A stretch of DNA of 64,000 nucleotides from Cloeon dipterum (Eukaryota > Arthropoda > Insecta > Ephemeroptera > Baetidae). Made by a program: the position numbers and the translations under genes. How positions within the stretch are numbered: position 1 is the stretch's first letter; every line of letters begins with the position of its first letter. The stretch lies in assembly GCF_949628265.1 (NCBI RefSeq), contig NC_088789.1, positions 8,610,886 to 8,674,885 of the forward strand, in the 5' to 3' direction. The notes beneath the pieces were generated by a model. The model was given only the letters and a program-made list of their open reading frames with translations, ran no database searches and was not told where the DNA came from. Below, piece by piece: positions 1 to 64,000 of the stretch.

Positions 1-1702
1 ATTTCCTTGCAATCCTAAAAAAGGAACATGTAAATTTTAATAACAGGGAATCAAATGGAATGTACCTTGACTTGAAGGACTGCCTGCTCAAGGCCTGGAT
101 GATCATCTGGCAGGGCCTCTAGGACTGGAAATTGCTCAACTAGGGCTTCCCACTTAGATTTTGCCTGCGACTGCATTTTCAAATAAAGTAAATACTCTTG
201 ATCCAGAGTTTCTACAGTACGATTGAGATTTGCCCTAAGCTCAGGGTAAGTCTCACCTGAAAACTTTACATTTAAAAATCTGACCTTTAAATATCAAAAG
301 ATTATTAATTACCCAATATTTCTGTCACTTTCAGCACAAGATGAGGCAGAATTTCATTCCCATTCATTTGGAAAACGTTGATGGAGAGTGCAAAACACTT
401 GCGGACAAGTTTCCTCAGCTTGTAACTAAATAGTAGTTTATAGCAGTTGAATTTCAAATTATCCCAAGAACTACTTTTGATCAGGAAAAATGCCGTCCGC
501 CATAGCAATGCTTATTGCTCTTGAGTGATCAGCCAATATTCTGTAAGCTGTGTCCAGGATCGCCTCCTCGCCAAAAGAACTGCTATATTTATCCTTGCCA
601 GAAACCTACAAATGGATAGTTAAATTATTTGCGCACCGCGAACCTGCGATGTATTACCTTTTGAGTAATTTCAAATAGAGGTTGGAACAAGTCAGTATCA
701 TAATTGCAGTCTACCTTCTGCAAAACCCTTGATAGCCTCTCAAGCCCCATTCCAGTGTCAACATGCTTTTTAGGGAGCAGATACAACAGTCCATCCTCTT
801 TCCTTTCGTATTCTACAAAGACAAGGTTCCAGAGTTCCATAAGTTTTCCTCCTTTGTTGTAATATATTTCAGTGCATGGTCCGCAGGGCCCTACTGGACC
901 CATTTCCCAGAAGTTCTCACTCATTCCATTGGGAATAATTTGGCGGCTTTTCAAACTGTGAAACGCGATGAATCAATTACACTGAATGGTTATTTGTAAG
1001 TTACTAGACAAATTTTTACCCAATGGATCTCCAAATATCCGCACAATCTTGATCAGCTTTTAAATTTGACCTCTGATCTCCTCCAAAATAGGTGACCACA
1101 AGTTTCTCTTTATCCAGATTGTAAGGTCCCGTCAAAAGATCCCATGCCATTTTACATGCATCTTCCTGGAATGAAAATGAAAACTCTTCATTTCTTTAGA
1201 ATTGAGAATATTTACTTTAAAATAATCGGCAAATGACCAGTTGCCAAGCATTTCGAAGAAGGTGTGATGAGTACCATCCCTTCCAACAGCATCCAGGTCG
1301 TTGTGTTTTCCACCAACCCTGATACACTTTTGGCTATTGACAACCCTAGGTGCTGCCGGTTCCTCAGTTCCCAGCAAAACAGATTTAAACTGTAACACGA
1401 AAAAACAAAAAATAGATATATTGAGTAAACATTTTGTGGCGTACTTTTAATAAATTCGAGGCTATGATCTGAACTTAACAATAGCATTTCTTAAAAATCA
1501 TAACAGTAAATTTATTGACCTGATTCATCCCAGCGTTAACAAAGGACAGGGAAGGATCTGCTCGCGGCAATACAGAACTTGACTTTATGAATTGGTGGTC
1601 ATGTTTGTTTACAAAATGCTCAACAAATGTTTTCCTGACGTTGAATGAACTGTATTTTCTAGTAGATGAAAAACTCCCACGGAGAACATAAGGGAACTTC
1701 AT
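1..1702 (-). CDS. AARS2: Mitochondrial alanyl-tRNA synthetase, N-terminal part (gene continues past window start)
   Basis: Charges tRNA-Ala with alanine, most likely in mitochondria. Seven exons are visible on the minus strand, all phase-consistent: 1520-1702, 1216-1389, 1020-1165, 658-955, 475-605, 313-425 and 66-256, giving about 412 residues; the last donor at 65 leads out of the window. Class II AlaRS signatures are clear: an N-terminal segment with VRKTFVEHF and FVNAGMNQF, then [54 protein letters not shown], and the helical-domain [11 protein letters not shown]. The insertion after GPCGPC is short, which favours the mitochondrial over the cytosolic paralogue. The residues before VRKTF are basic and Ser-rich ([14 protein letters not shown]), as in a mitochondrial presequence. 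The start ATG at 1700-1702 is the first in frame. Editing and C-terminal domains lie outside. Introns are 50-130 bp. It is divergent with the PUS1-like gene at 2298. Confidence 0.95.
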
Positions 1703-2297
1703 TTTTGTAAAAAGAAATCTTCAAAGTGCAAATAGCTTTTCTTCTAAAAATATAAGAGGTGGAAAGAGAACTCGAAAGAAACTAAAACAAAAACAGCAGG
1801 TTGTGCATGTCCATAATATTATAAACGTGTGAGCATTGAGCAATTACATTTACATTGTGTTCTCTGCGCTGTCTTTACGCGGTGAGCGGCTCGCGATTGG
1901 TAGGCTGGGCTGATCATCTGGTCGGTCCTATTTTGACAGTCATACCAACGTGATCATATTTTTTGGCGATTTTTCTAACAATTCAAAAGATTTCTTTGTA
2001 TAAAATTTTCAAATACAATAAGATATTTTTTGTCAACTTGGGATTGAATTTTAAAGATGCAGAAATATTCAGCAAAAGTAAAAAAAGATGGGCGTTTAAA
2101 ATGTTTTGGATTTTCTTTAATTTGACTAGAGGTTGAGGTCTCTACTCTCTCGTTTTTCCTCCAGTTGCAGGTCTGTGGCCTGTGCGCCAGGTGACTGATG
2201 TAAGCAAAATAATAGCACCGCATTGGCATCGCACGATTTACCTTTTCCCTGTTAGTTCGATTATTTTGCTAATTTTGCTTTTACTGAAATTCATAAG
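1703..2297. promoter_or_regulatory. Shared intergenic region between divergent AARS2 and PUS1-like genes
   Basis: This 595-bp gap lies between two start codons pointing away from each other, so it should hold both promoters and both 5' UTRs. A GC-richer patch near 1860-1930 stands out from AT-rich flanks. I see no confident TATA box or other named element. Open frames across 1975-2229 have no splice context or recognisable similarity and were not called. Confidence 0.5.
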
Positions 2298-3715
2298 ATG
2301 GTGAATAAACCAAGTATACAAATTTTGCCACTACTCGGCAGACATTTATGGCGACGTTATTGTGCACTTGATGCCAAAAAATCAATGCAAACAGCTGAGA
2401 GCGTAAGCCGGCATCCGACATTAACTCTAAACAACAGGAAGAAAAAGGTATACAATGGTCTAGTTGTATAAATTGTGATTTTCAATCTGATTCTCCAGGT
2501 TGCACTGCTGGTTGGCTACAATGGACAAGGCTACAACAGTTTTCAAATAAAACCTGGCAACAGATCAATTGAAGACCAACTATTGATGGCCCTGCAAACA
2601 GGTGGCTTGGCTTCTGAGGAAGAGTGCCAAAATTCAGAATCCATTTTCTTACACTGTGGTGCTAAAACTGGGAAGGATATTTCAGCAGTGAAGCAAACTG
2701 TTTCACTATTACTGAGTGAGAAATTGAGCCGTGAAAATTCGTTTAGCTGATTAAATTAATTAATTTAATGCCTGCAGGCATAGACAAAAACGTAAAAGAA
2801 CGATTGAATTCTCATCTTCCACCTGAGATTCGAGTCTTAGGAATTCGTCCGTTGGCAGCAGAGATCGATTCTGCCCTCATAAGGGACCCCGATTTTTGCA
2901 CCTATGGCTACATATTGCCAACATTTGCTTTGAGTCCATTTGGACTAGAGAGCAAGTCGTTCAGAGCGTCACCACAACTTATCGACAGGTTCAGAGAGAT
3001 CCTTGGATTGTTTGAAGGCACCAAAAATCTGCACAATTTTCTCCTTAGAAGGTACAACCATATTCCCTTCCTTTATGAGCAGATGATAATTTCTTTTGTG
3101 CAGCAAATTTGAAAATCCAGACAGCGAAAGAAGCATTTCAAAATTTGAGTGTCTCGAGCCCTTCGAGTTTGGGAACCAGCAATATGTAGAGTGCCAAGTG
3201 ACCTCAAAGATCTTCAAAAAAGATCAAATTAGATTGATGGTAAATAATTTTTAAGCTATTGTTGAGTGCAGAGAACAAGTATTTGGCATTTGTAGGTTGC
3301 ATTTGCTTTTGCAATAGCTAAAGGCATAGTGAAGCAAAATTTAGTGGAGAAAGCGTTCACCCAAACCAAGTTAGATATTCTTAAGGCGCCAGAGGGTGGT
3401 TTGTTTTTACAAGAGGTAATCTTTTTCTTAAAAGAGAGTTCAACTAAACAGCATAGCTACTCGTTTCAGTTGCACTACCATAGCTACAATGAGAAATTCT
3501 GTAAGGATGGAGCGCTAGAAAAGCTGTGCTGGGAGCAGGAGGAAGAGAGTATTCAGAGTTTTAAAAATGATCATATAATTCCAAACATTGTCACCAGAGT
3601 TAAAGATATATCGTAATAATCACAGTACTTATTAGTATTTGAAGATTAATAAATTTTTTCCAGCTTCATGAAATGGATAAAGGACTTGCCGATGCACACC
3701 TTTTTTAAGAAATGA
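2298..3715 (+). CDS. PUS1: PUS1/TruA-family tRNA pseudouridine synthase-like protein lacking the catalytic aspartate
   Basis: Members of this family isomerise uridine to pseudouridine in tRNA, in nucleus and mitochondria. Seven phase-consistent exons: 2298-2447, 2499-2730, 2778-3051, 3104-3239, 3296-3415, 3470-3612 and 3664-3715, with introns of 47-56 bp. Family landmarks run in order: VALLVGYNGQGY, SIEDQLLMAL, the active-site strand, PEIRVLGIRPL, YGYILPTFAL, LFEGTKNLHNF, DQIRLMVAFAFAIAKG, LKAPEGGLFLQ and a C-terminal MKWIKDLPMHTFF. The anomaly is the active site: PUS1 enzymes read ARTDKGVSA, this gene reads AKTGKDISA, so the catalytic Asp is Gly and the following Gly is Asp. The start is the first ATG; the N-terminus is basic and could target mitochondria. 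It could be a pseudoenzyme or a diverged paralogue. The reading frame and splice sites are otherwise intact, so it is not an obvious pseudogene. Confidence 0.88.
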
Positions 3716-5539
3716 GTATTCTGCATTGAAAAGTTACTTCTGGGCAACCTGAACGTCAAGAACAATTTTGCTTTTGTTCCTAAAACTAAAAAAATAAAAA
3801 TACTTTTAATGTTAATTATGCAAGTGATATTACTTGTCCTAACCCAATACCTTAAGCAAAGTGGAACAATTGTTCCATTAGAAAATTAAAATGCTTAAAG
3901 CATATGAACTTATCTTCATTCAAAAGCACTCAGATAATATCAAGCCGTATGTGATTAATAAATATATGATTGTGAATAATGCGAACAAATTAACATTCCA
4001 AACAAGCTTAATAATACACTTATTACATGTTCTTTAATGGTTAAAAGACAGCGGAAGGTAAGAACGTGTTTCCTGTTGAGTCAACATTCCCATAATATAA
4101 TGTATGCATGTATTTTGGGGCCTGGTGCTTTACTGCTTATGCTGCACATGTGGCTCTCCCCTCGCCGCGCAAAATAATGCGTTGAGCCTAGCCTTGGCAA
4201 CAGAGGGGACTCCAGTTCCAGTGAGCGAGAAGCGCAGCCACCGAAGCAAGAAGTGCGCGGAGCAAGGTGGCCACTTAGTTGGTTTTGGTGATGGCTTGGT
4301 GCAAGAGCATTGCCATTAATCTGTGAGATTCGTAGGCACCACTTCGTCAGAGTTCATCAGTGCGCAGCAACAAAGTAAGAAATAAGAGTAAATCACGAGA
4401 CGCTTTTATATTACTAAAATTCGACTGAATTTTAACTTAAATTTGTATTATTTCAACAGTACGTATTAGACATAAATTCATTAATATTACATATATTTAA
4501 TTATTGGATTGTTATTGCGGATATGATGCAATGGACGCAAAGATATGCCAACGTGCAAACGGGAAATATTTTTTAAGAAAATTCCACACGGACGAATTTT
4601 GGGTTTTGAATCTATTGAATATTTTGCACCGCAATAAAGCTAAATTTTGAACGATAAATGGCGATGCTTGCTAATAAAACAAAAATTTTCACTGTACTGA
4701 TATGATGTTAATTTTACATATATCTATTGCTATCACACTCAATTATCTTACGTACAACCTCTAATTAGGAGATATTTTTTTATCGTCTTTGTTTCTTAGT
4801 TTTGAACAAATAAACTTTCTAATTTAATTATTGTAAAATATATTCCATCAATATTAATCTTACGTGGAGTGTCTGATTTTAACTTACACGTTTGTTTCTT
4901 CAACGCGATGAATTATGTAGTATAGTCACACTCATGTCCCTTTTAGAAGAAACACGGTACAAATATACTAAATATAGACTATTATTTTTCTCTTTTGCTT
5001 TGAATACACTCGCGCTCGCTCTGGGCTGATTCAACATGTAGCTAAACTCCTTTTTCTATTTTTCACGCGGAGCTGGCGAAAGCAAATAAATTACATGGCC
5101 ACGTTCATCAAAGACTTTTTAACCTTTTAATGTATCCGTCCATTATAATTAGTCTTGTGTTTAAGTGGTAAACAGAATGTTTAAACAAATTTTAACAATT
5201 TCTAATTCTCGTCGGAAGAACAAATAATTGTGCCCCGAAACGAACAAGATAATTTCATAAGCACTCCGACCGCTAAAACGGAATATGTGCGAGGATTTTT
5301 AAGTTTTTTTTTTAACGAAACCAAATTTAATGTCAGATCATGTTTTTGTTAAATTGCCCACGAAAGTTTTTTGCAGCGCGCAGCGGAGGCCTCGCATAGA
5401 TCGTGGAGTCAATATCAGTTTTATTTTCCTGTTTTAGTGTTTTACTGTCGTATATTAAAATTAAATTAAGCGCTATTCAAACTAAATGGCGGCGACGCGC
5501 ATGGAATTTGATTAAAAATGTGATCAAAATAACACTCAG
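3716..5539. other. Intergenic, AT-rich; one GC-richer patch at about 4120-4380
   Basis: No gene is supported with confidence. A GC-richer patch at 4120-4380 carries a 71-codon open frame listed separately, and ends in a sequence resembling a splice donor near 4373. It could equally be a non-coding first exon of the painless-like gene starting at 5540. The remainder is AT-rich with no repeats that I can recognise. Confidence 0.5.
4104..4319 (+). CDS. Possible small secreted peptide, 71 residues (uncertain)
   Basis: A short frame begins with a convincing hydrophobic leader (MHVFWGLVLYCLCCTCG followed by SPLAAQ, a plausible signal-peptidase site). The remaining 48 residues contain a basic stretch with a KR pair and an RSKK cluster, as in processed peptides, and two cysteines. 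Base composition is visibly richer in G+C than the flanks. I do not recognise a family, and there is no splice or homology support. The main alternative is a 5' UTR exon of the downstream TRPA gene, because a donor-like sequence follows at about 4373. The leader-like start may be chance. Confidence 0.2.
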   Translation: MHVFWGLVLYCLCCTCGSPLAAQNNALSLALATEGTPVPVSEKRSHRSKKCAEQGGHLVGFGDGLVQEHCH

Positions 5540-8495
5540 ATGGAGCTGGAGCAGCTTACTGGTAAATCCACGCTCGGAATAGAAGCGTTGCTCCAGCGCG
5601 GTGATGCTGCCGAGTTCGCTAACATTTTAGCGACTAGATCTACATCCATAAGTCCAGAGGAAGTTTTGCGAGATATTTGCATCGCAGACAACATCGAGGT
5701 AAGCATTTTAATTTAGAATTTTAGAATCAAGTAAAGTGGTGGTTATTTAAAAAATTTCCATCCATGAATTGAGTTTTTTATTTTAATTTAAATACATATT
5801 TTTTCTAGAAAGAATATAAGAAATATTTTAAAAGTAAATATATTGCACACTGAACATGAAGCAAAAGCGGGATAGAAAGCTAAAATTATCAATGAGTAAT
5901 ATTATTTTTGCCTTAATTATGTTGCAGGAAAAAACGAAATGCGATTTCGCGCGTGAGGTCCTTAACAGGTATGACGCCCATGGGAATGAGGAACCTTACC
6001 CAATATTTATAGCAGCGGAAACAGGGCAACATCAGTTGCTAGAAACACTCGTAACCCACAGAAAGCACCCTGCAGTTCTGACTGTTCTAACTAACCACGG
6101 TGAAACAGTGATTTTATCCGTGGTGCGCAGGGTCGTAAAAAGAAAAAACTATCATGCTGACGAGTGTTCGCAAGATGAGGAAACGTCTGCACTGAAAAGT
6201 ATTAAGATGCTGGTGGCTAATAAATGCGACATCCACGCCAGGGACGATGTGTCACCTGGTTTTACAGCAATTCACCTGGCAGCCAAGAACGGACTCTGGA
6301 AGTTGGTTAAGTTCTTCTTAAGTGAGAAGGTCAACATTGATATAGTGATAGGAAAAGAGTCCACAAGAGAGCTTATTGTGAAACACGATTGCACCCTAAT
6401 CGGTAATAATTATGAAGGAAGCGAGGAAACGGGAGAAGATCCGCGAAAGAACCTGATTAACACTCTGAGGAACCGAAAGTTTACTGTCAGGACAAAAGAA
6501 AATTCCTTTCAAGAATGGATGGAAAACAATCCCGAGCACGATTCTTTGGTGCTGAAACCCTACAAGGGAGGACAGACATTGCTGGAGGAGGCTGTTGATA
6601 AAGGTCTCCTTGAGATGGCTCGCGTGCTTATTGAAAAAGGAGCCGATCCTAATCCAGCCCTATTCTCCGCGCTACAAGCTGGTGAGAAGTTTTTTGATTT
6701 ACTTACGAAATCAGAGATCCCACTGAATTTGTCAAAGAAAACAAAAGGTGAGGCAAATCAGACCGTTCTGCACAGGGCAGTGCTGTCTGAGCATCCTAGC
6801 GTCAACGTAGTCGACTACATACTAAAAGAAAGTGCTAAACACAACTACTTCTCAGAGTTGATCAACGCGAGAGACTACAAGAGCTGGACGGCCCTCCATT
6901 ATGCTGCGAACAGGCACTTGAACGAAATAGTTACGATCCTGCTTGGCCACAACGCAAACTTATTCACTAAAGATTTCTTCGAACAACCTGCATTCTTTTA
7001 CCTGCGACCTGAGGTGATTGAGGAACACCTAAACAGGCAAATTCAGCTTACTGCGTCGCAGACAGAGGACAACTGTGGCATCATATTTGACTTTACTTGC
7101 CTAAATATTCCTCGAGAAAAATGCACGACGAGAAAGAATCGATCACGTTATAAAGAGGGCAATGACGTGTATTTGGCAGTTGAAGAGGAGGAGGAAGATA
7201 AGGACAAGATCTTCCACCGCGAAATGGAACCTTTGAAAATGCTAGCAGACTCACCAATCCACAAGCAATTACTGCTGCACCCACTCATTAGGGCATTCCT
7301 CCTACTGAAATGGCAACGCCTCTTTTGGTTCTACTGGCTGAATTTCAGTGTCTACCTAGCTTTTACCGCCTTTTTCTTCCTCTTTGTCTTCAGCATCGAC
7401 TTCAAAACGATTGACGTGGGCAACACCACTGAGCACAATAGCAGCAACGTTCTGCCACGAAGCGAATTCCTCCACGAGTACCAGAAGACTGTCCGGGTTG
7501 CCCTATTCGCACTAACTATTATACTAGGCCTGAGAGAAATATGGCAATTCACAAATTTTAAGGCAAAGTATATTTTCAAAGTGGAAAACTGGCTAGAAGT
7601 GGTGGTCATTTCTTTAACGATCTGGCTGATATTTTCACCGCAGAATAAAGCGCTTGCTTCAATACTCTCGCTTACAATCACCCTGGAAATGGTATTGCTC
7701 ATGAGTCGTCACCCACGACTAGCAACCTACGTGCACATGTTCCTTCAGGTGGCCCAGAACTTTGTTAAGTTCCTGCTCTGGTACATGTGTTTGATCATTG
7801 CCTTCGGTTTCGCTTTCTACATCATCTTCCCCTACTGTCACGAAGGAGGAGACTGTAAAAACTTCTTCAACACAATTCCTACTTCCATCTTTAAAACAGT
7901 CGTCATGATATCCGGCGAATACGAATCAGGGGACATCGAATTTGAGCATGTATCAATCGCAAGCCACCTGATTTTCATTGCTTTTCTATTTTTCATATCT
8001 ATGGTCATGGTTAACCTGCTGAATGGTTTAGCTGTTAGTGACACGCAGCAAATAAAAAGCAACGCAGAACTAATTTTCTGCAAGTCTCAGGTCAAGTTTT
8101 TCTCAGATATCGAGTCTACCATTTTGTCAAATTCTGCGGAAGGTTGTTGCCAGTCGTCATTTAGACCGTGGGCACAGTGGATGAGCAGTAAAATCGTGCT
8201 GCTTAACAATTTACTTGGAAAAGATAACAAAATAACCGTGTATTTGTACAAGAATAATGAGGTGGTTCCTGACGTGAGAATATCTTGTGATTGCTGCCTT
8301 TGTTTCGACTGGAAGAGGCTGCCGTTTGGTATACGCAAATTGTGCAGCCCTTATAACAAAATTGTATTTGACGCTCTCCAAATTGTGAATAGAAATGACG
8401 AGAGCAGTCAGATGGATCAATTACTTGCGCGAATGAAGAGATTGGAGGATATCATAGAAAATAAATTATTTGCAGCGCATAAAAATGAGTTTTAG
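5540..8495 (+). CDS. pain: Painless-type TRPA cation channel
   Basis: Predicted non-selective cation channel of the TRPA family, in Drosophila used for noxious heat and mechanical sensing in sensory neurons. Two coding exons, 5540-5698 and 5928-8495, in phase, give about 908 residues, close to Drosophila Painless. The N-terminal 480 residues are ankyrin-type repeats (for example GFTAIHLAAKNG, GGQTLLEEAVDKG, SWTALHYAANRH). Then PLIRAFLLLKW leads into six membrane segments at roughly residues 516-543, 575-595, 608-623, 630-646, 664-687 and 731-757. A pore-region segment SGEYESGDIEF and the post-S6 motif LLNGLAVSDTQ match Painless closely. The C-terminus has a Cys-rich stretch and ends in a short amphipathic helix (LLARMKRLEDII). 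A poly(A) signal AATAAA lies at 8763. The channel domain is entirely in one exon. Painless paralogues exist in many insects, so strict orthology is not proven. Confidence 0.93.
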
Positions 8496-8603
8496 AAGTA
8501 GGAATGATTTTGACTCTAATATCTTTTATATGAGACATTAAAAAAGTTTATCTTCGAGCGCATAGCGAGCTTTTTGTCCATGTTAAGCTCGCAATATCAT
8601 GTG

Positions 8604-8605
<2 letters not shown>

Positions 8606-8655
<50 letters not shown>
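8606..8655. repeat. (TA)n microsatellite
   Basis: About 50 bp of uninterrupted TA dinucleotides in the 3' region of the painless-like gene, before its AATAAA at 8763. It probably lies in the 3' UTR. Confidence 0.97.
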
Positions 8656-8657
<2 letters not shown>

Positions 8658-9596
8658 TTTATTGTAATTTTGTTTCTAAGCTTTTATTGTAGAGCCAAAA
8701 ATTTTATAGTGTGTGGGTAACATTTAAATTATTGTAAAGATGTATGAAAATATAATGGACAAAATAAAGCATATTTTTTAACAAACTGCTGAATCATTTC
8801 AGTTTTTGGCAAGAAATTTTGGATATATCAACAACTGCAACATATTTGATAATATGAAATACGCCGAGTTCCATTTTAAAGGAAATTTTGACAGTTATTT
8901 TCTCACATCAAATGATAGAATAGAGAACGCCAATTTGGATTCATTTGATCAGACAACAGGTCAATATTTAAAGGAAATCGGAGCAGCACTTTTATAACTT
9001 GTGTATACTTTTCGAGTATGTTTATCCCGTCTTTCTGTTTAGCTTCGCATTACACGAGCAAGACTAAAAAAATTTCACACAGGCGCATCTTCAAAAGAGA
9101 AGCATGGGAACTAGAGTAGTGAACACCAGACAATGTAGCTGGCGCCTATGGAACCAATTTGGCACTTCCATTTGCACGCGAGGTCGCATTGTTGCAGGGT
9201 GGTGCTGCCACCTGCGGCAGGCTGCACTATAAGTGAAGTCCATCCTGTCATCTTTGCACATTTAAATTGGCAGAATTTTCGGAAAATCCCTCAAAAAATC
9301 GAGACGGAGTCAAAGACAAAAAACCAAAACCCACTCTCGGCGCAACTTGAGACGGATATACCCCTTATCGACACAACTTGCTTGTGGTAACCCACTATTT
9401 GTCTTTTGCTGCAATCGATAAATAAGGAAGGTTGCGTGTAGCATAAATGTTTAACATTTTAGCGCAGACGCGTTGCCCACAACACACGCACATGATTTTG
9501 ACTCGAAGGTGTAGACTTTTCCCATGCTTCGTCAGTCTGTTAGATAGAGCTGAACGCAACACGTACTATAGATAGAGACGTCGTGGAACGCCTATC
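8656..9596. other. 3' flank of the TRPA gene and 5' flank of the next gene
   Basis: Holds the TRPA poly(A) signal and then non-coding DNA. Open frames at 8806-8997 and 9148-9390 have no recognisable similarity, no leader and no splice partners, so I do not call them. The last 200 bp are moderately GC-richer and are the likely promoter/5' UTR of the gene at 9597. Confidence 0.5.
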
Positions 9597-10085
9597 ATGT
9601 CTAGCGTAAAGGAATTGCAAGCAAGTAGGCAACAGATGTACAAGGAACTGGAACCGAGGCTCAAGGAGTGGAGGGACAGTCAGAACACAAAACTGGGCAA
9701 CTTTCACAACGGTGCCCTGGTGCCTGCTTTCATTTTGTTCGTCCGCCAACACTGCGGTGCTGGGACCGCCGTAGTGCTTAATTTGTTATGGCAAGGTGTA
9801 CAAGCACAGACGCAAAAGGAAGATACCGCTCAGATTCGTCAGGACATTCAGAACCACCTGGCATCTGGCAGCGACAACACTTTGCACTTAAGTGAAGAAG
9901 ATTTTGACAGTGAAGATGTGGATTTCAGTAAAATATTTGACGAAGAATGCGTAAAAACGTTAACCTCTCCAAGTCGAAATCCCTGTCTAGACGCGTTCCG
10001 GTGCGAGGTCGAGGAGTACATGAAAATTCACGTCAAGTACCGGCCACCAAGGCAAGTTGCTCAACAAAAACACTTGGCTTTCTAG
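9597..10085 (+). CDS. Unrecognised 162-residue acidic protein
   Basis: I do not recognise a family. The frame starts at an ATG in a reasonable context and codes for a soluble protein with no signal peptide. A helical first half (KELQASRQQMYKELEPRLKE) is followed by a mildly hydrophobic stretch (VPAFILFVRQH, TAVVLNLLW). Then comes a strongly acidic segment around residues 95-115 (SEEDFDSEDVDFSKIFDEE) and a basic tail. Codon use and length argue for a real gene. The 3' end is ambiguous. Read straight through, it ends at 10085. A GC-AG intron from 10052 to 10159 (donor context AAG/GCAAGT) would swap the last residues for ERKKIECSLF, ending at 10193. Both versions are 162 residues. No operon-like neighbour gives a functional clue. 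Confidence 0.6.
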   Translation: MSSVKELQASRQQMYKELEPRLKEWRDSQNTKLGNFHNGALVPAFILFVRQHCGAGTAVVLNLLWQGVQAQTQKEDTAQIRQDIQNHLASGSDNTLHLSEEDFDSEDVDFSKIFDEECVKTLTSPSRNPCLDAFRCEVEEYMKIHVKYRPPRQVAQQKHLAF

Positions 10086-10193
10086 AAAAATGCAGTATTT
10101 TGCTTGAATTGGGGAATATTTTTAACAATGATTTAACAGTTGATTGCATTTTGTTACAGAGAGCGCAAAAAGATAGAATGCAGTTTGTTTTGA

Positions 10194-13100
10194 GCACTCA
10201 AGATACTCAATGACGAATGCAAAGTGAGTATTTATTCGACTATCAATTTAATTTTTTACGCATTATGTTTGTTTATATAAAGTTTAGCCACTCGTGTCTC
10301 ATGTTATTAGCTTGGCGGTGTTATTTCAGACATGGGACTTCGTGAGCTCTTAGCCTACGGAGCATGATAGAAGTTCAAGAATTTTTTTAAATAATCTATT
10401 TTATATTTGCAGTATAAAAGACTTGATCCACTAGTCCTTTACTGTTAAAATATCTAATTTTATGAAAAGTGAAATTTTTAAATGGTGCCAGCTTTTGAAT
10501 GACCTCATCCCTGCAAATTTTATCAAAATAAATTTGAAAAACACTTGAACTTACTCGTAAGGAACTCTGATCAACACAAACTTTTACAAGTATAAGAATT
10601 TATACTTATTTTAGTATAACATTCTTTACGGAGCTTTAAAAAGAAAGTGCGAAAATGATTGGGAATTTATTATATGTCAACATCATGGCTAGGGAGTCAT
10701 TTTCAGATTTTAACCCCTATAATCAACACTTGACCTTGGTGAAGACAGACGCACACTGCACTTCTCCAATGTGAAGCCTGCATAATTATCTCTGGCGCGA
10801 CACTCACCAACGACACCAACACATAACTCGATGTCAACTGTGGTTTCCGATTATTTTCGCGCTTGCTGGAATTGTTCCGTATATTAAGTTATTTTTTAAG
10901 ATCGTGATCATACCTATAGGTTCTATTTATGGGTTGCGTTATTTAAACTACATTCCCAAGTAAAATAAGTGAGTGTATGTATATAAATTTTATTTTGAAA
11001 ATATTGATTGATTAAGTAAATGAAGATGAGCGCTGGGAAATTTGTTTCTTATATAGAACTGAAGCAGCAACTCCACGTTGAGTAATAAAATTGATCTGCT
11101 CACCCAGCCCTAAATGCATGAAATGTTGAGTATCCAAAGATGTTACTTTAAAGTACTTAACATGGCCACAAATCTATAATAATTTTAATAAGCTTGATGA
11201 GACTTGACATCTAACTTGAAAATTTTTAGATTATATATACTTTCATTTTAAGGCATATTTTCCTAATAAAGTTTTTTTTTCTTAATTCAAACTCAAACTA
11301 AATCACTTGAGATATTTTAAGCATATATATAGTTATTGTTTAAATTACATTTCACCTCTGATTTTTATTTAACTTGCCTGGAACAAGGATTGAAAATGTG
11401 ATTTGTATTTTGTTTCAGAACTCCCACTTCAACGCGCGCGTGGTTATGGCTTTTATCTACTCTTAAATAATACTAAGACAGTGCCTCAAGTCACACTCGA
11501 CCACAAATTATGAATGAGGCCGTAGCTTATGTTTTGACAGCTGTGAAATGATAGCCAAAATCAGCTGGGTTTATGTTCCTTTTGCTCTCAACATTCCTGT
11601 GCGAGCGAACAATTTGGAATTCATATTATTATCATTATTTTCATCTCATTTTAATAAATAAAATTGTTACATTGATAGAAAAACTAGCGACTTTAATTTA
11701 GAATGCTAAAAAATATGATTGTTAATATTAATATGAAAATAAATTCATGACGGGTTTTAAGCATAAGTCAAATGGCACTAATAATAACTTAAATATGCAA
11801 AAATCATAAAATGTTAAAAAAACCTTGAAGTCACTTTGACAAACAATTGTCATGTTTTGATAATTATTTGGCTTTTCCGAGTGGGAATTTAGATACATTT
11901 TATTATTATTTGGTGCGAAATAAGACACATACATAAATATTAAGTAGTGCTAATTTATAAATTATTGCGTACGTATGATATATTTGTGTTGTTATGTTTA
12001 TTTGAAAGTTATTTTGCGGAATTTCGCAAGGATTAAAAATGTAGACAAAACCCATATTATTTTATACAATTCTCATAAAAGAGCATGGTCACCATGTAAA
12101 AATAATAAAGACCCTTTTCAGCATTCCAGCAGTCCACGATTTTCCTTGTACTGTCGACGGCATGAATTTGGCCCAAACACCACGGCACCCAACCCAGTGC
12201 CTTACTCACTGGACACGTGATCAATGAAAACATCATCATACCAAAATATCCACACCGTGGATCGAGCCGCGAACCGGCCGGCTAGCCATGATCAAAAAAT
12301 AGGCCCAACACCAAGAGCTAAAAAATATTCGTCAAGGTCTGCAGTGAGTGAGCGTGGAAGAGGAAGAGAGCCGCGCCAACAGATAAAGAAATAATGCACA
12401 AAATGAAAATTGCGTGTGGGAAGAGGCTTGAGAGAGGAGCTTTTGGTTTTCAGTTTCTATGCGTGCAACGAGTGGATTCCTGAACGGTGAACGCAAATTT
12501 ATCCTTGATAACAACTGGGCTCCACAACAACAGACGAAAACCTTGTCCCAAATAAATATAATGATGTAGAGCAGAGAGGGCGTTATATTGTGTGTGTAAT
12601 TTTGGTAATTTATATATACATCAATTTAATTATATTTTAAGAATAATAAAAGTATAAATAATAAATATTTTCATTCCGTCTTTTCCGATTGTATCTATTA
12701 TGAAAATATGATTTTCGTTTAAAATTCAACACAATCATTGTAACCATCATAAAACCATGATGATAGTAAAGCACACACGCAAATCTTTTAAAATTATGGA
12801 TGAACATGTAGCATTTAATCAAGAAAATGGAGTTATATGTATATTATATGCAAAAAATGATACATTATAATAATAATAATATAAGCAGGAAATTCGTTTT
12901 GGTTTACGTACCTATAATATGAGACCGATGACCGATGAAGAGCAGGAGCAAAAATTGCAGAATCAAACATTCTCAGAACTGAATTGATAAGATATCATTA
13001 CTGCGGTTAAATTGAAAATAAACTCATGTTACAAAACTATAATTATGGACATACTGAGAGCAGGACAATAAGATTGAAATAAAAGCGATAAATCCGGATA

Positions 13101-14063
13101 GGATGCGATTTCAAGAAAGGCATAAATATATAATTATTGTTAATCAATGCGAGCTAATATTTAGCAGCGATGCAGCTTGAGTTTTCATATTTGAATTTGA
13201 TTCTTTGATTGGCTGACTCATGGCATCAGGTAGTTGCACATTCAAATTTAAAACAACTTGAATACAAGAAGTTTAGTAGTGTAGTGTTTTAGTACGTATA
13301 ATATATAATATATGTAACAACAATAGCTATGTCACGAATAATGACTCGAATCAATAAAGCTTATTTAAATCTGCGTCTTCGGCGTTTGTTTTGATACGAT
13401 GAGATGCGGTCTTGGTAAGGTCTTGGTCTGGTCTATGATGAGGTGACGACAGTCATGACGTGTGATAATAATGCCATGACAAGTCATGGTACCATCTTTA
13501 TTTTTTGAGTTTCCGTTCTCTTGAATCCTCTTATTTCTGGAGTTAAGTAAGATCAGCTGAAGCCTGAAGCTGTGGAACACTGGAAGCAACAAGCGGGACG
13601 AAACCCTTAAGGAGCCAAGTTCCACGAAGATCTATGATTTCACATCTAGAATATTTTGACTGCACCGTTTTACTTAATTTTCACTAACTTTATTATAAAC
13701 CCCAAATTATAATATTAAAATTTATAACTATTAACAACTTTTTGTTTTTACCAATTTATGAACAAATTAAGCTTTAAGTCCCTTAGCTCCTTGCTCCTTT
13801 CCTAACACTCTGCGCATCCCTAAATGAGTTTGTTTTTTTTACGTAAAACTGTGTTGTGCATTGTGTTTACCCCAGACCCCAGACGTGTAACCTACGCGTA
13901 ACCGCGCAATTTCTGTTTGCGATAAATTTGAGGGTCAATTTCCCTGTCAATCAAGAGTTTTAACTTGACTCATCTCCAGTCCAGCTCTATCTATATATAT
14001 CTACGCAGATACATCGAAATGTGTGCAGATATCTGAAGCTTAAGTAATTATATTTAACGAAAT
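10194..14063. other. Intergenic, AT-rich, no supported gene
   Basis: About 3.9 kb with no frame that I can connect by splice sites or recognise. Small open frames (for example 11975-12220, 12057-12239, 13365-13625) look like chance. Slightly GC-richer patches at 10740-10860, 12250-12540 and 13850-14000 could be regulatory; the last is the likely promoter/5' UTR of the RING gene at 14064. Confidence 0.5.
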
Positions 14064-14903
14064 ATGGGACAAGGAGCCTCGGACGGTATTCCCATTCCTG
14101 ACACAGTGGGCAGCATAATACAACAGGCGCGAACTATCACCGACGTAGCCAGCCTCAGCTATGATGATTTCCTCCAATGTGTCAGCCAACTTAACGCTTT
14201 GTAGATACGCCGAAATCCGCTCTCTGCATTGCAATGATTTTAAGCTCTGTCCAGGTGCAGCAGGTGTGTGGACAGCAAAGGCAGGAAGCTAGTGTTCGCG
14301 GTAAAGAGAGGCACCGACTCGTCAATTCTGTGGAAAAGCACAGTTCGCATTGCGTGCATCAGGGTCAGCATTGTCACCAACCAGATTGAGAGCCACAAGG
14401 TGCTCAACCTTCACCAGCTTCTAAAGGTTTCATACAATTTTGGTTTTCTCAAGAAAATCCTTTAAACCGTATGGCCTAGGTGTCGCACACATTGAAAGGA
14501 CACCTGGTTGCGGCCGAGAGCAGCTCCTCAGGGTCGCATCCTGATCTTCTTAGCTCTTCCGTTCTACTAGAAGACATGGAGGTTGCGTCCTGCTCTTCAG
14601 GAAGCTCAGTAGAGTGTTGCATATGTTTGGAAAGAAAACCTGATGTGATCCTGCCCTGCGCGCACAGTTATTGTTTGCCGTGCATCGAACAGTGGTAAAA
14701 AGCGACCTTTTATTTAAGTGACTTATTATTAATTCGCATGGTAATTCTATGGCAGGAATGTCAACCACAAAACTTGTCCCATCTGTAGGGAAAAGCTTGA
14801 GAGCACCGACGACTCATGGGTCATCTCTGAAGCACCAGACAGCGAGGAGGTCAACCAGGAGCTTGAGAAATCCCTACTTAATCTTTCAGGTGGCAATACG
14901 TAA
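14064..14903 (+). CDS. RNF141: RNF141-like RING finger protein
   Basis: Likely E3 ubiquitin ligase related to vertebrate RNF141 (ZNF230). Four exons in phase: 14064-14200, 14255-14426, 14480-14694 and 14756-14903. The protein starts MGQGAS, an N-myristoylation motif also present in RNF141, so membrane anchoring is likely. Family matches follow: [15 protein letters not shown], a central domain ending [19 protein letters not shown], a Ser-rich linker, then a complete C3HC4 RING ([29 protein letters not shown]). After the [19 protein letters not shown] matches the conserved RNF141 tail. Exon 2 has three candidate acceptors 9 bp apart in frame (after 14254, 14260 and 14263), so isoforms differing by two or three residues are possible. 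It converges on the SPT2 gene, with 342 bp between stop codons. Confidence 0.92.
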
Positions 14904-15245
14904 ACTATGAGGCTGCCACATATTTATATGCATACTGGCTGTGTTGTTTATATAATGCGAATGCATGAAATGACATTACCAAATGATTATTGATGTAATA
15001 TTAATCTTTGAATTAAATTTTCTATTTGTTTTAATTTTATGAGAGATGTTTTGTGCTGATGCTTGTTAATAGTTTATATATTTTAATGAAACGGACTTAT
15101 GAAAAGGAACGTATCCAAATAAAAGCGATAGTATCGATATTATGAATAGGCTTGTAAGTTTATTACCTTCTGGAAAAAAATCATAAAAATATCGCATTGA
15201 CAGGCTTGAAATTATCACTCGCTCCCAATATCCCAGGTAAAGTAT
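14904..15245. other. Convergent 3' region between RNF141-like and SPT2 genes
   Basis: AT-rich tail-to-tail spacer that should contain both 3' UTRs. An AATAAA-like signal for the plus-strand gene is present around 15118. Nothing else is recognised. Confidence 0.5.
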
Positions 15246-17798
15246 TTACTTTTTCTGTTCCTTGCGCTTCTTTGCAGCCATTTTCAATTTCTTCTTCCTC
15301 TCAATATCGGCCAAATCCTCCATCAATCCTTTGAAGCAGGAAAGAATTCTAAAATTAGCAACACTAGATCAAAACTGCATAAGAGTCCATACCTATTTTG
15401 GCGCTTTTGAACTCTTCTTGGCTAATTTGCCCATAACTTGATTCCATGCAGGCATCATCCTCAGTGTCACCGAATCTGGAAAATGTAAAATTTTAAGATT
15501 TTCGGATTATTTTGCATAATAATACAACTTACTTTGTCTTATCGTATTTAAACATAGCCTGTATCATGGAACTGACGTCAACGTTTCCCTCCTGTGGGGT
15601 GTCATCAATAAAATCATCCATCTCGGAATCATACTCGGAGTCGCTGGTAATGACCATCTTCTTATGTTTTGACATATTTTGCGGTCTAGGTGGGTATCCA
15701 TTTCCTGTGGGTCGACCCATCATGGGTCTGTTGGCTGGACTCGGCCGACCGTTGGAACTTCCCGGTCTTGATAATGGTCTTGGAGGACCAGTGGAAGATC
15801 TCTGTAGTCCTAATGGGGGTTTAGAAGGACCTGTGGCAGGACGTGGCGTCCCAGATAACGGCTTAGAAGGCCCTGGAGGAGGTCTTGGAGTTCCTGTGGA
15901 AAGTCTAGAGAGGCTTGAGGAAGGTTTAGAGAGGCCTGAGGAAGGTCTTGGAGCTTGTGATGGTCGAGAAGGACCAGAGGGAAGTCTTGGAGCTTCTGAT
16001 GGTCTAGAAGGACCAGATGGAGGTCTTGAAGACCCTCCTACTGGTGGCCTACTTTGACCTGTGATAGGCGGCTTTGGAGGGGGTTTTGTCAGAGGCTGTG
16101 TTGGTCTTGACTGTCCTCCTGGTGGTCTCACTCCAGGTTTAGATATAGTTTGACCTGAACCAGACCTTGATGGTGTTTGCGGAATGGCTTTGGAGTCAAT
16201 TCTTGCATTTGGCTGCGGCCGGTTAGGTGGCTGAGAGCGAGGCTTCTCTGTTGGCCGCTGGGGCAAGTTTATCGGGGCTCGGGCCTCTGATGGAGGTTTT
16301 GTATTTTGAGGCATGGACTTTTCAGGCACTTTGCTAGGCTTCATGGCAGTGGGATTTGGTTTCTTTTCGGGGGCAGTGAGTCTTTTCTCCAGGATCGAGC
16401 TTTTATCTGCATTCTTTGCTGGGGGCAGCTGCCCCTTTGATTTCTCAGCAGGCTTGGGTGATTTTTCAGTGGAGTCCTCAGGCGTAGAGAGCTTGGGTAT
16501 TTTTGGAATGCGGCCAAAGCCTAACTGACTACTAGGAGCGGCTTTTTGCAACATTTTAGCCATTTTATCTCTCTCAGCTTTCTTTTCTAAGTATTCCTTT
16601 TCCTTGAGATACTCCAACCTTTGCTTCTTGGTCATCGGTCTTTCAGACTCTTCAGGAGCCTTTTTGACAGGGGCAGGTCGTAATAGTTCTTCATCTAGCA
16701 TTGGTCTGTAACATTTTAAAATCCTCATCAGTTTATACAATTTAAAACCCTCTCTGCATTTAACTTACTTCTAAAATTACAGCAACTTTAAAATTATCCA
16801 CAAAACAATTAGTGTAATTTGTTACCTGTCTTTGTTTTTATGAGCCTGACGTAAAATTTCATTGAAATCCATAATAGGCACTGGCGCCTTTTTGGTTTTT
16901 ACTGGAGCTGGCAGCTCTTCATGGTCGCTGAAGCCATCATAGCCCCTGTCAAGATCTGTTTTCTGTTTCCTTTTGCGCCGGTGGGGCTGCTCTGCCTCCA
17001 TTTGCTCGCGTTCTAGGGCCTCCTGTACGCGAGCTCTGGTGGCGTTCAGGTTGTTGGCAGGCTTTCTCGAAGGAACCACCGTCTTGGCTTTGTTCTCAGA
17101 TGCATAGCCCTGCATCATTTTGGCGTACATTGCTTGCTCGGTGGCCGAGGAAAAGCCATAGTCATCTTCGTCTGGCTGCCTGACAGCTGAAATTTTTAAA
17201 TCGATTTAAACGGATTTTCGTGATTAGAAAAAAAGTTAAAAAATTATTTATTTATAATACCATCTAGGGTATCCTGAACAGCATCTGACATCACAGATTT
17301 GCTAGCCGATTTAGCCGACTTTCTCATGAGCTGTACCCTTTTCACGGCTTTTGAGTCCTCTGAACGTTTCTCAAGCAATAGCTGTTGAGATTATAGAATA
17401 AACATAAATTAAGTAATACATAATTGAAAATGATCAAGAAATTTTCGAAGGAATTTAAGTTTAATTGCGAACTGTCAGGCAAAATGATTTTACATAATTT
17501 GACAATATACTGACCCTTTTTTTCTCGTCTTCCTTCTCTTTCAACATTCGCGCTTCTTCATCTTTTTGCGCCAGGTACTTTTTGACGCCAGCGGTCAGGG
17601 CGGCATCCTTGCGCGTCTCCTTCTTGGGGGGCTTGAAAGAGGTTGTTAAGTACCGGCCCTAAAGGAGCAAAATATTTAACAACGTGATTAAGAGAAATAG
17701 GTCACTTTAAATGAACGTACCGATTTGTTTCCACCGTTTTGCTTGTTCTCGTTGGCAACTTGCATTAACTTGGAGAAATCTTTGATGGATTCGTCCAT
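15246..17798 (-). CDS. SPT2: SPT2 chromatin protein homologue (SPTY2D1-like histone chaperone)
   Basis: SPT2 proteins bind histones H3-H4 and DNA and act during transcription elongation in the nucleus. Seven exons, all in phase: 17721-17798, 17515-17658, 17261-17381, 16826-17186, 15533-16705, 15393-15475 and 15246-15328, about 720 residues. The C-terminal SPT2 histone-binding domain is clear: YDSEMDDFIDDT, then VSSMIQAMFKYDKTKF, then DDACMESSYGQISQEEFKSA, ending in a basic LADIERKKKLKMAAKKRK helix. The N-terminus has FSKLMQVANEN and a charged coiled coil (AQKDEEARMLKEKEDEKKR), typical of the family. The middle (roughly 15690-16500) is low-complexity Pro/Ser/Arg with imperfect 10-13-residue units around GPSRP and TPRP. 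Charged KKQRLEYLKEKEYLEKKAER precedes it. The start is the first ATG of the frame. It converges with the RNF141-like gene. Confidence 0.95.
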
Positions 17799-18356
17799 TT
17801 TTCACCAGTAGTCGTTGCTCACGTCAGTGTATGAAAATACAAATTGGCTAAAGCAAACAGGAAAAACGAGACACGTGTCCAAAAAGACACGATGTCGTCT
17901 AGGTAAACATAGCAAAAGACATAATACGTGTTTTCGAAATCTGTGTGAAATAATGAGGTCCTCATTCGCCATTCACAACAAGGCACTACCTTCTCCTACT
18001 ACGTTGACCACACCCACTTTAAATATTCCATACAATTCTACCCTCTAGCGAGTGCCGAACGAATTATTTTGTTTTGTATGAATATTCTCATAGTTTATTA
18101 GTACCATCTATTGGTAGGAATATCAGTTATATTGAAGTGCACATTTTTCAGAACGATTAAAAATGTAGAAAATTGAAAAAATATCTCCAGATCGGGTTAA
18201 TGCGATATTCTGTTGCACTGGAACTGCATCCCTATAAGATAATAAAAGTATAGCATCAAGGAAGGAACAATTATTGGTTTCTTCTAGAATGGTGATAAAA
18301 ATCTCGCACATTATTTTTCGCATTTTTCGTTTCTATTCGGCAGTAAAACTATATTA
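17799..18356. other. Upstream region of SPT2, no gene seen
   Basis: Likely contains the SPT2 promoter and 5' UTR immediately after 17798. Frames at 17815-18048 and 18123-18323 show no family resemblance or leader and were left out. Confidence 0.45.
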
Positions 18357-18364
18357 TTCTGAGC
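18357..18364. repeat. 8-bp target-site duplication, left copy (ttctgagc)
   Basis: Identical to 19182-19189 and abuts the left terminus TAGTGCGTTC of the hAT element. Eight-base duplications are the hallmark of hAT insertion. Confidence 0.85.
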
Positions 18365-19181
18365 TAGTGCGTTCGCCGGGACGGGAATGTATCAGGACTC
18401 CCGGAATCTCCCGGGAATTCCCGGTGCCAGGAGCCAAATTTTTGGAAGGGAACCACGGTCGGGACGGGAGTGGGAAAGTTTTTCCGGGAGCGGGAATTCC
18501 CGGTAACCTAGTCAAAATTCATATTTCACAACTAGCTTATAATTTTCATAAAATGATTAAAAAAAATTGTTAGGAATGTTTTGTATATTAGATATTTTTC
18601 ACGGTTTGATAACTTTATTAACTGTCCTAATTTCAATTTGCGGAGTACAAGCTGCAATATTTCTTTTCTGTCATCCAATATTACTAAAAATGTTACAGAA
18701 TTTTCTTTCATTGACGTGTGATGATTATCGCAACTTAAAAGAGTCGAAAGAGTAGTTCTTGATCAATATAAAATGCATTCTTTTAGGTTTTGTTTGAGTA
18801 ATCTCTGCATTTTTACAAACACTGAATTTTATTTGCAACGTGGTATTTAACATGGCCCAGTAAAAATTGCCTCAGTGAATTTTTAAATCAACCCAAAGTA
18901 TAATTTTCAACTTCAACACGGAAAATAAAAGAGCATGTAGTAAGTTTGTATTTGTAAATATGCGAGCTAAGAATTAAGTTATCAACGCACATGGTGTCTA
19001 ACTTCAATTTTAAAATTTTTGGCGGGAAATCGGGAGCGGGAAAAATCGGGAAATAAGAATCGGGAGCGGGAATTCCCGGGAAAAATATTTGGTAAGGGCA
19101 CCAGGAAATTCCGGTAACAGGAAACATTTTTTCGGGAGCGGGACTCCCAGGGAGAAAAATTTGCTCCCGAAGAACGCACTA
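18365..19181. mobile_element. Non-autonomous hAT-type DNA transposon (817 bp)
   Basis: The ends are perfect 10-bp terminal inverted repeats, TAGTGCGTTC and GAACGCACTA, matching the hAT terminal consensus (TAGNG), flanked by an exact 8-bp target duplication (ttctgagc). Both subterminal regions (18373-18505 and 19020-19170) are packed with short CGGGA/TCCCG units in both orientations, such as CGGGAGCGGGAATTCCCGG, which would form hairpins and may be transposase-binding arrays. The AT-rich middle has only short frames, none transposase-like, so mobility would need an autonomous relative elsewhere. It is inserted between the SPT2 start and the caspase-NACHT gene. The exact duplication suggests a fairly recent insertion. 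Confidence 0.88.
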
Positions 19182-19189
19182 TTCTGAGC
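19182..19189. repeat. 8-bp target-site duplication, right copy (ttctgagc)
   Basis: Matches 18357-18364 exactly and follows the right terminus of the hAT element. Confidence 0.85.
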
Positions 19190-19551
19190 TGTAGATATAT
19201 AAAGTGACTATTCTAGAAAAATAACCTGGACCTCGTTGAGGTATTAAGTCAATTTTGCTAATTATTTGAAATGGCGGAACAGTATTTTTAGAAATTTGAT
19301 TTAATCTTTTTAAGGTTTGGCATACCTTTTTATAAATTTTGAATCCAATAAAGTCATACTATACATCATGACATACTGCGGCGCGCCGCGCCCCCTATGC
19401 GACATCATGCTACAAGCTCATTTAAGTCTAAAACCCAATATAGTTGGTACGGCGAAAGTCTAAGAACTTGAACATTTTCCGCCTGATATTGTCTCTTGCA
19501 GCATGAAGATTTTCCCTTTACGAGGAATTTGAAATTTTATTAGAGTTTGGA

Positions 19552-22500
19552 ATGGCAGAGCCAAGTGAGTATAATTTATTTTTCCCCCACAAAACAAGTT
19601 AAGAATCCTAAGGCATTAATTTAGGTAACAATCAAATGTTTTGCCTTTATTTTATTTTATCTTTGATACATATACTATATATGCCTCTGGAAAGTCAAAC
19701 AAGGCCTTTTTTATACGCACGTTTTTCGCCTTCTGCACTCCTATTAAGTACAAAATCTGCTATTTTGGGTAAACCTTTTTTATATAATTTATATCAAAAT
19801 CTATGGCATAAAATTAATTTTAAGTCCTGCTTCTTCAATAAATATTTATGGTAAATAGTTCTGCACTCTTATTAAGTAGATTGATTTTGCGTTATGCAAA
19901 GTTAACTTATTCTAATTACAGGGCGCAAAAGGCGCAAAATAAGGGTGTAAATCCCTTGTACTATCTTAAAGTTTCAAAAAATCGCTCATGGGTCGTAAAA
20001 TGGTTAAAAAAAGGCCATATCACAGTGTTCCCTTGGATGCCAGGGTACAGGGAAATCATCGTGGTTGTTGAAAGACCGAGTCAGGGACACAACGTTCTAA
20101 ATTAATTTCATACAAAATTATTCTTATTTGTTATTTATTTCCTTGTTCGAAAACTATTTACCATAAACATTTATTGAAGAAGCAGGACTTAAAATTAATT
20201 TTATGCCATAGATTTTGATATAAATTATATAAAAAAGGTTTATCCAAAAAAGCAGATTTTGTAATTAAATACAAAATTATACTTTTAATAGAGCGTAAAC
20301 ATGTGAGTTTTTATAATATATCAGTAAAATGAGAAATGATCAACGCACTAATAGTTGAATCGGTTTCTTGCACGGTAGGCTTGTTGCGCAAAAACTGGCA
20401 ATGCATATTTAATTACATACAGTTTGAAACTCTTTCAACCACAGGTACTTTCTATTTATAAAAAGTCATCATTTAAGTAAAGCTATTAATTTTCAACACC
20501 TTATGATGATGTGCAGTTTTCAAAAAAGTCTTATTACTTGAAAATATTATTGCTTCAAAATTATGTATTTTAAAAAGTCTACCTTCTCAAGGCAGACTTT
20601 TTGGTTCTTAATCGCAATCTGTGTAGATAATTCAAATAATGCCCCTCCCCGTCTGCAAAAGAATTGACATTTTCGCTACAAAGTTTACGAGATAAACAAA
20701 ATAATCAAATTTTTTGCTTAAAAAAGCGTGTCAATTTTTTTAGTTGTTCTTTTAGACAAAACTTAAAAATATCCGCTATATACGCTCATGTTTCTCAATT
20801 ACACTTAATTGCAACAATTACGTGTGATCACGTTTTCCACTTAATTAAATTCTCTGTTAGAAGAGTAAAATGTGAGGAAAATTCCGAGTGACCTCTTGCC
20901 AGCATAAACGCCTTGCAGAAGGATGGCAACTGTGCCGCCGAACAGACTTGCAGTGCGGGTAGATCGTGCCAGTACCATTATTCCTCAAAACGAAAATTAT
21001 ACTAGTTTTTACTAAGGTCGGTGTAGGCCGGCAGCTGCTGCATCCATAAATGCAGGTCGTCGTCGCGATGGACCGGTGAAGCATGCCGTAGTCTATCTTC
21101 AATGCGCGGATCACTTTTGATCCGTGAGACAAGTCACTATAATTGAGAGAGGATGAAGTTCTGTTCAGTCAATTAAACCTACGGAAAAGCTCAATATATT
21201 GAGATTGAAAGGGCTTTAAGATTTGCACGAAATTTAATTCAGTTATTCAGAAAGTATGTTTTTCGGTTTTAACTCTTTAATAAACGTAACGAAATAGGTT
21301 ATGACAGTACCGGTCAAGGCAAGGTTTTGTCTAGAACTAGTAGTGGCGAGGATCACCACAGTTTTCTTCTTTTCCGAGTTTGGCCAATGCCGCGATCTTG
21401 GCTGCAAAGTGGAAAAAATGAGTGACATAATTAAGGGGGAACGTTACAGTGTTTTATTTTTCAGCCTAAAACGACATGAATACTTCAGGTGAAAATCCAG
21501 ACTGACCTCCCAAAAAGGTTTGCTATACTAATAATACAAGCGAGAGAATTTCTAATTGCAAGCATAAAAATTGGAACATAAAAAATGGAAAATAGCAATT
21601 TTTGAATACTCAAATAATATATTATGAATATGATTATATTCTTGCTTTTTTGAGATTTAAATTGATGAACATTCTTAAAACTTTATCATCTATAACTTAA
21701 CAGGTAATTTTAAAGGTGGAACCGTCGACCCAGCAAATTCTGGAATATTGAGAAGGACGATGGATGGAGCTACTGATATCGGGAACGCCGAAAAGTCAGT
21801 TTTTTCTTTATGTGTACTAATGAAAAATATTCATTTGTATTTCTTCTTTCACCAGTGTTTTTGTTCTTGTTATACACTACAATAAAACGCGAAACGATTG
21901 CAAAGATTGCGCCGCTGATGTGCACAATCTGCGCAAAACGTTGGAAGAGAAAAGAAACTACAAATTACGTGTTTTGTCATCTCCAAGAAAAGAAGATTTG
22001 TTTAGTCTTCTCAGTGACCAAGAAAAGTTGCTACAATATTTCAACTCGGAAGGTAAATATCAATCATCATTGTATTGTTTGATTATGTGCGCTCTAAAAC
22101 AATTTATTTTTTTCACAAGCAGATCATGAACCGTCGGTTTTTGTCATATTTTTTCTGAGCTATGGATGTGACGATGAGGGCAACAATTTCATTTTGGAGG
22201 ATATCTATGCCTCTTTAAGCAATCTAAAAAGCTTCAGCAACTGTCTTAAGGTCTGCGTGTTAAACGTACGTATATTTGACATAATTATATTGATGCTGCC
22301 AAATTTTATCATTGATAAATCCCCCCAAAAAAAATATGAATATAACTATTGAGGTCTCAACAAGTCGCGCTGTTCCGCGCTATAGCTGGCAAATTTTGGT
22401 CACGTCGGCAGCCGCCAGCCGCCGTGAATCTGGCTAATAATAAGCTGCGCCAGTCGCCGGTGAAAAAGGGTCAAAATTTTAAAAGAAAGAAAAAAATGTC

Positions 22501-25500
22501 TTCTGGCCCTCCGGGCCGTTATGCACTATCAAACTTAAAGTGAAAACATTGCCAGCCGCCGGTGAAAATGGCCTGCCACCGGCTCCGGGCAAAAAATTTG
22601 GACTAACCTGTCCCGCCAGCCACCGCCTTAAATCTCGCGGCTGAGACCTCTATTATGCAAAACTTATTGTTGAATGACATACTAGAGACAGTCTTCCCAA
22701 TTCTTGTACACGCCAGCAATGACAAATAAGAACTTAGTGTGTGTGTTTTTTTAACTAATATGCTACGATCGATATGTTTTCACCCGACACACCTGCTTCT
22801 GTTGTCACCACTTCTTAATTTGTATCAGATAAACATTTTCATATACTAAGAAGATGCTACCAAGCATATAATTCCACTTTTTTGACGTGGAATGTGTTGA
22901 TATGTACCATTTTTAATTGCAAAAAATAGTATTTGAGCCAAGCATCATAAGTTTTTACGACGCTGCTGATATTCCCCTTCATGCGATACACCGGTGGTGT
23001 TAAATAATTAATATTACATTTATCCAACAAATTTCAGCGCTTTCAGAACGAGTTGAATAGTTTGCCTAGCGAAAGCATAGAAGACGGCCACATTAGCAAT
23101 TCTCCTTTTGAACTTGACTCACATACCAAATCGATGAAGAACTTTATAGCTTTTTGCACAACGTCCGTTGTACTTACTGGTGAGACTAATATGGGGAAAT
23201 ATTTTCAAAACTTTTAACTGGAACGTTTTCAGCTAATGATGAAGGTAATGATGGTTTAGGTTCAACGTTGGTCAACGCAATTTGTGAGATTCTTGACAAC
23301 TTGGATATATCTATGGAATTGCTCCAATTTTTGACGTTAATTCAAGGAAAAATCAGATGCGAAGAAACCAATGCTGTAACACCAAAAATTAGGGTGTTTT
23401 CTAAAACTGAAAAATTTATCATCAGTCCCCTACCAATAAGGTAATACCTTTATATGTACTTGTATGTTTTTTTATCATTGGTTAACAGTAGGTCAAGCTT
23501 CCTCTTTTACTTTATCTTGATTTTTATCGGACCGTGCTCTATTGAGGTGCATAGAAAGCACCGAACTTCACTATTTTTTGACCTCAATTGAGGTCAATTA
23601 ATTGACAAATAAATGAAAATATAGCAACTTCATTAATGCCTCTTTAACTTTGGTTGATTACGGTCAATGTCTTGAGACCGGTGTCGTCAAAGAGATTGCG
23701 AGGAGCAGTGAGGGTAGGGGGAGGTGAGCAAGCTATGAGAGTAGGCGCATTATTGTTAATTTTTGGTATTGTTAAATAATATTTTGGGGGTACGTATATT
23801 AAAAAGAATGCAATTGCTGTAGTAAAAGAAAAAGTAAATATATTACTGTGTGCTTACTGGTATTAAACGCACCTGTCTGAAAGTAGGGCCGGTTTCCGTT
23901 TTTATTTGCTTGAAATTTTTCAGATAGGACATTATGGCAGTGTTTCAATAGCCACGTCCTTTCATAATGCGTATTCTGACTCTGATTTTATGGTTAAATT
24001 GAACAGAAAAGATGAGGCCGTGAGCTGCTTACTGGCGAATAAATCCGTAAAATCGTTGGAACATATGCATGTCAACAGCAACTTTCATAAAAGGGAAATG
24101 AGTGCTGGGGAGGCGATCAGAAGTCGCTACTGGGCGTGCATAATCTACAGAAAAATGAGCAAACAAGTGCGTCAGTTGAATGAAATGATCTTAGAAAAAC
24201 TCAACTTCAACACGATGATGGACGAGTGGAGGAATGATATATTGGAAACATATTCAGGTGAAAACTTTACAAATTAACAGTTATTAATGCTATATTTATA
24301 TCATTTTTACTTTTCGCTTATTTAATTTTCATCATTTGCAGGACCTGAAGTAGATCTTGTCATGGCGTGTTTGTTTTGCTTTGTTGACAAACAAAACGAA
24401 AACCAAGAAATTTGCCTTAAAATAGATCATCAGGAGCAGTCCATACCCATAGCCACTATCACACGCCAGTTGGTCGGCGGGTTGCATACAAAGGTGATAG
24501 GAAAACCGAAAATCTGTATTCTAATTAATCAAAACGTGGAAAGCTCTGGAACGGTAATGATTCAAAAAATAAATTAATTTGGAATAATTGCAGCTATGCT
24601 CAAAACTAATTTTTAGGCACCAGAGAAAAAGATGGCTATAAGAGTAACCAATCACAGTGGATGGCTGGTTCTTGTTATAGACGAACGTAAGATTAATTTA
24701 ATTTTAATAATGCTAAGTTCGAAATACATTTTTAGGTCACACAGAACAACTTATCCACGTGCTCCAAGGAGATACTCTGCAAAGAGGAAAAAGTCTTCAT
24801 GAACTTATAGCTCCATTGCTCGTTAAAGGTTCAACAGATGAATTGGACAGTGCTGCTCTGCTGAAATCTACAGTGCAGTATTTAATCGACTCATCCTCTA
24901 ATAAGTCAACCTTTTTTGCAAAGCCAAGTCTAACAGTAAAGACAGTAAAGGACTCTGGGAATTCCTTTAAAAATAATATTGGATACAATGATTTGCTGAA
25001 AAGAGTGGTAAAAGATGCAGAAAACCGTTCCGCCGTCGTCTGGTTGTTCAGTTCGATTGCCGGAGGAGGAAAATCGACAGTGCTGCAAAAAATGGCCTAT
25101 GATCTAGCTAACCAAATGAAAAACATAAGAATTGTTCAAATCTCGCTGGAAACAACAGCCCCTTATTTCAAACTTGATTGTTCGCCTGCTGAATATTTGG
25201 CTTGCGCAACTCACCATTCAACAAAGGAGGCAAAAAAGTTAACTGAATCAAAGAAATTAATAGTTTTTCTTGATGGCTATGATGAAATCAGCAGCACTGC
25301 TCGCGATAGAACGTTGAGTTTAATTGAGTGGCTCTGTGAGAAGAAACTAATGATTTTGGTCAGTGCTAGACCACGAGAGATTCGCACTATTCAAAATAGG
25401 CTGAAAACAAGGCTTATTCATATTGTTGATATTGAGCCGTTTAATATTTTCAAGCAGTTAGATGGGATGCAAAGGGTGTTGCGTAAGAGCAAAGGGGACA

Positions 25501-28500
25501 AAAAATTGTTCCAAAATGAATTACGGAGCATTTTTATGCAAAGCTCTCAAGGATCATCCCTCGGCAGAGATGAATGCAAGACAACAGACAACTTGTATTT
25601 GATTTATGAACAAGTCGTTCTTGAATTTGTAAGAAAAGCAGTTGAAAACAGATCTGACAAGGAAAAAGCAGCCCAGAGAATTCTAGATGGCTTGATATTG
25701 CACGCGTTCAATTGTATTACTGGACACACAAAAACTCAAGAAACCACGGAAAAGAAAGATTTGGAAAGTATGAAAAATACAAAAATAGTGAAAATCGATG
25801 GTGAACGTGTTACATTTCTTCACCAGAGTTTTGCAGAATTCCTCGCTTCCAAGTCGTTTTTGGATAAAATTGCGACATCAAGTGATTCTGACCTGGCACT
25901 ATTCAAGAATTGGAACTTTGCACCGTGCAGAAAGTTCATTAACTTGTTTTATTCGTCGATGAAAAAGGACCAACTTCATGAGTGCAGCAAACAGTTACTC
26001 AGTTTTCTCGGTAAACAGCCTCGTTATTGTTTGAATACAATTTGCGAAGAGGATCTTGGACAAATATTTGCAATGCTGGAACCTCACATTTCTTTCGTTG
26101 GAGATAGTGGATTGTTTTATGTGGCAGATTGTGAACAGCTTGTAATCGATTCAGTAGGAAGTGAAGATATTGTAATGCGGTTGTTACAGAGGGCGCCCAT
26201 AATCAATCGAATTTGTCGCTTATCTGTCGAAAAATTGATTGAGTTGTTGGACCGAGTTGCAAGATATAACGCAATAGCTGTATTGAAGAGGCTAAAAGAG
26301 ATATTCGAAAAATCCTCGCAGTCATTGCCTGACATGATTCAATCGCAAAATGAAAATATCGACGCAGGGATCACGGCTACAGAAAATGGTCATTACCAGA
26401 TTCTTGATTTACTCTTAAAGAGCGGAGTTGATGTCAACATCACTTTAATGTCGCGACTATCTGGAAGAAAAACCAACGCTCTACACACAGCATGCACAAG
26501 AGGAGACATCAATTGTTTCAAGATCCTGCTTGAGCACAACGTTGACCTCGAACAGTTCTCCGCCGAAGACAGAAAGATGTTTGGCACACAACCAGACAAC
26601 ATAACCGAAGGAAGTAATATAGTTCACTTTGCTGCTTATGTGGGTCTTAAAGACATGGTCTCAATTTTACACCATCACAATGCTGCGCTGATCCACACAG
26701 AAAGCACTTATGGATTCAGCCCTCTACACTTTGCAGCTTGGAAACAGAATTGGGAACTTTGTCTGTGGTTGGCAGAAGAAGCGGGAATTGATGTTGAAAT
26801 TTTGGACCCACGTCGTCGCTCTCAGAACTGTTTTGAAGGTTGCAGTTCTGAAAAATGGACCATGTTTGACTGGAGGGCACAAGATTTCATGCTGCTGCTG
26901 TGCGCGAAAATAAGCTTTAATAAAGGTGACTCAAAGAAACTAAATTTGATTGCCGACCGGAAATTAAAGGGCGGACAAACATTATTGCACGCAATGCAAG
27001 AAGACAATAAGGAGATGTGCACGTTTCTCATTGATAAAAACTGTGGAAGAGTCCAGGATATGGACGATAAAGGGCGCACTGCCCTTCATTTAGCTTGCAA
27101 AAAGCATTTTAAGAGAGTTTGCGCGGTCTTGCTAAAAAAAGGAGCAAACGTAAATTCTGTTGACTGCAAAGGAAGGACAACACTGCACTACGCTGCTAAA
27201 TACGGGGAGAGTAGCATAGCGAAATTGCTAATTGAGAATGGTGGAGATGTAAAACAACATGATTATTTCGGTAGAAGTGCTCTGCACTACGGAAATATAA
27301 TTTTGGCCTTGGCAAATGAAGAAGACCAACTGCCGTCATGTGACGCAATACAACTGCAACCGGTCATCCCAAGCTCCAAAAAGATACTGTGCTTCAACAT
27401 CGCTTTTCACAGATTGTTTACTTACCCCCCGATATTCAATTTAAAATACGGCTTGGACTTGGAAATGTTTGTCGAAGCCGGGTTCTACTACGTTAAGGAA
27501 GAGAAACAATTAAATCCAATTCTACGTTGCTTCTCATGCGATTTTGAAATCGAAATGAAAGATTTTCAAGCCTGGAGAAACATGGACGTTAAGAGTATAT
27601 TAAAAATGAAGGGTAACGATTGTGAAATAGGCGTCAGCAACACAGAAAACGTGCCCATGAAAAGCTATCACGTGCCTAATTTTAAATACGAAGCAGCTAG
27701 GCTTTTCTCTTTGCTTCAAAAAAAGAACTGGTCGTACGTAACACCTCTAGATTTGGCCAAGAATGGTTTTTATTATAGCGGCGATGATGACAATTGCCGC
27801 TGTGCTTTCTGCAATCTAGAAGTCAGAGGCTGGGAGGCGGGTGACACCGCTCGTGGTGAGCATAAGCGTTGGAATCCCAACTGCCTGTTCTTGAGAAACA
27901 TTCAAAATATTGACAACGTGATAATCGGCCAGGAAGCGGCTGTAGCAAAAAAGCCGGGTTACTTGAAAGGCATCAGCGACCCATTTTTGACCACCGAGAG
28001 CTTGAGCGAATGTCTAGGATCGCATTTATTACAAAAAGAGACAAGTTCTACAAATACGACAGTCAGGAACCTCAACCTCATGCTATGGTCGACTTCTAAG
28101 CACCCGAATTTCGCCAGTCTACTGAAGAGAACAGAGACGTTCAAGAATTATTGGCCGCTCAGCATGGCGCAGACAGGGCACGAACTCGCAAGGGCTGGTT
28201 TCTATTACACAGGCTCTGGAGACATGGTGATCTGTTTTCACTGCGGCATCGGCCTTAAGGACTGGGACCGTGAGGACGATCCATTCAAACAACACGCCAA
28301 ATGGAGTTCTGCCTGCCAGTTCTTGCTTTTGTGTAAAGGGTCTCGCTCTATAAAAAATGTTTTGTTCGCTACCAAAGCGATCAGTGACAAGCAACCGACA
28401 GTTGTTGAGATTTTAAACTCACGACCAGGAGAAGCTAGCATGCGCTGCAAGTTGTGCCAAAATAATTGCGTCAAAGTTGCCAATCTACCGTGTGGACACA

Positions 28501-28583
28501 TCAATGTTTGCGAGCGATGTGGCGGAGATGAATGCTTGACATGTGCACGACCGATTGAAGGAACTATTGAAATATTTTACTAA
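19552..28583 (+). CDS. Caspase-like x2 / NACHT / ankyrin / BIR x3 / RING protein (NLR-like, novel architecture)
   Basis: Ten exons join in phase: 19552-19564, 21704-21794, 21856-22052, 22123-22265, 23038-23179, 23233-23440, 23941-24257, 24342-24553, 24617-24686, 24736-28583; about 1746 residues. Residues ~34-265 are a caspase fold (FVLVIHYNKTRN, VFVIFFLSYG, FIAFCTTSVVL, LVNAICEILDN, EKFIISPLP). Residues ~300-540 are a second, weaker one (WACIIYRK, IPIATITRQLVGG, GKPKICILINQN). Neither keeps the His-Gly/Cys pair: SHG is SYG in the first and absent in the second, and QACRG is missing from both, so both look inactive. A NACHT domain follows (Walker A IAGGGKST near residue 570, Walker B IVFLDGYDEI near 636, VSARPREI, HQSFAEFLASK). 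Ankyrin repeats span ~1010-1320. Three BIR-type domains carry GFYY; the second and third keep CxxC-H-x6-C, the first lacks the His. The C3HC4 RING is complete (CKLC, LPCGHINVCERC, CLTC). Likely an intracellular sensor/E3 in death or immune signalling (inference). The 13-nt first coding exon is the least certain part. Confidence 0.87.
19742..20270. repeat. Fold-back inverted repeat (119-bp arms, 291-bp spacer) in intron 1 of the NACHT gene
   Basis: Arm 19742-19860 is the near-exact reverse complement of 20152-20270, sharing a run through ATATAATTTATATCAAAATC and AAGTCCTGCTTCTTCAATAA with only a few mismatches. A 20-bp direct repeat with one mismatch (ttctgcactcctattaagta at 19731 and ttctgcactcttattaagta at 19859) brackets the left arm. 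The spacer carries an open frame without recognisable similarity. It resembles a fold-back or MITE-type element. In the pre-mRNA it would form a long double-stranded hairpin. Confidence 0.8.
22351..22650. mobile_element. MITE-like GC-rich repeat, copy 1 (intron 4 of NACHT gene)
   Basis: Bounded by perfect 9-bp inverted termini GAGGTCTCA and TGAGACCTC, with TATT on both sides as a possible short target duplication. The interior is unusually GC-rich (CAGCCGCCAGCCGCCGTGA; GCCAGCCACCGCCTTAAA) against AT-rich intron. Two related copies lie downstream of the gene at 29090 and 29558. It contains no transposase. Confidence 0.75.
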
Positions 28584-29089
28584 TGGATGAAGGATCTATT
28601 GTTATCCCTATATCAATACACTGGAATGGGTATATATTAAATAGCTTTTCCGCTCAGTTGAGCTTAGTGTTATAATCGTGTTTAAATCTTTCAGTTTTTT
28701 GCTTTTTCGTTCAGTGTGCTTCTTTGTAAGTTGAGATAGTAGCATTGTATATCATCATTTGATAGTTCATAGAAATGCATTTCAAATTAAGATCATAATT
28801 TTGCTGTGCATCATGTGCTAAACACGTTTGCGAATTTTGAAAACTTATATTTTTATCTTTTGGCTCCTCACGCGTATAGCACACAGGATTTGCAATGCAG
28901 TTTTATTTTGAAACAATTAAAAAAAAACTTAATTTGATTATATTAATGACCTGTAATTTACTATACCCTTTATGAAGTAAAGAAATTAACGTTAAGGTTT
29001 GATGGTGAATTATTAACTCTTGGAAAGTAGATAAAAACCTTTGAAAAGGGGGTTGCATCCCTATATAAGGTAAACATTAGTAATAAATC
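28584..29089. other. 3' flank of the NACHT gene
   Basis: AT-rich sequence immediately after the stop codon, presumably 3' UTR followed by spacer. No frame or element is recognised until the repeat copy at 29090. Confidence 0.4.
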
Positions 29090-29363
29090 GAGGTTTCAGT
29101 TTCAGCCAGCCGCGCTGTGTCGCGTTAGGCGGCAAATTTTGGGTTACGTGGTCTCAGCCGCAAGTCACCGTGACTTTAGCCAAAGATGCGCCGGCCACGC
29201 ATACCGCCGGCTGAAAATTCGAAAAAATACATAAAAAAACTGGAGAAAAAAAGTCTCCAGTCCTCCGTGCCATTTAAAAAGTTTGTCAGCCGCCACCGGG
29301 CCAAAATTTGGCTGCAGCCAGTTGAGCTAGCCACGGCCTAAAATTACGCGGAAGTGTGACCTC
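29090..29363. mobile_element. MITE-like GC-rich repeat, copy 2
   Basis: Shares with copy 1 the termini GAGGT(C/T)TCA-like and GTGACCTC, the GCGGCAAATTTTGG block near the left end, and a right end reading CAGCCGCC...GCC...TAAAATTACGCGG. Termini match 7 of 9 bases, so this copy is more decayed than copy 1. No coding capacity. Confidence 0.7.
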
Positions 29364-29557
29364 TATAGTAATTAATAAGATATCAAACGATTATTACTTT
29401 ACACTTGTGAGTATTTTTTTAAGTTTTTGTTAAGATTGAAAACAAAAATAATTTAAACGTAACATTAGGACATTTGCAGTATCATTAGCGTTTCTTGGTT
29501 TAATGTTATTTATAAAGGCTAAAAGTGCTATTTTTGGTTTTGATTTATCCACATTTA

Positions 29558-29833
29558 GAGATATTAGCCAGCCGCGCTCCGCCACACCCGCCGGCTATTT
29601 TTGGGTCAAGTGGGCAACCGCCAGCGACATCAGCCGCACAAGTTAAAACGCTGAAAAGTATAAATTTTCCGCAGAAAAAATTGGTCTCTGGCCCTTAGCA
29701 CTATCAAAATTAAATTATATGAAATTCCTTCATCTGCGCCAGCCTCCTGCAAAAAGGCAAAGCCGCCACCGCGAGGCTAACTTCGGCTCCAGCCGTTGCA
29801 GCCAGCCGCCGCCTAAATATTACGCGATCTATT
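29558..29833. mobile_element. MITE-like GC-rich repeat, copy 3 (approximate ends)
   Basis: Left part (TTAGCCAGCCGCGCTCCGCC) aligns with copy 2, and the right part (CAGCCAGCCGCCGCCTAAAT then TTACGCGATC) aligns with both other copies. The block TCTGGCCCTTAGCACTATCA also matches copy 1. Termini are degraded, so ends are approximate. It sits 195 bp beyond copy 2, suggesting nested or repeated insertion into one site. Confidence 0.65.
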
Positions 29834-30070
29834 TATAGCTGGGCAGCTGGCCCATAGTAAAAGTGGGTGCAGCACATCACAGACAGTAGGAAAGGGACTA
29901 AAAATGAAAACAGCGTTTTTGTTTCTGCCAAAGCAAGACTTATTGTCTCGCAGGAGCAACCCAGCAGGCTACATGATCTGTTAATTCAATCTGAATTGCA
30001 CGTGACTATATGACCTCAGAAAAATTTGGATAAATCGGCTTGATAGCAGCAGGATTCGCCACTATAAAGT

Positions 30071-30299
30071 ATGATCGCCGCCTCAGCCACGACTTACAAA
30101 CAGACGCAGCAAGCTCCAAGACGCTTACAAATAGCAGCAATGATGGATGAGCTGCTTTCAAGAACACCAAGAGATAATCGGTCGCAGTCTGTTATCATCA
30201 CATCACGTCCACAGGTAAAGATTTGTGATAGTGATACTTAAATAATCAAACCGCATCAATGTATGTTTTCAGCGTAATTCAAAGGCGCTAAAAACTTGA
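30071..30299 (+). CDS. Possible small two-exon gene, 56 residues
   Basis: Exon 30071-30214 (48 codons from the first ATG) ends at CAG/GTAAAG. A 58-bp intron, the usual size here, ends TTTTCAG. Exon 30273-30299 then adds nine in-frame codons including a stop, and AATAAA follows at about 30389. The product is basic, Gln/Arg/Ser-rich, with a short helix (LQIAAMMDELLSR) and no leader or membrane segment. I do not recognise it. GC content rises over the first exon, and TATAAA occurs just before the ATG, too close to be its own TATA box. It may be the end of a longer gene whose upstream exons I could not find. Confidence 0.35.
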
Positions 30300-30857
30300 T
30301 GAAAATACCACGACCAACAGCAGCCCACCTTCGCTTCGGATATTTCACACCTAGAACCACATCCTTCGCTTTCGATTGTTGATTCAAGAATAAAATATTA
30401 ATCACATTGCGGATGAGAAGTTACACATATACCCCTTAAGTGGCGCACAACCAGCCTCCAGTGACCCTAGACGGCTGAATAAGCTTACATTTCAAAGTGA
30501 TGTCAATGTCGTGAAAAATGATTGGTATTGTACGAATTAGCATTTCAAATATATTGCATAGAACTTAGTGTATTGTTACAGTCAATATTTGAATGAACAC
30601 TAAATAAAACAATATTGAAAAACATCAACTGTGGGGGGTAAAAATTGAAAGCAATTCATAGAAAAATATAGAATTTTTAATTTAATTAAAATATTCATCT
30701 TTAATCAGTAGCTTCTTCAAGACAAATAATACATAATGTTTTTAAAAAAGGAGTTCTTAAAATTAAACATATGAAGGACACCAGTGTGTGTATATAGATT
30801 ACACGATTTTGACTTGATGTCATTGATCTCACTTTAGAGTTTTTGGTGCTTTAGAGT

Positions 30858-33800
30858 TCACACGTAGCTCTCTTGGCGGGATGAGTAAAGCAAGAACGAG
30901 TCCAGGAGTCTGGGCGCCACCAGTTCCTCGGCACCTAGCTTCTCAATTACCTCTGGCCCACAATGCGAAGCGATTTTCCTGAGCGCAGACTGGAAAAAAT
31001 ACAACATTCAGCAATGACTTATTTGCATCCTTCTGATTATCGCGAGCTTACAAGGCAGGCAACAAGCACCGCATCACTGTGGTTCCTTTCCTTTTCATCC
31101 TTGCACAGGCGAACTAGACGCTCAGCCCCTTGCAACTCTACAATCTGTTGAGCGACTGTCTGGGAACTGCACAACCTGCAAAGAAGAAAGAAGAATTTGT
31201 TTTGAATTTGAGTAAAAGGGAGTCTGAAATAACTTAAATGCTTAAATTGTAAAGAAAAACATTTTAAGCAAAAAGTTGCATTTTACGGGTAATCTTTTTT
31301 TATTACATACCCTTGATGAGGCAAAAAATTATATTTTAGAAGAGTTTCATTTATTAGTACCTTGATAAAGCGATTGCAGACTTCTGTTGGACCCTTTCAG
31401 CAGCAGAAATCTCTGCAGATCGCTGGAGCGGACTCGACCTAATTTGTAGGAAGCACAGCAGGGCGACTACTGCACGGCCACTCTCGGCCAGCTCTGCCCT
31501 GGCCTCAGGCACGGCAGCCATGTTGGCCAGAAGGGTGGCCGCCTGCTCCTGCACAAAGAGAGATGAGGACACGCCGCTGCGAACAGCGGCCAGCAACTGG
31601 TTGGCCGCGTCCTTCTGCACGAGCAGCATCACGCACTGCCGCGGCTCCAGGAACGAAAGGTTGGTCAGGGTGGCCAGGGCAAGCAGCAGGGACTCGCCCT
31701 TCCGCGTCTCACTTGCCATTCCTGTTGATGGAAATTTTTAGTGTTAAAGGGCAAAGAAACTCATTTGAAATAAAAACGCACTTGATAATGAGGTAACCAG
31801 CGAGTCTAGGTGGTCAGGTAGCGACTCGATGGTGAGGCTGCCGTCCACTCCGAGGGTGGAGGCCTGCGTTAAGACGGAGGCAGCCTCTGCTCGCTCCTCC
31901 TCGCTTCTTTGGTTTTCTGCTAGGATGTCTGCCAGGATCTCCACTCCTCCATCCTGACGGGAAAATTTGGTTAATAAATCCAACATTTAAGGAGTGGGTT
32001 GTAAAGCTACCTGGTCCAGGTGCCTGACGGCTTCCACCTCGCTGCAAACGATGGCCAGCGTCCTGAGGGCGGCAACTCTGAGGTTGGGTTTGGTGGCATC
32101 AAGACAGACTGCCAGGAGCGCCCTGACGGCTCCGCACTTAGCAATCAGTTTGCACAAATGGCTGCCTTCCAGGCCCAAAGCTGCGATGCTCGCCAATGCA
32201 GACCTAAAGGTTGAAATTAAAAAAACTCATATTAATTAATTTTCGATAAATTAAAAAAATCAATTTAATTTCATTATTTTTTCATAGACAAAAACCTCAA
32301 ACACTCGTGTGTTGTCTTTGATTAATTAAATATAAAATATGACCCACTTCATAAAAACATTTAAATTTTCTTCGCATTAATAGTTTTTAATACCGACCTG
32401 AGTTCAAGTTCTGAGGGACTGGACTGCTCGATGAGAGAAACAAGCGCCTTGATTTCGTGGCTGAGCACCCGATCCACAAGTCTGGTGAACGAGTGTCCGA
32501 GGGCTGCCACGTCCAGCGCCAGTTGTTCCTTGCTGGGTGGCCCTGAGCAGGCACAGGTAGCTACTAGCCGGTTGCATGCGGCCACCAGAGTGGCTTCCTC
32601 CCTGGCGAGACGCTCCTGCTCTTCGGAGGGCCGCACCTCGTCCGCACACGCCGCTTGATGAGACTGGTAGCCACGCACAAATGCATCCACATGCGTGATT
32701 AAGCTGTCCGCCAGGTCCGGACAGGACTCGAGACGCTCTAGTTCCATGTGCCTGGCGGGAAAGAGGAGAGACTCGATCAATTGGTGAAACAGATAAAAAT
32801 GCTGAACAAAATTCACGCCACCTGTTCCCAAGGCACGATCAAGGAATATTAATAAAAATATGGCAGGTGGAGAGCAAATCTTTGAGCATTACACGCGAGC
32901 GCAAAAAGCAATCGGGAAAACATGCATGCACGCTGCCGAAGGCTAGGGAAGTGCCGAGGAATGGCTGGGCACGCGATTTGCGTGACCATTCAGGCAGCAC
33001 GCGCTTCGCTATAATTATTTCTCTGACGTACAAAAATATGAAAATCTTAACTGCACAAAAAGATCAATGCATTATTTCATTTCAAGAGGAAGGATAAAGC
33101 CATGAATTAGTTTTGGGCTGCGACCTGTTGCTGAAACTAGTAGAAAAGGACCCCATACACCCAGGAAGGTGCTTCATTGAATTTATAAGAGTTTGCTTTG
33201 ATGATTGATTTTTCCTGCTTTTGTGCTTTATGGCTTGTCAATTATTATTGTATGTTTGACAACTGGCGAAAATGAATATGCACATTTTTTTAAACATAAA
33301 TGTATTTTTTGCACGAAGGAAAATTCTGATGAGGAAATTTAAGTTCCTGCATCTTTGGGAGACACTCAAGAAAATACTCACTGGCAGAGCCTTGCGAATT
33401 CCGCCGAGATGACGTGCGCCTGTTGCTGGAGGGCCCTGACGGCATCCCTGGCACCGACCACCCTGGAGCAGGCGCCACCTAACCTGGAGGCGATTGCCTT
33501 GCCCTGCAGGGTCGTGGTGCATTCGGCTTCAACACGGTAGCGCGTCTCCTGCAACCACTGCTCCACTGGATCGCGACAAACCTCGCTCCCGACTATTCTG
33601 TAACAATGCATTGAAAAATTTGAATCGCTGTTAAGTGAAAAAATGTATCCACATGAACTTGTCAAGGTAGTAAATGTGAAAAAGTAAAAACGACTTTGTT
33701 GCTTGAAATCTTTTGCGGCATTGAAAAAACACGAAGATAATAAGTAGAGAGTAGTTTCACTGTAAACATGTCTATTTGATGTTTCCGGCTAAAAGAGAAC

Positions 33801-34361
33801 AAATTTGAATGTCATAAACATAGCAACGCTACTCTTTGGTGTTTTCACTTTTCGCGCTGCGTTTCTTTTTGTGAAGATGGCAAACATAATGAGAAAAATG
33901 AAATGCACGCTGATCGCATGTCCGCACGCGACGCTCAGAAGGAAAATGAGATGGATGCGCGCGATCTCCTGCAGGATCCAATTAATGGAGTCGTAAATAA
34001 TGCGTTTCTAAGAAATCTCGGCGAATTCGTGGTCAAGTGCAGTTCGCTCTGCTCATTTTCATCCGTAGCGATAAATCTCGAAAATTTGCACAACCACCGA
34101 TTAAAGCAGATATTTGCCGCTCAGTTCTAATTTTCTTTGATGATCTGTAATTTTTAAATTAACCACCTGCGATTTAATTATTTCATACCTCAAAGCAATT
34201 CATCGAGTAAATTATAAAATCAAGAGCGAAACCTGAAACTTTGTTTGCATCTGCTTCAAATACAAAAAGCAAAGAGTGAGTTTTCTGCGAGGGCCACGTC
34301 CTGCAAATCGATTTTGATGAAGTGATTAGTTTCAGCAAATTATTGAGTTGATTTTGCCCGC

Positions 34362-34394
<33 letters not shown>

Positions 34395-37300
34395 GTTTGG
34401 CTAATGAACCCAAGCAGGGCAGTCTGCGTTTTTTCGTCGAGAAAAGACCTTTACATAAACTCGGAGTCGGTGTTGCTGCTGCTGCTGGCCTACGTGAGCA
34501 AAATCAAATAATGCTCCCGCCGAAATTTATTGTTATTCGATTCGACACACACGCGCTCACGCGAGTTAGCATCTTTTTGGCTGGAAAGAATACACTGTGG
34601 CGATCGGAAAAAATCACCCGCTTTTTGCTATCGGGGAACAACCTGTGACAAGGGCAAAGTTATTGCCGCGCAAAAAACCTCTTTCCTCCATAAAACAAGT
34701 GAATAATTTACACTGTACAAGAGGGATTTTAATTTGAAGGGAAATAGCTAGCTTAAAATTTGTACTTTGGATATCATCAAAAGTTTTAGCCTGTTCGCCT
34801 TGCTGATCTCGCTTGGAGGATTTATATGACTTTGTTTAGACAGTTTAGATGGTCGTTTAAAACTCCATTGTGTAATAAAAAGACCGAATTTATGTTCTGT
34901 AACTTTCGGTGTTTGTGCAAAAAATTGGTCTTGGCGTATTCCAATTAAAATTCCAGACGATGCAGAAGCCCAGGGTTCTTTATTGAATCTGGAGGGGCTG
35001 CGAGAAGTAAATAATGGCCAATAAAATTGACAAAGGCCGCGAGACAAAGGAGACTTCTGCGGAGGCTAATTTGTTGCGCGCGTGAAAAGTTTCTCTCTTG
35101 TCGTGAGTCCAAAAGCAACATTTTGGTTTTATACACGCTGACAAGCAGCGTGGATAGTACGCACATTGCGGTGACGCTCACAATTGTATAAACGCGCGCG
35201 ACCTTCCACGCGGCCAACGAGAGCAGCAAGACAAGTAGTGGCATAATATATGTAACACCGCGCGTCGGATCAGAAATTGTCCAACACACACACTCTCTCT
35301 TTCCTCCACGACGCGAGAGACGCGCTGTTCGACAGTGAAAAAGCTAATTTTGTCTCTTCGCTGAACACCGTTGACTGAGAGTGCGGAGCCTTGGTGGGTA
35401 AAAAGCGATATTCGCAGCAACAAACAAAGGAGGAAGGAGGCACAAAAGAAAAAAAGCCGAAGATTCGCGCCGCCAATTAATTTTACGGCCCTCCCTGCCT
35501 AATTGCTTTTTTAATTGGTCCCTTGTTGTTTGCGATGCTGTGGTCGGACTTTATCATTTTTTATGGCATAAGTCCGAAAAAGCAAACGCAAAATCATAAA
35601 ATAAAAAATAACAAAACACGAAACCTCAACTTTTAGATTTGCAGGAATGAAATTTCTTTTGCATTAGTACTTTTTATTCATGGTGATGCCTACCAACTCC
35701 TTCATACTTGGATTGAAAGCTCTTATAGCCGACAGAACGTCTAGAGTCGAGAATTTAAATTCACGAAGGGTAACTTCATCGCAAGTGGACAGATGCCCTT
35801 GAGATTAATCTCCTGAGCCCAATGCGAGATGAACTGCTAGCAACCCCAAGTTCCAAAAAGTAAATTTCTCTATTACAAAATCAAAAATCACTTATGCTAT
35901 CTTGCTTAAAAAAACAGAACTGATCCAGAAATGAAGATACAGACAATTTGAAAAAAGGTAGGCAAAGATGCCGATTCGTGGAGGAGCCCTTTTTAAAATT
36001 CTGCGTGAGCACCGCGTGCCTGCCGCGCATGTGGGTGACGAGCCGGAGATTTATTTTTATATTGTGTTTTTGTATTTTCGCCCGACCAGCTTATCTGCAA
36101 ACAAAAAGTTTTGCTAACAGAGCCTAACTAGCGAGGCAGGCGTTCAAATCACTGACGCGCGCATACGCTCAAAGGTGATTCAAACTCAACAGAAGAACCT
36201 CTTACTTATTATTTTATTTAATTTTTATTCAAATAAATTACGATTGCAATATAAAAGTGCTGAAAAGACGAGCTATCAAAATTTGGCGATATTTGATGGC
36301 AATTTTTCCTACTCTACATTTTGAAAAAAAATTAATATTTCCTAGTGTAAAAATCTAAATAAAAATTCAAATCATATTTTACCTGCGAGAAAATAATTTC
36401 TAAATATTTTTCAGAGCTTTTATAGAAGTTATAAAGCACTTGCAAATTGTTGAGAGTCAGCAAAGCTAAAACGAAGTTAAAATTTAATGAAGCAATTCTT
36501 GAGAGACATTTCAGCGTTGTAATCCTCTTTAAACTCCACCTCTTGCTGGTCGCTCTTTGTCCTCTTCAACGCGGCTCAGCATATATTTGCATAAATAAAT
36601 GTGAGCAATGCGTGCGCGCACTCTGATTTACGATGCCGGTGCTCTTTCACCAGCTCGCATTAAATGCGCCCAGCACAAAATCAGCGATTCTCGTTTCGTC
36701 CCTCCCAGAGCCCGATTTCGCAACACTCCACTTTGCTCCTGCCTATAAAAATGTGGTCACGCTTCTAGACATTTGAATCCGCGCTTCCTACTGCTGAGAG
36801 ATTTTACGACTTTTTCCTCTCAGACACTCGATTAGTGACTCACGCGCAATTCTTCTCGCTCCTTTGGCCCCTATTTTTCGATGTGTCTAACAGCAAAACC
36901 GCATGCGAGAAGTGTTGAAGGTGCTACATTCTTTGCCCTTCAGCACTCCCCTGCCTATGACAGGTTACACGCCGTGCAACAAATGAAAACGGGCGTTTGT
37001 ACACTGTATCTGAGAAATTTAACCTGGATCAGTCAATCGTAAACTATTGCTTGAAAAAAGGAATCCTGCTCCAAATAAACTGTGTCAGTATTGGGCAGAA
37101 TCCTGACAGAGACAGTTTTGGCAAATTTCTCTGACAGGGCAGCACTTTTTTAATTAAAAATGGTCAGTTCCTACCTAACGAATTTTATGAAACTTTAAAC
37201 AAGCAACCTGACTGCCGCCCATGGTTTTGATACATGCAGTAAAATTAACTTTCGATTTGTTTTGTTCAACATTTCATTTTCAGTCTTATCATTTCTAGAA

Positions 37301-38358
37301 TTGAAAAAGAGTTATTAGTCTGACTGAATAAGCCAGTAAGATAAAACCTAATTAATGACAATGACCTAGTTGTACACTTTTCCGTGTTTAATAAATACTG
37401 CATCTTAGGATTTGTTTTTCTGTTACATTGCAAAAATTTAACGCTTTATTACATTTTTTGTCTTATCGGAAGAAAGTTTTTTTTATCATATATACTGTCT
37501 GTATTTATTAAATGGAAAATCGGGAAAGGAAGATGAAAAATAGAAGTATTTTTTTGTTACAAGAGTGAATGAATGACTAAATGGGAAAATTTGATGATAA
37601 CGGGCTGATCGTCAGTGGTCCCATTTCCATTTCCCTTTCTGCGATCAAATTTTTGAAAGGTATGTATATAAATCTGTTTTGAATAGTTCTTTCAAAATAC
37701 ATTCTACTTGAAAATTTTGAGTTTCCTAGTGATACTAAAGAACATTGTTTACGAACATCACATTGGAAAGGTGACAAACATAGAGAATTCATTCGTGAGA
37801 AAATTAAATTAAGGTGACCTACCTCGTGGTCAGGAGCAGATCCAGGGCCGGGTTGACCGGCGCTAAGGTCGTCTCCTCGCCTGGCCGCTTGCTCTTAACC
37901 TTATCGCTGCTCTTGCGGTTTACGAGACGCGCCCTGAGTGTGCCCCTGGCCGTCTTGGGGGTGGAACACTGCAAGGGGGTGCCTGGGGTGGGCGAGCCCC
38001 TCGCCCTGGGTAGGGGCTTCAGCTCGAGGGGCGACGCCTCCGATTCAGAGTCTGAAAAGCCCGAGTCCTGGCTCTTGTGGCTTGGGGGCCCGGCGTGGCC
38101 CGACACCACCAGCTGCCAACCCCGCGGACCCTGCTGGGGGCTGCCCTGGCCCCCGGGGCCGCAGGCACCCGGTGACCACAGACACTCATCCTGCTGCTCT
38201 GCGGGCCACTCGGACGCGTGGTAAACGCGACTCTTGCCACGCCGAAAGGACTGGCCGGGTGGCGTCGAGGACTCTTCCGACTCTTCGGCAGCGCCGGCGT
38301 CGGCGCCGAGATCCAGCAGACGCGAGAGCTGCGCCGCTGAGGGCATTTCTTCTAGCAT
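30858..38358 (-). CDS. insc: Inscuteable homologue (cell-polarity / spindle-orientation adaptor)
   Basis: Inscuteable links the Par3 complex to Pins/LGN at the apical cortex and orients asymmetric divisions. Eight exons in phase: 37823-38358, 33382-33597, 32398-32751, 32011-32203, 31782-31953, 31361-31721, 31052-31175 and 30858-30989, about 695 residues. Exon 1 encodes a disordered, Ser/Pro/Gly-rich N-terminus. Exon 2 carries the LGN-binding helix region (DPVEQWLQETRYRVEAEC, then LQGKAI), aligned to VQRWMEDL...ECMCVLQAKPI of human INSC. The rest is the armadillo-type domain: LESCPDLADSLITHVDAF, HLCKLIAKCGAVRALLAVC, LRTLAIVCSEVEAVRHLDQ, GGVEILADILAEN, LLANMAAVPEAR, SAAERVQQKSAIALSR, RNHSDAVLVACL. 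The protein ends PRLLDSFLLYSSRQESYV, preserving the C-terminal PDZ ligand of INSC (ESFV in human). Intron 1 is 4.2 kb, far longer than the others. The start is the first ATG of exon 1; further 5' exons are possible. Confidence 0.94.
33598..37822. other. Intron 1 of inscuteable, no nested gene supported
   Basis: The only long intron of the gene (4.2 kb). It contains a CA/CG microsatellite (34362-34394), GC-richer stretches at 34360-34620, 35040-35480 and 36530-36960, and a TATA-like CCTATAAAAATG at about 36743 on the plus strand. Such structure would fit enhancers or an internal promoter. Hydrophobic frames at 34945-35289 on the minus strand were considered and not called. Confidence 0.5.
34362..34394. 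repeat. (CA)n(CG)n microsatellite
   Basis: A run of alternating CA that passes into alternating CG, all purine-pyrimidine alternation and so a potential Z-DNA-forming tract, inside inscuteable intron 1. Confidence 0.95.
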
Positions 38359-41300
38359 TCAAAATGGGTGATGCACCTAGCAATCCAAGAAAAAATTGGG
38401 TCAGAAATACGGTTAAATAACTTCGTCCAATTAGAAAAGGTTCCTTAGAATTTTAATGAGTAACTAATTGGAGTTTTATCTTTTTACTTAATTTTCATAT
38501 CTAATTTTTAACGGTTTTATTTCTTTAACATTAAAAAGTAAATAAAAACTGATAGGAAAACTATATATACCCATACTGAACACATATCATGCATTCGTTT
38601 TAACACGATTCTTCCCCTTGAACAAATTCCTCAATAAACGCAGCTGCGGTACCGGTACCTCTTACGTTAAACGGTCCAAAATTGTTAAGATCCCTGTGTA
38701 ATATTTACTTGCTCTCTCTCTTTAGAGTTCATTTTCTCATTATTTTCACAGTCATGTGATGTTTTCGTATGAAGAAAAACTCATTTACGCATTTTTTTTC
38801 AGGAAGGTATATTGCTCAAATGCACAGCGTCTCTTGCGAGTGCACGCAATTATGATGACGGTCGCATTAATTTCCAGAGTGTCAGTTCACTTTGACAGAC
38901 AACAAAAGGAACAAGAAGCCACACAAGCGCGCGCTGGGTGCTCCGCGCCGCGTAATTCACGTATTATTTTTCTTGCGCGCGGCTGCGAGAGGAATGACTT
39001 TTGACGACCTTGCCCCTGTTTTTACTCTTTCTTTCTTGCCCAGCAGCACAAGTGAAATATAAAGCACCGAGCCCGGCGAAATTAGCGAAAACCCAGCAAT
39101 TTGACCGACGCTGATAGCATTTAATGATCGCGAGCAGCCAAATTAGCCAAATGGTCCGCGACGCCGCTCTAATTCGAAGCTTTGCGCAACACACACGCAG
39201 ACGCAAAATTTAACCAACGATCACGCAAGGGGACTTTGCGATTTCTGCCTGTGTCCGCCCGCGTTCTGCCTGCGGTTTGGCCGCCACATCAAATAGACTT
39301 CTTTGAATCTGTGCTGCCGGCTCAAAACGTCAAATGTGCGCGATTTCTCAAGGGGGAAGCCAAACAAGTTTGCTAAGCACACACACGTATTCTCACCGTC
39401 CGTGACTGCAAGAATGGTCATAAATCCGAGCTAAACTTCTACGGATTGCGTTTTTTTTCATAGCTCTTCAATCAAGAGACCTATACCGGACCAATATTTG
39501 GTTTCAAAAAATAACACTTCCAGAAAAATAATTTAATTGTGACATCAGCAAAAAAATACTAAAAAATAATTATTTCCCTAATTTAAAGATTTTTTTTATT
39601 TTGAGTAAAATTTTTCGAAAAATTATAAAAACAATAAATGGAAGAAAACAGGAAAGTCATCCCACCTTATTACATATTTCAAGTCCAAGAGCGGTTATCA
39701 GTAATGCAGCACAGTAATCCTCTTTCAAGCACTGAATCCAATTTGCGCACTGACAATGAGAGACCACGCCGCTGCCAGAAATAAATATATTATGCACTGT
39801 GGGCCGACACTCACTCCTCGGCCGCTCATCAATGACTGAACATGGGAGAGGGGCTTCGGCTGCCACTCTCCTGGTCTCTCGCTCAAACCATCAGCCGCTG
39901 CTGGCCGCCTGCGCTCTCTGCAAGTCTGCAGCTCGCTCCACGCCGCCGCGCGGCCTACGGTCACATACTCGCGGAGTGTGTGTAAAATTATAATAAAACA
40001 CGTACCCGGCGAGAGACCACCTGAAGTACGAGCTGAGGAACAAATTTTCATAATTATGAAATAAAAGCTGTTGACTTGCTGTGAATGTCATTAAAGCGTT
40101 GTACAAGTTTATCGCAAAATTCGATTTATCACTAAACGATGAAAAAACAGCCATTGCAAAATATACTTAAGTGACTTGAGAGAATACTAGAGTTAGTTCC
40201 TTCGTAATTGAGATAAGGTAAAATTTATTAATCTATTTGTTACAACCATCACAAAAATCATTTGCAAAAACAGTCCTCAGTATCTCGTGTTTGCAAAAAT
40301 GAAATTATTTATCAAACATTTATTTAAAGCAAAAGGCAAAGGTAACAAGGCAAGTAATGCTATCTTAAATCAAATCAGTATTGACTTTTAATATGCTTTG
40401 TCTCTTGTGATAGTTGTTTGTAAATATTTTAAATTAAACATACCAACGATGTACTGATAGAAAATGCACGTGTGCCCATGAGGGCCTGTAGCTTAGACGG
40501 CTCTGTTTTGCATGCGTGTGAAATGTGCAGCCGGCTGCAATTTTTCCAATCGTGTCCATTGTGGTCCATCCACTGGCGGACGGATGCAATAAAATTTAAT
40601 CTCGCCGCTTCTAATAAAGGCCTGCCCACCGCATTTTGCTCTTTGCCTGCACGCTGCTTCAGTCGGTGCCAATTTGCGCGAAAATTCAAGTGGGATTCGT
40701 CCTCACGTGCAGTGCAAATTGTTCTTGGAGCGCATAACAACAATTTTCACCCCTTGAACAAAAGGGGTGTTTTTTTAAACTTCCTCTTTCTCGGATCAAC
40801 GCTGCTCTTCGTTTTTTTCTGTTCCTGTTCGTCATGAGAAAGGAAGACTATTCCGGTTTGGCTTTCAGTCGCAGAGACTTGAATGGTGGACTTTACAAGC
40901 AGGAGGGTTGCGATCGCGGAAGAGCCGCTTTCGATGTTGTGCTCCCCGCTTCATTTGTGGGAACCATGTGCAGTCGCACCCCCTTTTCATCAGTCGCGCG
41001 CGCCGGAATAACGGTCTCTCACGTGACCCCCATATCGCACCAAAACACGACGCAGTAAAAGCACACATCAAGAAGTGCAAGTCCAGGTGCGGCGCGGCCA
41101 AAGCCAGATAAATAAGCGCGATAGAGCTGCTGCGATTTTATTTGAACGGCCGCAACTGCCGTCGAGAAGCCAAACACGAGCAGTAATAAAAAGAAGGGTT
41201 GGCATCTGCACCAGGAGATCCGCCTCGCGTCCTTGAGCATCCTGTTGCAAAGCAAACAAAAAATTTCATCTTTTAAATTGCAGGGTTTAATAGGATGCAA

Positions 41301-42005
41301 AAACTTCAACAGTTTGTTTTTGTAGACTGCAATATTGCTTTCATTTAAAGCTTTTTTATTTGTTCACGAGAAATATTGATTAAAAATAAAACTAAAACAG
41401 GAAAAGACTTTTACAAAGGGGTTTTGGTATTTGAGTCTATTGAATGCTAGGACATTTTTTTTTAATTTAAACCGTTTAATTCCAATTTTTGTGCTTTAGC
41501 AAAATCAAATAACTTTTTTAATTTCATAAAATTTAAGGTACTATATATCCCTATTTTGCATTCAATAGATTCCAATAACCATGCACCAATATGTATAATT
41601 TGTAAAGAATATAACGCAAATAACAAATTACAGAGAGATGAAATTAAAAATCAATTGATTGGATGGCTGGTAATAAAAAGTTAAAATAAAAACACACTCA
41701 TAAAAATACCATAGAGATAGAGTAAGTGGTTGATCTTAAAATTTCGTTTTGAGATTTCCTTTTCATTCTTTTTTTAACAGACCATGCCGTTAATTGCAAA
41801 TCAAGAAAAATGTTCGATGTCACTGAGAACCGAGAAGTTTTTTTTAATCTATTATGTAAATAAATCAATGGCCCACTGCACAACTATTAACAATTATTTA
41901 TTTCCGAACAATGCCTTCTTTATTAGAAATAATTGTTAACTGACATTACAAACAAATAAAAAGGTTTAGGTCGAATTCGTTTTATTGATACAATTATCCG
42001 TGGGA

Positions 42006-42022
42006 TGCATGCATGCATGCGT
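42006..42022. repeat. (GCAT)n tetranucleotide repeat
   Basis: Four consecutive GCAT units in a GC-richer island; short and probably neutral. Confidence 0.85.
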
Positions 42023-45000
42023 GAGCGTGGAGAAAGAGCAGGGGCCTCTAAAAATTTCATCTACGGTGCAACATCACTTGTCCGATCGTAACGGCCAAAA
42101 GCAACGCACGATTGATTGGGGGCTGAAGGGGGATTTGGACGAGGCCGAAAAATCGTCACTTTTCCCTATGCCCGCCGCTCCATCGCGACACGTTTTTGTT
42201 CACACGCTTTTCTTTCTTGGGCCCCTCGGTCGCAACCTTTCTTTCCCGTGGCGCTGGATTCACACGCGCGCGGCTCGAAAATAATGCGCGAACCCTCTGG
42301 TTTTCCAGGCTCATAATTGCCGAGAATCGGCGTCAAGTATCCCTTGCTCGACTCTCTGCGTGCGATTTCCTTTTCTTTCGCGTACAGCAGCCGCAGCAGG
42401 TCGGAGGCAAATTATGCGGAAAATCTCACGCTGCGAATATATACCATTTGTCCGCAATGCTTTGATATTAAAACGTGCATTGTTCTGTATTCCTCTCTGT
42501 TAAACTGCGCGTCGTCGATTGAGCGTGAAATTCCTCCAAGAAATCATGGCAGCAAAATCAATGTTCGCATATTGCTGCACTGGCTGAGAGGTTTTGACGT
42601 TGGGAACATGTTCGCAACTCGGAAAGGATAACTTCAAGTAGCTCAAATGTTTTATATTATTCTGAATTAAGATAAAAATTATGTTTACGTGGTTTACGTG
42701 AATAAGCAGGGCAGCTATATTCCCATAATATTATGCGATAGAGAGCAAATGTGTAGATTACAGGGAACAACTTGAAAATAGGGGAAAGATGGTATAAAAA
42801 ACCAGAATGATGACAAGCAGATTTTTCTAACTTTTTAAAAATTTGTCTTCATTAGCTTTAAATTCTTATCCTTTGTCCATATCAATTTAACTTCTTTATT
42901 GGTGCCATTGAAGGCAATTTGCACTCGAGGAGGTCATAAACAAAAAATATTTCATTACGTAATTTCTAACTGGAAATAATTTATTATATATTTATTAAAA
43001 ATCAACGTCTAACAAAAATTCTTAAATCCGTTCAAACTAAATCATCATATGTGTAATAATAATTTTATATTGTTAACCGTACTCCTTAAGATTCTCGGCT
43101 CAAAATTTGCACAATTTCAATAGCTCATGCTATTTATTTGAGCCTCTTATTGAAAGCATGACCCTTTTTAAACAGCTAGGATATTCACCAGAAGCCAAAT
43201 AATTTCGAAGAAAATTCTCCCCAAGAGCCCCAAGTTTATTACACGTGAGCTTGTCCAGAAATTTATTAAAAGGTGCTAAGAGGATTAACCCAGGGCTTTT
43301 CTCTAATTGAACAATGGTTTTATGGTGTACCGTCAATTCTGCTTTTTACGCTAAGAGCATTATGTCTCAAAAATAATTTTCTCGAATGTTTTGAAGCCTT
43401 TAAACGACAAAAAGGTCATAAATAGTTAACATCGCATACAATATAATTATTCACAAAGCATTCCTTACTTGATTAAAAGACATTGTTACTTATATAAGAT
43501 CATAAAGCACGTCGTCTTTTATCCGCGTGTATGAAATATTCCCAGAATCGCTTAACGCCGCGATTTATCACCGACAATGCGCGTCTCGCGGCACGATAAA
43601 TGAAAAATTACATTCGGCATGAAAAGCTGTCTTTATCGCCCATCGCGAGCATAAGCAGCCACAATAATATATTAATATTCTCGTTTCCGGCTCAAGAGTG
43701 CAAATCGATTTTCCGCGCCTTTCACTCGGTTTCTATCCGCCCGCGAAATAAGTAAAATTTCTCTGCTGCTTGAACCATATAACTCTTTTTTATTTCTCAT
43801 CATGCTCTGCTCTCTCGCACATTTTCATCTCCCTTTTGCGATCTCAACTCGGGAGGTGATGCGCCTGCAATCACGCCTCTTGCATATACATACAATTCGG
43901 CTTTGCTCTTTCGCTGAACTTTGCTCTCGTTAAACGTGAAAAGCAGTTCACCTCTCTCCGCCGCCTTCAAACTCGTCAAATCAACAGTTTTACAGCTTGA
44001 TTCCTCTGACGAAAACCGCTCCCTCTCTTATCTAATCGACGGTGAGGTGGGTATATGAAAAACAAACCTCTGAAAAGTAAGTCATTGGTTCATAAATATG
44101 TTTTAACGGATGTTTTTTGAAACATAAAATAGGAAAGTAACGAGGTCTCATGATATTTATTGAGACTATTAAAGATTTCACCGTGGCCGTTAAATTTAGC
44201 ATTTATGGATCTATAAATCATATTTAACTTTTGAAAAGTAGAAAGAGATTAAAGAATTGAGTCTCTGTCTCTTATGTGAATTCAGTTAACGATTTCAAGA
44301 TCTCTATAAACATATTAAGAACAATTTTTTTAAGAATTATTTTTGTTTAATAAGTATGATTTTATTTCTACAGAATGGCACGAAAGATTCTTTGAGTAAC
44401 ATTTGAATACATATTATTTAACCTAAAATTTACTGCAATTTAAAATTGAATCAGTTACGCTCTTTATCATCTTCTATTAATGACCGATTAAAAAAACTTA
44501 ACGAATCACTCAACGATGAAACAGGAATAGCTTAACTTGCTTAACTTACTGTAGTTGACACGTTGACAGACAAATCAAAAACCATTAGTGAGACTTTTAA
44601 ACCAGATTCTTTACTGAATATATTCCAGTGGCTGGAATAAACTGTTGATGCGACATGCAGCTTTTAATTTGCTCAGAGAGAAAGCATCCATGTCTGCTTA
44701 AGTCAGGTAAGTATGCGTCGAGCAGATAATTTTATACCATTCGCAAACATGTTTGCATATAATATTTGCGCACGATCTATGTACGCAAGAAGCTGCAAGG
44801 TTCTTTACAAAGTAATTAGCGTTGAAAACGTGCCACCATTGTGTTTATTTTATTAATGGCAAGAGTGCTACGCGTCAGACCTTAGAGTGGATATTGCCAC
44901 TCGTCTTGTTGCTACGTGGTGGCAATAATTTTATGGCCCTTATTTTTTCCTCCATTTAATTCTTAGCAGCAATATCATTTGGAATCTGAAATTTCATTTG

Positions 45001-47298
45001 AAGCGTGTAAAAAACTAGGCAGTTGTTAATAATTTTAAAAAAATCCAATTGGTGCACATATATAATGTTTACTTTTAAACAATCGACAAGAAATAACTCT
45101 TGAAAAATCCAACAGTTTTTTTGCAGATGCGTCCTGAAGATAAGGCGGAATCACAGCGGGAGCGATCACGCGTGCCAGTAATGAATCTTGTCTGTTCAGT
45201 TACTCCGGTGCGATTAAAAGGAAATAAATTGCATATCAAAATCGCCACTTAGCTACACATACGTAGAGTTGTCCTCAAGGCTGTGAGCGTGACAAACGCT
45301 CTTAATTGCCTTGTGCCTTTTAATTGATCTGCGCGCAACATCGCATGCGAGAGCAGAAAAAGCGAGCCGATTCGGGAGATTATTGTTGAGTTTGCGGCTA
45401 TTTATTTATTTGTTTATTTCTTACTCGAGCGAGTGTGCAATGTGGTGCATTGCAAACCAACGCTGAGATCATGTTTGTGAACATATATGTATTTTTCCAT
45501 CTGCCGGGAGTATTGATCATACGCAGACAAGAAAGAGAGCATAAGTGTACAAGAGCAAAGCTTTTGATTAAATTATAACCACAGTGGCAGAACTAGCATT
45601 TCTATTCTGTTTTTGCCTCAATAAAAGTTACTCTTTTTGAGACTGTGTTTTACTGAATCTGTTCCTTCTAGATCATATTTTGACGTATGAAGATTTTGTT
45701 CGGCATTTTTTAAAATTTTGTTTTGGGATTCATATTCAACGTTGCATACATAGGTAGGAGTATATACTGCAAACACCAAAAAAACCTTTTCTATACCTTT
45801 GTATGTGCCAAAATTTACCCAGGGAGCACTTAAGTCGTAGCAGCAAAGTTTGTGAGAGTTTAAAATATTGTTGAGTTGTATTTTCTCTTTACTAGAATAA
45901 TATATTTATTTCTAGACGAAGATTTACCCTGATATAAAGGTTTTCACCGTTGAATATTGATTTCGTCAAGAGGAATCGAAATCTGCCAAAAAGGATAAGT
46001 ATGTGTACTGTTAAATTTTCAAGAAAATTGGAATTTGATTGAGGCTTTGTCTTATTGCTTTAATTTTTTTACTTAATGGGAATCTGATTGTAAAAAATTA
46101 TAAACAACGAAACGCATTTTCAATTATTGTCTTGTATTAAACTACTTCGAGTCACTCAATTGCAAAAAAATAACGCAAATATGATACATAGACAATAAGT
46201 CTCTTTTATTTGCAGTCTGCTCAGGTTTGTTTGTAAAGTTTTTACGCTGAAAATCATGGAGTTGTGCGTGTTTAATCACACACCTGTTACAAGATATCAT
46301 TGTTTAAACTGTTGGTAATATCCGTATTGTTATCTCCTACGAGACAAGAATTTAAGGCAACTCGCCCTCGCCAATCTTGAAAGATGTAGCAAAACGCATA
46401 TGGCATGGAAAAGTCAGGTTACGCCACTGACTGTTCTCTCCGGCTTTTCAGATGAATTATTTGATGTTGCTGAGACTCAACATTATGCATAAAATATGTA
46501 TTTATTTGCTGGCCTGCAGCGAGAGCGCGCGCGCGTAGATCATTACCGCCGATAATTGATTGTGTTTGCATAAACATTTACTCAAACATGCGCCAATGCA
46601 TAATATAAACTGAGGAATGCATGCTTGCTCTGCACTTTCAAAAGTGGTATGCAAAGTGTATATATGTATAACCGTGGCTTGAAATTTCCTCATATTTCCA
46701 TCCTTCGTTATAATTTTGGAAATTTATACATAGATCGACAGAAATAAGAAATCCAATTGACGTAAAAATTCATTTTTAAAAATTGGTTGTATTTTTTAAC
46801 ATTTGTTTACTAATATGGTCACGGAAGCGATAAAAAAGCGAGTAAAATTACCCAACAATACTCAAATTGACTAATCTACAAAAATATCCAAATACAATCT
46901 TTTGCAAAATATTACAATTTTTTTATCAACCGCATATCCTATATAGAACGACTCTGCTATTTTACGAAATTTTACGTCGATTTAGCGCGATTAAAGGAGC
47001 CGCGAAAGGTACACGAAGGAAAGAAATTGAAACGACAGAGCAAGGGGGAAGCGAATTCAGCGAATGTCAAGAGGTATCCGAGAATCGATTTGGAGTCGCG
47101 CTGTGCGATTGCGAGTGCGGCGAGAAGCAGGGCCGTTAATCTGCTCTCGGCCGAGCTGGGACAAAAAAGTGGCTGCGCGGCCGTTACGTCAGCATTGTTG
47201 CGATTGTTGTGTCCGCGTGCATCAACAAAACACTCTCGCTAGTTGCTGCTCTCGGCATGAAGCGGAGCAGCCACTTGTTTTGCTCCTTTCGCAGCATC

Positions 47299-47338
47299 TC
47301 TCGTCGTCGTCGTCGTCATCAGCGGCGGCGGCGGCAAC
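47299..47338. repeat. CGT/CGG trinucleotide repeat in a GC-rich island
   Basis: Tandem CGT units followed, after a short break, by CGG units, within the most GC-rich island of the gene-free stretch (47000-47650). The surrounding frames are all open because of the composition, which explains several overlapping Arg-rich frames. It could be a CpG-type promoter without an identifiable gene. Confidence 0.85.
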
Positions 47339-50300
47339 CTGTTATCTGCTGCGCTCTCGCCTTCTCACCGCGGCGCGGCGGCGGTGGCGGTCCGGTAACT
47401 GTATCGCGGCAGCAAAGCAACGCGCAGCGCAGCTGACAAATTCGTAATGAGAGAGAAAAGCCGCAAGTCATTCGCTCCTCCAAATAGTCTATTCTGCGCG
47501 CTGCCAGAAGAACCGATAATGAACTCATTACGCCAATCCAGCCACTTTCAATTGCATTTTTGATTCGCGTGACTCACCACTTTCCTCTATTGGGCCTGCA
47601 ATTATCGCGCAGAGGACGACTGGTATTTGCCTCACCCATGTGCGATTAATAATTGTGCATTGGTGCGATTCCAAAAAATGTACTTGAAATATATCGATTC
47701 TAAATCAACATTTGAATACAAATATTTGTGCAATACAAATAGAGGAAAATTAAAATTAAGAATATCAAGAAATTAAAAAAGCCTTTGGAAATCACCATGA
47801 AATGAGTGTTTCTTATTTGAACAGAAAATTTTGACAGTTGAAATTATATGCTACTACCTTCGTGATATCGAACTGTTTATTTTTCCGTAAAAACACATAA
47901 CAGAGGCTATGCTTGGGCCGAACCTTTTTTTGTATTTTCATATATTAAGTTACCCTACTGATCTGCAATTACATCGTTTCGTAACTCTAATCTCAACCCC
48001 CGTTTTAAGAAGTTTGATCCCTTGACAAAATCATTACTAAGGGAAAACCCATAAGACATATAGCAATCAAAATCAACCCTGAAGCACAGGTCGCATAGAA
48101 AGATTTAATTCGACAAGGTCGCATTTAAAATTTAATTTAAAAATGTTGTGCAACCCATAATGACTAACGATCAACTTTTTTAAACACGCTTAAATTATCC
48201 TGCTAACCTGTGTTATCAGTCAATAATTCTTATTAACAATATGCACATTCCAATAAAAAATGAAGTCAGGACAGCAAGGTGGAAGGTATGAAAGGGTTTG
48301 GTCTTGGCGCTGGAACCCATGTATCTGTTGTTATGTACTCGTACATACTATTATAAAATCGGCGTGCAGGTATGAAGGCATTTGAGTGTGTCGCTGTTTT
48401 TAATGTGTGAGCTCATTCTAATTGAACACGATATTGCTCTCTTGCATGCGCGCGGCCGACTTGTTAGTCGTGACCTCGCCGCCGACCCCTGCGTCTTCCC
48501 TTTACATTTTTCCACTTTGCTCGTCGCGTCCACCTGCGCTGCTCTTTTCGCCAAACGCGTACTCGGGCAAAATTGAGCCGAGCCTCGAAAAAGTTTTGAC
48601 CTCTGCCAGTCACGTTTCGCCGGCGACCTTTCGGTTTTCCAGCGGAATTTGCATTTTCTGCCTCTAATTGCCACCCTATTAGCATATAATCCTGGGAAAA
48701 ACACAGCGCTTTACTGCCGGGATGCTCGCAAACCGATCTCTGCCGTAATTGCACGCACTCACCGCGGGCCGCGGATCCGCATTTCAGGCAAATATCCTAT
48801 TTCGAATAATACGCCAATTTTACTAATTTTCAGCGAGCGTTTCTTGTTTCAAACTGGAGATTAGCTTGAATAATAAAGAAGCACTGTCGCGAACTTCAGC
48901 GGATTCGCGACCGGTTCTTGACCTTTGATGTCACATGCAAGAGATAAAAATCGAGTACGCGCTCAATTGGTGGTTAAAAGGCGGAAAAATTGCGGCGACG
49001 GGGTGGTTTGAGGACAAAGCCCGTGCGAATTCCGCGCCGACCAGAAAGCGTGCACACTGAATGCGGTGTAATGACATGAACACCAGCCGACTTCTTGGGT
49101 TTCACTTTCAGTTTGACACCGTTCAAGGCATACAATATGTGCAGTGGCCAGCGGACGGAAAGAAAAACATACAAATGAAGAAACGGTATACTGCATCCTT
49201 TAGTTTAAATTAAATGGCTGGTTTTAATCCCATTGATGTCTAAAATCTAAGGGTTATTATAATAGGGGGTCTCATAATAGCAAAGATTTGTTTTTTTTTA
49301 ACTTGTTTGGACCAGAAAATTTATCTTCCCGACTTCTCCTTAATCTAAGAAAAACAAATACATTTTTGTTTGATTCTTAGCCGCAATAGTTTTGACTGAG
49401 TCCACATTTTAGACAGGCAAATATGTTTATATTAGCTAAACACACACCTTTGCCAAACAATAATTAAACTAATTAAGAGCAGGAAAATTGAATTTTAATG
49501 GACAGAAATTTCAAGAATTTATTATAATTACAATCCAGTTGTGGAGCAGCTCGAAAAATTTAGTTGCAAACAAGATTCGGTTGCACAGGTGCAGAGATGG
49601 GTGCTCACGCGGAGATCGGGCTGCGGAGAAGACGGAACCTGTTTGGCAGTGCAGACGAGCAGAGAGCAGAGAGAGCGTCTGGTGTGCGACGAAATGACAA
49701 ACAATGAGAGGCAGAAATCAAAGGACAGCGAAACGAAGTAAAGAAACGCGCGCGACGCCTCAAGAATTGTGGATAAAGAGCGCTTTTGTTTTCACGGCGC
49801 CGCGAGCCCACTGGAAGGTTTTACCCACTCGTTCAGCAGGGAAAAGAAGTGAAACAAAAGCAACTGACGAGACGCAAAAGTCACGCGCGAAACACGATCT
49901 GCAAACCATACACAAAATTTTCAGTGAAAAGGGAGCTGAATTACTATACTTAATTCATTGACTGACTCAAAACACGAGTCGAATACATCACTTGACACAA
50001 ATTGGACCACACGCGGCCCTAGAAAATATTTTTCATTTACTGAAAAATTCAACCATGAACAACGATTTAGAGCCATTAATAAAAACAATGGTTCCAAGAC
50101 CGTTTGAAATGCGATTTATATTTTTTAAATTAATTTAATCACTTGTAATTTAAAGATCGAAATGTTGCCCAAATATAGTTTCTTATTTCATTTACCTGCA
50201 GATTGATTCTCTTAAAAATAATCATTTTGTAATTATATCTGAGCAAAAATCGGATTTAAATTAAACCAAAGCAATTATTTTTATTCTAAGGAGTACACGT

Positions 50301-52871
50301 GTTTTGCTAATTCAATTTGTTGCATGTTATGAGAGTATTATAAAATTTTATGTACTAATTTCCAGCTAAAGGACGAAATAGAGGAGGTTTCTAAGAAATA
50401 TTAGAATGTGCGTAGTGCAAACGTCAAAGACTTCAAGCGTCTACTTTTGCTGGCATTTCCGCAATGACGCGTTTGTATTTGCGCGACGGCTGGAGGAGGA
50501 CAAAAAATTGCGACACTCGCGGCGACACGCGTACCACACACTCAGACTCATCGCCTTTTTCATCTCCACCGCGTCCAATTAAAGAGGCTAGCTTTTGCGA
50601 TTAAGTAAACAAATTTGCACGACATCGCAATCAATCAAACGAGAACGCCATTAAGAGCGAAACTGGATGCTTTGTCGAGACTGAAGAAAAAACTTGTTGT
50701 GACTAACTGCAATTGAATTCTATTCGTCCACCTTCCGTGCTAGACAACTTTCGAAACAGAAGGATATCATGATCTTCCAGCTCTACTATTAATACATTTC
50801 ATACTTATTGCTTCAAAAATACGAATTATCCGTTGGAGACAATTTAAAAATTAATTGTAAATTACAAAAGCTGCTTCCTGCTATTTATTTATTTTTATAT
50901 TATAACAGCTGGTTTTTTGTTTGCGTTTCTCTGGAAAAAGAAAATTAAAAAATGCTTCAGAGCTGGTATTCCAAAGTATTTTGCGCGGGTCAGGTTGACG
51001 TTTGTGCGATTTGCATGGTCAGCGACCGCTAACTGTATCGGTGGCGCGGGAGCGAAAAAAGTTGCAATAATGAGACGCGCGGCGTGCGGGGCGTGCATTC
51101 CGCCAATGGAACGGTGACTCGCCGAAAATAAGCTTTTCCCACCGGCGAAAAGCGATTGACGAATACATATTTTCACTGGCGAATCACCCATCCCGACGAC
51201 GAGAGACAGTGAATCATCTGAAAATTCATAGCATGTACCTAATAATGCGCTCCCCATACACATATTCATCGAGTGACACTATATTGTTTCCCCTTTGTCA
51301 TCAAAGAGCAATATTATTTTGTCTACTGTGCGCATTGTTTTATAATATGACGCACGTTCAGACGAGAAACTGAATGTCGATATTTCAAATTTTCTTTCAA
51401 GCATTTCCTCTCTCTTATTCACTCACCAAAAACTATTTAAATTACTATAAATCAATATTTTTATTATATTTAACGTTTTTAGACCGCACTTGTAGGAGAA
51501 TATGCTTGTGTTTCCAATAAGAGGAAAAGAAGCAAACTCGACAGCTATTAACAAACGACGACGACCTGAACAATTTTTGTGCGGCTGGGCAAACAATTTT
51601 TTATGCCACACTCTTCCCCTTAATTACGTTTAGAAGAAAAGCTGTCATCATTTTTGCTGGACGATTGAGGCTCTTGAATGTTTGCTAGCAAAATATTTGC
51701 ACTCTTTGCAGAGTGGCAAACACCTCACACGATGAAGTTATGTCGACTCATCCGATTTGAAGGCGAGAAAGCGAATTTCTTGCGCGAGGAAAATCGCACC
51801 GCACAATTGGCAGAAATTAGTTTTCAGATCCCACTTTCCTCAAACTATGGTTCACTTATCCGAACAATTTTTCGCTTGGGTAGCACTATGCTTTATTTAT
51901 TTGCTCTTTTCGTATTTTCAAGCCCCAATTAAATCTTAGATGAATGGCTATCTTTTGATTTGCCGAAGTTTCAGCGACATGTTCGCTTTGTACAGGTGCC
52001 TTTTTCACTTTTTTTGTAATGTTTATATCAGTGAAATAAATATAAATATAATGAGTGTATAAATTTTATCATTAAAATAAAGCTTTGACGAGCTGATCAG
52101 AGTAACAACAAAATTTTTCTGCTGCGCTTCTTTCTCTTTCAATGAGCAGTTTCCTTCTGCGGTGCCCTGCGCGGCCGTCCGAGCGTGATCCGCATGCTGA
52201 TCAACGTGTGCCATGCAATGGACTTCTGCATGGATGGGTCGATGGCCGCATCGCCTATCTATCATCTGTGCCTCTCCGCAACTGACAGACCGAAGGCGGG
52301 ACGACAGTAGAATCTAAGACTAAAAACAATGCCCAACTCTCCAAATAAAATTCGAAATCAGCAGAGAAAATAGAGTAGGAAATATTATTAAACGCACTAG
52401 GCGTTAAACACACTCAAAATCAGCAGAGAAATTGGTTTGTTTTCCTTCAACGTTGATAGGAGCAAATAATGGCTGATTTTTTAGATTTGCAAATTTATTT
52501 ATTTGCTGTCTTAGATTGCGGTAAATTGCAAAAAAATAACTGCGCTATAATAATTTTCCCACACTAAAAATTTGATAAGAAACATTTTTTAACACATTTC
52601 GAATAAAACATTTTTTACAAAACTCTTTTATAAAATTGACAAGATGTGCCGCACTTGAAGTACATTATGCTTCTGATACTTCTGACAAAATTAAAAGGCA
52701 CCATGTTTAAATTAATTGTGAAAACATCAAACAATGATTAGTAGTTCAGAGTAATAAGAGACTAATCTACTGAAAATACCACACTACGTCTTATATCACG
52801 CCATCTTGTAAATAGCTTAACATATATCTGCAAACATTATCACTACATGATGAGTGATATAATGTGTAGAT

Positions 52872-55800
52872 TTAGATTTCACATATGCCGTTCCCAATTT
52901 TATCTGCCGTTTGAATTCTAGGTGTATCCAAGCTGAATGTTATGGCGAAGTTTGTTTCCAAGGGATCGATGGTAATATTTTCCACCCCCAAGGTGAGGTC
53001 GAAATCTACGTCTGAGTGGCACCACGTGGGTTTATCGAGCTTCCCCAAGCGGGAGGCAGCTACAGCGTACATAAGGCCTTTGCCGAGTTTAGAGGCTGGC
53101 GTCGAAAGCACAAAAAAGTTTATAATTCAAATGCAATGATTTCACATCTGATCTTACTAAGATTGTTGTTAATCATACAATCGTATTTTTCCTTGGTGTC
53201 AATGGTGGCCAATCGCATTCCAAATCTGCAGCATAATTTTAAATTCCAAGCCAAATCCCGCTGCAAAAACCAAATTTCAAATACGTGTTAATCAAACAAC
53301 AAACACTTATGTATTATAGAGTTTACCAAAGTGGTACTTTTAAATGCAAGAAATTTCTTGTTGCACGCAAATGTCAGTTGACCAGAAAATACAAACGGGA
53401 CATTGACAGTAGAGGAATCTAGGAACAAATTATTCGTTTTTTTTTAATTTTTTTGAGACACGTCTTATTTAAAAAAGCATTATTGTTTGAAGTTGCTGAA
53501 ATTCGTAATTGCGTCATTGTTACGATTTCTGTTCTAATGAAGCTTCAAACAAAAATAATGTAGTGCAAAAATAAATTATTTTACTCTGTTCATATGCAAT
53601 CAAATCTCTCTCCTCATTCTGAAAAAAAAATTGATTAAAATCGTTATTTTTTTCTTCTTAAAATTTATTGACCCTGATTAAGCACTCATAGTCAGGACAA
53701 ATTGCCTTTTCGAGTGGTAGAACGATAGGTGATTCCTTTTTAAAAAAGATATATTCGTGAGAATGAAGTTTACATCAGGTTTTAATCAAACTGTAATCGT
53801 CAGCTCCACTGCGTTTAGAAGTTCACCAAAAGCATCTGGAGAATTTTCCTGGCCGCATTTGAGTAGATTGCTTGCTTTGTCACAGGGATTCATGCCCTCT
53901 GGCTCAAGAGATTTATTTACCAAATTGGTTTCCAAATTAGTGAAATTTTACTTGTTGCATTTGAGCAAAAGTCCATTGTCGAAGACATGTCCAGCAATTT
54001 TTCAACATCATCCATAGCTATATTTTGAAACTGAGCAAATATTTTATCTCCTGCTAGTTTCCCATCAACAAACTAAAAATGATTAATGTGCAGTCACTGA
54101 AAAAAAATGTTAACTTTCTCCCAGACCAATCCAGTACCCTCGCCAAAACATTTTAAGAAACATTTTTCCCTCAACTCGGCTGGCGTTGAATTCATAAGCT
54201 TCTTGACTTCACCTATAAAAAATATTTAAAAATATGTTGTTGAGCTTGACATTTTTAGTGCAACTTCTCGACAGCATGTACTCCTGGGCACATTCTCTTT
54301 CAACCGTGTTCACCAATGATCCCGTTGGAGCTCTCCCCTGTGTTCAGGTGCAAAACCATTAAAATGTTTAGAATGAAATTAAAATGTCGATAGAAAACCT
54401 CGCAAACGTATCTCAGCTTTGAAGAGCAGAGTTCGTCGTGCAATAACGCATCTGGAGATACGGCCAAGCAGGATCCCTCCGCAATCGAAAGGTCAGGCTG
54501 CCCTGCCGCCCACCTGATGCACGCATCAATTTCATTCAGACTGAAATTATATGAATATATAAACAACTCAACCTGGCATCGTTCCGCAGGAGATTTTTGG
54601 ACGAGCAGAATCCGAATGTCTTTTTGCATCCCTTATCTGTTGCCGAGGTCCAAAATTTTCCGCTCGTGATGCTCGCATCTAGGATTATTTTCAATGATTA
54701 CCTATAGTGATAGTGAGGCTCTACAATGATAAAAATTAACTCTTAAAAACGTCGACCAGAAGAGAGTACATGACTTGCTGATGCAAGCTCAGCAGCCTCA
54801 ATCCTACCGAGCAACACGAAGCAAAAGAATCTACGAACTGATTTTTTTTAAGAATAAATCAACAGTTTTTTGTCCATGAGGCATCGCACAGTTCTAGAAT
54901 CATTGGGGTAACTTATCATCAGCACGCGTGTGTCATTTTTAATCCAAATCCCATGCTTGCTCGGATCTGCAAGCGAAATTTTGATAGTAAAAATGATGAA
55001 GCGTCTGCTAAACTTGATTCATTACTCGCTAAATAATTGGATACATTGTCTGCCAACTTTTCATACAAGCTTTCCTGCAAGAACTTGTATATATAAATTC
55101 TTTTAGTCAATAGAATGATTTGGAGACCTGTTTTTTGCAAGCAACTGCTGGGCACACTGGAGATTCGCAGGGCTGTGGAATTTTCAGCCCCTGATGATGT
55201 CGAATTATATATCAATAATCAAGTATTTTTGGTTATGAATTTGCTAACTTGACAGGAGAAAATTCCCAGGGCAGCACAATCTTTGTTTATAAGTCTTACA
55301 GAGTTGTCTATTTTTGAAACATCCATCAGAACACAATGACCTTTGCCAGTAAAATTGTTTGGTGCGTCGCTTGTGATATTGTTGCCACTACTGCACCAAT
55401 GGAAATTCAAATCCGCAGCATTCGATCTCCTCAGACCGAAAGTCCAATAAAATCTGCTGAGTCTACTTCTGTAGTCTTTTTTTGCAAATGAATGGTATTA
55501 AAAGGACCTGAACCAGCTGAAAAATTGCGCTCACCGCTATTGACGATCATTGCATCAAAGCATCTTTTATCTGTCGGAAGGTTCAAATCAATTGGCTTCA
55601 TGCCAAGTTTGCAGCATTTCTCAACATTTTGCTCCCAGTTTAGCTGAAACGTTTTTTAATGAGACTTTCAAATGCAGCGCGTATGACCATTGCTTACTAA
55701 ACTTCTACCAAAGAGATATTGCTTTCCACACATTTCAACCCAAAATCCGTACGACGATGCATCTGAATCAGTCAAAAATGGTAAATTCACGTCTATAAAA

Positions 55801-57992
55801 TAAAAGTGATAATAAGTTTTTTTAACCTCTTAACGACCCATCATTGTTAAATAAGGAAATCTAAAATATTTTAATATTTATAAAAATGAATATTTTCAAT
55901 GAAAACCATACATCTTTCATGCACGGTGGTGAAGTGCATGATGGAAAAACCTTGGTTTTTTAAATAAAGTTTTATTAGAATGATATTGCAATCACAAGTG
56001 GTGGTTCATTACCTGCGGCGCTTTGGTGCTTGAAGTGGCCGGCTTAGTGCCTATCCTAATCATTTGAGTAGTCGATGGCAGTTTGGTCACAATATTGTCC
56101 TGAACTGTTGACTTTATCTGTGAAATGATGCAATAAAAAGTTTCGCTGACAAAATTAATTTTTACATTTTTGTGCGCTTGCGTTATTGCGAAAAAAAATC
56201 CAAATTTCCTTCAGAAGAAAAATGGTTTATCAGAATTTGAATTAGCCGTCAGCGCAAAGTCAATAGGAAAAGGATAAATTTGTAGTGCCTGAACTAAATC
56301 TGATCCCTCGTTGCACGGCACTATAACCTCTAAGCTTGCAGAAGATATTATCCAACCACCCAACATTAAGATTTCCTCACAAACAAAATTTTGCCTGAGC
56401 TCTATGTGTTCCAAATAAATTAATGCGTTATTGTGGAATAAGTTAGGTAAAATTAAAACTGTTTTGTTTTACATGTATATCTTTGATTGTTACTTGAAAA
56501 AATTTCATGCAGAAATCGTGTGTTGCCGCGCGAATCGCACATTACCAATCAATCTAGATACACTCATTTAAATAACCATTTACGCTACCAAAGTCTTGCA
56601 ATTGGAACACCTTGCGTGTGCCGCATGCATTTATGAGAAATGCCCGGACAGGAAAGGTGGAAACCTTCCGGCGGCGAGTCCCTGATTCCAGTGTCTAAAT
56701 CAGCATGAGTTAAGCCTCCAAGCACTTTTATTTGGATAGTCAAGGAGGCTGGAAATCGTACTGACTGAGTCTATATTAAAGTTGTAAAGCCACTGGCCTG
56801 TTCCTAAGATTCTTACAAACTAGAATTATTCCTGATTTAAAAAAGTCTAAATATTTTATGATTATTAAAAATTGTTATTTAAATCGTAAAATTTAAACTT
56901 TAATTATAGATATGAATGTGAGCTGATGATACTTAACAGTTGCAGTTGGACCTGGTGTGTTGGTTTGAACGAAAACTTGAGCTGATGTGTCACCCCATGC
57001 TTTCGTCTGCGATATAAAGCGTTAGAATCAATCATCAGATTTGCACGATATATTGCAAAAAAAAACAGCATTAACTGTAGTTGCTTGGCTGTAGAAATCA
57101 GGCAATCCGCCTGTAACCTCCTTTTTCAATTGAGGTGTCTCTCCTGGAACATCGGACTGGAGAAAAGTGTTGAAATCAAGATAAAGCTTTATATAACAAA
57201 AATACTGATATCATGGTTTGATTCTCGGGGATAAGATTTGATTGTGACACGTTGTCTGGCTCAGATCCAGGTGGAATTTTCGGAGTAACAGCAGCCTATA
57301 GTGAAGAAATAAATTAGCACTGGCATTTCATGTTTTATTTTAAATGTAGAGAGTGGTTTATATCGTCTTGGAAACTGACGAGATTTGGTTTGAACACATC
57401 TTTTAGTTCAGGTTGGCTATTAAGACTTCCAACATGCACCTGCTGAACGAAAAAAATCTTTGGAACTTTTATTAAAATGAATATACTGAGAGAATGGAGT
57501 CATCTTTAGGACTGAGAGTTGGTTGTAAAACATCTTCTGTCACTACTGTTGGAAGCGGTTCTGTCAGAGAAGCGACATTTTCTGATGATGACACCATCGT
57601 AGTATCCTGAAAGTTTTGATTACATCAAAACTTGTTAGACGATAGTTCGGTAGGTTTGAGTTTTCTCTTGCGCGCCTCTTTCAGTGATAATTTCTGCCTT
57701 ACGAACTACTACAACTTACAACCGTGTAAATAGAGAGCGAGGTCCTCTTCATCTTCAATATGGACTGATTTGTTTTCGGATTGATACAAGAATTTTTCCC
57801 ACAACACTTTATAATGTATTTCCTCTTGCGTTTCACTTCAGAATTGAGACGTTTACGTTTACTTCTGGCTTCTGCTGGGCAAAGCTCTAAAATCTAAATT
57901 AAAAGTAATCATTTCGGTGATATACACAAGCATTTCATTTTTACCATGCAAGAGAAAAGCAAGCATATATAAAAATATTTCGTTATATGCAT
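52872..57992 (-). CDS. Secreted C-type lectin / odorant-binding-protein hybrid (CTLD-CTLD-OBP-CTLD)
   Basis: Twenty-seven exons join in phase from ATG at 57992 to TAA at 52872, about 883 residues; introns are mostly 50-60 bp. Residues 1-16 form a signal peptide (MHITKYFYICLLFS). A Cys/Arg/Lys-rich segment follows (to ~74), then a Ser/Thr/Pro-rich linker to ~260 built from seven small phase-0 exons. CTLD1 (~270-405): EKCCKLGMKPIDL, FYWTFGLRRS, FHWCSSG, GIFSCQ. CTLD2 (~430-583): SCCSVGLRLLSL, GKFWTSATDKG, IRWAAGQPD, KLRYVCE. Residues ~597-712 are an OBP domain with six cysteines spaced C-x25-C-x3-C-x42-C-x9-C-x8-C. CTLD3 (~750-883): LCCRFGMRLATID, PTWCHSD, terminal GICEI. Key exons: 57945-57992, 57720-57893, 55249-55475, 54399-54540, 54265-54337, 54127-54212, 53952-54072, 53792-53898, 53158-53260, 52872-53095. 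Small linker exons and the CTLD2-OBP-CTLD3 joins need transcript support. An alternative reading ends at an in-frame TGA after the OBP (53786). Confidence 0.82.
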
Positions 57993-60900
57993 GTCAAAAG
58001 TTCAAGACTGAAGATTGGGAGATCGGCCTAAAAAAGTGAAAAATCCGAGCTTATGATTGCAGTGAAAATTTTAACTTACTGCAAACGTAGAATTAGAACA
58101 GAGAGGTATATTAGTCAGAACTCATGGAGAATAGGTCCCAAAAAGCAAACGTGACAACCTAACAACAGAGCGATTTGTATTGGTCTGTCAGAAGCGGCCA
58201 TTGCTACGTTAACAGGAAAACTATATATTTTTTTAGCAACCAAATAAAAGTTTCCAAATTTCCACTGTTGATGTTGACATATATTTTTCCCGAGCTTTCC
58301 GAATTTGACGTGTGATAGTGCTGTCACGTAAAATTTATTGCATCCACAGATTTTTCATATTTTTAATTTGCACTAGATGTATACTTCAATCTAAATATAT
58401 ATAGCATTGTACAATTGTTATCAAAAATGAATTAAAAATGAACAATTCCACGGAAGCAGCGTTCCGACTGGCCGTCATCGCGCGTATTTCAGTTTATGTA
58501 TTTCCTTAATAAAAATCAGCGACAACTCGCCAGTATAGGAATTATGCGTTCATATATATAAATTACGGAACGCAGCACATTAAGCAGTTCTGTCGGTCGG
58601 TACGATCTCATTGTGCATTCCCGCGAGCAAAATGAGTTAAAAAGGAGAGGTTTCTCAATCAGTTAGATGCTAGTGGCAATATTTTTTAGTTTGACGCCTG
58701 GTAGAAGCGTTTGTTTATTCCCAGCGTTAAAAATTTATTGCCTGAGATAATGCGTGGTCATAAGTGCATTTTAGAAAAACGTTAATTGGCAGTTAGGCAG
58801 AGCTAAATGGGAATGGCATTTCGTCACAAAAGTGACACGCCGTGCCTTGGATCATTTTAATTTATTGCGGCCGACATTATTCAACTGGGAAATGCTCGCT
58901 CCTCGGCGGCGCATTGGAAATAGGCCGTTCCGCAGCCAAGTCAAAACTGAACGCGAGCGAGCTTGAAAGGCCTTAATTGGTTGCCACTCTCAATGACTCT
59001 CCGCGCCAATTAATCAACTGGACCGCTTTTCACCTTCGCTTCATTGAAATTACTGTCTCTTTGAAAAGCATTTAGTCATTTCAATTATGAGAATAAACCT
59101 TTCCCTGTTCAATAAAGAATAAAATTAAAAAGAAATAAAAACAACAAAGATAAGCAAAACGCAAATATATTATCTAATATGAAAAAATATCAAATTCAAT
59201 TTCAAGCCTTGAACTTTGAAATGTGGAAGCTTCACTTTTCATTTTCAAATACTTCTGATGTCAGTATGCCAATTGAAGAAGTATAAAAATTGTAAAAATC
59301 TTAGGAACTTTCTTAAATGCAGCAATTCTTTTTCTAAAATATTAAAATATATGGTGTTAATCTCTCTGCCAAAACATTTTAATGTATTGTTGCTAAATAT
59401 TTATCCGCAAACTTTCATTTAAAAATATTTTAGGTATTTTTGCATACCAATTTCAGGTTTAAGTCGTCCGTCAAAGTTTAATGGCACAACACGAAAGCTT
59501 TTCAACTTACTTTGTGTCTTCTTCTTAAACTAATCCCTCTTTAAACTATAAATGCCGCTTTTATGAGGCTTCACCGGCGTCAGCTCTTTTGGTTATAAGA
59601 AGATTATAAAATTCGCTAACAAGATTATACGCGAGTGATCGCACTGGTGGGAAAATAAGATGAATAAATTGACCTGGTTTTCACATTTTTTTTTCACATC
59701 GGTAGAGCATGCATGGGAGTCAGATATATTTTTTACAGGAATTGGTGGACATTCTAGCTTAAAGTGACATTTAACTGTTTTTCACCTGAGCTCCCATCAG
59801 CAAACATAAAAAACGAGCAGCTTTTTAAGACCAAATAGTAACCTGCGGTTTTGACTTCACGCGGTGGTGCGATAACGGTGCAGAGCGACTTAGTGAAAAT
59901 TCTCTCCTCTTTTTACGATAGGTCATCTGTCATGTCCTGATGGGAGCTCTCAGCACCTCCCCGCGTGCGGAGTCGTTGAAATGAGATTATTTCACCAATT
60001 AGCATGCTAATTGATGATCGAGCAGCTACAGATATGGTCAACGAACATATTCCAGTGATGTCATTCGTATTATTATTAATCTACCGAACACACATATATA
60101 TTCATAAGAAAACTAGGTCAGCTCAATTTATAGAGCTTTTAAATTTGATTGAAAACTTTGAAGGAGATTTTGAAAACATGACATGTGTTAAAAATAAAAC
60201 TGCATTTATTCGTCGGATTTAAAGTTATTGATTGACACACATGAATAAATATTTTCGGTACAAATTTCACTGTTGAAAAACATTAGGAAATGGAGCAGGC
60301 AGGCGCCTGGTTTCTTACATTTTGAAGGGATAACGGACATCATAACCAATGTTTGTTAGATAATTCATTAAAATATTCATAATGACTGTGATTTTTATTA
60401 AAATTTAAATAGACTGGATGGCTTCTCTGCGCAGTCAGCTAATAGTGAAAAATCAGAGAGGAAAAAATTAAATGATTTGAAAAAGGTTTGGGCAGTTCTC
60501 CAACTCTTCATTAAGGTTTTGCTCTGTATAATCTTTAAATTTAACTGGCATTATTAGGATCTCTAATATGCTCTTTCCTGCTCTTAGCGTTGTTGTATTT
60601 TTTTGCAATTTCCATCTTTGTTGGGATGAGAAGTTTGACAACAGCAATAAAAAATCGTAACAATCACAGTCTTCTTGAAACTCTGGTAATTCATGGAGCC
60701 TTTTTCTAGAATTCATGTGGCAACATCTGCATTGTCGGTCTATCAAGACAAAACATGCATGCTTTAATGCGCGTTTTATGTTTATAATTCCAGAAAATCT
60801 GGTGATTTAACACCGTAATAAAGAAGTTACCTGACGTTATATTTCATAACTTCTAATATCAGGAATTTCGCTAATTTGCACAGCGCGGCCGAGTTATGTG

Positions 60901-63900
60901 TTGACATAATTGCCTCTGCTGCATGCGCGGAATGAGCCGGCAGCAGTGGGCGCTTTTCAAAGGCATAAAATTTGCTCTTTCAGCAGCAAATTACATTGCG
61001 TCAAGAATTTTGCAAACCACAATTGACGCAAATCGAATCGCACAATCTGATCGGTCATTATTTACCGAGCTGCTTGCCCTTTCAAAAGTGAGTAAATTAG
61101 AAGCGAAAATTCAGTCCGCATGCAGCGCAGGCCAAAATCCACGTCGTGTAGATGGTGCTGCGCGATTTCGCAACTTGATTTGCGTGTTTACGCTCTTGTT
61201 TGTTTGCCCATGTACATTAAAGTGCGAGAGTTTGCCTCTCTGATGGCGGCCTGTCCGCGCTCATTAGTTTCGCCTCAACCAACTTGTCATCCCAATAAGC
61301 CCAAGGAGAGAGAACCCCTGTTGCGACTCGCTGGAGGTGGACGCACGCACGCGATTATAGTTTATCCCTTCTTCCTCTTCATAGCGGTTGGAACCCTTCA
61401 CATATTCAAGGATTTCAATTTACTCAAGCAATTGCTGAGCACCTGAAACAATTTGAATGGGTAACACTGATTTGAAAGAATTCAATTTCGGTGATTATAG
61501 TGTACAACCTAAAAAAATGCAAATTATGCATCTAAAAATGTTTAGTTATCAATTTGATCAATATCACTGTTTAATTTCAAATTTGCTAATTTTCTAGAAC
61601 AAATGGGATATAGTTACCAAACAAAAAATTCTCTTTGTTGAGTGTTAAAATTTATTCATATTTTCGAGACACCTCGTGTGTTCATGTATTCAAGACATTT
61701 CATTTTTTTGCGGCGGATTTGCTGTGACATTTAGCTGTCGCTCGCATTTGCTCAGTCAGGCGTGTGTCAGCTAGAAAATGTTACAAGCTCGGAAATATGG
61801 CGATTGTGCTGATCGGCGCCACATGCAGCTCCGAGAATGTGCTTACTCATTCTCATATTTTGACATTCTGACTTATCAAAAATTCAAATGAAAGAGAAAT
61901 TTAAAGCTTTTTAGTTCAATGAAGATTGCAATGCACACTTTTGTTGATACTGTTCTCTATACGAAATATTTAATTAGTCTTTTTTTACGACAAATGTTGT
62001 GTAACAAATATCCACTGGTTTTCAATACTCTTCAACTCGTGTGTTTGGAATCGTGAATACATATAAAATCACCCATAATAAAACATGAACGGGGAGTCTT
62101 CGCGCGTGAATGCTCGCCGACGAATGCACACTCACATATAAATTACATCCGGCGAGTGTATTTGCCGTATTTGCTTTGGATTATATTTACGCGGAATAAG
62201 CTGCAGGCTGGCTCGTAATGCACTCATCGCAATGCACACCCTCGCTGAGCCCGCGGCCAATAATGCGAGGCACTCGCCGCGTAAATCGCGTAATTAATGT
62301 GTTTGTCGGAATTGAATGCGATTTACGCGAGGCGTGCGCGAAACGCTAGTGACCTCTGATGCCAATGGATTAAAAGGACAATGACCACACTTTCTCGATA
62401 GTTTTAAATGTTTAATTCTATCGAATAATTCAGCTCTTATTGTTTGGTTAAGGAAATCGACGTGCAAACCAAACAGCATTGTTAAAGTTTAAATTAAGAG
62501 CGAAATTTTAATATCATTGCCAGTTTCAATGAAACATTTATCGGGGAAACTCCCGAAACTGTTAAAAAGAGTAACTAAACGGATCGCGTGAGGAGTAAGG
62601 ATTTTTAAGCCACTTTTATTGTGATATTTACAGAATCAGTTTCCAGATTTTTCACTTGATTGTTCCGGGATAACTTAAACATTCTGAGAAATTACGAGGC
62701 TTTATTCCATGTTAAAGAATGTTATTTTATACAACATTACCAATATTGGCCACCCATATTGATGTTTCATGAAACACACAATGAAAGAAAGCCATTTAAT
62801 TTTATAGATTCGAAAACTTTCCACATGCAATGTAACTTAATACTGCTTAGCTGATTTTTTTCATTGAAGATTGATGCATTTTAATAAATTATAACAGAGA
62901 GAAGGAGTTGAAGAGCGGGCAGTGAGAATAAAGAGCAACGCCTGCCTCATTAATGCTCGCTCAGGCCAGATTGATCTCGCATGGAATTATTCTGTATTGT
63001 GCTGAAGAGAGCAGAAATGAAGAAAACAATACGTTGGCTGCAAATCAATTACAAGCGAGCAAGAGAGAGACCGCCAATTAAGTCATAATAAGAACAAGAT
63101 TTGTGCGCACCGCCACTAGCAGAGACACGCCGATCACGACCCAAGCTAGCGCACCTCGCCACAGTATTATTTATATATTGCAATCAGCATCAGACAGAGG
63201 GGAATACATTATTTGAATAGAGAAATGAGTTGTGAGAATACGCAGGAGTCCAGCCTCTTCAAAAATAACAAGATTTAAACTAAAAAACCTTTAAAAAGTG
63301 AGATTTTCCACTTTCAACTATAATTATTTGATATTGTGGGGCTGATGAAATTTTAAATAAAATTTAGATTGGATGCTAAATTAAAAAAAAACACCAAAGC
63401 AAGCCATCATTGAAACTTCTTATGAGAGAGGCAAATTAAATGTCTGCGTAAAATTTGAAACAAATTTGTAAAACTTAAAATTTTTCTGTTTGTTGTTTTT
63501 TTTTAAAACAATGATGAGAGTTTGTACATCAACGAGGACAAATGTTTGATTTAGATTTTACCTATGAGAAAAATGTACAAGTTTTGGAATGTTTACATAT
63601 TAAAAAATTACAAATGGCTTGTTTGTCTGTGAAACCTGTGATGATGTGCATGGGAAAATTACCTTCCTGCGTTTGACCTAAATGCAAAATATTACATTTT
63701 GACATTTAAATCTCACATCACGGATGCAGGCGCGGAGGATGCGCGCCTCCAAGCACAACTCAGTTTCAGAATAAATCGAGCCGCTTTTTGAAATTATTTA
63801 TTGGTCATTTGCTGTGATTTACCGCCGGGTGTGTTGGCCACGATAAATCACCTCTTTCATCGAACTGGAGTTTCTCTGTACTATCGCGAACATCTGCAGT

Positions 63901-64000
63901 CGGTCTCATCTTTCCATGCTCAGAAATCCTCTCATTTGCTGTTGAAGAGAATTCGAAGGCGAATAAGTTTCTCGTTTCCTTGGCGGACGCGAAAATTGTT
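57993..64000. other. Gene-free 6-kb stretch at window end
   Basis: The first few hundred bases should hold the promoter of the lectin-OBP gene. Beyond that, nothing is supported. GC-richer islands occur near 58440-59050, 60900-61400, 62080-62380 and 63720-64000; one (58980-59030) contains clustered CAATTAAT-type homeodomain cores. A minus-strand Cys-containing frame at 60468-60746 was examined and not called. Confidence 0.5.

Follow-up and report, generated by a model that had tools for sequence, protein, structure and literature searches.

Gene structure

The stretch of DNA analysed here (the window, 64,000 nucleotides; C4:8610886-8674885 of the 190 Mb, 10-contig genome of the mayfly Cloeon dipterum, Ephemeroptera, Baetidae) raises the question of whether one insect gene can join two caspase folds, a NACHT ATPase, ankyrin repeats, BIR domains and a RING, as an earlier note on its sequence had proposed, and, if so, what such a protein might do. 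The window's large ORF is 100% identical to C. dipterum LOC135942178 across 99% of the ORF length. Scripted joining of nine exons gave 1701 residues identical to LOC135942178 (Table 1), an exact splicing script recovered the same nine-exon chain without being supplied with splice sites, and the introns are GT-AG throughout. The earlier note had listed ten exons with matching phases; its first exon, at 19552, is absent from the NCBI model. An acceptor at 23924 for exon 6 was rejected, as it breaks the frame and the NCBI model has 24007. The first exon of P0002, a protein from a second C. dipterum annotation, is another one further upstream; its counterpart in the window (21476) carries an in-frame stop, which leaves the N-terminus of the window gene provisional. 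An inverted repeat with 117-nt arms that are 97% complementary lies between 19552 and the gene (19744-20268) and is probably a small transposable element.

Table 1. Coordinates of the coding exons, predicted domains and possible alternative intron within the window
Feature	Position in window	Strand	Remarks
Complete coding region, nine exons	21760-28583	+	Translation is P0001 (NCBI LOC135942178), 1701 aa
Exons 1-5	21760-21794, 21856-22052, 22123-22265, 23038-23179, 23233-23440	+	
Exons 6-9	24007-24257, 24342-24553, 24617-24686, 24736-28583	+	
Caspase unit 1 (aa 12-241)	21793-23440	+	Tyr replaces catalytic His (SYG); CRG active-site motif absent
Caspase unit 2 (about aa 242-485)	24007-24932	+	No catalytic motif
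Exons of caspase unit 2	24007-24257, 24342-24553, 24617-24686, start of 24736-28583		
Possible alternative intron	24829-27630	+	GT..AG, in frame; P0002 joins exactly these points
NACHT ATPase	25059-25445	+	C4:8635944-8636330; Pfam 37.4 bits (cut-off 26.7); Walker A IAGGGKST, Walker B IVFLDGYDEI
Ankyrin repeat region (about aa 963-1273)	26364-27296	+	Pfam Ank families, 1.1e-37
BIR1, degenerate	27429-27629	+	Without CX2CX16HX6C; GFYY at aa 1335; among three Pfam BIR stretches
BIR2	27675-27902	+	Zinc pattern complete (CX2CX16HX6C, aa 1442)
BIR3	28128-28325	+	Zinc pattern complete (CX2CX16HX6C, aa 1586); 86.5 bits
RING	28440-28562	+	Complete C3HC4-type ligand pattern (aa 1657)

NACHT, ankyrin repeats, BIRs and RING all lie inside one uninterrupted ORF of 1288 aa, whereas no ORF exceeded 260 aa when the window was simulated 50 times under a first-order Markov model. 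This bears out the claim that the NACHT/ankyrin part and an IAP-type RING are joined in one chain. For the caspase exons, the evidence comes from the intron positions. When P0021, the one paralog used for this comparison, was placed on its genomic locus, the final eight of its introns agreed in phase with the eight of the window gene (2,1,0,1,2,1,0,1), at offsets of 0, 0, 0, 3, 5, 5, 6 and 0 alignment columns; the intron between the caspase unit and the NACHT exon is common to both genes and lies 0 columns apart. Three extra introns of P0021 fall in an N-terminal extension that has no counterpart in the window gene. In P0002, the same caspase exons are spliced to the BIR part of the same last exon. 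Because all eight introns match P0021 in phase and nearly in place, the caspase exons and the NACHT exon belong, as far as sequence can tell, to one gene. It could be objected that the models supporting one gene are predictions without exception, and that the caspase exons (21704-24686) and the large exon (24736-28583) are two adjacent genes fused by annotation. But the uninterrupted ORF, the caspase-to-NACHT intron held in phase and place with the paralog, and the junction of caspase exons to the BIR exon in P0002 contradict this, and make it very improbable. Our reading, held with high confidence, is of a single gene in which a caspase-pseudocaspase-NACHT-ankyrin member of a large mayfly family and a nearly whole IAP are joined within the last exon. 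The one predicted polypeptide proposed earlier is supported.

The caspase units

The caspase-like folds read from the sequence were recovered, and in addition they have lost their catalytic residues. The window protein is predicted to carry a caspase p20-p10 fold, and in the motif table its unit 1 shows SYG and NRFQN where the catalytic His and Cys would align. Neither the catalytic His nor the catalytic Cys of active caspases is present in the window gene, whereas 12 of the 13 aligned relatives keep the dyad. The dyad-bearing paralogs, which are gene models too, lack at the aligned place the p10 Arg that we take to be a residue of the classical P1-Asp pocket. Unit 2 of the window protein went unrecognised in the Pfam search, and no SHG- or CRG-type motif occurs in unit 2 in any of the 15 aligned rows; the HG of unit 2 in P0022 and P0026 falls in the p10 part. 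Foldseek gave only three matches under 0.001 for unit 2, and from rank 6 the entries are unrelated, several being flavodoxins or flavodoxin fusions. Profile-profile comparison of units 1 and 2 found no sequence similarity (probability 0.6%), and the only grounds for a common origin of the two are the fold and the order of intron phases, which repeats across the units (2-1-0-1, 2-1-0-1). The suggestion in the earlier note that the caspase folds may serve as an assembly or decoy module fits this apparent loss of catalysis.

The NACHT-ankyrin part and its family

In the Pfam searches, NACHT, ankyrin and BIR domains were found, with the RING falling under the cut-off and caspase unit 2 missed. A winged-helix-type motif (FLHQSFAEFLA) follows beyond the NACHT. 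Ankyrin repeats are in place and no leucine-rich repeats are among the Pfam matches to E 1, so that by the LRR criterion the window protein is not a bona fide animal NLR.

The C. dipterum genome holds at least 101 NACHT matches by profile search, and 72 of the 101 have caspase-unit exon matches on the same strand within 5 kb upstream, against none on the opposite strand and 1 downstream. This tally describes matches, as distinct from the intactness or ankyrin content of each locus, and uses 150 listed of 187 caspase-unit matches with a family protein as query; 72 is an undercount, since the window gene itself and a gene on contig C1 fall among the 29 missed. Pairs of C14 and NACHT family-model matches within 4 kb number only 9. 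As to specificity, of 14 control genomes, bacterial or archaeal, 11 gave matches to the NACHT model, 3 of them above its cut-off, and 1 to the C14 model, and two of the three relatives scanned, P0019 and P0021, score slightly below the NACHT cut-off. With 72 of 101 NACHT matches carrying caspase-unit exon matches upstream, the window gene is, by its sequence, a member of a mayfly caspase-pseudocaspase-NACHT-ankyrin family. Three quarters of the matches (75/101) lie in two clusters, 45 at C4:29.2-36.1 Mb and 30 at C2:0.8-4.7 Mb, and many of those in the clusters are preceded by caspase-unit exon matches.

Searching proteins with the caspase half yielded 15 hits, of which 14 are C. dipterum proteins and 1 comes from Neocloeon triangulifer; among these P0001 alone has BIR among its listed Pfam domains (P0002 lies outside the length range of the search). 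The protein searches rely on shared five-residue words, which distant orthologs may escape, and in the search with the large ORF the best 7988 candidates were scored. The relatives P0018-P0030 (C. dipterum, with the one Neocloeon protein) likewise have two caspase-fold units, NACHT, a winged-helix-type motif and ankyrin repeats; they differ from the window gene in the dyad noted above and in that their listed Pfam domains include no BIR. Since the single Neocloeon protein recovered carries no BIR, the fusion of a NACHT gene to an IAP may be young. In two C. dipterum relatives, P0019 and P0020, the tandem ankyrin arrays are very long, with 27 and 22 Pfam Ank stretches, and may be fast-changing sensor ends.

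The IAP half and the origin of the fusion

From about aa 1300 the window protein is colinear with mayfly IAP ORFs. It qualifies as an IAP in having CX2CX16HX6C in two of its three BIR-type domains and a C-terminal RING pattern, with all 16 ligand residues of BIR2, BIR3 and RING in place, and it ends in IEIFY (at 28580). The RING scores 22.3 in Pfam (cut-off 27) and aligns to the cIAP1 RING at i-E 1.2e-4. BIR3 is the top-scoring BIR match in the genome among the matches listed, and aligns with BIR3 of cIAP1 and XIAP. In the PDB lists for BIR2 and BIR3, NAIP chains come first on the summed score of their three BIRs; the best single BIR3 stretch among the five shown is that of cIAP1 (73.3 bits).

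The BIR family model, which has matches in none of the 14 control genomes, has 102 listed in C. dipterum, 48 of them on contig C3 and 43 of these within 7.77-7.88 Mb. In or near that cluster are ten ORFs of 434-498 aa with a degenerate BIR1, complete BIR2 and BIR3, and a RING. These IAPs and the one at C1:20918392-20919599 resemble the window protein in this layout and in a similarly short-spaced RING, and are colinear over their whole length, but their ORFs contain no NACHT or caspase parts and are 36-45% identical by BLASTP (up to 47% for the best by phmmer). Against the BIR2-RING part, 13 of 14 distinct mayfly IAP copies gave 39.5-44.6% identity by BLASTP and one (L004) 36.5% over 244 residues, in a set that excludes L006 for want of a 200-aa ORF. 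As in the window protein, BIR1 is without the zinc pattern in all 10 full-length ORFs read from mayfly IAPs (BIR1 lies outside the L024 ORF).

Among the 101 listed NACHT matches, only that of the window gene lies within 5 kb of a BIR match; one other, at C1:20924594, comes within 20 kb of one. At this second locus (C1:20918392-20926986; L029 6392-7599 and L030) an IAP gene stands tail to tail with a caspase-NACHT-ankyrin gene, about 3 kb apart, a sign that the two gene types adjoin elsewhere in the genome. The pair was rejected as the source of the fusion: its genes stand tail to tail, its IAP is 44% (BLASTP) or 47% (phmmer) identical, barely above the others, and its NACHT gene is 26% identical in the NACHT part. 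Also on C1, at about 20965280-20969526, BIR matches are followed by caspase-NACHT exon matches on the same strand. In trees of the IAP part (18 rows) and the NACHT part (22 rows), the window gene sits on a long branch with unsupported placement; no donor is claimed for either half.

These long branches, the missing catalytic residues and the unsettled N-terminus, with its in-frame stop in the counterpart of the P0002 first exon, could be those of a neutral or decaying chimera kept by chance after caspase catalysis had gone. We consider this quite improbable: the long ORF is intact, 16 of 16 ligand residues of BIR2, BIR3 and RING are retained, and the fusion occurs in two C. dipterum protein sets. 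Between P0001 and P0002, identity is 88-97% in four segments of the caspase region and 95.3% in the BIR2-BIR3 part, so that the IAP half decays no faster than the remainder.

Alternative products

P0002 joins aa 451 to aa 1385, and thereby lacks NACHT, ankyrin repeats and BIR1; it also lacks the RING, and its final ~55 residues are unmatched. The full-length protein is therefore perhaps not the sole or main product. Because the junction sites of P0002 occur in the window as an in-frame GT..AG pair, whose use would drop NACHT, ankyrin repeats and BIR1, an isoform without the NACHT switch is possible from the sequence; equally, the alternative intron may be an annotation artefact. Outside its caspase units the structure model of P0002 is of low confidence (mean pLDDT 46.6), and its BIR half was set aside. 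The shared junction sites would also suit a gene with several products, mainly a caspase-BIR form like P0002 or an IAP form, in which the full-length protein is minor. We judge this improbable, since the NACHT-ankyrin part is free of stops and frameshifts across 2.8 kb with its motifs intact, which argues that it is in use, and P0002, without a RING and with an unrelated tail, resembles a prediction artefact.

Possible function

NACHT proteins oligomerise upon activation, caspases are activated through dimerisation, and IAPs bind caspases and ubiquitinate via the RING. Since the window gene has kept the switch and the sensor, lost the dyad and gained an IAP, its best explanation is a NACHT-gated brake, the single-gene fusion included, on caspase activation by its relatives in mixed oligomers; we hold this tentatively, at slightly less than even confidence. 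The ankyrin repeats would serve to hold a ligand or to sense it, and switching and oligomerisation, alone or with relatives of the same domains, would fall to the NACHT ATPase. Within such a mixed oligomer the non-cutting caspase units might pair with the live units of the relatives while adding no activity, BIR2 and BIR3 would hold active caspases, and the RING would ubiquitinate these or the whole complex. The net outcome would be that caspase activation by the relatives is damped, a direction that we infer. The gene suggests a cell-death sensor converted into a brake.

A parallel is offered by c-FLIP(L), which likewise has a caspase fold without catalytic residues. It is built on death effector domains and is not known to have NACHT, BIR or RING; no death effector domains are among the Pfam matches of the window protein to E 1. 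According to PMC7864959, the c-FLIP(L) pseudocaspase is proposed to pair with caspase-8 and can stabilise or inhibit it depending on their ratio, and c-FLIP(S) ends caspase-8 assembly. This is an analogy without kinship, and it does not fix the direction of effect.

The earlier note had favoured a self-contained sensor. NACHT/ankyrin and IAP-type RING do stand in one chain, but a regulator of relatives is at least as likely, because a family exists and nearly all of its aligned members keep the dyad. In the fuller form of that proposal, a ligand bound to the ankyrin repeats would release the NACHT switch, the dead caspase units would provide an assembly scaffold or a decoy, and the RING would build a ubiquitin chain for signalling. 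The E3 end with its full ligand patterns and the intact NACHT motifs would suit this, as would the signalling of IAP RINGs in insect immunity, where a ubiquitin chain made by the RING of Drosophila DIAP2 signals in the IMD pathway. With many caspase-unit relatives, 12 of 13 aligned bearing the dyad, an isolated function is less economical, and we rate it a serious rival of lower probability.

The damping of relatives could be part of something larger: an arm of mayfly innate immunity or cell death made up of one-chain receptors, perhaps as many as a hundred or so, with the window gene as dedicated inhibitor, which we put forward as a rather doubtful possibility. If it were true, each receptor would contain its own caspase, a pseudocaspase as dimer partner, a NACHT switch and an ankyrin sensor, combining apoptosome and caspase, and the inhibitor would have arisen through inactivation of its caspase and gain of an IAP ligase, thus entering the same oligomers and shutting them down. 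The joined domains also hint at a shared pathway, and NACHT-ankyrin proteins, caspases and IAPs are predicted to meet in one mayfly complex.

Comparison with known proteins

NAIP (BIRC1) resembles the window protein in having BIR domains and NACHT in one polypeptide. Its BIRs are N-terminal, and it has LRRs and no known RING or caspase fold; in the window protein the BIRs are C-terminal to NACHT and ankyrin repeats, LRRs are absent and a RING is present, a layout other than that of NAIP. XIAP, cIAP1 and DIAP1 also combine BIR with a C-terminal RING whose ligand set is of the same type, but are not known to have NACHT, ankyrin repeats or caspase units. The hybrid immune genes of amphioxus offer a parallel in the lineage-specific joining of immune and death domains, with caspase fusions and about 21 NACHT combinations; amphioxus is a deuterostome, and its combinations, as far as the available part of the source goes, are others, none of them caspase-NACHT-ankyrin-BIR-RING (PMC2575513).

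The earlier statement that no protein of this order has been described agrees with our searches. A protein search with the BIR-RING half, covering proteins of about 935-2977 aa, found four, namely the window protein itself, a wasp BIR and RING protein, a BIR, LRR and RING protein and a frog NAIP; the other three do not have the domain order of the window protein. In literature searches outside subscription papers and preprints, none of the titles listed describes such a protein: papers listed for mayflies and NACHT are unrelated by title, none was listed for NACHT, Ephemeroptera and caspase together, and those listed for joined domain pairs do not concern insects by title. A word search of the accessible text of the C. 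dipterum genome paper (PMC7250882) found no occurrence of caspase, apoptosis or NACHT. Each domain is known; the combination is undescribed within the literature and proteins searched.

To our knowledge, insects are usually said to have no NLRs. Drosophila and C. elegans are given as lacking a NACHT domain in PMC2575513. In contrast, this insect genome has at least 101 NACHT matches, 72 of them with upstream caspase-unit matches, and one gene that unites receptor, caspase folds and IAP. The larger finding may be that an insect has this wider family of NACHT-ankyrin genes with caspase units.

Other features of the window

Two further ORFs were noted in the window. A single 885-aa ORF at 5838-8495 (+) has ankyrin repeats and an ion transport domain and is labelled TRPA-like from its sequence, and a 411-aa ORF at 15529-16764 (-) matches the SPT2 chromatin protein barely above the Pfam cut-off.
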